From Candidatus Zixiibacteriota bacterium (GTDB lineage Bacteria; Zixibacteria; MSB-5A5; GN15; FEB-12): DNA of 47,139 nt. Below, in pieces: positions 1 to 47,139 of this stretch. Made by a program: the position numbers and the translations under genes. The stretch is taken from positions 3,177,474 to 3,224,612 of the forward strand of contig CP070674.1 in the NCBI GenBank assembly GCA_020351995.1, written 5' to 3'. How positions within the stretch are numbered: the stretch's first letter is position 1; each line of letters opens with the position of its first letter. The notes beneath the pieces are model-generated. The model was not told where the DNA came from, did not search any database, and saw only the letters and a program-made list of their open reading frames with translations.

Positions 1-68
1 ATGGTCTGTCAGAAGAGTAATTTTTCGCATTTCCAGTTCTTTCCACACAGGTGAGTCTGGGAGCAAAG

Positions 69-95
69 TTCACTTTCCGGCGACTTTAGTATAGT
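69..95 (+). promoter_or_regulatory. Candidate promoter of the first large secreted protein
   Basis: TTCACT (69-74) lies 15 bases before TATAGT (90-95). The spacing is short and the -35 box imperfect, so this is only a plausible reading. It would start the transcript near 102, just before a perfect palindrome. The first 68 bases of the window show no gene. Confidence 0.3.
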
Positions 96-103
96 AACTT
101 ACG

Positions 104-117
104 CCCTGATATCAGGG
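104..117. repeat. 14-bp perfect palindrome in the 5' leader
   Basis: CCCTGATATCAGGG is a perfect palindrome 40 bases before the start codon at 157. If transcription starts near 102 it would sit at the very 5' end of the mRNA. The paralogous gene at 4195 has a different hairpin (4138-4154) in the same relative place. Confidence 0.4.
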
Positions 118-156
118 AGAAGTTAGAAGCTTATTCACTCTTGAAAGGAGCGCTGA

Positions 157-3100
157 ATGTTAAGGAGAACTATTACAATTCTGGTTGTCTCCTTAGTGAT
201 CGTTGCGGTCATGGGTACAGGTGTTCTGGCTGCCAAGGATAAGGGTCGGCCCAGCGAGGCTGGCAGCAGGGTCGCAAGCAGAGCCCTGGCCTATTCGATG
301 GGTAGTGAAGTCCCGAATCTTGGCAAGGTTGATTTTGACTTCCGAGTTTCTTCGGGAAAAATACCGGTTGGAACGATGACCTTGTCGGGAGCGGCGGTGT
401 CACCCGGGGTAGTTGTCGGTAACACCTGGTATGACTACCAGTCGAACGGTTCGATTGGCCGCATGATTGAATGTGGTCCCCACACGGGCGAGACCGGTTA
501 CACGGTTGTTCACATAGGCTGGATGTACTTACCGGACAGGGGATCTCTGAACCGGTATCGCAGCTACGCCTATGCCGCCTATCGGGCGGAGGATCACAGT
601 CAACTTTCACCGGTTTATCTTATGACCGAGGGTGTTGACTATGGCGGTTATGTCAATCTTGACGTAACGCCGGACAACCGGGCCATCGTGGGCGGTCACA
701 ACAACCCCGGAACAACGTATTCACCCGAGTTCCACTATGATGGTGGTCCGGCGTTTGCGACATTTCCGAACGTCGAGAGGATACCGGACAGCACCAAGCT
801 GTGGGGAATTACGACCACTGATGATGTTTGCTGGCCGCACTTTTTCTTCCAGTTCGGAACCGATACTGTCATGCACGTGGCAGCGCAGGAATCGGCCGAG
901 AACGGTTTGGATCCCCAGTCAGTGATGTACTTCCGTAAAGTCGGCTTCGAGGGTTCCGCTGACACCGAGTGGGATTATCCGCCTTATCTGGTGGACACGG
1001 TGGCCGACATTGCCCAGGACATCATCGGCCAGAGGACCGGCGACCGGGTTTGCCTGGTGTGGTTCGCGTCGTTGCCTTATGACGAGCCCTGGTGCGATAC
1101 GTGTTCCAGTCTCAGTGTTTATACCGACGGTTACGGGCAGCAGGACAACGACATTTATTTCCAGGAGTCTCTCGACCAGGGTGCCACCTGGTTGCCGAGG
1201 GTAAACCTGACCAAGGTTCCGCTGGGTGAGGCCTCCTACAAGGCTTTCTGCGACGCTTCCGTTCTTTATGACTCTGAGAACAACCTGCATGTTATCTGGC
1301 ACGCCTGTCCGTGGCCGGCTGACCTTTGCTGGGACGCGGAAACACACTGCTGGTCTGAACCCTGGTTTTGGGATAACGCTCGTCTGATGCACTGGTCGGA
1401 AAACGTACCTTATATTCGCCCCATCGCTGACCAGGTTTACGAGTATCAGAGCTACCTGATCGACAGCTGTTGGGCCGGGGCCTGGGCTCTGAGGATATCC
1501 AAACCGTCGCTGTCAGAATGCGATGGTAAGCTGTACGCCATCTGGTCACAGTTGAATAATCCCAAGCAGGGCGTTATTGATGACTGCGCCGAGTGGGCCT
1601 ACGAAGGCGGTGACGCGGGGGGATCGGCTAACGGTGATCTGTGGGTTTCGGTATCGGAAGACTGGGGTATGACCTGGGATTACCAGCGTAACCTGACGAA
1701 CTCGTATACACCTCGTTGTGACTACCGCGACGGGTACGACTGTCAGAGTGATTTCTGGGGAGCCATGTCCCGGACGGGACGGGCGATACAGACTGAAGAG
1801 CCGTTCGTCGAGGACTGGACGGGAGCGATCGTGGTTGATCCTTCCGGCGGCTCCTACACCGGCAACCATTACCTCGATATTATGTATGTCAATGACATCG
1901 AGGCCGGCGGCTGTGTCTCAGCCGAGGGCGACTTCACCGACAACCCGGTAAAGTGGTTCCGCCTGCCCTGTGTGGATCCAATTCCGCTGCCGGTGTTCAC
2001 GGCTAACTGGACCGCGTTGGGTGATCCGACCTATGTCAAGCCGGGCGAGTTTCTGGACACGACCTTGATTCTTGAGAACATAGGTAACACCGAACTGACC
2101 TACACCGTGGATGTGGTTTATGATGACGCAAGTTCGGGCTGGCTGGGTATCAGTGGTTTTTCCGGGAGTATACCATCCGGCCTGGCCGGGACTGAGATCG
2201 GCAACGTTCGGCTCAATGATAATTTGATGACGGCCTATGGTAATTATTACGCGCACCTTCATTTTGAAGGTAATGATCCGAACGGACTTCCGGCGGATAT
2301 CGCGGTGGAACTGATCATCGCTGACACCATCGTGGCGCCGTTCGTGGATTCGATTAAGACGAGCTGCCTCGGTCTGATTCTCAGCAGTGCCGCCAACATG
2401 GGTCGGTCCGGCTGGAATAAACTCAACATGGATTACTATAGCGCCGGAGATTGCGACACGACCGCCAAGGTGTACCTGTACGATGGCTCCATCATGCTCG
2501 GTTGGATCGAAGGCGATGATACCGTCTTCAATCACTCCTGGTGGGGCGCGAACTACACCGATTACTATGGCCTTCGACCCCAGGGCGGACAGTTCGATGC
2601 CAAGTATTGTCCGGAGATCGATGCCCAGGTGTTCCAGACGGGAACTGTGACGACACAGGATTCAACCATTGCCTTACATCGGGTATGGGTAGCCCCTCAG
2701 TCGGGTGACTGCAATTTCATCCTCGAGTATGCCCGGGTATGGTCGTACGACGGGGAGCCCCATAACGGTCTGGTGATCGCCGAAGGTATCGACTGGGATA
2801 TCCCGACCGACTTCCTGGTGGATGATACGAACCAGCAGGTTGATGTCGCCAACAGCGGCGGTGTGGACCCGGATCGGAACATGGTTTATCTTCAGGGCTA
2901 CGAGGCCTACGGTCTTGGGTCGGATACCCTGTATCCGTTCAACTGCCAGGACAACGACGCTCGTTTCGGCGGCAGTGCTTTTATTGAGTCCTATCTCAAC
3001 GGTTCTTTCCGCACCGATGCGATCCACGGCGCATTTGCTGCCATGAACGATTCATTGTCGGGCGGCCCCGCGCAAGTCCTGCTCGGCGCCATGTACCGGG

Positions 3101-3606
3101 AGATGTCGGTAAGCGGCCTGAGAACTACCGACTCGATTCAGGACCTTCATACGGTGATAACGTATGAATTTGAATTCGATCTTGGTGCGAGCGACGTTTA
3201 CGAAGTCGTCTCGCTTCTGGCAGCCGTTCACGATGGTACCCTGACCGATCTTGAGGCGACGGTTGACGCGGCGGCAGCGTGGTATGGCGCCAACGGCGGT
3301 ATGGCCATGTTCACCGATGCCAACACCAATGGTCAGATTGATGCTTGTGAAGGTTGTTGTGTCGAGGCGAACTTCGGTCACTTCTACAGCCATGAAGGCG
3401 AATTCAACATTCTGGATATCGACAACTTTATTGAATGGCTGCTCCGGGATCCGGGTGCTCCTCCGATTTACGACTGTAAGGAGCAGGTTGACGTCAGCAG
3501 CGCGGCGGCTGGTGTTCCGGACGGCTCGGTGGACATTCTGGATGTCGACTTCATGATCAGCTATTTGCTGAGAGGTACGGTACCGGATCTTGGTTCGTGT
3601 CCGTAA
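157..3606 (+). CDS. Large secreted Asp-box protein with dockerin-like C-terminus (paralogue A)
   Basis: An exported protein of 1149 residues of unknown function. The first ~26 residues form a typical signal peptide ending after VLAA. Two Asp-box (BNR) motifs, SLDQGATW (residues 338-345) and SEDWGMTW (500-507), suggest a sialidase-like beta-propeller in the first half. Residues ~630-710 read like a BACON/Ig-like sandwich (GNTELTY, GWLGISGFSGSIPSG). The C-terminus holds a canonical EF-hand loop, DANTNGQIDACE (1054-1065), then two dockerin-like units (ILDIDNFIEWLL, DGSVDILDVDFMISYLLRG), and ends in GSCP. Many cysteines imply an oxidising compartment. The start is fixed by AAAGGAG six bases upstream of ATG 157. 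It is paralogous along its length to the gene at 4195. Asp boxes also occur in non-enzymatic propellers and no sialidase active site was identified, so I do not call it an enzyme. Confidence 0.9.
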   Translation: MLRRTITILVVSLVIVAVMGTGVLAAKDKGRPSEAGSRVASRALAYSMGSEVPNLGKVDFDFRVSSGKIPVGTMTLSGAAVSPGVVVGNTWYDYQSNGSIGRMIECGPHTGETGYTVVHIGWMYLPDRGSLNRYRSYAYAAYRAEDHSQLSPVYLMTEGVDYGGYVNLDVTPDNRAIVGGHNNPGTTYSPEFHYDGGPAFATFPNVERIPDSTKLWGITTTDDVCWPHFFFQFGTDTVMHVAAQESAENGLDPQSVMYFRKVGFEGSADTEWDYPPYLVDTVADIAQDIIGQRTGDRVCLVWFASLPYDEPWCDTCSSLSVYTDGYGQQDNDIYFQESLDQGATWLPRVNLTKVPLGEASYKAFCDASVLYDSENNLHVIWHACPWPADLCWDAETHCWSEPWFWDNARLMHWSENVPYIRPIADQVYEYQSYLIDSCWAGAWALRISKPSLSECDGKLYAIWSQLNNPKQGVIDDCAEWAYEGGDAGGSANGDLWVSVSEDWGMTWDYQRNLTNSYTPRCDYRDGYDCQSDFWGAMSRTGRAIQTEEPFVEDWTGAIVVDPSGGSYTGNHYLDIMYVNDIEAGGCVSAEGDFTDNPVKWFRLPCVDPIPLPVFTANWTALGDPTYVKPGEFLDTTLILENIGNTELTYTVDVVYDDASSGWLGISGFSGSIPSGLAGTEIGNVRLNDNLMTAYGNYYAHLHFEGNDPNGLPADIAVELIIADTIVAPFVDSIKTSCLGLILSSAANMGRSGWNKLNMDYYSAGDCDTTAKVYLYDGSIMLGWIEGDDTVFNHSWWGANYTDYYGLRPQGGQFDAKYCPEIDAQVFQTGTVTTQDSTIALHRVWVAPQSGDCNFILEYARVWSYDGEPHNGLVIAEGIDWDIPTDFLVDDTNQQVDVANSGGVDPDRNMVYLQGYEAYGLGSDTLYPFNCQDNDARFGGSAFIESYLNGSFRTDAIHGAFAAMNDSLSGGPAQVLLGAMYREMSVSGLRTTDSIQDLHTVITYEFEFDLGASDVYEVVSLLAAVHDGTLTDLEATVDAAAAWYGANGGMAMFTDANTNGQIDACEGCCVEANFGHFYSHEGEFNILDIDNFIEWLLRDPGAPPIYDCKEQVDVSSAAAGVPDGSVDILDVDFMISYLLRGTVPDLGSCP

Positions 3607-3656
3607 CTTGTGAAATAGCAGACCCTTCAGAAATACAGATTTCTGATTGACGATTT

Positions 3657-3690
3657 CAGCCACTCCGCTTTTGGCGGGGTGGCTGTTTTT
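3657..3690 (+). terminator. Rho-independent terminator after paralogue A
   Basis: CAGCCACTCCGC pairs with GGCGGGGTGGCTG around a TTTT loop and is followed by TTTTT. A near-identical terminator closes paralogue B at 7698-7731, so the terminator appears to have been duplicated with the gene. Confidence 0.9.
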
Positions 3691-4134
3691 GAATTGACGG
3701 TGCGTTGATAGGTAGGAGTGCCGCTCTATATTTCCCTGAATCCGTCTCGCCGGGCAACGGGCACGCATATTGTGCTCTTGCGCATCTGAGTACAAAAAAT
3801 CTAGCGCATTTACTGCGGGTAGCGCAAACCTTCTCTGGAATTCCCGTCTTGAGAGTTAACGCTGCCATCGGCGCCAGCGCCAATGGCCAGCAAGTGCCGC
3901 AAAAAGTGCCCATAGTATCATGTTTACGAAAAGCTAACTGGCGAATTGGTTTTTCTTGAACGAGTTACTTCACGGTTCAAAAACAGCGCTCCACGGCCCC
4001 AAAGCGGGTCCTGCCGAAGAGTCTTTGCAAAAGATTCGCCCGGCACGGAGGATCCACTGCAGGGGTGATATGTGTTTTTTCGGGCGGCAGACGCCGCCGA
4101 AGATCACACCCTTTCCGAAGCAGTCATTATAAAC
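3691..4134. other. Gene-free spacer with strong inverted repeats
   Basis: I see no convincing gene here; the short frames lack ribosome sites or family features. The 3' half can form two consecutive stem-loops. One spans 4006-4055 with arms GGGTCC/GGATCC, TGCCG/CGGCA and GAGTCTTT/AAAGATTC around a 3-base loop. The second spans 4063-4111, with outer GGGTG/CACCC and inner GGCGGC/GCCGCC arms after a run of six T. A smaller TTGAAC/GTTCAA hairpin lies at 3956-3980. I cannot match these to a known riboswitch. They may be a structured RNA upstream of, or leading into, the next gene. Confidence 0.5.
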
Positions 4135-4137
4135 TTG

Positions 4138-4154
4138 ACTCCCCTTCGAGGAGT
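4138..4154. repeat. Small hairpin in the leader of paralogue B
   Basis: ACTCC (4138-4142) pairs with GGAGT (4150-4154) around a CTTCGA-type loop. A possible -10 box TATAAA lies at 4127-4132, which would put the hairpin at the 5' end of the transcript, as for the palindrome before paralogue A. No good -35 box is visible. Confidence 0.35.
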
Positions 4155-4194
4155 AAGTTGGGAACTAATTATTCATTCTCGAAAGGAGCGATGA

Positions 4195-7100
4195 ATGATA
4201 AGGAGAACTACGACAATTCTGCTTGTCTCCTTAATAATGGTTGCCGTCCTGACGATGCCGGCCATTGGCGCTCTGAAGAAAGACAAAGTCAATGAGCGTC
4301 TTATCGTTGGTGATAGAGCTGCCGAGAGGGCCGCTACCTACGCGCTTGCCGGTGACGAAAACCAGAGGTACAATACCCGTTTAAACGACGAGGCATTGTC
4401 TTCGGGCGGCAGGCCGGTGGGTGGCATGACGGCCGCGGGTGGCATTGAGTCACCGGGCGTAGTAGTAGGTTACACCTTTTATGACTATCAGCACAACGGC
4501 TCGATTGGTCGTATGATCGGTACCGGTCCGCACAGTGGCGAGACGGGACCGACGGTTGTGCACTTTGGCTGGATGTATTCGCCGGACAGGCAGACTTCGT
4601 TCCGTTGTTACGCCTATGCGGCTTACAGAACGCTAGACCACAGCCAGCTTGCGCCGGTGTGGCTTCCTACCGCCACGGCGGAGAACAGGGCAGGTTACGT
4701 GAACGTTGACGTTACCCCGGACAACCGGGCTATCGTCGGCGGCCACAATGATCCGTTGCTTTTGGACGACAGTTACTTACCGCAATTTTACTATGACGGT
4801 GGCCCGGCGTACGCGACCTTTCCGAACATGGAACGGATACCGGACTCGGTTGCTTTCTGGGGCATTACCGGGGAAGGTAGCAAGATTTGCTGGCCGCGGA
4901 TGTTTTTCCAGCTCGGTACCGACACGGTCTTCCATGTGGCGGCCGAAGAGTCAACCGCCGACGGTTATGGTCCGCAGGCAATAATATATTATCGTAAGGT
5001 CGGCTTTGAGGGTTCGGCCGACACCGAGTGGGATTACCCTTCTTACGTGATAGATACGGCTGACGCGATTGCCCAGGATGTTGTCGGTCAGCGCAACGGT
5101 GACCGGGTCTGCCTGACATGGTTTGCCTCGCTTCCGTATGATGATCCGGAGTGCGACACCTGCTCGAGTCTGACGTATTATGAAGGTCTGCTGATCGGGC
5201 AGAAGGACAACGATATTTACTATCAACAGTCATACGACCAGGGTGCCACGTGGCTGCCCAGGGTCAATATGACCAAGTGCCCGATTGGCGGGAAGGCTTA
5301 CAAAGCGTATTGCGATGCCTCGACTCTTTATGATTCTGAGGGGAATCTGCACATCGCCTGGAACGCCATTCCGTGGGCGGCAGACACTTGTTTAGACAAC
5401 GGCGGTTTCTGCTGGGCCGAGCCCTGGAGCCAGTTCCTTTGTGTTCGTCTGATGCACTGGTCGGAAAATGTGCCGTACATCCGTCCCATTTGCGACCAGA
5501 CCTACGATCCACTGACACTTGAAGACGAGTGTTATGTCACCGACTGGGCTGTGCGTATTGCCAAGATGTCGCTGGCAGAATGTAACGATAAACTGTACTG
5601 CATCTGGTCGCAGTTCAACAACCCCAAGCAGGGCATTATTGACGACTGTGCCGAATGGGGTGATGACGTGGGCGGCGAAGATGCGGCCAACGCTGAAGTC
5701 TGGCTTTCGGTGTCCGAAGATTGGGGTATGACCTGGGACTATCAGCGTAACCTGACCAACACATACACCCCCCATTGCGACCCCAGGTTTGCTGACAATT
5801 GCCAGCACGACTACTGGGCCTCGATGAATTTCATGGGCCGGTACGCCGACCCGTCCGAGGATTGGTCCGGCGCTGTTATCGTTGACCCGTCCGGTGGTTC
5901 ATATACAGGTGAGCATTATCTGGATATTCAGTATATGGTGGACCTCGAGGCCGGCGCTGCGGTACGAGGCAATGGTACCTGGACAGAAAACCCGATGAAG
6001 TGGTTCAGGCTGCCGTGCGTTGACCCTATTCCAATTCCGATCATTGCTTTCAGCTGGGCCGCCTTCGGCGATCCGAGCTACTGCAAGCCGGGCGAGAGTC
6101 TGGATACCACGCTCATGTTAGAGAACGTGGGTAACACAGAGTTGACTTACATTCTGACCGTCGAATACGATGACGGTAGCTCAGGCTGGCTGGGTACCAG
6201 CGGTTTCTCCGGCAGCATTCCTTCCGGCCTGGCCGGAACGGAGTACGGGGTTGTTCATGTTAACCAGAACCTGATGACGGCCTACGGAAACTACTGGGGG
6301 CACCTGCATTTTGAGGGCAATGACCCCAACAATCTGCCGACGGATATTCCTGTTGAGCTGATTATTGCCGATACCATCGTTAGTCCGGTGTACGACTCGG
6401 TTAAGACATCCTGTCTGGGCCTGATTACCGGTAGTACGGGCAATTACGGCAGGAGCGGGTGGCGCAAGATAAACATGGATTACTATCCTGAAGACTGCGA
6501 CACTACGGCTACCGTCTATCTTTTTGAAGGTTCCCCTCTTATCGGCTGGCTTGACGGTGAGGACACGGTTTTCACTCAGTCGCTGTGGGGCGCCAGCTTC
6601 ATCGATCACGCTTTCCGTCCCCAGGGTGGTGCGCAGCCAGCCAAGCTGTGTCCGGAGATAGACGCTGACGTGTTCCATATGGGCACGGCTGCGACCCAGG
6701 ATTCGACGGTTGCCATGTCGCGTATCTGGGTAGCCCCGAGATCCGGAGACTGTAATTTCATTCTGCAGTACACCAAGGTCTGGTCTTTCGACGAAGCTGC
6801 TCACAATGGTCTGGTAATCGGTGAAGGAACCGACTGGGATATTCCAACCGACTTCCCGACTTCGGATACGAACCAGAACATCCTCGCCGCCAACACGGGT
6901 GGTTTTGATGCCGACCGTAACCTGGTTTACTGCCAGGGCTATGAGGCCTTCGGTCTTGGTTCCGACACGCTGTATCCGTTCAATTGCCAGGACAACGACG
7001 CCCGCTTCGGCGGCAGTGCCATGATTGAGTCTTATCTCAATGGAAGTCTCCGCTCGAGCTTAGCATACGGCGGCTTTGTCGAGATGAACGATACCATGTC

Positions 7101-7647
7101 GTCCGATGATGTAGGCTACGACCCTGGTCAGTTGTACAAACGGATGGCCGCCCCTGGTTTCTCGGCGTCCGATTCGCTGAATGACTTAAGCACAGTGGTG
7201 ACGTATGAGTTCGGATTGGACCTCGGCGCCACCGACGTGTACGAGGTTATTTCGGTTCTGGCCACGGTTCATGAGGGTGGCCTGACCGATCTTCAGACGA
7301 CGGTTGACAATGCCGCGACCTGGTTCGCCGCTAATGGCGGTCTGGCCATGTTTGAGGACCTCAACACCAATGGTGAGATTGATGTTTGCGAAGGTTGCTG
7401 TGTCAACGCCAACTTCGGTCATTTCTACAACCATGAAGGCGAATTCAACATCCTGGATATCGACAACTTCATCGAGTGGCTACTGAGAAATCCGGGTGGT
7501 CCTCCGATTTACGACTGTAAGGAACAGGTTGACGTCAGCGGTGCGACGGCCGGTGTTCCCGATGAGTCGGTTGACATTCTGGATATTGACTTCATGATCA
7601 GCTATCTGCTGAGGGGTACGGTACCGGATCTCGGTTCGTGTCCGTAA
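4195..7647 (+). CDS. Large secreted Asp-box protein with dockerin-like C-terminus (paralogue B)
   Basis: An exported protein of 1150 residues, colinear with the product of the gene at 157 and highly similar to it by eye. Signal peptide at residues ~1-25 (MIRRTTTILLVSLIMVAVL then MPAIGA). Asp boxes are SYDQGATW (346-353) and SEDWGMTW (507-514), followed by the same Ig-like stretch (GWLGTSGFSGSIPSG), the EF-hand loop DLNTNGEIDVCE, the paired dockerin-like helices and the terminal GSCP. ATG 4195 is chosen over the out-of-frame ATG at 4191 because it aligns with the paralogue and lies six bases after AAAGGAG. Ribosome-site region and terminator are both shared with the first copy while the spacer between is not, so each copy is a complete transcription unit. 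The N-terminal ~60 residues and residues around 1000-1040 differ most. Function unknown. Confidence 0.9.
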   Translation: MIRRTTTILLVSLIMVAVLTMPAIGALKKDKVNERLIVGDRAAERAATYALAGDENQRYNTRLNDEALSSGGRPVGGMTAAGGIESPGVVVGYTFYDYQHNGSIGRMIGTGPHSGETGPTVVHFGWMYSPDRQTSFRCYAYAAYRTLDHSQLAPVWLPTATAENRAGYVNVDVTPDNRAIVGGHNDPLLLDDSYLPQFYYDGGPAYATFPNMERIPDSVAFWGITGEGSKICWPRMFFQLGTDTVFHVAAEESTADGYGPQAIIYYRKVGFEGSADTEWDYPSYVIDTADAIAQDVVGQRNGDRVCLTWFASLPYDDPECDTCSSLTYYEGLLIGQKDNDIYYQQSYDQGATWLPRVNMTKCPIGGKAYKAYCDASTLYDSEGNLHIAWNAIPWAADTCLDNGGFCWAEPWSQFLCVRLMHWSENVPYIRPICDQTYDPLTLEDECYVTDWAVRIAKMSLAECNDKLYCIWSQFNNPKQGIIDDCAEWGDDVGGEDAANAEVWLSVSEDWGMTWDYQRNLTNTYTPHCDPRFADNCQHDYWASMNFMGRYADPSEDWSGAVIVDPSGGSYTGEHYLDIQYMVDLEAGAAVRGNGTWTENPMKWFRLPCVDPIPIPIIAFSWAAFGDPSYCKPGESLDTTLMLENVGNTELTYILTVEYDDGSSGWLGTSGFSGSIPSGLAGTEYGVVHVNQNLMTAYGNYWGHLHFEGNDPNNLPTDIPVELIIADTIVSPVYDSVKTSCLGLITGSTGNYGRSGWRKINMDYYPEDCDTTATVYLFEGSPLIGWLDGEDTVFTQSLWGASFIDHAFRPQGGAQPAKLCPEIDADVFHMGTAATQDSTVAMSRIWVAPRSGDCNFILQYTKVWSFDEAAHNGLVIGEGTDWDIPTDFPTSDTNQNILAANTGGFDADRNLVYCQGYEAFGLGSDTLYPFNCQDNDARFGGSAMIESYLNGSLRSSLAYGGFVEMNDTMSSDDVGYDPGQLYKRMAAPGFSASDSLNDLSTVVTYEFGLDLGATDVYEVISVLATVHEGGLTDLQTTVDNAATWFAANGGLAMFEDLNTNGEIDVCEGCCVNANFGHFYNHEGEFNILDIDNFIEWLLRNPGGPPIYDCKEQVDVSGATAGVPDESVDILDIDFMISYLLRGTVPDLGSCP

Positions 7648-7697
7648 GCTGTTCGGTAACAGACCGATCAGAAAGGCAGAACTCTGATTGACATAAT

Positions 7698-7731
7698 CAG
7701 CCACCCCGCCGCTTGCGGGGTGGCTGTTTTT
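7698..7731 (+). terminator. Rho-independent terminator after paralogue B
   Basis: CAGCCACCCCGC pairs with GCGGGGTGGCTG across a CGCTT loop, followed by TTTTT. It is recognisably the same element as the one at 3657-3690. Confidence 0.92.
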
Positions 7732-8089
7732 ATCAGCGCTGCCTCATACCCGGTCGCATCGCATTGCCGGCGGGCACCTTCAGCCCAAAAATTCTATCTT
7801 AAACCGCTCAAAAAAGAATTTAGCATTAGTAGGGCTCGTGCGTCCTTATTGAAGGGCGATGGGTTGTGCTGTGCAGCATATTGCGTGATGCGAGCCAAAT
7901 GAGTGCAGTATGCGTCACTAATCTCAATGAAAAAGCCCGAAAGTCGCCCGGCATGAAATTTGTTGTAAATAGGCAGGAGAATACGATCCAAAACCGGCCT
8001 TGCGCAAAGATGCCGATAGGGCCGGAGAAAGGCAGGCAAAAAAGGAAACTATTTCCCTCTTGCCGAAGGGCCTAAGAAGATAATTCCTG
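7732..8089. other. Gene-free spacer rich in stem-loops
   Basis: I see no convincing gene. Possible structures are AGCCC/GGGCT enclosing AAATTCT/AGAATTT (7782-7836); GGGCGA (7854-7859) with TCGCCC (7944-7949), enclosing an imperfect direct repeat of GTGCAG-AT-GCGT type; CCGGCC (7994-7999) with GGCCGG (8020-8025); and a hairpin at 8035-8064 with GGCAA/TTGCC and GGAAA/TTTCC arms. The last is 25 bases upstream of a strong promoter. None has a T-run after it, so they are not terminators. No known RNA family is recognised. Confidence 0.45.
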
Positions 8090-8118
8090 TTGACTAAAGG
8101 CAGGGATAATTTTATATT
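8090..8118 (+). promoter_or_regulatory. Sigma-70-type promoter for the gene at 8272
   Basis: TTGACT (8090-8095), a 17-base spacer and TATATT (8113-8118) make a near-consensus promoter. It leaves a leader of about 145 bases containing a CAACTT/AAGTTG hairpin (8177-8196). Confidence 0.75.
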
Positions 8119-8271
8119 TTCCTTGTACTTGTGGCTCAGAGGAAGAGTATAAAACAGTACCTAGGCGAACCGGTGGCAACTTAATCAGTCAAGTTGTGAG
8201 TATTTTCCCGTTTCGTCTTGTGGCGAGAAGAATTAACAACAACGCTTTTGAATATGGAGGCTCAAGTTACG

Positions 8272-9231
8272 ATGAAACGCAAAATGTTATTCGTGGCATT
8301 AGTATTGGCGGTCGCACTTTCCGGAACGGTTGCCGCGCAGAGTCCACCCGCGCCGGCGGTATGGATCGATTGCGAAACGGACATTGAAGGTCTTGTGAAC
8401 GGCAAGATACCCGCGGGGAGTGGACAAACTATTACGCTCAAGATTTCGTTCCACAACACCGACGACGCCCTGGACTACCGTACTGCTATCTCGAACGGAT
8501 TTTGGTTCGATTCACCAGACATCACGATAGGCAGTATCGATGTTTCGAGGAACCCGGCCTACGACTGGACCCTTGAGGAGGCGATCCCGAATGGGTGCTG
8601 GCCGCCTACTTGTTATTCATGGTTTGATATGGTCTTTACCATTACGGATATTCCCAAGGGTCTCGGAGGTAAAGGTCTTGCTGGTCTGGCCGGTGATGGT
8701 GACGGGTTACCACCCAGTTTTGATGACTGGGCATACCTATTTACCTTGTCCGACGTCAATAATCCTGGTACCAGTGAGTGGCCTGATGGCGGCTTTATTA
8801 CCGTTGACACCAGTTGGTGGGCCCCGAGCAATTTGTGGCTGTGGACGGGAGTGGGCGGCGACATATCCTGGGCTGAAGGCGAGCTAGACGAGAAATATTA
8901 CATTGGTGGTCCGTCGACAGACGTTATTATGGTAAGTGATGCCGGAGTTCCGAATAGATTCGCACTAAATCAGAACTACCCGAACCCGTTTAACCCCACA
9001 ACTACGGCACAGTTCGACATAGCCCGTCGCTGTCACGTGTCGATCAAGGTGTACAATGTTCTCGGTCAACCGGTCGCGACCCTGGTCGATGAGGAGCTCG
9101 GGGTAGGGACTTACTCAACAGAGTGGAACGGTCGCAATAAAAACGGGGAACAGGTTTCTTCGGGAGTCTATTTGTGCCGCATGAAAGCAGGAGACTTTAA
9201 GCAGACGATTAAGATGCTTATGGTCCAGTAG
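8272..9231 (+). CDS. Secreted protein with type IX-like C-terminal sorting domain
   Basis: A secreted protein of 319 residues. I choose ATG 8272 over the longer frame from 8218 because it gives a clean signal peptide (MKRKMLFVALVLAVALSG, cleavage near VAAQ) and GGAGG lies 11 bases upstream, exactly as in the next gene. Residues ~20-215 look like a beta-rich domain with no recognised motif, perhaps of cohesin-like fold. Residues ~225-319 are a FlgD-Ig-like C-terminal domain: NQNYPNPFNPTT (233-244), VYNVLGQPVATLVDEE, WNGRNKNGEQVSSGVYLCRM and a hydrophobic, Lys-containing end. In FCB bacteria this domain routes proteins to the cell surface through type IX-like secretion. No secretion machinery is in the window. 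The gene has its own promoter and terminator. Confidence 0.88.
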   Translation: MKRKMLFVALVLAVALSGTVAAQSPPAPAVWIDCETDIEGLVNGKIPAGSGQTITLKISFHNTDDALDYRTAISNGFWFDSPDITIGSIDVSRNPAYDWTLEEAIPNGCWPPTCYSWFDMVFTITDIPKGLGGKGLAGLAGDGDGLPPSFDDWAYLFTLSDVNNPGTSEWPDGGFITVDTSWWAPSNLWLWTGVGGDISWAEGELDEKYYIGGPSTDVIMVSDAGVPNRFALNQNYPNPFNPTTTAQFDIARRCHVSIKVYNVLGQPVATLVDEELGVGTYSTEWNGRNKNGEQVSSGVYLCRMKAGDFKQTIKMLMVQ

Positions 9232-9257
9232 CAAAATCTTGTTTGCTGATACAGAAG

Positions 9258-9285
9258 CCCCTGACCTATGTCAGGGGTTTTTTTT
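9258..9285 (+). terminator. Rho-independent terminator
   Basis: CCCCTGAC and GTCAGGGG form an 8-bp stem with a four-base loop (CTAT), followed by eight T. Confidence 0.95.
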
Positions 9286-9340
9286 GACATGAAAGATACT
9301 CGTCTAATTGTAAGGCGGAAAAGGCCTTACAGAAATGGTG

Positions 9341-9368
9341 TTGACTTTATCGGGATTTGTGCTATCTT
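9341..9368 (+). promoter_or_regulatory. Sigma-70-type promoter for the gene at 9559
   Basis: TTGACT (9341-9346), a 16-base spacer and TATCTT (9363-9368). A GTAAGGC/GCCTTAC inverted repeat (9310-9330) ends ten bases upstream and could be an operator. The ~185-base leader contains a bulged stem-loop at 9435-9488 (GCGTGG...CGT with ACG-CCACGC). Nothing else is seen in this 327-base gene-free stretch. Confidence 0.65.
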
Positions 9369-9558
9369 GTGTTTAACATTATAGGGTTGAGTCACTTAGA
9401 TGGCCCGCCCCAGTTTCAGCAGCTCAGGTTTTCTGCGTGGGGGCGTCCGGCTGCGGTGACAACGGCCATCCTGAAAAGAACGCCACGCGTAGTTTGTGTC
9501 CCTTGTACTGATCGACCAATACCGAAAAAACCGCGTTGTTATGGAGGCTGAGTCGAAT

Positions 9559-10452
9559 ATGAAGATGCGGTACCTGATAATACTATCCGCAGTTTTGTCA
9601 CTGACCTTTTCCGGTTCGTGGGGGCAGGGCATATTTCTTGAGAATGTCGAGGGCCTGGCCGGTCCTGTTGAAGATTCAGCTATTGTCGCCGATGGAACCA
9701 CCGAGATTATCTTCAATCTGAGATTGGTCGGTCTGGGTGGGACTGACACTTCCCTGGGTCTCACCGCCGGGCTGCGGGTTTTTTCTGAGGATGGCGCTAC
9801 GTGGGGTACCACCAGCGCTGACACTCTTGATGTTGGAGTGTTCTGGAACGTAATGTTCGACGCCTGGGGAGATGACGGTTTTTTCATAAACTACTTCGGG
9901 GTAACCGGGAGCGGTGTGGACACGATTGGACTGGGCGGGATTGCCACCCGGAAAGGCTTGCCGGGAGATTTCGACCAGGTCGCATTCGCCGTCAAGATTG
10001 GACCGATCAGTTCGGACCATGTTGGCAAGACAATCATTCTCGATTCATGCTTTTATCCTCCCGCCGGGTACTGGGTGCTTGCCGACTCCGAGGGTTCGTT
10101 TGCCTGGAGTGGGCCGCACCACTTTGTACTGGCAACTGCGACGGACGTAAAGGATGTTTCTGACGGCCTGCCCCATGAATATTCTCTGGCTCAGAATTAT
10201 CCTAATCCGTTCAACCCGACCACCGAAATCCTGTTCGACGTGCCTCGCCGGTCACGGGTAACAATCGCCATCTTCAATGTTATGGGGCAGAAAGTGAGAG
10301 ACCTTGTCGACGAGGAGCTGCCGGCGGGGTCTTATCAAAGAAGCTGGGATGGAACGAACAACTTTGGCGAGAGTGTGTCAACCGGTATATACCTCTGCCG
10401 GATGGAGGCCGGATTGTTTGTTCAGTCAAGGAAGATGGTACTGGTGAAATAA
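9559..10452 (+). CDS. Secreted protein with type IX-like C-terminal sorting domain
   Basis: A secreted protein of 297 residues. Start ATG 9559 gives the signal peptide MKMRYLIILSAVLSLTFSG, with GGAGG 11 bases upstream; the longer frame from 9496 would bury it. The N-terminal domain (FLENVEGLAG, TTEIIFNLRLVGLGG, GLRVFSEDGATW) is beta-rich and resembles the preceding gene only loosely; a cohesin-like fold is a guess. Residues ~203-297 form the FlgD-Ig-like sorting domain: NYPNPFNPTTEI (213-224), IFNVMGQKVRDLVDEELPAG and GIYLCRMEAGLFVQSRKMV. This is the part most clearly shared with the preceding gene, so the two are probably substrates of one surface-display pathway. It is monocistronic, with its own promoter and terminator. 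Confidence 0.88.
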   Translation: MKMRYLIILSAVLSLTFSGSWGQGIFLENVEGLAGPVEDSAIVADGTTEIIFNLRLVGLGGTDTSLGLTAGLRVFSEDGATWGTTSADTLDVGVFWNVMFDAWGDDGFFINYFGVTGSGVDTIGLGGIATRKGLPGDFDQVAFAVKIGPISSDHVGKTIILDSCFYPPAGYWVLADSEGSFAWSGPHHFVLATATDVKDVSDGLPHEYSLAQNYPNPFNPTTEILFDVPRRSRVTIAIFNVMGQKVRDLVDEELPAGSYQRSWDGTNNFGESVSTGIYLCRMEAGLFVQSRKMVLVK

Positions 10453-10486
10453 TCGGGCGCTATCAGCCGTCAATTTGAGTCTTATG

Positions 10487-10516
10487 CCCCGTCGATTTGA
10501 GGCGGGGTTTTATTTT
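10487..10516 (+). terminator. Rho-independent terminator
   Basis: CCCCG (10487-10491) pairs with CGGGG (10503-10507) and is followed by TTTTATTTT. Confidence 0.8.
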
Positions 10517-10583
10517 GGCCACATTCTGCCGGACTCAGGCTGCCCGACCACCGGGACTGACCCGCAAAAGGCGGGGTTATCGA

Positions 10584-10613
10584 TACTATACCATACTTTA
10601 ACGTACTTTATCG
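10584..10613. repeat. Three tandem 10-bp direct repeats, candidate operator
   Basis: Consecutive ten-base units read TACTATACCA, TACTTTAACG and TACTTTATCG, followed by TA. Positions 1-4, 6-7 and 9 (TACT-TA-C) are shared by all three. The phase is one helical turn, and the array ends 63 bases before the -35 box of the gene at 10760. The outer bases also form CTATAC/GTATAG. A tandem binding site for a response regulator or activator is a reasonable inference. Confidence 0.5.
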
Positions 10614-10676
10614 TATAGGTCAGCGCCGGGGGTATTGCTGTAAGTACTTGGTTTGAAATATATTACACCTTTGCTA

Positions 10677-10705
10677 TTGACTTGGATAGATAGTTTTGGT
10701 ATCAT
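10677..10705 (+). promoter_or_regulatory. Sigma-70-type promoter for the GH35-like gene
   Basis: TTGACT (10677-10682), a 17-base spacer and TATCAT (10700-10705). The leader is ~50 bases, with AAAGGTG just before ATG 10760. Confidence 0.7.
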
Positions 10706-10759
10706 TGAAGTCTAAGGCAGATCCGAAAACAATCTTAAGTCATTGAAATAAAAGGTGTT

Positions 10760-12940
10760 ATGTTAGGTGTAATTGGCAACAGATTCTCGATTGGCAGGGA
10801 GACTTATCAACCCTTTGCCGCGGAACTTCATTATTTCAGGATTGAAAAACGCTATTGGTCAATATGTTTTGAGAGAATAAAGCGTGCCGGCTTCAGGATT
10901 ATTACGACCGCGGTACCCTGGAGTGTTCATCAGGATGAAGACAAGCATTTTGACTTCAGCGGCATGGACGATCCCCGAAAGGATTTGATAGTATTTTTGG
11001 AGTTGGCCCGGGAATTCGGTTTCAAGGTTATTTTGAGGCCGGGGCCGTGGGTGGCCGGACAGCTCAATTACGGTGGTCTGCCGAAGTATTTGTTCAATGA
11101 CATCAGGATTTTCGCCCGGGATGCCAAAGGTCAGGAGTTGAAGCTCTCCGACGACCATGGTGTCGAAGGCGGCTATCTGCCGAGTTACCTTCACCAGAAT
11201 TTTCAGTATCATCTCCGGAGCTACTTTAAATCGTTTATCGAGACGACCAAGAACTATGTTCATCCACGCGGTCCGATCTTCATGATCGAACTTGACTATG
11301 AAACCTCTTTCGGCCGGATGTTGGAGCCGGACAGGGCCGATTACAATCCCGACGTGATAGAGAAGTACTACCCGCCATTTCTGGAAAGCCTGTACGGCGA
11401 GATTAAGAAGCTGAACAGTTACTACAAGGAGAAGAACGCCAGCTTCAAGGATGTCGAGCCGCCCCGGAAATTTGAGGGTCTGGATCTCAAGCACTACCCG
11501 AAGGTGATGGACTGGTTCCGGTTTCGCGAAGCGATACTGAACGTGTATCTTGATCAGCTTGAGGAGATCTTCAGATCTTACACGGTAGAGCCGCTGATAT
11601 TCAGGTCGTTGTATTTTCGCAAGGGTGATCTGCTTTCTTCGTTTAACCTGGTTCCGTCGGATCGATCACCATTTCTGGGCAGTAATGTTTTTCCGGAGGG
11701 CAACTATTTTGACCTGGTGGTGAAAGCCCGCTTTTTGAAGGCGGAGTACGGTTTCGCCTTCGCGACATCATTCACCTCGGGATTCGCGGCAAGTGAGCCG
11801 GAGCGGGAGACGGAGATTGCCCCGGTCACGAATAATGTTCGTCGTTTTTTCCTCGCGGCGGGTTTATCGGCCGGTTTCAAGGGGCTCAATCATTATATGT
11901 TTGTTGACCGCGATCACTGGTACGGCGCGCCGTTGCACAATGACGGTACCATTTCCGATGGTTTTCACATTGCCAGGCAATTCAATCAGATCATATCGCG
12001 AGTCGGTTTTGAGCATATGGATTCGCAGCCGGATATAGCGGTGGTGGGGAACAGGTTCTATTCCTGGCTGGCTCAGACCTCATCGCCAAAATCATTCGTG
12101 TACGTCAACAGGTTGCTCTACGATTCCACGGTTGGTTTCCTTCGTGACCTGATGCGTCTGAAGCTGAGTTTCGGTATTCGCGAGGCCAGGAATTTTGAAA
12201 CCCTCAAGCATTATAAGCTCCTGTTTATTCCGTCTACCGAGGTAATGTCAGAGAAGAGCCAGGAAGCCATTGTAGAACTGGTCAAAGCCGGTATTACCGT
12301 TATGCTGTGCGGTCTGATGCCAAAATATGATGAAAATTTCAAGGATTGCCAGGTTCTCGGCAACCACTTCCGCATTAAGTCGACGGTTGACTATCGTATC
12401 GGAACGATTTCCCACAAGACGGGCTCGTTCCCGGGTTATGTTTATGGGTCGATTCGTACCACCGACGACTCCAAGGTGAAAAAACTCGTCAAGTGTGATG
12501 CCAAGGTTGTCGGTGTGTGCTCATCCCGCTTCAAAGGCAATTTCTACCTGTTTACCTTTGACATAGCGTCGGGGGGGAATCATCAGAAGCTTTCGTATGT
12601 CGAATCCCTGCTTGAGGGAGAAAAGATAGCTTCATATCTTTACTGCAGTGATCCGTCGGTGGACGTATCGTTCCAGAAAAATGATAAGCGCGGCCTTTTG
12701 TTTGTCGTCGCCCCGCCACCGGGGGAGTTGTCCGACGGGTTCGAGGCGGGCGCAAAAGAGGTTATAGTTAAGGCCGACCTCAGGTCGGCAGGATTCAAGT
12801 CGGCCAAGCTGAAATTGACAAACCTCTTTGGCTCCGAGGATGAGAAACCTCTGAGGTTGACCGCCAAGGAGCTTCGCGATGGTATCGCACTGAACATTCA
12901 GTTCCCTGACGGACTGATTTACGTGGTGGATAAGCGTTAG
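10760..12940 (+). CDS. GH35-like (beta-galactosidase family) protein lacking the usual nucleophile
   Basis: A protein of 726 residues with no signal peptide, so probably cytoplasmic. The N-terminal half follows glycoside hydrolase family 35: AELHYFRIEKRYW, GFRIITTAVPWSVHQDE, FDFSGMDD, VILRPGPWVAGQLNYGGLP and GPIFMIELDYETSFG. In this last segment E181 matches the GH35 acid/base Glu, but the usual preceding Asn is Tyr180. The nucleophile segment, SEFYTGW in human GLB1, appears as ATSFTSGF with Ser337 where Glu should be. The following GLNHYMFVDRDHWYGAPL matches the family, so the alignment register looks sound. Residues ~430-560 resemble a GATase-like domain as in GH42-type enzymes (LLFIPSTEVMSEKSQEAI). 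The frame is intact and has its own promoter, so it is not an obvious pseudogene. It may be a non-hydrolytic or atypical enzyme. The ggt gene follows 16 bases downstream. Confidence 0.75.
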   Translation: MLGVIGNRFSIGRETYQPFAAELHYFRIEKRYWSICFERIKRAGFRIITTAVPWSVHQDEDKHFDFSGMDDPRKDLIVFLELAREFGFKVILRPGPWVAGQLNYGGLPKYLFNDIRIFARDAKGQELKLSDDHGVEGGYLPSYLHQNFQYHLRSYFKSFIETTKNYVHPRGPIFMIELDYETSFGRMLEPDRADYNPDVIEKYYPPFLESLYGEIKKLNSYYKEKNASFKDVEPPRKFEGLDLKHYPKVMDWFRFREAILNVYLDQLEEIFRSYTVEPLIFRSLYFRKGDLLSSFNLVPSDRSPFLGSNVFPEGNYFDLVVKARFLKAEYGFAFATSFTSGFAASEPERETEIAPVTNNVRRFFLAAGLSAGFKGLNHYMFVDRDHWYGAPLHNDGTISDGFHIARQFNQIISRVGFEHMDSQPDIAVVGNRFYSWLAQTSSPKSFVYVNRLLYDSTVGFLRDLMRLKLSFGIREARNFETLKHYKLLFIPSTEVMSEKSQEAIVELVKAGITVMLCGLMPKYDENFKDCQVLGNHFRIKSTVDYRIGTISHKTGSFPGYVYGSIRTTDDSKVKKLVKCDAKVVGVCSSRFKGNFYLFTFDIASGGNHQKLSYVESLLEGEKIASYLYCSDPSVDVSFQKNDKRGLLFVVAPPPGELSDGFEAGAKEVIVKADLRSAGFKSAKLKLTNLFGSEDEKPLRLTAKELRDGIALNIQFPDGLIYVVDKR

Positions 12941-12956
12941 AGGCATCGTTATAAAT

Positions 12957-14675
12957 ATGGCTGATCGAAGAATCTGTCACCCGTGCGCATCAGTCTTGAT
13001 GGCATGGGTGATTTTATTTGGGGCAACCGTGCTGCCGGGCTGTGGCAGCCTGGAGGTCACGCGTTATTACGAACGCGGTGCTCTGGCCACGTCGGCGCCG
13101 ATTGCTACCGAGGTTGGCAAACAGGTTCTTGCCCGCGGTGGCAATGCTTTCGATGCCGCGGTGGCGGTGGGCTTCGCGCTGGCGGTGGTCCATCCGACGG
13201 CCGGTAATATCGGCGGCGGCGGCTTTGCCGTCATCCGCGAGGGCGCCACCGGGCAAATAAGGGCCCTGGATTTCAGGGAAACGGCACCGGGAGCGGCCTT
13301 TGAGACCATGTACCTCGACAGTACCGGCTCGGTGGTTGCTGGCGCGTCCACGGTGGGCGCCAGGGCAGCCGGTGTACCCGGTACCGTGGCGGGGCTTTTT
13401 GAATTGTGGCAAAAACACGGGACAATGCCCTGGGAGGAGCTGGTGGGAATGGCCGCCATTCTGGCCGACACGGGATTCATTGTCGATAATTCGCTGGCGG
13501 ACAACATAAGTTCTTATGCCGCCGAGTTGAGAGCATTCGAGCCCACAGCGCGTCAGTTTCTACCGGGCGGCGATCCCGTCCGGGCCGGTGAGCGACTCAC
13601 GCAAAAGGATCTGGCTAAAACTCTGTTTCTAATCGCAGCCGAAGGGCCGAACGGGTTCTACACGGGAAAGACAGCACAGCGCATTGAAGAGTGTATGACG
13701 GCATACGGAGGGCTGATTACCGCCGATGATCTGGCGGGCTACAAGGCAGTATGGCGAGAACCCGTTCATTTTAAATTCGATTCGCTCGACATCTACTCAA
13801 TGCCTCCGCCGAGCTCAGGAGGTCTTCTGATCGGTCAAATCCTGAAGATTCTTGAACCTTTCAATTTTTCCGGGATGACGCCGAAGTCCCCGAAATATAT
13901 TCACTTGTTTTGCGAAGCCAGTCGTCTGGCCTTCGCCGACAGGTCCATGCATTTGGCTGACCCGGATTTCTACGGGGTACCAGTCGAGGTGCTACTCGCG
14001 GACAGTTACATCCGGACCAGGCGTGGCATGATATCCGGCGACCACGCCTTATTGTCTTCTGATGTTGCCCCTGGTGATGTTGCCGGGCAAGAGTCCGACC
14101 AGACCACTCATTATTCGGTGTGCGACAGCGACGGCAACATGGTTGCGGTCACCTACACATTGAACTCAAGTTTTGGAAGTCTGCTGGTGGTGGATGGCGC
14201 CGGTTTCCTGCTGAACAACGAAATGGATGATTTTTCGTTGAAACCGGGCGAGCCGAACATATACGGCCTGATCGGCGACGAGGCCAACAAAATACAGCCC
14301 GGCAAGAGAATGCTCTCATCAATGTCGCCCACCCTGATTCTCAAAAACGGTCAGCCGCTGATGGCGCTGGGGGCTCCCGGGGGAGGCAAAATAATCACGA
14401 CTGTGGCGCAGGCAATCATGAGCTTCTCTCGATTCCGCCTGAGCCCCGGGGAGACGGTGACACAAGCGAGGGTGCATCATCAATGGTTACCCGACCTTTT
14501 ATATCTTGAGAGAGGCGCCTTTGACATCGATGTCATTCAGGAGTTAATCCGGCTGGGCCACATTGTTGAAGAACGTGAGCCGTACAGCGACCTGCAGCTG
14601 GTATATGTCGGACCTGACGGACTTATGACTGGCGCCTCGGATCCCAGAGGGCGCGGCACGAGCGGCGGAATCTGA
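12957..14675 (+). CDS. ggt: Gamma-glutamyltransferase, lipoprotein-type
   Basis: Cleaves and transfers gamma-glutamyl groups, for example from glutathione, as an autoprocessed Ntn-hydrolase. The 572-residue protein matches the family along its length: GGNAFDAAVAVGFALAVVHP, GNIGGGGFAVIRE, FRETAPG and AGVPGTVAGL. The autoprocessing site is TTHYSV, with catalytic Thr383 preceded by Gln-Ser-Asp-Gln. The small-subunit motif TYTLNSSFGS, LLNNEMDDFS, MLSSMSPT and GAPGG follow. The N-terminus has a hydrophobic stretch ending LPGC (Cys29), suggesting a lipoprotein anchored on the periplasmic side. The start lacks a strong ribosome site; internal ATG 12999 is an alternative. It lies 16 bases after the GH35-like gene and is probably co-transcribed with it. 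It meets the next gene tail to tail with a 13-base gap and no evident terminator. Confidence 0.95.
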   Translation: MADRRICHPCASVLMAWVILFGATVLPGCGSLEVTRYYERGALATSAPIATEVGKQVLARGGNAFDAAVAVGFALAVVHPTAGNIGGGGFAVIREGATGQIRALDFRETAPGAAFETMYLDSTGSVVAGASTVGARAAGVPGTVAGLFELWQKHGTMPWEELVGMAAILADTGFIVDNSLADNISSYAAELRAFEPTARQFLPGGDPVRAGERLTQKDLAKTLFLIAAEGPNGFYTGKTAQRIEECMTAYGGLITADDLAGYKAVWREPVHFKFDSLDIYSMPPPSSGGLLIGQILKILEPFNFSGMTPKSPKYIHLFCEASRLAFADRSMHLADPDFYGVPVEVLLADSYIRTRRGMISGDHALLSSDVAPGDVAGQESDQTTHYSVCDSDGNMVAVTYTLNSSFGSLLVVDGAGFLLNNEMDDFSLKPGEPNIYGLIGDEANKIQPGKRMLSSMSPTLILKNGQPLMALGAPGGGKIITTVAQAIMSFSRFRLSPGETVTQARVHHQWLPDLLYLERGAFDIDVIQELIRLGHIVEEREPYSDLQLVYVGPDGLMTGASDPRGRGTSGGI

Positions 14676-14688
14676 CAAAGATAAAGAG

Positions 14689-15960
14689 TTAAGAGTCCTC
14701 TCCCGGTTCGGGCACGGGGGCAGCGGCCTGGTTCATGTCACGCCGGCAGTATTTTATTCCCAGGACAATAGCTCCGGCACCAATGGTACTCAGAGCGAGG
14801 TATATGAGAAAGCCCAGATAAGGAAGCGCAAAGGCTATTGTAAGCACGATCAGTCCCAGCAGCAACTGAATGCGGCTGAGATAGACCGCGCCGGGTTTTA
14901 TAAGCTTGATCAGAAAGTAGCCCAGCACGACGGCGACAATAATTTTCCCGCTATAGAAGAGCACGGCACCTGAGACAGTGATGAAGCTGGTGATCGGCAC
15001 CATCAGAATTGACAGCGACAACACGATGGCCCCGGCTGCGGCATCGGTGCTGGCCACAATCCACCCGATCAGGACGAATGCCCCTGATATTATAAGAATG
15101 AGAAGGCTGACAACGACAATCAGCATCGAAAGCAGCCCGGTCGCGGTCGCCACGGCTAAACGCTGGCGAAGTTGGTTGGCCGCCTCTACGGCGTATTTGT
15201 TGAAAAGAAAGAGGAGAATCACGCCGAAAAGGAAGGCCGCCAGTATCTTTGATATCTGTACGATAGCGGCGGTCCATCGGCTGTCGGCCGCGTGCCCACC
15301 GTTATCATCCTTGGCCTTAAAGATGGTTTCACCAAGGATGGTAACCCCGGGTGCGACTTCCAGCGCGTCTTTAGTCCTGGCGGAGTAGGTAAGATCACCC
15401 CTGATAACAGCCGGAGCCAGAATTTTGATTTTTCCCCCGCAAATGGCGGCGTCCCCGTGTATAGTACCGCTCAGGACTATGTCTCCACCTGTCAGGTCGG
15501 CGCTGCCTTTGACGAGGCCATCACAGTGTATAGTGGTACCGAGCAGAATGAGGTCTTTCCCAATGATGGCTTTTTCGCCAACCCTGATATCGTCGCCGCT
15601 GGCGAGAACCGAACGCCCTACAGAACCGTCCAACTCCAGAAAATAGACAAAACTCCGAAGGGAGCCGTCGATGTGCCCGGTATGATGAAACTTGTACGCA
15701 AGAACGCTTTCTGAGCCCCTGATATGCCCGTTGGTATTGACAGTGTGGCCGCCGGTTATGAGGTCACCTTCAATCAGGCCGTCGACAGTAACATTTGACC
15801 CCCAGGCGATGAGGTCGTCGTCAATTCGATGGAGGTTCGAGATATGGACGTTGTCTTCCATTTCAAAATTGACGGCCCAACTCGAGCAGGCGGTGATCAG
15901 CATGAAGACCACGGCTGTCAGGACAGTAACGCGGAGTTTTGATCGGTTCGGGATATTCAT
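14689..15960 (-). CDS. Bactofilin-like polymer-forming domain membrane protein
   Basis: A 423-residue envelope protein. ATG 15960 follows AAAGGT by seven bases and gives a signal peptide (SKLRVTVLTAVVFMLITACSSWA) that could also be a lipobox (LITAC). Residues ~35-210 are a right-handed beta-helix of short glycine-rich rungs, as in bactofilins: VDGLIEGDLITGGHTV, GHIRGSESV, IHCDGLVKGSADLTGG and IVLSGTIHGDAAI. From ~residue 235 to the end there are about five hydrophobic transmembrane segments. Known relatives are polymer-forming cytoskeletal or DUF8173-type proteins; none with this layout has a firm biochemical role that I can name. A frame continues upstream to 16017, but those starts would bury the signal peptide. 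Confidence 0.75.
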   Translation of the reverse strand: MNIPNRSKLRVTVLTAVVFMLITACSSWAVNFEMEDNVHISNLHRIDDDLIAWGSNVTVDGLIEGDLITGGHTVNTNGHIRGSESVLAYKFHHTGHIDGSLRSFVYFLELDGSVGRSVLASGDDIRVGEKAIIGKDLILLGTTIHCDGLVKGSADLTGGDIVLSGTIHGDAAICGGKIKILAPAVIRGDLTYSARTKDALEVAPGVTILGETIFKAKDDNGGHAADSRWTAAIVQISKILAAFLFGVILLFLFNKYAVEAANQLRQRLAVATATGLLSMLIVVVSLLILIISGAFVLIGWIVASTDAAAGAIVLSLSILMVPITSFITVSGAVLFYSGKIIVAVVLGYFLIKLIKPGAVYLSRIQLLLGLIVLTIAFALPYLGFLIYLALSTIGAGAIVLGIKYCRRDMNQAAAPVPEPGEDS

Positions 15961-16265
15961 ATTCGGACCTTTGTACCGGCTCATTATGACTACGTCAAAC
16001 CGAAATGAGAGTTCCATATATTAACAGCTGTCTCTGGGAAGAAACGCTTATTCTACAATCAAGAAAAGTTTTTTTTAAAAGCAATTTCGGCCGTTAGAGT
16101 CGGGTTTAAAAAGCAGACTATAACATTGTCGGTGTGGTTATCGTATCAGCCCTGGCGAACCTTGGAGTTGACAGGTGTGATTAGTTCTTGAAAATTCGAG
16201 AGGCAATGATTTAATTCTCTATACGGGTTGACTCGCGGCCTGAAAACAGACGACCCGAAAGAAAC
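15961..16265. other. Divergent intergenic region upstream of cstA
   Basis: About 300 bases separate two divergent genes. TTGACA (16168-16173) would be a perfect -35 box for cstA, but the -10 position 17 bases on (AAAATT, 16191-16196) is poor, so the promoter is uncertain. GAGAGGCAAT...ATTCTC near 16198-16219 gives a weak inverted repeat. No gene or RNA family was recognised. Confidence 0.35.
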
Positions 16266-18008
16266 ATGAACGTACTTTTTTACTTCTTAGTGGCTGTTGT
16301 TTGCTTTGCCCTGGCTTATCGGTTTTACGGAAGGTTTGTCGCCCGGGCCGTAGGTGAAGATACCGGTCGCCCGACCCCTGCCGCGCAAATTAATGACGGC
16401 AAGGATTACGTTCCCACCCCACTGTCAGTATTGTTCGCTCATCATTATTCGACTATCGCCGGAGCCGGTCCTATTGTAGGTCCCACCCTGGGTATTCTTT
16501 ATGGCGTCGGTCCGGCCTGGATGTGGATAGTGATCGGAGCCATATTTTTCGGGGCGGTGCATGATTTCGTAGCTCTTTTCGCTTCTATTCGCGAGCGGGG
16601 TAGTTCCATGGCAGAAGTGGCAAGGAAGTCACTGGGCAACACCGGCTTTACCATGTTCATCGTTTTCACCATAATTCTGCTGGTGCTGGTGACCTCAGCC
16701 TTTCTGTCCTTCACAGCGATTTCGCTCACTTCTTTGTACCCCCTCGACAAACTCGGTCTGGAGACGGGTCAAACCCTTCTTCGAACAACCGTCGCCGACG
16801 GACAGACGATGGGGGTTGTAGGCGGCATTGCCTCAACGTCGGTCATTATCATTACTCTTCTGGCCCCCCTGTTAGGCTTTCTGGTGGCAAAGCGACAGAT
16901 AAAGACGTGGCTGGCGTTTGTGCTGGCTTTTGGGATTTGTGTTTTTTCGGTGTATATCGGTTTCAATCATCCTCTGACACTATCACCGCAAGTGTGGATG
17001 CTGGTCATAGCGGTGTATACCTTTTTCGCTTGCGAAGCGCCAGTGTGGTTCATTCTTCAGCCACGTGATTTCGTGAACGTGCAGATTCTCTACTTTGGCA
17101 TGGCCGCTATGATTCTTGGGGTCGTCGTTTCCGGTTTCAAGGGTCTTGAGGTAACAGCACCAGTCACCAACATCGCTGTGGGCACGGCCAAGATGGGTCC
17201 TCTCTGGCCATTCTTGTTTATTACGATAGCCTGCGGTGCTATTTCGGGGTTTCACGCTCTGGTGGCCGGCGGTACTTCGTCCAAACAGTTGGCCCGGGAG
17301 GGGCAGGCCAGGGCTGTCGGTTACGGAGGCATGTTGCTGGAAGGCCTGCTCGCCGTTTTGGTATTGACCGCGATCGGGTCATCTTTGAATTACGGCGAGT
17401 ACATGTCCATCGCCTGGCCGGAGGTTGGCAACGGCAACCCGATCTTGGCTTTCGCGCTTTCGGCGGGCTACCTGCTGCACGGCTCACTGGGTGTACCGGT
17501 TGCGTTTGGTACCGTCATCGGTATCCTCGTAGTTGAGGGGTTCCTGATAACCACGCTCGACTCCGCGGTTAGGTTGAATCGGTACCTTTTCGAGGAATTG
17601 TGGAAGTCATTATTCGGGAGCCCGCCAGCCTATATGAGGAAGTTCTGGTTTAATTCCGGTTTGGCCGTGATTCTGATGATTGCCATTGCCTGGACCAATA
17701 GTTATCGCTATATCTGGCCGCTTTTTGGCTCGACCAACCAGCTTCTGGCCGCCCTGACGCTGATTGCGGTGACCGTATGGCTTCACCGAGCCAAAAGACC
17801 AACGTGGTTTACAATCATACCGGCCACGGTGATGGTCGTAACCACAATGTACTCATTGGGTTACAAGCTTTTTGTGGACTACATACCCAATCGCAATTAT
17901 CTGCTGATCGTCATCGATGTACTATTGCTGATTCTGGCGATAGGTGTATCGAGGCTGTCTATAAGGCGGCTGGTGCGGCCGGAGGCCTCCCTGCACCCTA
18001 CGCGCTGA
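16266..18008 (+). CDS. cstA: Carbon starvation protein A family transporter
   Basis: A polytopic inner-membrane transporter of 580 residues. CstA-family proteins take up peptides or pyruvate during carbon limitation. The N-terminal signature is clear: LAYRFYGRFVARAVGED, DGKDYVPTPLSVLFAHHY, STIAGAGPIVGPTLGILYG, GAIFFGAVHDFVALFASIRE and GSSMAEVARKSLG. Later come SGFHALVAGGTSSKQLAREG, TTLDSAVRLNRYLFEEL and FGSTNQLLAALTLIA. There are about 15 hydrophobic helices. It is shorter than E. coli CstA (~700 residues), as in many non-enteric homologues. It appears monocistronic or followed, after 72 bases, by the diguanylate cyclase. Confidence 0.95.
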   Translation: MNVLFYFLVAVVCFALAYRFYGRFVARAVGEDTGRPTPAAQINDGKDYVPTPLSVLFAHHYSTIAGAGPIVGPTLGILYGVGPAWMWIVIGAIFFGAVHDFVALFASIRERGSSMAEVARKSLGNTGFTMFIVFTIILLVLVTSAFLSFTAISLTSLYPLDKLGLETGQTLLRTTVADGQTMGVVGGIASTSVIIITLLAPLLGFLVAKRQIKTWLAFVLAFGICVFSVYIGFNHPLTLSPQVWMLVIAVYTFFACEAPVWFILQPRDFVNVQILYFGMAAMILGVVVSGFKGLEVTAPVTNIAVGTAKMGPLWPFLFITIACGAISGFHALVAGGTSSKQLAREGQARAVGYGGMLLEGLLAVLVLTAIGSSLNYGEYMSIAWPEVGNGNPILAFALSAGYLLHGSLGVPVAFGTVIGILVVEGFLITTLDSAVRLNRYLFEELWKSLFGSPPAYMRKFWFNSGLAVILMIAIAWTNSYRYIWPLFGSTNQLLAALTLIAVTVWLHRAKRPTWFTIIPATVMVVTTMYSLGYKLFVDYIPNRNYLLIVIDVLLLILAIGVSRLSIRRLVRPEASLHPTR

Positions 18009-18080
18009 GCTAAATCGCTACCTCACAATCAAAAAAGCCGAAAATTGGCCGATATAAAGGCTGAGTAGGACTATTCGGCA

Positions 18081-19649
18081 ATGAAGCTATTTCTTGATCG
18101 ACACAAGACATTACTGCCTCGCGTGGATCTCATCTACCTGATGACGCGGGTTCTCGTCCTGTCGAGTATCTGCTGGTTTGCCTTTTTCGGCAATTTGCCC
18201 CAGGAGGACCGGACGGTATTCTACATCGTTTTGGGGACCTTCATCGGTCATCTCATCCTGTTCTGCATTGCCATCAAGGGGAAATTTGACATCAAGCTGG
18301 CCTACTTTTCGGCTATCATATTCGATGTACTTCTAATCCCTCTTCTGGTTATGTACACGGCTACGTATGGTGGAGCTCACTCCCCGTTTTACGCGCTGGT
18401 GTTCATCACGGTATCGGTAGCAGCCTATGTGTTGACGTTCTGGTTTTCGCTGGTCGCCACGTTCGGGGTGACATTTGTGTATTTCCTTGCCATCTCCGGC
18501 AGTCTTACAGGTGAGCATTTGTTCGATGTATCGATGCGGATCGCCTTCATCTGGATTTACTACTTCGCCATATTCTATGCGTCGGACTATATGCGCCGTT
18601 CGGAAAAGCGCCTGTTAAAGCTGTTCAACACGTTGAACCAACGTACCTCGGAGCTTGAGAAGTCACAGGCGCACCTGGAAATGATCTATGAAAACACGCG
18701 TATTCTCGCCTCGATTCTCGAGCCCGACAGCGTTGTCAAAGAAGTCATGAGGATCATGGGGAGGATTCTTCAGTACAAAGCCTACTCGGTCATATTCAAA
18801 GACAAATGGGGGAATTTCTACTACCGGGCGCGCTTTCAGGCGGGACAGAACAATTTTCACCTGAAGGCTATAGACATTTCCCGGATGGAGCTCGTCCGTA
18901 GGGTAGCCGAAATGGGTGAGTCGATCATCGTAAAGGATATCTCCAACCGACGGGACGTAAGACCGCTGGATAAAAAGTCGCGTTCCATGATGATAGTCCC
19001 GATGACCTCGCACGCCCACACCAACGGCCTGCTCACGGCGGAATCGGACGAGGTCGATCACTTCTCGGAACGCGATCTTCAAATGCTTTCGGTAGTGGCG
19101 CGTTCGGCGGCGCTGGCCCTGGAGAATTCCGAACTACATAAGAAAACCGAGGAACTGACCATAATCGATGAGCTGACGGAAACGTACAACTATCGGTACT
19201 TCGTGCAGAAGCTGCAGGAGGAAAAGCGGCGCGCCAGTCGGTATGATCTGCCTCTGTCGCTAATCATGGTGGATATAGACTGGTTCAAGAAATTGAACGA
19301 CACCTATGGCCACGAAATCGGCAATTTTGTCCTTCGCCGTCTCTCCGGCATCATCCAGAGGTGCATTCGCGATGTTGATGTCTTTGCCCGCTATGGCGGG
19401 GAGGAGTTCGCCATAATTCTGCCCCAGACCCATCGCGAGGAGGCCGCCGTAATCGGCGAACGGATAAGAGAAGAGGTTGAAAAAGAAGTGTTTGAGGCCA
19501 GGCAGTATGGTAAGTTAAAGGTGACCGTTTCGGTCGGCGTCAGCTCTTTCCCCGAAAACGGCAAGTCCCAGGAAGAGCTGGTTTCGATTGCCGACCAGGC
19601 TCTGTATCAGGCCAAAGGCGAGGGGAAGAATGCGGTTTGCGTAATTTAG
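18081..19649 (+). CDS. Membrane diguanylate cyclase with GAF domain
   Basis: Synthesises c-di-GMP from two GTP. The 522-residue protein has about six N-terminal transmembrane helices (residues ~20-170), a short coiled coil (RRSEKRLLKLFNTLNQRTSE), a GAF domain (~200-350, ending SVVARSAALALENSELH) and a C-terminal GGDEF domain (~360-520). The active site is GGEEF at 439-443. The inhibitory I-site RxxD is intact (R430-D-V-D433), five residues ahead of GGEEF, so product feedback is likely. The membrane part resembles MASE-type sensory modules but I cannot name its ligand. No EAL or PilZ partner is in the window. It lies 72 bases after cstA and 40 bases before the NagZ-like gene. Confidence 0.93.
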   Translation: MKLFLDRHKTLLPRVDLIYLMTRVLVLSSICWFAFFGNLPQEDRTVFYIVLGTFIGHLILFCIAIKGKFDIKLAYFSAIIFDVLLIPLLVMYTATYGGAHSPFYALVFITVSVAAYVLTFWFSLVATFGVTFVYFLAISGSLTGEHLFDVSMRIAFIWIYYFAIFYASDYMRRSEKRLLKLFNTLNQRTSELEKSQAHLEMIYENTRILASILEPDSVVKEVMRIMGRILQYKAYSVIFKDKWGNFYYRARFQAGQNNFHLKAIDISRMELVRRVAEMGESIIVKDISNRRDVRPLDKKSRSMMIVPMTSHAHTNGLLTAESDEVDHFSERDLQMLSVVARSAALALENSELHKKTEELTIIDELTETYNYRYFVQKLQEEKRRASRYDLPLSLIMVDIDWFKKLNDTYGHEIGNFVLRRLSGIIQRCIRDVDVFARYGGEEFAIILPQTHREEAAVIGERIREEVEKEVFEARQYGKLKVTVSVGVSSFPENGKSQEELVSIADQALYQAKGEGKNAVCVI

Positions 19650-19689
19650 CTGTGGTGGTTACTGTAGAGGAATATAGAATAGCAGAACG

Positions 19690-20694
19690 ATGGATATGTC
19701 GGAATTAATCAAAAGAATCGGCCAACTGTTCGTGATCGGGTTTCCCGAACAGAAACCGTCCAAGGCTTTCCTGAATTTCATCGGAGAGGAAAACATAGGC
19801 GGCGTGATTCTGTTCAGGAGCAATTGCCCAACTAACCAGGCGATTCAGAGAAATATCCAGAGCATCAGGAGTTACTGCCGCCACGGTCCACCTTTCATCG
19901 CGGTGGATCAGGAGGGTGGCCGGGTATGCCGAATAATGGGAGCTCCGGCTGAATTTGCCGCTCCGAGCTACTATGGCGAGAATATGGCCCTGGATCATTT
20001 TGAAGAGGACTTCCGGCGGTCGGCCCTGTGCCTGGAGGGCATGGGCATAAACGTGATACTGGGGCCAGTGTGCGATGTCTATTTGAATGATTTAAACGAG
20101 TGTCTCAGGGATCGCTGTTTCGGGCGTAAATGTCAGCAGGTCATACCGTTTGTGAGGAAAGCTGTCGAGGTGATGAAGAAATACGGTCTCCTCTCCTGCC
20201 TGAAACATTTCCCCGGGCTCGGCGCGGCGGAGGTAGACCCTCATGTGGCAACCTCGTCGGTAAGCTATGACGAACTTATCTGGGACCAGCGCGAGAAGCT
20301 GCCTTTCGCGGCCGGAATCGAAGCAGGTGCCGACATGATTATGACAACCCACGTAAGAGTTCCGGCTATGGACACGGCGATCGTAACCGGATCGACGAAG
20401 ATTGTCACGAATCTGCTGAGACAATGTCTGGCCTTCGACGGACCGATCATGACGGACGACCTGACGATGAAGGGGGCGGAGTGCCTGGGTGATATCGGAC
20501 AACGCACCGTGTCAGCATTCCTGGCCGGTCACGACCTGCTGTTGTTCGGGCAGGATATTGAAGCCGCCATGGAAGCTTACGAGTACTTCAAATCGGCTGT
20601 TGCGAGGGGCGAGATTTCCGCCGAGCACCTGGCAGCTTCGCTCGACCGTGTGACCGGCATAAAATTCAAACTGGGCAAGTCCGCGGTATTTTGA
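19690..20694 (+). CDS. nagZ: Glycoside hydrolase family 3, NagZ-like beta-N-acetylglucosaminidase
   Basis: NagZ removes GlcNAc from GlcNAc-anhydroMurNAc peptides during peptidoglycan recycling in the cytoplasm. This 334-residue protein has no signal peptide and shows GH3/NagZ motifs: GQLFVIGFP, GGVILFRSN, PPFIAVDQEGGRV, GPVCDVY, KHFPGLG, then the flexible loop with Asp183-Pro-His185 matching the catalytic D-x-H dyad, and MTDDLTMKG with the probable nucleophile Asp256. The usual KHFPGHG is KHFPGLG here. Unlike nagZ elsewhere it lies 12 bases before anmK, the next recycling enzyme, which supports the assignment. The start could be Met1 or Met3; no strong ribosome site separates them. Confidence 0.88.
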   Translation: MDMSELIKRIGQLFVIGFPEQKPSKAFLNFIGEENIGGVILFRSNCPTNQAIQRNIQSIRSYCRHGPPFIAVDQEGGRVCRIMGAPAEFAAPSYYGENMALDHFEEDFRRSALCLEGMGINVILGPVCDVYLNDLNECLRDRCFGRKCQQVIPFVRKAVEVMKKYGLLSCLKHFPGLGAAEVDPHVATSSVSYDELIWDQREKLPFAAGIEAGADMIMTTHVRVPAMDTAIVTGSTKIVTNLLRQCLAFDGPIMTDDLTMKGAECLGDIGQRTVSAFLAGHDLLLFGQDIEAAMEAYEYFKSAVARGEISAEHLAASLDRVTGIKFKLGKSAVF

Positions 20695-20706
20695 TACCTT
20701 TTCATT

Positions 20707-21906
20707 ATGTCATTGGGCAGAATTCTTCGCAAGAAGGGGCTGACCGTTCTCGGACTGAACTCGGGAACGTCCGCCGACGGTCTCGACCTGGCCCTGGTTC
20801 GGATCTCGTTGTCCGGTAATAAACGTGCCATAAAATTTCTAAAGGGGGGTAAGCGAGCCTATGGCCCAGCTCTTCGAAAAAGACTGCTTGGCGTCATCCA
20901 TTCAGAGACAGTAGCGCTTTCTGAGTTGATCTATCTGGACAACCGGCTGGGACAGGTCTTCGGCCAGGTCTCAAAGTCGTTCCTATCCAACCTTCCGCCC
21001 GGTATCAGTGTAGACCTGATTGCCTCACACGGTCAAACCGTTCGCCACCTTCCCGGCGGGTTTGGTGGCATGGGGAAATTATCCAGTGGCACCATGCAAA
21101 TTGGTTCGGCGGACTTCATCGCGGCCATTGCCGACCGAATCGTTATCAACGATTTTCGGCAAGCCGATATCGCGCTGGGTAACGAGGGAGCGCCGATCAC
21201 GGTGGCGGCCATGGAGGTACTTTTCGGCTCCGATTCGGAATCGAGATTGATTGTTAATATCGGGGGCATCTCCAATTACTTCTATTTTCCGTCGCTGGGC
21301 GGACCGGTCGGGGCGGCCGACTGCGGGCCCGGCAACAGCCTCTGCGACATTCTTTCAGCGAGATTTCACAACGAGCGCTACGATCACGGTGGCCGCCGGG
21401 CACGCAGGGGAACGATATGCGAAGCGATAGTCTCGCGGGCGATGACGGGAGGGTTTTACGACAGTAAAGCCATATCAACGGGGCGGGAGGCTTTCGGCGT
21501 TTCAGCGTGCGAAAGCATTCTGGCTATGGCGCGGCAAAGACGTTTGAGCGACAACGACGTGATGGCCACGGTGTCGGAGTTGACAGTCAAATCCATTGTC
21601 CGGAAAGTGGTGCCCATCGTGCGCAGGGACAAACAGTTGACAAAATTATATTTGACCGGCGGAGGCAGACATAACATTTTCTTTATTGACAGGTTGAGGT
21701 ATCATCTGCAGGATCTCGACATTCTTGCTATCGACGCTCTGGGGATTGATGGCGATTACGTCGAGGCGACTGCTTACGCTGTGATGGGCGAAGCCTGCCT
21801 GCGTTCGAGGGCGATGGCGACAGTCTTTCGTTCGGGAAGGACCCAAAAAGTCCGGCCGGTGCTGGGCAGGATTACTCAACCTCCGCAACGTAGTCGACCT
21901 ACATGA
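20707..21906 (+). CDS. anmK: Anhydro-N-acetylmuramic acid kinase
   Basis: Phosphorylates and opens 1,6-anhydroMurNAc to MurNAc-6-phosphate in peptidoglycan recycling. The 399-residue protein carries the family landmarks: GLNSGTSADGLDLALV (phosphate-binding start), IASHGQTVRHLPGG, TMQIGSADFIAAIADRIV, INDFRQADIALGNEGAP (with the conserved DFR-x-x-DIA), NIGGISNYFY and AADCGPGNSLCDI; the ASKHA fold continues to TGGGRHNIF and DGDYVEATAYAVMGE. It follows the NagZ-like gene by 12 bases and its stop overlaps the start of the SpoIID-domain gene (ATGA), so three genes form one operon. No MurQ etherase is in the window. Confidence 0.95.
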   Translation: MSLGRILRKKGLTVLGLNSGTSADGLDLALVRISLSGNKRAIKFLKGGKRAYGPALRKRLLGVIHSETVALSELIYLDNRLGQVFGQVSKSFLSNLPPGISVDLIASHGQTVRHLPGGFGGMGKLSSGTMQIGSADFIAAIADRIVINDFRQADIALGNEGAPITVAAMEVLFGSDSESRLIVNIGGISNYFYFPSLGGPVGAADCGPGNSLCDILSARFHNERYDHGGRRARRGTICEAIVSRAMTGGFYDSKAISTGREAFGVSACESILAMARQRRLSDNDVMATVSELTVKSIVRKVVPIVRRDKQLTKLYLTGGGRHNIFFIDRLRYHLQDLDILAIDALGIDGDYVEATAYAVMGEACLRSRAMATVFRSGRTQKVRPVLGRITQPPQRSRPT

Positions 21907-23180
21907 GATTGGATTCGAGATTGGCCAATATTGTCAAATTCGCGGGACGGCTTGGTACGGCCGTTTGCCTGATGGTCCTGGTCTGGAGTTGCGCGACCGT
22001 GCCCGGACTCAAGGACGAGGCTACCGGTAATGTTATCAGAGTTCCATTCGTTCGCGTGCTGATCGAGGATAGCCAGGCGGAAACCTTGATAGGAGCCGAG
22101 GCCTCCTTCGCGATCGAGTGTCTCAGTCAAGGGATTCAGACCGTCTACTATTCGTCTCGCCCGGTGGTGGTAAAAACCGACGGTCTGCTGCTCAGCGTAG
22201 AGAATCACAAAGGTGGCGAGATTCAGACGCGGGTCGACGAGGTGAACATCATCCCGCGCGGGAACAACAACCGGATTGTCCTGGACGGCCGCCGGTATCG
22301 CGGTATCATGAAGATCGTTCCCAACAGTCAGGCCATTCAGATAATCAATATCGTCTATATCGAGGATTATCTTCGAGGTGTGGTGCCCCCGGAGATCGGA
22401 GAGAGGGCTGACAATGAGCTTGAGGCGGTTAAAGCTCAAGCCGTCGCGGCCCGGACTTACGCCATGGCCCATCTTCAGCAGTATCGGGGAGAGCCTTATG
22501 ATATGAAATCAAGCATAATCGATCAGGTCTATGAAGGAGTCAAGGTAGAGGACAGGCTGGTCAATAAGGCCATAGATCTCACCGCCGGCAGTGTGCTGTT
22601 CTACCGGGATCAATACGTGAATGCCTACTATCATTCCACTTGCGGCGGGCTGACCGATGATATATCGAGCGTGTGGGATCGCAAAGACATTCCCTATCTC
22701 AAGTCGGTATCAGACGACGGTGCCTGCTCGTGGTCGAAGTATTTCAACTGGAAGGAAGTCTTTACTGAGCCGCAGCTCAGGGGGCGGGTGGAGCAATATC
22801 TTAGTAGTGACCGAGGACGTGAGCTTCGGCTTGGAAAAATTCGGAACATCAATATCATGGAACGCACTCCGGGTGGAAGGATCGCGAAGCTGTCGATCGA
22901 AACCGAGATTGACGTCTTCAGGTTCTTCAAAGACCGGATTCGCTGGGTAGTCGGACGTACTTCGAATCCCGACTTGATCTTGCCGTCGGCCCGCTTTGAA
23001 GTCGACATTGAAAGAGATTCGCAGGGGGAAGTGCTTTCGATCGTTTTTCGTGGTAGTGGTTACGGTCATGGTGTCGGGATGTGTCAATGCGGGGCCATCG
23101 GCCTGTCCCGAGAGGGCTGGACGTATGATGACATTCTGGCTCATTATTACAGTGGAACGGAAATAAAGAAACTGTATTGA
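21903..23180 (+). CDS. SpoIID/LytB-domain lipoprotein
   Basis: SpoIID-family proteins cleave or help remodel peptidoglycan: SpoIID of Bacillus is a lytic transglycosylase for denuded glycan and LytB an amidase enhancer. This 425-residue protein has a lipoprotein signal peptide (VLVWSC, Cys30), a linker domain, then the SpoIID domain (~140-420): IEDYLRGVVPPEIGER, with Glu164 at the catalytic Glu position, VKAQAVAARTYAM, YYHSTCGGLTDD and a C-terminal GSGYGHGVGMCQCGAIG. The start overlaps the anmK stop by four bases and the OmpA-family gene begins four bases after its stop, so translation is coupled. It probably generates or trims glycan recovered by the upstream enzymes. No spore genes are nearby, so a sporulation role is not implied. 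Confidence 0.92.
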   Translation: MRLDSRLANIVKFAGRLGTAVCLMVLVWSCATVPGLKDEATGNVIRVPFVRVLIEDSQAETLIGAEASFAIECLSQGIQTVYYSSRPVVVKTDGLLLSVENHKGGEIQTRVDEVNIIPRGNNNRIVLDGRRYRGIMKIVPNSQAIQIINIVYIEDYLRGVVPPEIGERADNELEAVKAQAVAARTYAMAHLQQYRGEPYDMKSSIIDQVYEGVKVEDRLVNKAIDLTAGSVLFYRDQYVNAYYHSTCGGLTDDISSVWDRKDIPYLKSVSDDGACSWSKYFNWKEVFTEPQLRGRVEQYLSSDRGRELRLGKIRNINIMERTPGGRIAKLSIETEIDVFRFFKDRIRWVVGRTSNPDLILPSARFEVDIERDSQGEVLSIVFRGSGYGHGVGMCQCGAIGLSREGWTYDDILAHYYSGTEIKKLY

Positions 23181-23184
23181 AACG

Positions 23185-24651
23185 ATGAAGAACAAAATGC
23201 TGAATGTGTGGCGGGTGAGTCTGGTGCTGACCATATTGCTGTCAGGATCAATCTGCGGCGCCTACGAGCACCGGTACTACCTTGGTCTGAGCGGCGGTGC
23301 TTCCACTATAGCCGGGGGTGACGGGTTCAAATTCACCGCCCGCACAACTTTTGGCGCCTGTCTTGGCTACTGGCTGGGCGAGCGCTGGTTCAGTGACCTG
23401 TCACTATCGGTTCATGAGAATTTCAATGACAGCACGGCTATATCGAGTTTCTCCTTCAGCGGGGAAGAAGCCAACGCCACCCTCAAGTGGAACGCCACCC
23501 GGATCGGGCTTACGGCCAACCGTGTGATGTTCGAGCCCGACAATCGGCTTAACCTGTTTTTCGGTTTCGGCGGCGGGTTGATGATGTGGGAAATCCTGGA
23601 TCCGGCAAACGACACCACCATTGATGTCCGGGGAGCGCTTAACGAGTGGGTTGACTACAGTGCTTCAGAGATTTTCCTGACCGGCCGAACGGGTTTTGAG
23701 CTGGCCCTGTCGGGGAAACTCTCCCTGAACGGTAATGTTCAGGTGGACTATCTTACAGGAGCCGGCGCCGAGTTTGAATCCTCGGTCAAGGCCGCTCGGG
23801 ATCACTGGCAGTTGACGGCTCTGGCGTCGCTCAAGTTGCATTTCGGTGCCGGATCGGAGCCGAAATGGAAGTCGAGTGAATCATGGACGGACAGTCCTTC
23901 CGAAGGCGAGGAAACCGTTTTTCGGCAGTCGCTGGACGGCGATGGTGACGGCGTGCCCAATGAACTGGACAACTGCCTGGATACTCCTCCGGGCGTGGCG
24001 GTTGACAAATACGGTTGCTCGCTCGACACCGATGGCGATGGGGTGAGCAACGGCCTTGATGACTGTCCGGCCACTGATCCGCGGGCGATAGGTATGGTTG
24101 ACATTTACGGCTGTCCGGTGGATTCGGATTTTGACGGAATCCCGGATTACCTGGATGCCTGCCCGTTCAATCAGGAAGGCGCCCACGTTGACAACACCGG
24201 CTGCCCGATAGACTCTGACGCGGACGGTGTCCCGGATGGTCTTGATGATTGCCCGCATACGCTATACGGCGTCGATGTGGACCAGTTCGGCTGCATTGAC
24301 CTGTCGATGCTCTCCACGCCGATGGTGCTCAATATCGACTATGCCCCGGGGTCATTCGAGATAGATTTCAGGACCCGGGAACGTCTTAAGCAGTTGTCGC
24401 GGGTTTTGAATTTCGTACCGTCGGTTCGTATGGAGATCAACGGTTACACCGACAACATTGGAACAGACGTTGCCAACAAAAGGCTTTCGGAGAAACGGGC
24501 CAACCGTGTTCGAGATTTTCTCGTGACACAGGGCATCGACGGCGAGAGAATTAAGGTTTTCGGCCGCGGTGAAACCAATTTCGTGGCCAGCAACCAGACG
24601 GCCGAAGGCCGGGCCCAGAACCGCCGGATAGAGATTATATTCTTTAAGTGA
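23185..24651 (+). CDS. OmpA-family protein with thrombospondin-3 repeats
   Basis: Anchors the outer membrane to peptidoglycan. The 488-residue protein has a signal peptide (ending near CGAYE), an OmpA-like beta-barrel (~25-220; alternating strands such as YYLGLSGGAS and LNLFFGFGGGLMMWE), a calcium-binding thrombospondin type 3 stretch (~250-370; repeats of the type DGDGVPNELDNC and DSDADGVPDGLDDC) and a C-terminal OmpA domain (~380-488). The last carries the diaminopimelate-binding pattern NGYTDNIGTDVANKRLSEKRA and ends QNRRIEI. It begins four bases after the SpoIID-domain gene and so completes the cell-wall operon. Confidence 0.95.
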   Translation: MKNKMLNVWRVSLVLTILLSGSICGAYEHRYYLGLSGGASTIAGGDGFKFTARTTFGACLGYWLGERWFSDLSLSVHENFNDSTAISSFSFSGEEANATLKWNATRIGLTANRVMFEPDNRLNLFFGFGGGLMMWEILDPANDTTIDVRGALNEWVDYSASEIFLTGRTGFELALSGKLSLNGNVQVDYLTGAGAEFESSVKAARDHWQLTALASLKLHFGAGSEPKWKSSESWTDSPSEGEETVFRQSLDGDGDGVPNELDNCLDTPPGVAVDKYGCSLDTDGDGVSNGLDDCPATDPRAIGMVDIYGCPVDSDFDGIPDYLDACPFNQEGAHVDNTGCPIDSDADGVPDGLDDCPHTLYGVDVDQFGCIDLSMLSTPMVLNIDYAPGSFEIDFRTRERLKQLSRVLNFVPSVRMEINGYTDNIGTDVANKRLSEKRANRVRDFLVTQGIDGERIKVFGRGETNFVASNQTAEGRAQNRRIEIIFFK

Positions 24652-24677
24652 GCAATTGAAAGCCAATCAGCCGAAGA

Positions 24678-25256
24678 ATGGATAATATTCTCCCTTATGA
24701 TAGTTCCCTCGGTGATCGGCGCCGAAAGACCTATGCGGTAGTGATCTTTCTTCCCCACGTCCTGAGTAGCGTTGTCGCTCCGCTGCGGGAGCAATTCGAT
24801 CCGCTGTATAATCTGGTCGCGCCGCACATCACGGTGGTATTTCCGTTTGAGACCAACCGGCCGCTGAGTGAATTAACCAACCTTATCAAGCACGAAGCTG
24901 ACTCGCAGAAATCTTTTCTGATTCAGCTTGACACGGTGGGAGATTTTTATCCGAAGTCACCGACGATCTACTGGAACGTAAAGAAGAACACCAGCCTGTC
25001 CGAGTTATACTATCGTCTTCACGTTTCCCTGGGGATTCCTATTCCATTCAAGATCTTTTTGCCGCATGTCACCGTAGCACGCGAGATTTCACACCACCGG
25101 GTTATTATAGTCAAAGAAAAAATCGCTTCGTATCTCGCCGACGATAAATTCTTTGCCGGCTCAGTGGACTTGATTACCCCCCTCGTGGACGAGAAGTGGG
25201 TGTCGGTAAGGACGTTTCCCTTCAAAGGTTTTACAGCCAATCCGCCGGCCATATAA
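24678..25256 (+). CDS. 2H phosphoesterase (2'-5' RNA ligase-like) protein
   Basis: A 192-residue protein of the LigT/YjcG-type 2H superfamily, which hydrolyses or ligates 2',5'- or cyclic phosphodiester bonds. The two signature histidine motifs are PHITVVF (His about residue 50) and PHVTVAR (His about residue 131). No signal peptide is seen. It lies 26 bases downstream of the OmpA-family gene and ends inside a bidirectional terminator. The substrate cannot be told from sequence. Confidence 0.82.
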   Translation: MDNILPYDSSLGDRRRKTYAVVIFLPHVLSSVVAPLREQFDPLYNLVAPHITVVFPFETNRPLSELTNLIKHEADSQKSFLIQLDTVGDFYPKSPTIYWNVKKNTSLSELYYRLHVSLGIPIPFKIFLPHVTVAREISHHRVIIVKEKIASYLADDKFFAGSVDLITPLVDEKWVSVRTFPFKGFTANPPAI

Positions 25257-25288
25257 AAAAGCGGCCCGCTGGGACCGCTTTTTTATAT
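25251..25288. terminator. Bidirectional terminator
   Basis: ATATAAAAAAGCGG and CCGCTTTTTTATAT form a perfect 14-bp pair, with CCC/GGG pairing in the loop. T-runs follow in both directions, serving the convergent genes ending at 25256 (+) and 25315 (-). Confidence 0.93.
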
Positions 25289-25314
25289 ACATCTGTAATT
25301 AACTTGCCCGGGAT

Positions 25315-25869
25315 TTATTCGGTTGCGACCGGGTGTACCGTGCCCTTGGCTTTCTCAAAGTCGAGCGGTTTGAAATTCGGGTTACCTTCTTCTTTGTGGC
25401 ACTTGGCACAGGTTTCGGCTGTGGGATAGATCAGGCCGGCATCGACAGCCATTTTCTTATAGGTTTCGGGGTCGCCTTTCCATTTGGCCTTGCTCATAAT
25501 CTTGGGTGACTTGTATTCCGAGCCCGGTCCGTGACAGGCTTCGCACTGAGCGCCTTCAAGAACGGTGCCGTCGGCCATTTTTCCGGTGATGTGGCAGGCG
25601 CCGGCGCATTCGGCTTTACCCTTCTCTTCATCAGAGAGCACAGTGAAGGTCTTGGCATGTTTGGTTGCCTCCCACGCGGCGAGCTGATCCTTGTGACACA
25701 CCTTGGCGCATTTTTGGACTCCGACATATTCAAATGTCGCACCTTCGGCTTCCGCCTTGGCTTCTACCTTGGCTTCTTCCTTGGCCTCCTCCTGGGCGGT
25801 GGCGGCCAGGGCGATAAAGGCCAGCAGAGCCAATCCTAACAGGGCAATAACCATTAACTTACGCATCAT
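25315..25869 (-). CDS. Tetraheme cytochrome c (c554-like) with two CX3CH sites
   Basis: A periplasmic electron carrier of 184 residues. Signal peptide ~1-25, then a low-complexity Glu/Ala/Lys linker (EEAKEEAKVEAKAEAEG), then a cytochrome c554/c-prime-like domain. Four heme sites are visible: CAKVCH (54-59) and CAGACH (88-93), both CX3CH, and CEACH (109-113) and CAKCH (154-158), both canonical CXXCH. W66 and H71 in AAWEATKHAKTF, and CHGPGSEY, are typical of the c554 family. The CX3CH sites were checked in the DNA and are not frame artefacts. AGAGGT lies just before the ATG and a good minus-strand promoter is at 25938-25966. The electron donor and acceptor are unknown. Confidence 0.88.
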   Translation of the reverse strand: MMRKLMVIALLGLALLAFIALAATAQEEAKEEAKVEAKAEAEGATFEYVGVQKCAKVCHKDQLAAWEATKHAKTFTVLSDEEKGKAECAGACHITGKMADGTVLEGAQCEACHGPGSEYKSPKIMSKAKWKGDPETYKKMAVDAGLIYPTAETCAKCHKEEGNPNFKPLDFEKAKGTVHPVATE

Positions 25870-25937
25870 ACTACCTCTTTGAAGTTATCTGTTAACCCTT
25901 ATACAATTGGATACATTTCCCGGTTCGTAATTACGAG

Positions 25938-25966
25938 AATCTATCGTGCAGGGATATGGGAGTCAA
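25938..25966 (-). promoter_or_regulatory. Sigma-70-type promoter of the cytochrome gene
   Basis: On the minus strand TTGACT (25966-25961), a 17-base spacer and TAGATT (25943-25938). The leader to the ATG at 25869 is about 60 bases. Confidence 0.7.
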
Positions 25967-25973
25967 GCATTTA

Positions 25974-26016
25974 AAAGAAAAAAATAAAAAAAGACTACCT
26001 CCCGGAGAAAAGTCTT
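25974..26016 (-). terminator. Terminator-like hairpin pointing at the cytochrome promoter
   Basis: AAGACT (25991-25996)/AGTCTT (26011-26016) and CTCC/GGAG form a hairpin. Read on the minus strand it is followed by a long T-rich tract. No minus-strand gene ends here, so it may stop antisense transcription out of the glycosyltransferase gene and insulate the cytochrome promoter. Confidence 0.5.
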
Positions 26017-26059
26017 GTGGAAAGCTGCAAAAGTGGTTAGACTTGCAATCTGTGGGCCT

Positions 26060-27280
26060 ATGAAAATTCTAATTATTACTCAGCACTTCCCGCCGGAAAG
26101 GGGGGCGGTCAGGCGGCTTTTTGAATTTGCCCGATATTTTGTAAGAAGCGGTCACACGGTATCGGTTCTTACAGCTATGCCCAATTATCCGGACGGGATC
26201 GTACCACCCAAATATCGCGGCAAGTTCTTTCATTATGAGCAGATGGACGGTGTCCGGGTGTATCGCAGCTGGGTTTTACCAGCATCCAATTATCAGCCCA
26301 AGAAGAGGATGTTGGGCTTTCTGACTTTTCTATTTTCGGCTGTGGTCAACTCGCGGCGCATCAAAGGAGGCGTTGACCTTCTGATCGCCTCGTCCCCACC
26401 CGTTACGACTCCAGTCATCGGAATGATCCTGAGTAAATTTTACCGCTGCAAGTTTGTTCTAGAGATACGTGACCTTCAGCCTGAATCAAGCGAAGACTTC
26501 GGCAATTTGAACCGTTCGCTATTCACTCGTTCGCTGAAACGCCTGATGCATTACCTTTATCGGAAAGCGGATGCCCTGGTGCCGGTCACTCAGGGTATTG
26601 CCGATTATCTGAGGACTATAGGCCTTCCTCCGGAAAAGGTTATGCCGGTTAAGTCCGGGGTTAGCCATGAATTCATCAGTGCCGATTCCAACGGTATTCG
26701 CAAGCACTTCGGACTCGAGGGCAAATTCCTTGTCCTGTATTCGGGGACCCTGGGCTGGGCCCATTCGCTGGAGACTTTCATAGAAGCCGCCCGTCAGCTG
26801 AACGATCAGCCGGATATATACTTTGCCTTTATCGGTGACGGTCAAAAGCGCGGCGTACTTGAAGGTATGGTAAGAGACTATGGTCTTAAGAACGTCGGGT
26901 TTTTTGGCCTGCAGCCGCTGGATACCATTCCATATTTTCTTCAGTCGGCTGACGTGCTTGTTCACAGCATGAAAGATGTCCCGGTGACGAAGGGCAGCTT
27001 GCCCACCAAGCTGTTCGAGTACATGGCTTCCGGGAAACCGATCATTTACGGTTCCCTGGAAGGAGAAGCTGTCGAAGAGCTGGAGAAAGCCGGCGGCGCC
27101 CTGGCTTTTAGGGCAGACGATCCCGGTCGGCTTTGCGAGTTGATTTTGAAACTTCGCTCCGGAGAGATCGACGGCGGGTATCTCGGGCGAAAGTACCATG
27201 AACACGTCACCCGTCATCATTGTCGAGAAATCTGGGCGGATAGATACCTGATGCTTCTAAATAAACTTCACTCCGCGTGA
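26060..27280 (+). CDS. Glycosyltransferase family 4 (WbuB-like)
   Basis: Transfers a sugar from an activated donor, probably in surface polysaccharide assembly. At 406 residues it has the GT-B layout: an N-terminal glycine-rich loop (MKILIITQHFPPERGAVRRL), an acceptor domain (RDLQPESSEDFG, YRKADALVPVTQGIADYL), then the donor domain (LVLYSGTLGWAHSLE, AFIGDGQKRGVLEGM, VGFFGLQPLDTIPYFL) with the GT4 Glu-rich motif KLFEYMASGKPIIYGSLEGE. Start ATG 26060 begins exactly at the conserved strand. A TTG at 26015 would add 15 residues but sits inside the hairpin at 25991-26016. No strong ribosome site is present at 26060. It is followed by a terminator, so it is separate from the epimerase. Confidence 0.9.
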   Translation: MKILIITQHFPPERGAVRRLFEFARYFVRSGHTVSVLTAMPNYPDGIVPPKYRGKFFHYEQMDGVRVYRSWVLPASNYQPKKRMLGFLTFLFSAVVNSRRIKGGVDLLIASSPPVTTPVIGMILSKFYRCKFVLEIRDLQPESSEDFGNLNRSLFTRSLKRLMHYLYRKADALVPVTQGIADYLRTIGLPPEKVMPVKSGVSHEFISADSNGIRKHFGLEGKFLVLYSGTLGWAHSLETFIEAARQLNDQPDIYFAFIGDGQKRGVLEGMVRDYGLKNVGFFGLQPLDTIPYFLQSADVLVHSMKDVPVTKGSLPTKLFEYMASGKPIIYGSLEGEAVEELEKAGGALAFRADDPGRLCELILKLRSGEIDGGYLGRKYHEHVTRHHCREIWADRYLMLLNKLHSA

Positions 27281-27305
27281 ATATCTGAATAATCGTGTCC
27301 ACATT

Positions 27306-27332
27306 AGCGCCTCCGCGAGCGGGCGCTTTTTT
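27306..27332 (+). terminator. Rho-independent terminator after the glycosyltransferase
   Basis: AGCGCC (27306-27311) pairs with GGCGCT (27322-27327), with CCG/CGG inside, followed by a run of T to 27332. Confidence 0.85.
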
Positions 27333-27462
27333 CGTGGGCTCCCGGTTCCCTGGCGTCTTAGAAACAAAAGGGTTGCCCCCGGTCCCGGTTGAATGTTATA
27401 GTTGCACTTGTTTTACACCGCTGTCGTGGGAGTACTGCTTCTCTGTAGCTGGAAATTTGGCC

Positions 27463-28569
27463 ATGCGCGCGAAACCGAAAATCGTTCTTGTTGTCGGTGC
27501 CCGCCCCAATTTTATGAAGGCGTCTCCTTTAATGAAGGAACTTCAACGCGAGCCCCGGGCATTCGACACCGTTCTTATTCATACCGGTCAGCATTATGAT
27601 CATAATCTATCACAACTCTTTTTTGAACAACTCGGAATGCCCCAACCGGATAGTTATCTTGGAGTCGGCTCCGGTTCGCACGCGCATCAAACCGCTCGCA
27701 TAATGGTCGAGTTGGAAAAAGAACTCATTCAGCTCGACCCGGATCTCGTGATAGTGTTCGGTGATGTCAATTCGACCCTGGCGGCGTCGCTTGTCTGCGC
27801 CAAACTGTGCGTTAGATTAGGTCATGTTGAGGCCGGCCTGCGGAGTTTTGACAATACGATGCCCGAGGAAATCAACCGTATTGTCACTGACCGACTTTCC
27901 GACTATTTGTTCGTCACCGAAAACGCCGGTCTGGTCAACCTTCGCAATGAGGGCATTGCCGACCACAGGGTGTTCTTCACCGGCAACATTATGATTGATT
28001 CGCTGGTCAATCATCTTAAGGCCGCCCGCGAAGTCGGCGTACTGGGGCGGTATTCTCTTGAGCCGCAAGGATATGCAGTTCTCACAATGCACCGGCCGAG
28101 CAACGTCGATGATCCTGACGTGCTGGGCAGGCTGATGAAATGCACGGCTGAGATCAGCGAACGAATCCCGGTGGTATTTCCCTGTCATCCGAGGACGTCC
28201 AAGCGCCTCGAACAGTTCGGGTTGCTGGAAACCTGCCAGCGTGAAAACTTCAGAATCCTGGAGCCGCTGGGTTATCTCGACTTCCTCAAGCTTCAGGCGG
28301 AAGCGAGAATGGTGCTCACCGACAGCGGTGGGATCCAGGAAGAGACCACTTATCTTGGGATACCCTGTATTACCATCCGCAGCACCACAGAACTACTGGC
28401 AACGGTCGAAGAGGGCACAAATACTTTGTGTGGCAGCGACCCGGACAAAATTCTCGCTGTGGTTAATGACATCCTCGAAGGTAACAGCCGGCGGGGCCGG
28501 ATACCTGACCTCTGGGATGGCGCCACGGCCGGCAGAATAGTGGATGTCCTTCGCGACAAGATGCTGTGA
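27463..28569 (+). CDS. wecB: UDP-N-acetylglucosamine 2-epimerase
   Basis: Interconverts UDP-GlcNAc and UDP-ManNAc for surface polysaccharide synthesis. The 368-residue protein matches the non-hydrolysing WecB/MnaA family: IVLVVGARPNFMKASPL, HTGQHYDHNLSQLFFEQL, VFGDVNSTLAA, LGHVEAGLRSFDNTMPEEIN, GNIMIDSL, LTMHRPSNVDD, FPCHPRTSKRL and LTDSGGIQEETTYLGIPC. ATG 27463 is chosen; an upstream in-frame GTG at 27295 would place the preceding terminator inside the gene. A weak promoter, TTGCCC (27373-27378), 17 bases, TTATAG (27396-27401), fits this start. The nearby GT4 enzyme could use the same pathway. Confidence 0.95.
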   Translation: MRAKPKIVLVVGARPNFMKASPLMKELQREPRAFDTVLIHTGQHYDHNLSQLFFEQLGMPQPDSYLGVGSGSHAHQTARIMVELEKELIQLDPDLVIVFGDVNSTLAASLVCAKLCVRLGHVEAGLRSFDNTMPEEINRIVTDRLSDYLFVTENAGLVNLRNEGIADHRVFFTGNIMIDSLVNHLKAAREVGVLGRYSLEPQGYAVLTMHRPSNVDDPDVLGRLMKCTAEISERIPVVFPCHPRTSKRLEQFGLLETCQRENFRILEPLGYLDFLKLQAEARMVLTDSGGIQEETTYLGIPCITIRSTTELLATVEEGTNTLCGSDPDKILAVVNDILEGNSRRGRIPDLWDGATAGRIVDVLRDKML

Positions 28570-28616
28570 AGAGGGTCATCTCTATACGTCAAGAATCTCA
28601 GCCTCGACTCAATCTG

Positions 28617-28645
28617 TTTACTTTTCCGCAAGTCCGATGTATATT
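28617..28645 (+). promoter_or_regulatory. Sigma-70-type promoter for the SufS-like gene
   Basis: TTTACT (28617-28622), a 17-base spacer and TATATT (28640-28645), 35 bases before ATG 28680. Confidence 0.65.
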
Positions 28646-28679
28646 AGCCCAAATTGTATTATGACATTTAGGAATTGCC

Positions 28680-30107
28680 ATGGATGTGACTACGAATATT
28701 CTGGACGATAAAGAGAAGATTTCCCTGGAGGACCTGCCTTCACTGATGCTGGGAGCCGGGACCGAGGTCCCCACGCTGCATGGCCCCAAGACCTATATCA
28801 ATTTCGATAACGCTGCTTCCACTCCGACATTTTCTCACATCGCCAATTCGGTGGTCTCGTTCCTGCGCTGGTACTCTAATGTGCACCGGGGGACGGGTTT
28901 CAAATCTCAGCTTTCCAGCTGGGCTTTTGAGCAGTCCCGCGATATCGTGGCCGATTTTGTCGGTGCCGATCTTGAAAAGCAGGTGGTAATATTCACCAAG
29001 AATTCCACTGAGGCACTCAACAAAGTTGCCAATCGTCTGCCTTTTGCCGAAGGCGACATTGTCCTGACGACGTTGATGGAGCATCACTCCAATGAACTGC
29101 CTTGGCGGAGAGTCGCCCGGGTGGAGCACATCGAACTCAACGAAGACGGAACCCTGTCAGCGGAGGATTTCAGCGATAAGCTCAAGCGGTTCGGTTCCCG
29201 GGTCAAACTGGTCGCGATAACGGGGGCATCCAATGTTACGGGTTATATCAACGATCTCGATCTATTTGCGCGAGAAACTCACAGGGCCGGCGCCAAGATT
29301 CTTGTGGACGCGGCCCAGCTCGCTCCCCATCGGCCGATCGATATGAAGGCTCACGATGAAGAGCACAAGATTGACTATCTGGTTTTCTCCGCACACAAAG
29401 TTTACGCTCCGTTCGGGGTCGGGGTTCTTATAGGGGAACGTGAGCCTTTTGAGCAGGGGGATCCGGAGGAAGTAGGTGGTGGCGTTGTGGATATCGTCAC
29501 ACTCGAAGACGCCTATTGGACGGACCTTCCGGAAAAGGAAGAGGCCGGGACACCCGATATCATCGGTGTGGTGGCGCTGGCCAAGGTAATTCGTATGATT
29601 CAGTCGATTGGCTGGGAGGACATCATTCGACACGAGTCGGAATTAACCGCGTACGCGCTCGAGGAGCTGCAGAAGATACCCGGCGTATCTATTTTTGGCG
29701 ATGTTGACCCGAAGAACGCCGCCAGGCGGCTGGGAGTTATCTCACTTAACATTGGAAATGTACCCCACGCGCTGGCCGCGGCAATACTAAGCTATGAAGG
29801 AGCGATTGGCGTCAGGTCCGGATGTTTCTGTGCTCACCTGTATGTCAAATCTCTGCTTCACGTGAGTGAAGAGGATTCACGGAAACTCGAGCAGCAGATT
29901 CTCGACCGCGACCGCTCGCAGTTACCGGGCACAATCAGAATGTCGTTCGGGATTTACAATACCAAAACCGAGATCGATCGATTCTTGGAGATGACCAGGA
30001 AAATAGCGGCCGGGGAGTACTATCAGAACTACGTTATGAACAGGGAGAAAGGTGAGTACGCGCCGGAAGGATTTGACATTGACTTTCAGCAGTATTATCC
30101 GCTGTGA
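28680..30107 (+). CDS. Class V aminotransferase, cysteine desulfurase (SufS)-like
   Basis: A PLP enzyme of 475 residues. SufS-type features are FDNAASTPTF, NVHRGTGFKS, FTKNSTEALNKVANRL, LMEHHSNELPWRR, GASNVTGYIND and DAAQLAPH, then the PLP lysine in FSAHKVYAPFGVGVL (Lys240) and the C-terminal RSGCFCAH. Cys384 matches the persulfide-forming cysteine of SufS (RxGxxCA), and Cys382 is an extra one two residues before it. It is longer than SufS (~405 residues), with a ~35-residue N-terminal extension and a C-terminal tail ending FDIDFQQYYPL. No SufBCD, SufE or NifU is adjacent. A desulfurase is likely, but other class V activities such as selenocysteine lyase remain possible. It has its own promoter and terminator. 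Confidence 0.85.
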   Translation: MDVTTNILDDKEKISLEDLPSLMLGAGTEVPTLHGPKTYINFDNAASTPTFSHIANSVVSFLRWYSNVHRGTGFKSQLSSWAFEQSRDIVADFVGADLEKQVVIFTKNSTEALNKVANRLPFAEGDIVLTTLMEHHSNELPWRRVARVEHIELNEDGTLSAEDFSDKLKRFGSRVKLVAITGASNVTGYINDLDLFARETHRAGAKILVDAAQLAPHRPIDMKAHDEEHKIDYLVFSAHKVYAPFGVGVLIGEREPFEQGDPEEVGGGVVDIVTLEDAYWTDLPEKEEAGTPDIIGVVALAKVIRMIQSIGWEDIIRHESELTAYALEELQKIPGVSIFGDVDPKNAARRLGVISLNIGNVPHALAAAILSYEGAIGVRSGCFCAHLYVKSLLHVSEEDSRKLEQQILDRDRSQLPGTIRMSFGIYNTKTEIDRFLEMTRKIAAGEYYQNYVMNREKGEYAPEGFDIDFQQYYPL

Positions 30108-30134
30108 CAATTAGAACTGGCTGTGAAAACGTGT

Positions 30135-30163
30135 GAGGGTCGCCATGGGCGCCCTCTTTTTTT
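30135..30163 (+). terminator. Rho-independent terminator
   Basis: GAGGG...CGCC pairs with GGCG...CCCTC and is followed by seven T. It ends the SufS-like gene; coaX converges from the other side. Confidence 0.9.
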
Positions 30164-30170
30164 GAATGCC

Positions 30171-30944
30171 CTATACTGATTGGTTTAGTTCGCTTATTAT
30201 TCTCAGGCCTTCAAGGGTCAGATCGGGCTCAATTAACCTGATATGGCGGGAGTATTTGTCCAGTCCACGGGAGAAGCCCCCGGTGGCGACGATCTTGGTC
30301 TCGCTGAAATTCGTTTCGTCGATAATCTTGTCAACTAGGTAGTCGACCTGCCCGATGGTTCCGTAAAACAGTCCGGATTTGAGTGCCCCGGCGGTTGATT
30401 TACCAACCACGGTATCGGGCGGCTCGATCCGCACTTCGAAAAGTCGTGCCGCTTTTCGGGCCAACTCAGCCATTGATGTCTCCGGTCCCGGCAACAGGAT
30501 CCCGCCTATGTAAGCTCCCTTGTCGTTGACGATATCGAAATTGGTGGCAGTGCCGAAATCGACGATGATGATTGGGCCGCCGAACTTAGTGTAACCGGCT
30601 ACAGCGTTGGCGATACGATCGGCCCCTACCTGGTCGGGCTGGGGGATGTCTATCTTTATGGGTAACTTTAGCTTATGAGATAGCATGAGAGGCAGGCAAC
30701 CAAGGTCCTTACGGGCCGTTAGTTCGAAGGTATTGGTCAGAGCCGGGACCACCGAACATACAATTACCGATTCCACATCTTCCGCCGACAGTGACATTTT
30801 CTCGAGCCACCCGGAAATCAGAAATCCCGCTTCATCGGAGGTCATGTTTAGCCGGGTGGATATGTGGAAACGGTCCTTGAGCGTGGAATTCTTGTACAGA
30901 CCTACTACAATAGTAGTATTGCCGATGTCAATTGCGATAAGCAT
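30171..30944 (-). CDS. coaX: Type III pantothenate kinase
   Basis: Phosphorylates pantothenate, the first step of coenzyme A synthesis. The 257-residue ASKHA-fold protein shows MLIAIDIGNTTIVVGLY (phosphate 1), PDQVGADRIANAVAGY, IIVDFGTATNFDIV (phosphate 2, DFGTA) and YIGGILLPGPETSMAELA, and a late ATGGFSRGL. Start ATG 30944 is chosen because the family begins at this strand; an extra 17 upstream residues have no support. It stands alone without birA, with which it is often paired. The TM2 gene is ~100 bases upstream on the same strand. Confidence 0.93.
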   Translation of the reverse strand: MLIAIDIGNTTIVVGLYKNSTLKDRFHISTRLNMTSDEAGFLISGWLEKMSLSAEDVESVIVCSVVPALTNTFELTARKDLGCLPLMLSHKLKLPIKIDIPQPDQVGADRIANAVAGYTKFGGPIIIVDFGTATNFDIVNDKGAYIGGILLPGPETSMAELARKAARLFEVRIEPPDTVVGKSTAGALKSGLFYGTIGQVDYLVDKIIDETNFSETKIVATGGFSRGLDKYSRHIRLIEPDLTLEGLRIISELNQSV

Positions 30945-31046
30945 GATGGAATATAACGAGTGGAGACGTAAATCGTCAAGCTCGACTCCACTCAAGCGAA
31001 TCGAGGAAGACAGACATTCCCGTAATTACCCGGCGCTGTCCAGACG

Positions 31047-31334
31047 TCAATTTGTGGCTGGACCGGGTGGAGAAGGCACCCGCGTGGCGATATCCCGGTT
31101 GATTTTTTCGGCCGATTTATAGGCGTCCCATATACCATATATGAAAAGAATTGGTGTCGTGATGAACCCAATGAGCAGGATCATCAAAAGGATCGACAGG
31201 GAGTAGGCGATGATGAATAGTATTCCCTTGGCAATCTGACCATTATATATCTGGCCCAGGCCCATGTAAAAAAAAGACAGGACCGCGGCCAGGCCGGGAT
31301 TTTTATAGAATACTGGCGGAGGTTGATTGTTCAT
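31047..31334 (-). CDS. TM2-domain membrane protein
   Basis: A 95-residue protein with a TM2 domain: KNPGLAAVLSFFYMGLGQIY, NGQIAKGILF and a second hydrophobic stretch, IAYSLSILLMILLIGFITTP, followed by the typical WDAYK. The N-terminus is Pro-rich (NNQPPPVFY) and the C-terminus is charged. TM2 proteins are common in bacteria and mostly uncharacterised. It is divergent from the TPR lipoprotein at 31463 and may be transcribed with coaX. Confidence 0.85.
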   Translation of the reverse strand: MNNQPPPVFYKNPGLAAVLSFFYMGLGQIYNGQIAKGILFIIAYSLSILLMILLIGFITTPILFIYGIWDAYKSAEKINRDIATRVPSPPGPATN

Positions 31335-31462
31335 TTCTATCCTCTGGCTATGACAATTGTGGTCTTCTTTTATTAATACTACGCAGCCCTGTCCGGATTC
31401 AAGTATTTTTCTGATGATTTTCGCTCTGAATATGTCCCCGTGATTGGCCGATAATCATTAAT

Positions 31463-32017
31463 ATGAAAGGCAGCTCGCTGATATGCTTCGCCCTGGTGGC
31501 CTTAACGTTGTTTCTGATTACTGGATGTGCCAGTGACGTGGAGGTCATTAAAGTCCGCCGCGTAGAAAGCCCGCAGGGATTCACGGCTGATTCCCCACCT
31601 TCGCCCTCAGTGGAAGACGTTCCGGATGAATGGCTCGTTTCTGACACCCGGTTGTTGAATTGTCTGTCTTATTACGAAAGGCATGATTTTGATAGTTGCC
31701 GAATCGGCGTGGAGAGTTATCTCTCACAAAACCCGGCCGGCTGGCAAGGATACTGCCTGCTGGCCCTGCTTGAATACAGCGCCGGAGATTTTGAGGGTGC
31801 CGAAAGATGTTTCCAAGCGTCATTGCGTTTTTCTCCTGTGAATCAGAAGATAAGGGCCTCGATTTATCTTGCCCTCGGCCAGGCGCTGGAGTCTCAGGGC
31901 GAAACGGGGCTGTCAAAACAGCATTATGTGACAGCGTTAAACCTTGACCCCGGCCTGCTTGCTGCCCGCGAGGGGATTGACCGCCTGACCAACCTTACCA
32001 GTGTCGGCGCTCAATAA
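31463..32017 (+). CDS. TPR-containing lipoprotein
   Basis: A 184-residue lipoprotein (lipobox LITGC, Cys22). After a Pro/Ser-rich linker (SPQGFTADSPPSPSVEDV) it holds two to three TPR-like helical repeats: CRIGVESYLSQNPAGWQGYC, GDFEGAERCFQASLRFSP and ASIYLALGQALESQGE with ALNLDPGLLAAREGI. It is probably an envelope scaffold. The following DUF116 gene begins 41 bases downstream on the same strand. Confidence 0.82.
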   Translation: MKGSSLICFALVALTLFLITGCASDVEVIKVRRVESPQGFTADSPPSPSVEDVPDEWLVSDTRLLNCLSYYERHDFDSCRIGVESYLSQNPAGWQGYCLLALLEYSAGDFEGAERCFQASLRFSPVNQKIRASIYLALGQALESQGETGLSKQHYVTALNLDPGLLAAREGIDRLTNLTSVGAQ

Positions 32018-32058
32018 TTTTGTATCGTCATTTCAACTCGATTACCTATATTGTGCCC

Positions 32059-32733
32059 ATGTCTGATAAATATCCCACCTACCGGCTGGGCCCGGAGTTC
32101 CATACGAAACTTAAGCGCTTTGTGGGAAAATTTCTCGCTGAAGGCTTTGAGCATTTCGCCGAAGAATTCGAACGAGTGGACGCGTTTGTCGAAAAAGCGC
32201 ACCTTGATGATGGCAGGGACGACCGTGACCTCAGGCAGTCGCCCAAAGAAAAGTACCTGCTCGAACTTGCTTCGTTTGCGGTTTACGACGAACTCAACCG
32301 GGAGCAGTTTAACAAGCGGAAAAACACCTTGATCATCATGCCGGACTGCCTTTCGATTCACGAAAAGGAGTGCGAAAAGGTCGAGAAGTCCTATGGCTTT
32401 TTCTGCAAGCGCTGCAACCCGGAGTGCCGTGCCTACGAGATAGGTGACCTGGCAAAGAAATATGGTCTCAAGATAGTTTTTTCCAAGCGGAAACTGGCCG
32501 AGCAGATAGAGTATTTTTCCAAGCGCATGGGTGATTTGAGTGTAATCGGAATAGCTTGCATCATGATGCTGGCGTCGGGGATGCGCACCGCTGCCGAAGT
32601 AGGTGTGCCGGCCAGGGGTGTGCTTTTGAATTTCACGGGTTGCGAACACTGGAACGACGAGCCGTTCGCGTCGGATTTTAGCTTTGCTTCTTTGAAGGCG
32701 ATCCTGGAGGAAAAATATGGCGCAAGAGATTAA
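32059..32733 (+). CDS. DUF116-family protein
   Basis: A 224-residue protein of the DUF116 family, whose function is unknown. Conserved cysteines are visible in IIMPDCLSIHEKEC, FFCKRCNPEC, VIGIACIMMLASGMR and NFTGCEHW, suggesting a metal or Fe-S site. No signal peptide. I take ATG 32059 rather than the upstream TTG 32020, since the extra 13 residues look non-coding. Its last 17 bases overlap the start of the GNAT gene, so the two are translationally coupled. In other genomes DUF116 often sits near radical-SAM or formyltransferase genes; none is here. Confidence 0.8.
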   Translation: MSDKYPTYRLGPEFHTKLKRFVGKFLAEGFEHFAEEFERVDAFVEKAHLDDGRDDRDLRQSPKEKYLLELASFAVYDELNREQFNKRKNTLIIMPDCLSIHEKECEKVEKSYGFFCKRCNPECRAYEIGDLAKKYGLKIVFSKRKLAEQIEYFSKRMGDLSVIGIACIMMLASGMRTAAEVGVPARGVLLNFTGCEHWNDEPFASDFSFASLKAILEEKYGARD

Positions 32734-33151
32734 ACGACTCGACATCGATGCTTATGATGAGATCATTCGGGTGTGGGCCGAATCGGGTCTGCCTTTCAAA
32801 CTCAAGGGACGGGACAGCCTCGAGGCGGTGGCCAAAGAAATGGCTAATCCTAATTGTGCCTTCTTCGGGTTGTTTCTCGATGAAAAAATGATTGGTGTGG
32901 TGATCGCAAACTTCGATGGCCGGCGTGGCTGGATCAACCGGCTGGCCATTGACCCCGATCAACGGGGTCTTGGTCTGGCGGCGAAACTCATCGAGATCAG
33001 CGAGGAATTCCTTCGGTCGGCCGGCGCGGTCGTGATATGTGCCCTGATTGAAGAAATCAACTATCCGTCAATATCGTGTTTTCAGAACAGCGGCTATACC
33101 TGCGAACCTAATATCAAGTATTTCACCAAGAGACCTTCTCCCGACGCCTGA
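32717..33151 (+). CDS. GNAT-family N-acetyltransferase
   Basis: Transfers an acetyl group from acetyl-CoA to an amine. At 144 residues it is a minimal GNAT fold, with the acetyl-CoA loop visible as RLAIDPDQRGLGLAAKLIEI (Q/RxxGxG/A type) and a late NYPSISCFQNSGY strand-helix. The substrate is unknown. GGAGG lies eight bases before the ATG, inside the 3' end of the DUF116 gene, with which it overlaps by 17 bases. Confidence 0.88.
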   Translation: MAQEIKRLDIDAYDEIIRVWAESGLPFKLKGRDSLEAVAKEMANPNCAFFGLFLDEKMIGVVIANFDGRRGWINRLAIDPDQRGLGLAAKLIEISEEFLRSAGAVVICALIEEINYPSISCFQNSGYTCEPNIKYFTKRPSPDA

Positions 33152-33274
33152 CAATAAGGACTTGTTCGGCCTACCCTTCGATTTTCTTTTCAAACAAGCT
33201 TGCCAGCTATTCCCCTATTTTATAAACTAACTTTACTCAGCACATTAACTAGCAAAAGGACGGGAGCTATTCGA

Positions 33275-34786
33275 ATGGATTATCCGTTTTGGGACGTTGG
33301 CATCGGCTACGGAATCCTGATGGCTATCATCGCTGTCATCCATGTCTTTGTTTCCCATTTTGCCATCGGCGGAGGTCTGTACCTTGTGGTAGCCGAGAAA
33401 TCGGCACGCAAAAAGAATGATGCGCTGATGCTTCAGTTTCTGCGGAAGCTCAGCAAGTTCTTTGTTCTCGTAACGGTTGTGTTCGGCGCCCTCACCGGTG
33501 TCGGGATATGGTTCATCATTGGACTTCTCAACCCGACTGCCACCGAGGCTTTGATACACAATTTCGTCTGGGCCTGGGCGACCGAATGGACATTCTTTGT
33601 GATCGAGATAACGGCTGCCCTGATCTATTTCTATGGTTGGGATAGAATGTCGGCCAGAGGCCACATGATTGTCGGGTGGATTTATTTCGGCGCCGCCTGG
33701 ATGTCGCTCTTTGTCATCAATGGCATCATCACCTTCATGCTGACTCCCGGCGACTGGCTGGCTACCGGGAATGTCTGGGATGGCCTATTCAACCCCACAT
33801 TCTGGTCGTCGCTGTGGTTGCGCACCGGTATCTGCGTAATGCTGGCCGGACTTTATGCTCTGCTGGTTGCGGCGCGCTACAGGGCCGATGAATTCAAGGC
33901 CAGACTGGTTCGTTACAATGCCATCTGGGCGATTGTCGGTCTGGTGGTGATGGTTCCGACGTTTTACTGGTACTGGAGCGCTATTCCACAGGCGGTAGTG
34001 CAGACGGCGCTGGAACAGATGCCAACACCGATCGCATCGCTCTATGGCTCTTTCTGGAACGCCGGTCTGATCGCGGTTTTTCTGATTTTGTTCGGACTGC
34101 TCATTCCGAAGAAGCACAATATCGTCGTGGCTATTCTCTTGATGATATTCGGGTTGAGCTGGTTTGCCGAGTATGAATGGATGCGCGAGTCAATTCGCAA
34201 ACCCTACGTGATTTCCGCCTACATGTATGGCAATGCTGTCACCCTGGCTAAAGCTGATACTTACACAAAGGAAGGCTTACTTGGGAATATGGCCTTCCGG
34301 ACCGGAGATGACGGGGCCGACCTTTTCCGCAGAGCCTGCCGGAGTTGTCACACGGTTAACGGTTACAAGGCGCTCAAGCCCGTCTTTAACGGCACCGATG
34401 AGGCCTACATAAAGGCGATTGTGAAGGGGACGCACGTTGTTAAAGGGAACATGCCGCCATTCGTTGGCACCCATGGGGAAGCGGGTCTCATAGCGGCCCA
34501 TTTGTATGGCCGAGTTGACAGCCGTCATCTCAGCGAAATCTACGGGTTAAGTGGTGTAGGTCTTGGACGGAAGGTTTATGATGTGCGCTGTGGTATCTGT
34601 CACGAACTGGGAGGTTATAACGATAAGTGGGAATCATTGTCCGGCCTGACCGAGGCTGACTACAGTGACATTCTCGATATGGCCGGGGATCTCGGTGAGG
34701 AGATGCCGGACTTCACCGGCGACGACACCGAACGCCAGGCCTTGATTCAATACCTGATGTCATTGAATGAAGGGGGGACGCGATGA
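33275..34786 (+). CDS. Cytochrome bd-superfamily (CydA-like) subunit fused to di-heme cytochrome c
   Basis: A 503-residue membrane protein. Residues ~10-330 hold about eight helices with CydA landmarks: VIHVFVSHFAIGGG, with His23 matching the heme ligand His19 of E. coli CydA; ATEWTFFVIEITAALIYFYGWDRM, with Glu104 and Glu111 near Glu99 and Glu107; and ESIRKPYVI (Glu305, 308-311) matching the ECGRQPW segment. The quinol loop is absent and the helix that carries CydA His186 reads FWSSLWLRTG, with no His. Residues ~345-503 contain two c-type hemes, CRSCH (355-359) and CGICH (439-443), with MPPF and MPDF as likely axial Met. The donor is therefore probably a cytochrome rather than quinol. ATG 33275 follows GGGAG by eight bases; the frame from 33200 adds an unsupported extension. 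A possible promoter is TTGCCA/TATAAA (33200-33226). Translationally coupled to the next gene. Confidence 0.85.
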   Translation: MDYPFWDVGIGYGILMAIIAVIHVFVSHFAIGGGLYLVVAEKSARKKNDALMLQFLRKLSKFFVLVTVVFGALTGVGIWFIIGLLNPTATEALIHNFVWAWATEWTFFVIEITAALIYFYGWDRMSARGHMIVGWIYFGAAWMSLFVINGIITFMLTPGDWLATGNVWDGLFNPTFWSSLWLRTGICVMLAGLYALLVAARYRADEFKARLVRYNAIWAIVGLVVMVPTFYWYWSAIPQAVVQTALEQMPTPIASLYGSFWNAGLIAVFLILFGLLIPKKHNIVVAILLMIFGLSWFAEYEWMRESIRKPYVISAYMYGNAVTLAKADTYTKEGLLGNMAFRTGDDGADLFRRACRSCHTVNGYKALKPVFNGTDEAYIKAIVKGTHVVKGNMPPFVGTHGEAGLIAAHLYGRVDSRHLSEIYGLSGVGLGRKVYDVRCGICHELGGYNDKWESLSGLTEADYSDILDMAGDLGEEMPDFTGDDTERQALIQYLMSLNEGGTR

Positions 34787-35808
34787 ATTTACCGGATTAC
34801 AGTTTTCTCTCGGCGCCGCTGTGGCTGGTGACCGTTCTTCACATTGTGACGCTGACACTTCATTTCCTGGCCATGAATTTCATCCTGGGAGGAATCGTGG
34901 TGGTTCTGCTGGGGAAATTCAGCGAAAAATGGCAGCATCCGACAGTGCAGAAACTGGTAAAGTTTCTCCCCAACGCGATGGCCGCCACCATAACGTTTGG
35001 AGTAGCGCCGCTTCTATTTGTCCAGTTAGTGTTCGCCAAACAGATTTATTCGGCTTCCATCGTGAGTTCCTGGTTGTGGCTGATGATAGTAGTTGTCGCC
35101 ATCGTTGTCTACTACCTGCTGTACGCGTCGTCGTTCCGTTCCGGTCGGACCGGTAAAACAGGTGGGACCTGCCTGATTCTCGCTCTGATCGGTCTTTTGT
35201 ATATCTCGTTTGTGTATAGCTCGGTGTTTTCACTGGCGGAGCAACCGGAGCTCTATCGTTCTCTGTACGCCGGATCTCAGTCGGGGCTGGTGGTTAACAC
35301 CGAGATAGGTTCGTATATCTTCCGGTGGCTGCACATGCTACTGGGAGCTCTGACCGTGGGAAGTTTCTTTGCCGGCGTTGTGAGCCGGGACAACGAAGGC
35401 GCTTTTGCTATCGCCAAAATTTTCTATCTCTATGGTATGGTGGCGGCGATGGTACTCGGCCTGATCTACCTGTTCACCATGGGGGAATATATATTGCCGT
35501 TCATGCGCAGTGCGGCTGTCTGGTGGCTGGTGGTTTCGACTGTCCTGTCGCTGGGGTCACTGCATTTCTTCTTTAAGAAGAGATTTGTGGTATCGGGCTT
35601 GATGCTCATAGTCTCGCTTTTAGGTATGGTGACTATTCGGCACGCGGTGAGATTGATTCACCTTGACGGTATCTTCGACCCGGCTTCACTTCCGATGAAA
35701 CCCCAGTGGTCGATTTTCATCGTGTTCTTGCTCTGTTTTCTTATCGCGGCAGGACTGGTCTGGTACATGATGCGGCTTTACCTGTCAGACCGCAGCCAGA
35801 CTGCCTGA
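34783..35808 (+). CDS. Second CydA-like membrane subunit, partner of the bd-c protein
   Basis: A 341-residue protein with about eight or nine helices and no c-type heme site. Its first helix, LHFLAMNFILGG, resembles that of the upstream subunit, with His27 at the CydA His19 position. The segment IFRWLHMLLGALTVGSFFAG places His184 where CydA has heme b558 ligand His186, a residue the partner lacks. The Glu pair (Glu104/Glu111 of the partner) is absent here. I infer a CydA-A'-like paralogous heterodimer rather than a CydB subunit. It overlaps the upstream gene by four bases (ATGA) and ends at a strong inverted repeat. Confidence 0.75.
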   Translation: MNLPDYSFLSAPLWLVTVLHIVTLTLHFLAMNFILGGIVVVLLGKFSEKWQHPTVQKLVKFLPNAMAATITFGVAPLLFVQLVFAKQIYSASIVSSWLWLMIVVVAIVVYYLLYASSFRSGRTGKTGGTCLILALIGLLYISFVYSSVFSLAEQPELYRSLYAGSQSGLVVNTEIGSYIFRWLHMLLGALTVGSFFAGVVSRDNEGAFAIAKIFYLYGMVAAMVLGLIYLFTMGEYILPFMRSAAVWWLVVSTVLSLGSLHFFFKKRFVVSGLMLIVSLLGMVTIRHAVRLIHLDGIFDPASLPMKPQWSIFIVFLLCFLIAAGLVWYMMRLYLSDRSQTA

Positions 35809-35830
35809 CCGTATATCGCCGGTGAACAAC

Positions 35831-35864
35831 AGAAAGGGTGAGTCCGGTTGGGCTCACCCTTTCT
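35831..35864. terminator. Inverted repeat between convergent genes, probable terminator
   Basis: AGAAAGGGTGAG and CTCACCCTTTCT form a perfect 12-bp stem with a 10-base loop, placed between the convergent bd-partner and TlpA genes. The downstream T-run is weak (TTGTATTTATAT), so termination efficiency is uncertain. Confidence 0.7.
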
Positions 35865-35889
35865 CACTTGTATTTATATCGTCTTTGGC

Positions 35890-36438
35890 TCAGGTCTGCA
35901 GGGCCAGCAGGAATGCCTCTTTGAACGTGTCGTAGTCGCGCGGACCGACAAAGCGCCCCAGTTCCTTACCATCCCGGCCGATGAAAATGGTCGTGGGGAC
36001 GCCGGTAATCTTGTACCGTATCCCTAGATTTCGGTCCCCCATTAACATGACCCAGTTCATACCATTCGCTTCGGCGAACTTTGTTACCTTCTCCGGGGTA
36101 TCGTTGACGGCCAGGCCGATCATTTCAATTCCCTGGGACTGCAATTCGTTATAAACCCTGACCAGATCGGGAATTTCGCGGCGGCAGGGTGGGCACCATG
36201 TTCCCCAGAAGTTGATCACTACCGGTTGTTTGCCGACCCACTCGCTTGAATTACGAACCTTGCCGTAGACATCGTAGGCTGTGAAGAGAAACTCGCTCTC
36301 GACAGCCGGGGTTTCGGCCACTTCCGGCGTTGTAGCGTCGTCGATGTTGTTTTCGCTCTGGCTTTCGCCGCCGCAGGATATCATCAAAAACATCGCCACT
36401 AGAGGCAGCATCATAAATGTCGTGAGTTTTCTAAGCAT
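35890..36438 (-). CDS. TlpA/ResA-type thiol-disulfide lipoprotein
   Basis: A membrane-anchored periplasmic reductase of 182 residues. ATG 36438 follows GAGGAC and gives a lipoprotein signal peptide (LMISC, Cys22), then a Glu/Ala-rich linker and a thioredoxin fold with active site WCPPCR, PVVINFWGTW, IEMIGLAVND and the cis-Pro region KITGVPTTIFIG. Proteins of this type reduce apocytochrome c cysteines before heme attachment, or act in related thiol chemistry. It faces the bd-c operon, which needs c-type heme insertion, so a maturation role is plausible. It lies on the same strand as the thioredoxin-like gene at 36547. Confidence 0.9.
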   Translation of the reverse strand: MLRKLTTFMMLPLVAMFLMISCGGESQSENNIDDATTPEVAETPAVESEFLFTAYDVYGKVRNSSEWVGKQPVVINFWGTWCPPCRREIPDLVRVYNELQSQGIEMIGLAVNDTPEKVTKFAEANGMNWVMLMGDRNLGIRYKITGVPTTIFIGRDGKELGRFVGPRDYDTFKEAFLLALQT

Positions 36439-36546
36439 CGTTTGTCCTCGTAAGGGTGTCACTTGCGATATATTAATCAACTATGCTGGTTTCGCAAGGA
36501 AAAATGACCGGTCTTGCCGGAGAAGTATCCGCGTTTTTTCGAACGG

Positions 36547-37092
36547 TTATTTACCTTTATCCTTATCTGTTTCAGTCTCCGCTTTCGTGGAATCGTAGCG
36601 TTCTTCCTTGACGAAGGTGAGTGCCTCGACCATGAAGGGCAAGGGACGGTAACCCCTGATGGAACCAAGCCTGGTGCCGTCCGGTTTCAAAAACCAGAAG
36701 AAGGGAAAACTTCGTACTCCATACTCACGGATAGTTAGATTTCTCTCGGTCATTTTGTATCCATCGATGTCAAGTTCTCGCCTTGATTCACCATCGACCT
36801 TAATGGATACAAAATCGTTGTTGAGCATATCAATCACGGTCGAGTCGGAAAAGACCTCACGTTCCATCTTACGGCAATAGGTGCACCATCTGGCGGTGAA
36901 GTCGATAAATACATGTTTGTTTTCTTCCCGGGCTTTCTTGATCCCGACGTCATAGGAATGCCACTCGATAGTTTTCTTTCTTTCTGGCGGGGTGGCGCTT
37001 TTGTCGGACTTGGTTTTTTCTGAGCCGGAGAGGTTCAGGGCAAGTAAGCTAACACTCAGAGTAAGGAAGAGAAAGGTTCTCAAAACGCGCAT
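36547..37092 (-). CDS. Periplasmic thioredoxin-like protein (CTYC)
   Basis: A 181-residue exported protein (signal peptide ~1-22, no lipobox). The thioredoxin fold begins at IEWHSYDVGIKKAREENKHV, with FIDFTARWCTYCRKMEREVF (active site CTYC) and cis-Pro in VRSFPFFWFL. It resembles DsbD C-terminal or thioredoxin_7 proteins. The C-terminus is highly charged (KAETETDKDKGK). It starts 15 bases after the dnaE stop, so it is probably transcribed with dnaE and the TlpA gene. Confidence 0.87.
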   Translation of the reverse strand: MRVLRTFLFLTLSVSLLALNLSGSEKTKSDKSATPPERKKTIEWHSYDVGIKKAREENKHVFIDFTARWCTYCRKMEREVFSDSTVIDMLNNDFVSIKVDGESRRELDIDGYKMTERNLTIREYGVRSFPFFWFLKPDGTRLGSIRGYRPLPFMVEALTFVKEERYDSTKAETETDKDKGK

Positions 37093-37107
37093 AAGTATCC
37101 TGATCTT

Positions 37108-40100
37108 CTAAACGGTATTCTCTTTCTTGTTAAGCGGCCTGAGAAACGCGGCGGATTCGCCCAGTAGTTCCTTCAGGGTGTTCAGCAGAGCGAAATCAAG
37201 CCGTACTGTATATTTTTTTGATCGGATGTAAACTTCCGATCCATTCTCCTGTGCCGCGATAAGAACCGGCGCGTCACCTCGATACTTTTCCAGCGACGCC
37301 ACGGCCTCGTCTATCTTATTATCGGAACACCTGTTATCAAGCTTTATAACCAATTGGCAACTGAATCGTTCCGTAAGTTTTTCCATGGGAAGCAGTTCAG
37401 AACCGATAATTTTCGGAGCCTCGCCCTCTCGGGTACTGACCCGACCGGTGACAAGAAGCAACCTTTCCTCGAGCACATACTCTTTACTTTTGTCAAAACA
37501 GTCGGCGAAAAGTATTAGTTCCGCCGGCCCGGTGTAGTCCTCGAGCATCACGAAGGCCATGGTATTGCCTCGTTTGTCCAGTGTTTTTTTGACAGCGGTG
37601 ACAATTCCTCCAATGGTAACCTCGCGATTGTCCGGCACTTGCGGGAGATCGCCAATGCGGTGAGTGGTGAAGTAGGTCAATTCATCGCGGTACTTGTCAA
37701 GTGGGTGTCCGGAAACGTAATAGCCCAGGGTGGCTTTTTCCTGAGCCAGTTTTTCGGAATTGGACCATTCGGCAATGTCAGGCAACGGCGGAGCGACGCG
37801 ATCTATGGCCCCGGCCGTGTCGGCGAAAAGATCGTGTGAACTGCTATGCCGGGAGACCCGGTGGCCGAACTCTAACATGGATTCCACCGCCTGGTACTTC
37901 TGAGCCCGGTTTCCCGCGACCGAATCACATGCCCCGGCGGCGATAAGTGATTCCAGTGTACGGCGGTTGATGGCTTTAAGTGGCACACGGCCGACTACAT
38001 CCTCCAGTGCCTTGAAATGACCGCCGGCCTGGCGCTCCTCGACTATCGATCGCGCCGGGCCTTCGCCGACGTTCTTGACGGCCATCAAGCCAAAACGAAT
38101 CTTGTCTTCCACAACCGAGAAATCGACCTTGGATTCGTTAATATCCGGGGGTAACACTTTGATGTTCATGCGCCGGGTTTCTTCGAGAAACTGGTAAATG
38201 CGATCGGTGTTGTTTATTTCGGATGACATGAGCGCGGCCATGAACTCCCGTGGATAGTAATGCTTGAGCCAGGCTGTCTGGTAGGCGACGTAGGCATAGC
38301 AGGTGGAGTGGGCCTTGTTGAAGCCGTAGCGGGCGAAGGTTTCAATCTGGTTGAAAATCTCGGCGGCCGTGGTGGGGTCTATCTTGGCCTTATCGCTTCC
38401 CTGCAGAAACTCCTTCTTCTGCGCGGCCATCAAAGCGGCGTCCTTCTTACCCATGGCCTTTCGCAGAAGGTCGGCACTGCCCATGCTGTAGCCGGCCAGG
38501 GCGTTGGCGATGTGGAGGACCTGCTCCTGGAAAACAATAACGCCGTATGTGCTGCCGAGTATCTTCTCCATCTTGGGGTGCAGGTACTTGACCTGTTCGG
38601 TTCCTCGCTTCCGGTTGATGTAAATGTCTATCATCCCGGAATCAAGCGGCCCGGGGCGATAAAGGGCGTTCATAACAGTCAGGTCGGTGAGATTCTCCGG
38701 ACCCAGTTTGCGCAGATAGTCACGCATACCCGGCGATTCAAACTGGAAAATCCCGATCGTATCGCCCCGCGCGAATAGCTTGTAAACCTCCGGATCGTCC
38801 AGCGGTATTTTGTCGATATCGATCTTTGTCCCGGGGTTGTTTTCCTCGGCCATTCTGATGGTGTCATCGATAACGGTGAGGGTGCGAAGGCCGAGAAAGT
38901 CCATTTTGAGCAAGCCGATTTCTTCAACCATTTTCATGTCGTACTGGGTGGTGATCTCGTCTTTGGTGCCCTTAAACAGCGGCACATAGTTGGTCAGGGC
39001 CGAGGGCGCGATAACCACTCCCGCGGCGTGAGTCGAGCAATGTCGAGCCAGTCCTTCCAATGTGATTGAGTAGTCGATGAGTCTTTCGACGCGTTTATCG
39101 CTGGCTTTCAGCTCGGCCAGCTCCGGCACTTCCCTCAGGGCGGCTTCGAGAGTGACGCCGACGCGTTCCGGGACCATCTTGGCAATTCTATCCACTTCGC
39201 CGTAAGGCATCCCCAGAACGCGGCCCACGTCCCGGATAACACCCCTGGCCATCATGGTTCCGAAGGTAATAATCTGGCAGACATTGTCCTTGCCGTACTT
39301 GCCAATGACGTACTGGATGATCTTGTCACGGCCGCGATCGGCAAAATCAATATCAATATCGGGCATGGAAATGCGCTCGGGATTCAAGAAGCGCTCGAAG
39401 AGCAGGTCGAATTTTATGGGGTCAATGTTGGTGATTCTCAACGCGTACGATACCAGGGAACCCGCGGCCGAACCTCGTCCGGGTCCGACCGGAATTTTCT
39501 GCTGCCGGGCGTAATCGCAGAAATCTTTGACGATGAGAAAATAACCGGCATAGCGCATCTGCTTGATAACGCCCAGCTCATAATCCAGACGTTTTTCGAT
39601 CTCGTCGTCAATATCTCCATACCGCTCTTTGAGACCTTCCTCGCAGAGGTGACGAAGGTAGACATCGGGGTCAACAAACGGTTTTGGCAAAGGAAAGCGA
39701 GGGAGAAGCAGTCTTCCCAGTTCCAGCTCGAGGTGACACGATTCGGCGATGTGCACAGTATTTTCGAGCGCCGATCTCAGATCGCCGAAGGCCGTCTCCA
39801 TCTCGGAGACCGACTTGAAATAAATCTGATCGGACGCGTACCGCATGCGGTCGGTATCGGTCACGAGCTTTCCCGTCTGGATACAGAGGAGCGCGTCATG
39901 AGCGGAGGCATCCTGCTGCCGAAGATAGTGGCAGTCATTGGTGGCCACCATACCTATGCCGGTTTCTTTTGAAACCGCCTCCACTTTCGGTATCAAGGTC
40001 AGTTCCTTTTCCAGCCCGTGATTCTGGATTTCCAGATAGAAGTTACCTTTCCCGAATATGTCCTGATATTCCCTGGCGGCGGCCACGGCTTCATCGGTGT

Positions 40101-40563
40101 GCCCGGCCAGCAGGTGCCAGTTGACCTCGCCCTTGAGGCAGGCCGAGGAGGCGATAAGACCCTCAGAATGCTGCCTGAGAAGTTCTTTGTCTATTCGGGG
40201 GCGATGGTAGAAGCCCTCGAGAAAAGCGGCCGTAGTAAGTTTGATGAGATTCTTATAGCCGGTTTCATTTTTGGCCAAAAGCACCAGGTGAAAGCCGCCG
40301 TCGGGATAGTGGCCCGAGGGCTTCTTCTCTAACCGGCTTCCGGCGGCAACATAGGCTTCGCATCCGATGATCGGTTTGATACCGGCGCTGGTGGCTTTTT
40401 TGTAAAATTCGATTGCTCCGAAGAGGTTGCCGTGGTCGGTGATAGCCAGAGCGGGCATTCGGTATTCTTTGGCCAACGCGATAACGTCGTCGAGGCGACA
40501 GGCGCCGTCGAGCAGGGAATACTGGCTGTGAGTATGCAGATGTACAAAGTTGGCGTACTTCAT
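37108..40563 (-). CDS. dnaE: DNA polymerase III alpha subunit
   Basis: The catalytic subunit of the replicative DNA polymerase; 1151 residues, normal length for DnaE1. Order: PHP domain (HLHTHSQYSLLDGA, residues 8-21), polymerase core with PVGPGRGSAAGSLVSY and MPDIDIDFADRGR (catalytic Asp402 and Asp404), fingers and thumb (ARYGFNKAHSTCYAYVAYQT), helix-hairpin-helix region, and a C-terminal OB domain (VTIGGIVTAVKKTLDKRGN...FVMLEDYTGPAELILF) followed by a short tail. There is no evident Shine-Dalgarno site before the ATG. Two thioredoxin-like genes follow on the same strand. Confidence 0.98.
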   Translation of the reverse strand: MKYANFVHLHTHSQYSLLDGACRLDDVIALAKEYRMPALAITDHGNLFGAIEFYKKATSAGIKPIIGCEAYVAAGSRLEKKPSGHYPDGGFHLVLLAKNETGYKNLIKLTTAAFLEGFYHRPRIDKELLRQHSEGLIASSACLKGEVNWHLLAGHTDEAVAAAREYQDIFGKGNFYLEIQNHGLEKELTLIPKVEAVSKETGIGMVATNDCHYLRQQDASAHDALLCIQTGKLVTDTDRMRYASDQIYFKSVSEMETAFGDLRSALENTVHIAESCHLELELGRLLLPRFPLPKPFVDPDVYLRHLCEEGLKERYGDIDDEIEKRLDYELGVIKQMRYAGYFLIVKDFCDYARQQKIPVGPGRGSAAGSLVSYALRITNIDPIKFDLLFERFLNPERISMPDIDIDFADRGRDKIIQYVIGKYGKDNVCQIITFGTMMARGVIRDVGRVLGMPYGEVDRIAKMVPERVGVTLEAALREVPELAELKASDKRVERLIDYSITLEGLARHCSTHAAGVVIAPSALTNYVPLFKGTKDEITTQYDMKMVEEIGLLKMDFLGLRTLTVIDDTIRMAEENNPGTKIDIDKIPLDDPEVYKLFARGDTIGIFQFESPGMRDYLRKLGPENLTDLTVMNALYRPGPLDSGMIDIYINRKRGTEQVKYLHPKMEKILGSTYGVIVFQEQVLHIANALAGYSMGSADLLRKAMGKKDAALMAAQKKEFLQGSDKAKIDPTTAAEIFNQIETFARYGFNKAHSTCYAYVAYQTAWLKHYYPREFMAALMSSEINNTDRIYQFLEETRRMNIKVLPPDINESKVDFSVVEDKIRFGLMAVKNVGEGPARSIVEERQAGGHFKALEDVVGRVPLKAINRRTLESLIAAGACDSVAGNRAQKYQAVESMLEFGHRVSRHSSSHDLFADTAGAIDRVAPPLPDIAEWSNSEKLAQEKATLGYYVSGHPLDKYRDELTYFTTHRIGDLPQVPDNREVTIGGIVTAVKKTLDKRGNTMAFVMLEDYTGPAELILFADCFDKSKEYVLEERLLLVTGRVSTREGEAPKIIGSELLPMEKLTERFSCQLVIKLDNRCSDNKIDEAVASLEKYRGDAPVLIAAQENGSEVYIRSKKYTVRLDFALLNTLKELLGESAAFLRPLNKKENTV

Positions 40564-40930
40564 AGAGGTTTTTGTGACCTATTTGTGCGATTATCAGCGC
40601 TGGTTCGCGTTTAATATATGGCGAAATCAGGCGAGTCGTCTTACGTGTTATCGTGCCAAATCGTCGAGTTATAATTAGTACTTAACGGGGAAATCGTCAA
40701 TTACTTTTTGGCATGTCCGTTAAGTGCTGCACTTTAAACGGCTTCGCTGTCGCCCCGTTGGGCCACTTCGTATTGATATTAGTTTACTGAGCTGGATTTT
40801 TGCTGACAGCCCCTGTCACCCGATTTAGCTATTTTGTTGGTGTGCAAAATGTGATATATTGACGAAGAACGATGCTTTACATTATGCTCAAATGAAAAGT
40901 AAGATTGAAATAAAGAAAGGCAAGACAGAT
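40564..40930. other. Divergent dnaE-recA region with interleaved inverted repeats
   Basis: No gene is seen. Two inverted repeats interleave: TGCCAAA (40654-40660) with TTTGGCA (40707-40713), and ACTTAACGG (40680-40688) with CCGTTAAGT (40717-40725). The order A-B-A'-B' is that of a pseudoknot. An 8-base direct repeat AAATCGTC occurs at 40658 and 40691, and AACGG/CCGTT recurs at 40737-40759. A possible recA promoter is TTTTGT (40832-40837), 17 bases, TATATT (40855-40860). I see no recognisable LexA box. Confidence 0.5.
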
Positions 40931-41965
40931 ATGGCCACAGGATCAACAGTACCGGACCGCAAGAAGGCTCTTGATGCCGCTCTTACCCAGATTGAGCGTG
41001 CTTTTGGTAAGGGCTCGATCATGCGGTTGGGTGATGATACGGTGATAAAGGTGGAAATCATCCCCAGCGGTTCCCTCAGTCTGGACAACGCTCTGGGGGT
41101 AGGCGGAATACCGCGGGGCCGTGTCACCGAGATTTTTGGCCCGGAATCCTCGGGGAAAACGACGATGGCGCTCCACATCATAGCCGAGGCTCAGAGAGCC
41201 GGCGGGGTAGCCGCTTTCATCGATGCCGAGCACGCGCTGGACGCCACCTATGCCAGTGCACTAGGTGTCGATACCCAAAACCTGCTCGTCTCCCAGCCGG
41301 ACACCGGTGAGCAGGCTCTGGAAATAACCGAAACGCTGGTTCGTTCGGGGGCGGTTGACCTTGTCGTGATTGATTCCGTGGCGGCCCTTACGCCCAAATC
41401 CGAAATAGAGGGGGATATGGGTGACAGTCACATGGGTCTTCAGGCTCGTCTTATGTCGCAGGCTCTCCGCAAGCTGACCGCCATTATTTCCAAGTCCAAA
41501 ACCGCAGTTGTTTTTATCAACCAGATCAGGATGAAAATTGGCGTCATGTTTGGTAACCCGGAAACCACTACGGGAGGCAACGCGCTGAAATTCTACTCCA
41601 CGGTAAGGCTGGATATTCGGCGGATTGCCGCCATAAAGGATAATCAGGAGGTTATTGGTTCCCGCACCCGGGTGCGCGTGGTCAAGAACAAGGTGGCTCC
41701 GCCGTTTAAGGAAGCAGAATTTGATATCATCTATGGCAAAGGTATCTCCACCAGCGGCGAGCTCCTCGATATGGCTGTTGATAGCGGCCTGGTCGACAAG
41801 TCAGGGGCCTGGTTTAGCTATGGCTCTGACAGGCTTGGCCAGGGACGCGAAAACGCCAAACGGTTTCTCGAGGATACGCCCGAAGTAGCCGGTGAGATTC
41901 TTTCTCAACTCAGGGTGAAACTGGGTATGGCCTCGGAGCCGGTTGGGGAGAAGGCGCAGCAATAG
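40931..41965 (+). CDS. recA: RecA recombinase
   Basis: The ATP-dependent strand-exchange protein of recombination and SOS induction; 344 residues. Landmarks are [20 protein letters not shown], Walker [44 protein letters not shown], loop L1 [15 protein letters not shown] and loop L2 [23 protein letters not shown] 40931 is chosen because the protein then begins [12 protein letters not shown], typical of RecA; an in-frame start from 40859 adds 24 unsupported residues. AAAGG lies ~10 bases upstream. The acidic tail common in other RecA proteins is short. No recX follows; a strong terminator closes the unit. Confidence 0.98.
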
Positions 41966-41988
41966 AGCCCGGTTAAGGCCGATTTTGA

Positions 41989-42017
41989 GTGCCCCGAACT
42001 GTCGGGGCACTTTTTTT
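41989..42017 (+). terminator. Rho-independent terminator of recA
   Basis: GTGCCCCGA and TCGGGGCAC form a 9-bp stem with a four-base loop, followed by seven T. Confidence 0.95.
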
Positions 42018-42056
42018 GTGCTTAGAAAATGTCAACCGGTAAAGGGTGACCGGATG

Positions 42057-42656
42057 TTACATGGAACTCCGAGTCATCTTGTCCGGGGCTATCGGTAGCG
42101 GCACCATGTTATTGATCGGTTTGAGCGACTTAAGGTAGGCGAAAATGGCCTGCAGGTCATCGTCGCTGAGTCGGCCGATGTCTTGCCACGGCATGGGCGG
42201 AAGAATGGGTCGGCCGGTGCCCAGGTGCTTGCCGTTGCGCATGGCCTGGATGAACGAAGATTCCAGCCAGGCGCCAATTCCGGTGACCTCGTCGGGAGTC
42301 AGGTTGCTCGCGAAGCTTACACCCCAGGGTCCGGCCCAGGCTGTTAGTTCCCGGTTGGTCAGAGCACCCCAGCTTTCCGGACCAATTATACCCGGCGGTA
42401 CCCCCGGCGTGGCGCTTGAGGACCGGTGTCCCGACAGGATTCGGTCAGGGTCGATTTCTGGTCCTTTGTCTGTCATTATCTTCGGTGAGTGGCAGTGGTG
42501 ACACCCGCCGATGTTGACCAGGTATTCCCCTCGCTCGATTTGCTGCTTGAGCGATGTTGCCTCGGCCTGTTTGGGTTCGCTTGAGCACGAGATGATCACC
42601 ATCCAAACAATCACCGGCAGAATACACAGCGCTCCGATGATGGTCTTCTTTAACAT
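42057..42656 (-). CDS. Mono-heme cytochrome c lipoprotein
   Basis: A membrane-anchored c-type cytochrome of 199 residues. Signal peptide with lipobox IISC (Cys24), then GEYLVNIGGCHHCHSPK with heme site C52-H-H-C55-H56 and a likely axial Met in PPMPWQDIGRLSDDDL. Residues ~60-120 hold a long insertion (GHRSSSATPGVPPGI). It resembles the cytochrome c subunits of membrane dehydrogenases and could donate electrons to an oxidase such as the bd-c pair, but nothing in the local context links them. It converges with recA. Confidence 0.85.
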   Translation of the reverse strand: MLKKTIIGALCILPVIVWMVIISCSSEPKQAEATSLKQQIERGEYLVNIGGCHHCHSPKIMTDKGPEIDPDRILSGHRSSSATPGVPPGIIGPESWGALTNRELTAWAGPWGVSFASNLTPDEVTGIGAWLESSFIQAMRNGKHLGTGRPILPPMPWQDIGRLSDDDLQAIFAYLKSLKPINNMVPLPIAPDKMTRSSM

Positions 42657-42764
42657 ATTGTACTACTCCTGCGTTATGAGTTTCGAGCGGGTAACAATAA
42701 AGTTTCTACGACGGTGAGCTCGCTTTCAATTGCGCGGGTTCGGTTTCCACCGGCGAAAAACCGC

Positions 42765-42792
42765 TTGATTTTTGAAACCCTATCTGTATTTT
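42765..42792 (+). promoter_or_regulatory. Candidate promoter of the STAS gene pair
   Basis: TTGATT (42765-42770), a 16-base spacer and TATTTT (42787-42792), about 85 bases before ATG 42879. Confidence 0.5.
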
Positions 42793-42878
42793 GGCGTTAC
42801 AGGGCTTAGCGGGATCCAATCCGCCGGTCGGTGAAGAGCGGTGCCTTAAGCTCCAACCTTAGATAAAGGGTTATCCGG

Positions 42879-43223
42879 ATGAAGTTTGTAGATTCTCTCG
42901 AGGGGGATTTGGCGATTTTCAGCCTGTCCGGGAAAATTCTGACTCACGAAGATAACATGACTCGCTTCCATGGGCGGATACACGAATACGTAAATCTTAA
43001 CAAGAAGAATGTCATTATTGACCTGGGAAAGATTGAGCTGATGACATCGGTCGGCTTGGGCATGCTCATATCGGCTCTGGCCACGGTCAATAACGCCGGG
43101 GGGCGAATGGTACTGGCCAACATTACCCGAATTCAGAATCTTATCGCAATCACCCGTCTGAACACGGTTTTTGCAAGCTACGATAGTATTGAACAAGCAG
43201 TTGAATCATTTAAGAAAGGATAG
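42879..43223 (+). CDS. STAS-domain anti-sigma factor antagonist (copy 1)
   Basis: A 114-residue single STAS domain like SpoIIAA/RsbV, which frees a sigma factor by binding its kinase/anti-sigma factor when unphosphorylated. Landmarks are MKFVDSLEGDLAIFSLSGKI, NVIIDLGKIELMTSVGLGML with the phosphorylatable Ser57, and AGGRMVLANITRIQNLIAIT. The next gene is its close paralogue, 11 bases downstream. No HATPase kinase (RsbW) or PP2C phosphatase is in the window. Confidence 0.93.
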   Translation: MKFVDSLEGDLAIFSLSGKILTHEDNMTRFHGRIHEYVNLNKKNVIIDLGKIELMTSVGLGMLISALATVNNAGGRMVLANITRIQNLIAITRLNTVFASYDSIEQAVESFKKG

Positions 43224-43234
43224 AGGATAGTCGT

Positions 43235-43570
43235 ATGAAGTTCGAGGATCATTTGGAAGGGGATGTCGTCGTAATAGATGTGTCCGGTAAGATTATGGGG
43301 GGTGAAGAGACTACTCTTTTTCACGGTCGAATTCATGAATATATCCAGCAGAACAAGAAGAATTTTGTGATAGATCTGACCAAGGTCGATTGGATGAATT
43401 CGGTCGGTCTGGGAATGCTCATTTCGGCTCTGACTACGGTCAAGAATGCCGGCGGAAGACTTACCCTGGCCAATATTACAAAGATCCAGTCAATTCTCAC
43501 CATCACCCGTCTCATATCGGTTTTCGAGCATTACGACACTCGCAAGGATGCCCTCAAAGCGCTTGCCTGA
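43235..43570 (+). CDS. STAS-domain anti-sigma factor antagonist (copy 2)
   Basis: A 111-residue paralogue of the preceding protein, with about half the residues shared by eye: MKFEDHLEGDVVVIDVSGKI, FHGRIHEY, FVIDLTKVDWMNSVGLGML with Ser56, and AGGRLTLANITKIQSILTIT. It starts 11 bases after copy 1, with GGATAG before the ATG, and is closed by a strong terminator. The pair forms one operon and probably arose by tandem duplication; the two may bind different kinases. Confidence 0.93.
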   Translation: MKFEDHLEGDVVVIDVSGKIMGGEETTLFHGRIHEYIQQNKKNFVIDLTKVDWMNSVGLGMLISALTTVKNAGGRLTLANITKIQSILTITRLISVFEHYDTRKDALKALA

Positions 43571-43593
43571 GACGATGCGTAAATGAGTTTTTG

Positions 43594-43619
43594 AGCCCCT
43601 CTCCGGAGGGGCTTTTTTT
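43594..43619 (+). terminator. Rho-independent terminator of the STAS operon
   Basis: AGCCCCT and AGGGGCT flank CTCCGG, followed by seven T. Confidence 0.93.
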
Positions 43620-43833
43620 GGGTTGTTCGGGGCATTCTTTGTCCGATTGGAGCGGGGTTGAAACAATTGGTGAAAGTCGTTCGTAGTTTCGGATGAATAC
43701 GGTATGGCCAGCAAAAATTGCTCTGCCGGCAAATGAGGATTTCTTAAAATCGAATTCCATTTTCCGGCGTCAATTAGGTAAGGAATAGCACAAAGCGTAT
43801 TTTCTGTGGCCTTGAGACCAAAGGATTTTAGAA

Positions 43834-44622
43834 ATGACTCAGATGATATATCAGGTGGATTCGTTCACGGGCACGAAATTTTCCGGTAATCCGGCGGGCG
43901 TTTGTGTCATGGATGACGCGGCGTCCGTCAAGTGGATGCAGAATATCGCGTCAGAAATGAATCTCTCGGAAACCGCCTTTCTCTTTGCGAAAGATGACGA
44001 ATACAATCTTCGCTGGTTCACACCGACGGTGGAGGTGGAGTTATGCGGGCACGCTACATTGGCAGCAGCGCATATACTCTGGAAAAAGGGGTTTCACAGC
44101 CGGGCACAGAAAATCCGGTTTCACACCCTCAGTGGGCTTTTGACTGCCGAGTGGGTGGATGGCTGGATTAAGCTTGATTTCCCCTCGGAACCCCCCCGGG
44201 CAACATCGGCGCCGCCCGGGCTGCTTGAAGGTCTGGGACGAAAAGCTGTGTATGTGGGCAAGAACGAGTCGCGTTATCTGGTTGAGATTGAATCGGAAGA
44301 AGCCGTCCGCAACCTTTCCCCCGATATGGCCGGACTGGTCAGCGCCGGTGCTGGAAGGCTAATCGTCACCGCGCGGGCCGACTCGGCCAAATATGATTTT
44401 GTGTCACGCTTTTTCGCTCCGGGAATTGGTATTGACGAGGATCCGGTTACTGGTTCGGCTCACTGCTGTCTGGGACCCTACTGGAAAGACCGCCTTGGAA
44501 AAACCAAATTGGTAGCCTACCAGGCCTCAAAAAGAGGCGGTGAGTTGAAGGTGTACGTGGTGGGCGACCGGGTGCACATTTTCGGCCAGGCGGTAACGGT
44601 TTTCGAAGCACAACTGGAGTAG
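43834..44622 (+). CDS. PhzF-family isomerase/epimerase
   Basis: A 262-residue protein of the PhzF/DAP-epimerase-like fold. Landmarks are YQVDSFTGTKFSGNPAGVCV, NLSETAFLF with Glu46 at the catalytic position of PhzF, RWFTPTVEVELCGHATLAAAH, RFFAPGIGIDEDPVTGSAHC and GGELKVYVVGDRV. Characterised members act in phenazine synthesis, but most, like this one, stand alone with unknown substrate. No phenazine genes are nearby. Confidence 0.93.
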   Translation: MTQMIYQVDSFTGTKFSGNPAGVCVMDDAASVKWMQNIASEMNLSETAFLFAKDDEYNLRWFTPTVEVELCGHATLAAAHILWKKGFHSRAQKIRFHTLSGLLTAEWVDGWIKLDFPSEPPRATSAPPGLLEGLGRKAVYVGKNESRYLVEIESEEAVRNLSPDMAGLVSAGAGRLIVTARADSAKYDFVSRFFAPGIGIDEDPVTGSAHCCLGPYWKDRLGKTKLVAYQASKRGGELKVYVVGDRVHIFGQAVTVFEAQLE

Positions 44623-44792
44623 GCCCAGCCCCGATCAGGGATTTTCTGCGCCAGGCGTTGAACAAAAGGGTGCCGAAATTCGTATATACACTGATATTTG
44701 GCGGGCACTGGATATCTCACTAAGGGGATTGGGAATCTCGTTTAACCCCCAAAGAAACAACACCAAATGGCTTAAGAGGAGAGAAACCCCAA

Positions 44793-47096
44793 ATGGGCAA
44801 CGGCATCTATTGCATCTGTGCACTGTTTTTGCTTCTGAGCATTACGGTCGTCCCAGGCCCGCTTCAGGCAGAATCCCCACCAGAGTGGAAACCTGTTTAC
44901 CATCCGAAGCTTCAGGCTAACCCGGCACCCGGCGAAATATCAGTCGATGGCGATCTAAGTGACCCCGGGTGGCGCGGCGCGGCTGAGGCGGGTAATTTCG
45001 CCGAGCACCAACCCGGCGATCAAACACAGCCTCCGGTGGACACCAGAGCGCTGATCACGTACGACTCCGACAAACTCTATGTGGCTTTCGTATGCTACGA
45101 CAATCCCAAATCCGTCAGGGCATCACACTGCGAAAGAGACAGGAATTTTTCCGATGACAACGTGGTGCTGGCTCTTGATACCTATGCCGACGCCGCCTGG
45201 CTCTATGAACTGGTGGTCAATCCGTATGGCGTTCAGGGTGACCTGTTGTGGTCGCGATCTGGAGACGAAGACGCCGGCTACGATCTTATCTGGGAGTCGG
45301 CGGGCAAAATCACTGATTCCGGGTACCAGGTGGAGATGGCTGTCCCCTTTTCCAGTCTTCGCTTTCCCGACAAAGAGGAACAGGTCTGGATGGTAGACTT
45401 CTGGCGGAACCATCCCCGCGACGTTCTCGGTCAATATTCGTGGGCAGCTTACGATCGCGATGAAGACTGCTGGCCCTGCCAGTTCGGAACCGTAACGGGC
45501 ATACGCGGAGTGCGGTCGGGTAAGGGGATAGAAATCATACCCGCCATCCTGGGCTATCAGAGCGGCGCCCTCGAAGATCCGGACAATCCCGGCGCGACTT
45601 TTGTCAACGATGATCCGGATGGCGAAATATCGGTCACCGGCAAGTACGCCATAGCTTCCGACATGGTCGCTGAAATATCGTTCAACCCGGATTTCAGCCA
45701 GGTCGAGGCCGATCCTGACCAAATCGATGTAAACACCAATTTCGCGTTGTTCTATAGCGAACGACGGCCATTCTTCCAGGAAGGCAGCGACCTGTTCGGG
45801 ACAATATTCAACACTGTCTACACCCGTTCGATCAACAACCCTGATTTCACGGCCAAGTTCACGGCGCGCAAGGAGCGCACCAGCGTAGCTTATCTGATGG
45901 CCCATGACGAGGACAGCCCCATCATTTTGCCCTTCGAAGAAAGCAGCAACATACTGCTCGGCGGAAAGAGTATTTCGAATATCTTCAGGGTCCGGAGGAC
46001 GTTCGGGGAAAACTCGCACGGAGGAATAGTGTTGACGGACCGCCGATTTGAAGGCGGGGGATCCGGGACACTGCTGGGGATAGACGGCAAAGCGTACCTT
46101 TCAAAGAAGTACTCGCTCGCCTGGCAGGCCATAGTCACCCATAGTGAAGAACCCACCGATTCATCGCTGACCTTCGATGAAAGCTATCCCGCTTTCCATA
46201 CTATGACTTTCGATGACGGGCGATATACGGCGGGCTTCAACGGAGAGTCGTTCTGGGGTCACGCCGGATACCTTGACCTGGCACGAGCTACACGCAACAA
46301 CTATGTCGGCCTGACCTACTATGAATACAGCCCAACCTTTCGCAGCTACAACGGCTTCGAGCCTTCCAATAACAGGCGGTTTGTCGGTTCGCTGGCGCGC
46401 TATTACTTCTGGATAGACGGCGACCTGTTTCAGCGTGTCATCACCAGCGCCATGGCCGGGAGGGTCTGGAATTTCAACGGCGAAGTGAAGGACAGCTACA
46501 TCTATGGGAGCATCGAGAGCAAGCTGGCCATAGCGCAGCTCAATAATCACACCCAGTTCGGGAGGATGTCGCAGAGGTGGGGAGGTGTTGACTTTGATGA
46601 TCTATGGGAGGTTCACACATGCATTAGCGCTCAGCCGAGTGAATTGGTGGGCTTCTCATCCGGCTATACCTATAGACAGACAGCTGCACTGAGAGAGTAT
46701 CCGCCGGTGGTCGGCAGGGAGACTACTGTTCAGGCGAGTCTGGACGTCAAACCCGCGCGAAGGCTGCTAATTGAAAACACTTATACATATCTCAAGAGCG
46801 TCGACCGGGATTCCGAAAGAAAACTCTATGAAGGTTTCGTGATCCGCTCTCGCTGGAATCTTCAGTTGACCAAAGCCCTTTCTGTCCGGCTGGTCGGCCA
46901 GTACAACAGGTTCGGAAAAACATTCGATCTTGATCCGCTTATAACCTATCGACTCAGTCCCTTTTCGGTTTTCTATGCAGGTTCCACGTATGACTACTGC
47001 ACGTTCGACTCACCCGCTGTTTCAGGCACTGATGCCAGAACCTGTATGACATCCAGACAGTTTTTCATGAAACTGCAGTATCTTTTCCAGATCTGA
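44793..47096 (+). CDS. CBM9-like/DUF5916 outer-membrane protein
   Basis: A 767-residue exported protein. After a signal peptide (~1-27, ending PLQAE) residues ~40-225 form a CBM9-like carbohydrate-binding domain: ISVDGDLSDPGWRGA, ALITYDSDKLYVAFVCYD, DNVVLALDTYADA, GYQVEMAVPFSSLRF and WMVDFWRNHP. The rest (~230-767) is the DUF5916 beta-barrel-like region, with FNPDFSQVEADPDQIDVNT, NFALFYSERRPFFQEGSDLF and many alternating aromatic strands to the last residues (FMKLQYLFQI), a typical outer-membrane C-terminus. Function unknown; a role in glycan binding or uptake is a guess. AGGAGAG lies before the ATG. It ends 43 bases before the window edge. Confidence 0.88.
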   Translation: MGNGIYCICALFLLLSITVVPGPLQAESPPEWKPVYHPKLQANPAPGEISVDGDLSDPGWRGAAEAGNFAEHQPGDQTQPPVDTRALITYDSDKLYVAFVCYDNPKSVRASHCERDRNFSDDNVVLALDTYADAAWLYELVVNPYGVQGDLLWSRSGDEDAGYDLIWESAGKITDSGYQVEMAVPFSSLRFPDKEEQVWMVDFWRNHPRDVLGQYSWAAYDRDEDCWPCQFGTVTGIRGVRSGKGIEIIPAILGYQSGALEDPDNPGATFVNDDPDGEISVTGKYAIASDMVAEISFNPDFSQVEADPDQIDVNTNFALFYSERRPFFQEGSDLFGTIFNTVYTRSINNPDFTAKFTARKERTSVAYLMAHDEDSPIILPFEESSNILLGGKSISNIFRVRRTFGENSHGGIVLTDRRFEGGGSGTLLGIDGKAYLSKKYSLAWQAIVTHSEEPTDSSLTFDESYPAFHTMTFDDGRYTAGFNGESFWGHAGYLDLARATRNNYVGLTYYEYSPTFRSYNGFEPSNNRRFVGSLARYYFWIDGDLFQRVITSAMAGRVWNFNGEVKDSYIYGSIESKLAIAQLNNHTQFGRMSQRWGGVDFDDLWEVHTCISAQPSELVGFSSGYTYRQTAALREYPPVVGRETTVQASLDVKPARRLLIENTYTYLKSVDRDSERKLYEGFVIRSRWNLQLTKALSVRLVGQYNRFGKTFDLDPLITYRLSPFSVFYAGSTYDYCTFDSPAVSGTDARTCMTSRQFFMKLQYLFQI

Positions 47097-47139
47097 GTAC
47101 TCTAAGAGCACTTACCCAACAGATACCCATCGGGAAATG

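Follow-up and report, generated by a model that had tools for sequence, protein, structure and literature searches.

A widespread pair of CydA-like proteins with a fused cytochrome c, a putative cytochrome c-driven member of the cytochrome bd superfamily

In the solved cytochrome bd oxidases, electrons are supplied by quinol and pass through heme b558 in CydA. The canonical CydAB enzymes of E. coli, Geobacillus and Mycobacterium serve here as the reference, and the diheme-site and heme-ligand residues are named by their E. coli numbering and their roles in cytochrome bd. Archaeal CydAA', as in Caldivirga, is built from two CydA paralogues per enzyme and oxidises quinol; it is not known to have a fused cytochrome c. 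An OR-C family has reportedly been delineated by Murali, Gennis and Hemp in 2021, comprising bd-superfamily CydA proteins without a quinol site, for which cytochrome c is thought to be the donor and to which the family name refers. In the other bd-superfamily literature that we searched, no description of OR-C anatomy was found. According to three papers, some bd families lack a quinol site, cytochrome c being the supposed donor for those of OR-N type, and CydAA' enzymes consist of two CydA-type subunits (PMC10839748, PMC12342949, PMC13189123). Two of these papers describe the OR-N CydAA' of Nitrospirales and Nitrospinota as one proposed enzyme formed by OR-N1 and OR-N2 CydA subunits, with putative cytochrome c oxidation and an unproven function (PMC10839748, PMC12342949).

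Here, we describe a gene pair from a 47,139-nucleotide stretch of Candidatus Zixiibacteriota DNA (the window, meaning the whole stretch analysed), which belongs to a single-contig genome of 3.6 Mb. The original prediction held that the pair encodes a bd-superfamily heterodimer of CydA-like proteins with no quinol site and a fused cytochrome c, and this is supported by profile comparison, fold, loop length and topology. The two open reading frames overlap as it had stated, the stop codon of subunit A and the start codon of subunit B sharing the letters ATGA. The features are given below, with conservation counted over 79 subunit A and 72 subunit B sequences.

33275..34786, + strand: subunit A (ORF 1), 503 aa; CydA-like, 8 predicted transmembrane helices (residues 12-307), then two cytochrome c domains
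33341..33358, + strand, codons 23-28: H23 (His19 equivalent) and H28; each 79/79, also 13/13 distant relatives
33584..33607, + strand, codons 104-111: Glu pair E104, E111 (E99, E107 of E. coli CydA); each 79/79, by profile alignment
33821..33823, + strand, codon 183: invariant arginine R183, at or beside the CydA His186 position; 79/79, 13/13 distant relatives
34175..34207, + strand, codons 301-311: E-x-x-R-E-x-x-R-K-P-Y, the CydA E445-x-x-R448-Q-P-W segment; E301, E305, R308 and P310 79/79, aligned to 5doq
34337..34351, + strand: first CXXCH, C355-H359, distal Met M393; 79/79; Pfam Cytochrome_CBB3
34589..34603, + strand: second CXXCH, C439-H443, distal Met M477; 77/79
34783..35808, + strand: subunit B (ORF 2), 341 aa; CydA-like paralogue, 9 predicted transmembrane helices, no Pfam family, without the Glu pair
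34861..34863, + strand: H27 of subunit B, on His19; 72/72; hhalign
35323..35334, + strand, codons 181-184: R-W-L-H (R181, H184) of subunit B, on E. coli K183-F-V-H186; R181 72/72, H184 71/72; hhalign
35626..35652, + strand, codons 282-290: M282, R286, H287 and R290 of subunit B; M282 71/72, R286 and R290 72/72
35831..35864, + strand: terminator-like hairpin of 15 pairs, 3' of subunit B, at the end of the two-gene unit

Subunit A belongs to the cytochrome bd superfamily by its fold and its conserved diheme site. Residues 15-226 match Pfam Cyt_bd_oxida_I with 45 bits (cut-off 26), and profile comparison with CydA gives 96% at E 2e-9. The AlphaFold2 model (pLDDT 90) superimposes on solved CydA chains (ten entries) at Z 30-32 (VIA) and rmsd 2.7-3.6 A over 309-323 residues, the next-best family being alternative complex III at Z 19 or less. 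In the profile alignment, H23, E104 and E111 correspond to E. coli His19, Glu99 and Glu107, while E305, R308 and P310, aligned via the Geobacillus CydA (5doq), correspond to Glu445, Arg448 and Pro450. The His23, the Glu pair and the RKPY segment that had been predicted are thus all present, and the key residues are invariant. Two further invariant residues, H28, whose position is a proline in E. coli CydA, and E301, have no E. coli counterpart, and the site of subunit A may for that reason not be a standard bd site. H28 (33356-33358) lies in helix 1, five residues past H23, and could be an extra ligand.

Compared with canonical CydAB, with which it has the fold and the diheme-site residues in common, subunit A lacks the Q-loop, His186, Met393 and the ninth helix, and carries a fused cytochrome c. 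A proper His186 equivalent, the finding that would have contradicted the original prediction, was looked for: across the 79 sequences and the distant relatives there is no histidine at or near that position, R183 being invariant and residue 186 variable. As R181 of subunit B aligns with K183, R183 of subunit A may match K183 rather than His186; under either alignment subunit A has no histidine at the site. Likewise, no Met393 equivalent was found in the 79 sequences, whose helix 7 has no conserved residue at all. Helices 6 and 7 are joined by a loop of about 13 residues, so that the quinol loop is absent, also as predicted, and the positive-inside charge pattern is that of eight helices without a ninth. 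The same charge pattern places the cytochrome c domains that follow helix 8 on the outside (periplasmic). Both of these domains are recognised as Cytochrome_CBB3 stretches by Pfam, with the pair of CXXCH sites expected at the C-terminus lying at residues 355-359 and 439-443 and a distal methionine retained at each heme c site. Among homologues of subunit A, the number of CXXCH motifs ranges from one to four, Geobacter and Desulforhopalus relatives having three or four heme c sites. One 734-residue homologue (L036, G009:C233) has four CXXCH motifs, and its subunit B is close to the near family.

Subunit B yields nothing meaningful when its sequence is compared with Pfam and with solved structures. 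Its relation to CydA emerges from profiles: subunits A and B match each other at 89-93%, so that the alternative of a second subunit unrelated to CydA did not hold, whereas the match to the CydA profile is weak (hhalign, 10.7%, E 0.003) and that to CydB is nil (0.2%). The AlphaFold2 model (pLDDT 94, nine helices) is tied between CydB (7ose_B, Z 26.2) and CydA (5doq_A, Z 25.9), and the profiles resolve this tie only in part. As far as sequence goes, the second subunit is of a CydA-homologous type, as in CydAA', and here too the pair departs from canonical CydAB in having a partner that resembles CydA in sequence. The predicted H27 and H184 and the loss of the Glu pair were borne out, H184 being placed on His186 because R181 aligns with K183. 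At the CydA E445 position, H287 is replaced in part of the family (53 His and 16 Asp among 72 sequences). M241 was considered as a Met393 equivalent and dropped, for it is found in 60 of the 72 near-family sequences and is not kept in distant relatives. It is plausible, as originally predicted, that the low-spin heme would be located in subunit B, M241 being no more than a putative sixth ligand.

Searching 84,980 named genomes gave 360 related loci. Among the best 80 of these 360, 77 have a homologue of subunit B immediately after subunit A, the other three lying at contig ends, and the same order is seen in 13/13 distant relatives. By submitter labels, the pair occurs in ten or more phyla, including Zixiibacteriota, Latescibacterota, Calditrichota, Acidobacteriota, Verrucomicrobiota, Planctomycetota, Myxococcota, Krumholzibacteriota, Armatimonadota, Thermodesulfobacteriota and others. 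Most loci come from metagenome bins, but Desulfosediminicola flagellatus and Desulforhopalus sp. IMCC35007, both named strains, are also represented. In a tree, subunit A and its relatives are split from 12 canonical CydA sequences by a branch with 100/100 support, and the 79/79 conservation rules out chance or a one-genome oddity. Outside close relatives, nothing but the A-B pair itself recurs among the neighbouring genes, and the surroundings of the pair offer no clue to its role. The arrangement had been thought to match no characterised enzyme; its anatomy is real, but it is not unique to this locus and represents a family that is common across many phyla.

The same genome carries a second, diverged A-B pair about 54 kb upstream, in which each subunit has one heme c, and still more distant pairs are found on plasmids of Agrobacterium, Thermus and Methylosinus. 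The division of ligands between the two subunits is retained in the second pair and in the plasmid pairs, except for H184, which is absent from the B subunits encoded on the Thermus and Methylosinus plasmids.

The pair probably belongs to the OR-C family, with which it shares the absence of a quinol site; it has two heme c domains, cytochrome c being the putative donor. The OR-N CydAA' resembles it, as far as the accessible descriptions go, in having two CydA-type proteins per proposed enzyme and putative cytochrome c use, and differs in that those descriptions do not mention a fused cytochrome c (PMC10839748, PMC12342949). Archaeal CydAA' resembles it in its two CydA paralogues per enzyme. 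The pair is a widespread uncharacterised variant and not a new class, and its function seems not to have been put to any test in the literature.

No canonical CydA or CydB was found in the genome of the window, which encodes a single heme-copper oxidase, a single cytochrome b and three proteins of NrfD type. In the phylum, 129 genomes were compared, 39 with the pair and 90 without. CydB is rarer where the pair is present (8/39 versus 38/90, p 0.03) and a heme-copper oxidase is commoner (30/39 versus 47/90, p 0.01), both counts ignoring relatedness and including incomplete genomes, so that the pattern is only suggestive. Eight holders of the pair have neither CydAB nor a heme-copper oxidase, including one 100% complete genome (G012); these organisms may live anaerobically and use the enzyme for something else.

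Reading a reaction, a heme content, an electron path through subunit B and any proton-motive function from the observed anatomy, conservation, pairing, fold and topology, we infer, with somewhat better than even confidence, that the pair is a heterodimeric cytochrome c:O2 reductase of the cytochrome bd superfamily. Subunit A would hold the diheme active site near the periplasmic side, formed by the equivalents of His19, Glu99, Glu107, Glu445 and Arg448. Electrons would pass from a soluble cytochrome c to the attached di-heme cytochrome c and on to this site, a route that would replace quinol oxidation via the Q-loop and low-spin heme b558; cytochrome c has probably replaced quinol as the electron source. 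Subunit B, a CydA-like paralogue from which the Glu pair has been lost, would stand in for CydB and would probably carry one b-type heme at His184 (possibly with His27), or else the remnant of such a site.

What subunit B contributes can be read in another way, which is compatible with an oxygen reductase and which we regard as quite possible if short of an even chance: it may be a heme-free structural partner like CydB, its histidines serving packing or a proton path, with cytochrome c feeding subunit A directly. The tied fold comparison and the loss of H184 in two distant relatives, together with an M241 that is not general, speak for such a role, whereas H27 and R181-x-x-H184 fall on CydA His19 and K183-x-x-His186 and are otherwise invariant, and the CydB profile is not matched. 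One may also suppose that the low-spin heme has moved to the CydA-like subunit B and that the attached cytochrome c supplies electrons to a modified diheme pocket containing H28 and E301, where O2 or another gas would be reduced by a route of no characterised bd oxidase; this stronger version we hold only tentatively, as a rather doubtful possibility.

The substrate itself may differ. Reduction of another small molecule, such as nitric oxide or peroxide, in the same diheme pocket with electrons from cytochrome c, and for detoxification rather than respiration, would fit the two extra invariants H28 and E301, the several holders that lack any other oxygen reductase, and the relatives in Desulforhopalus, Desulfosediminicola and Geobacter. 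We nevertheless judge it unlikely, given that all canonical diheme-site residues are retained, that no nitrogen-oxide gene recurs beside the pair and that heme-copper oxidases are commoner in its holders, as expected for aerobes. Electron flow might also be reversed, with quinol or another donor oxidised in the membrane part and electrons passed through the attached cytochrome c to periplasmic or extracellular acceptors, as in membrane cytochrome b/c quinol dehydrogenases. For this one could cite the one to four heme c sites attached and the resemblance, at lower Z (14-19), of both subunits to quinol-oxidising subunits of NrfD type in alternative complex III. The Q-loop is absent, however, the residues retained are those of an oxygen-reducing pocket and not of a quinol site, and quinol oxidation is already provided for in the genome by a cytochrome b and NrfD proteins, all of which make reversed flow quite improbable.

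Under the oxygen reductase reading, the oxygen site has been kept while quinol entry and heme b558 have been dropped, in ten or more phyla. Should the pair prove to be an oxygen reductase, a high-affinity oxidase may be present in many genomes that are scored as having none, and a bd enzyme driven by cytochrome c would offer a test of the need for a low-spin heme and a quinol site. The readable annotations of the plasmid relatives give just 'cytochrome c' together with 'hypothetical protein', 'cytochrome C protein' or the like.

Several minor observations accompany these results. The long-stemmed hairpin 3' of subunit B stands in the gap between convergent genes, subunit B on one side and thioredoxin-family genes on the other, and terminator-like sites are no more numerous in the region than in shuffled sequence. 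Shorter subunit A homologues (L030 and L031, 358-365 aa) have neither heme c domains nor a subunit B directly after them. Elsewhere in the source genome (G000:C1 1893070-1900226), an NrfD-type gene precedes the sole heme-copper oxidase gene by about 5 kb, and together these genes look like an alternative complex III-oxidase cluster. The second A-B pair (L032 7891-10804, G000:C1 about 3154390-3157303) lies outside the window and is adjoined on the other strand by a multicopper oxidase gene. Subunit B of the Methylosinus and Thermus plasmids (L132, L133, 6000-8600), besides having lost H184, has R-E-x-x-R in helix 8, like subunit A. The plasmid pairs of Agrobacterium (L134 6001-10545) and Methylosinus (L132 5983-10925) are followed by a gene for an ATP-binding protein and one for a response regulator, likely a two-component system.
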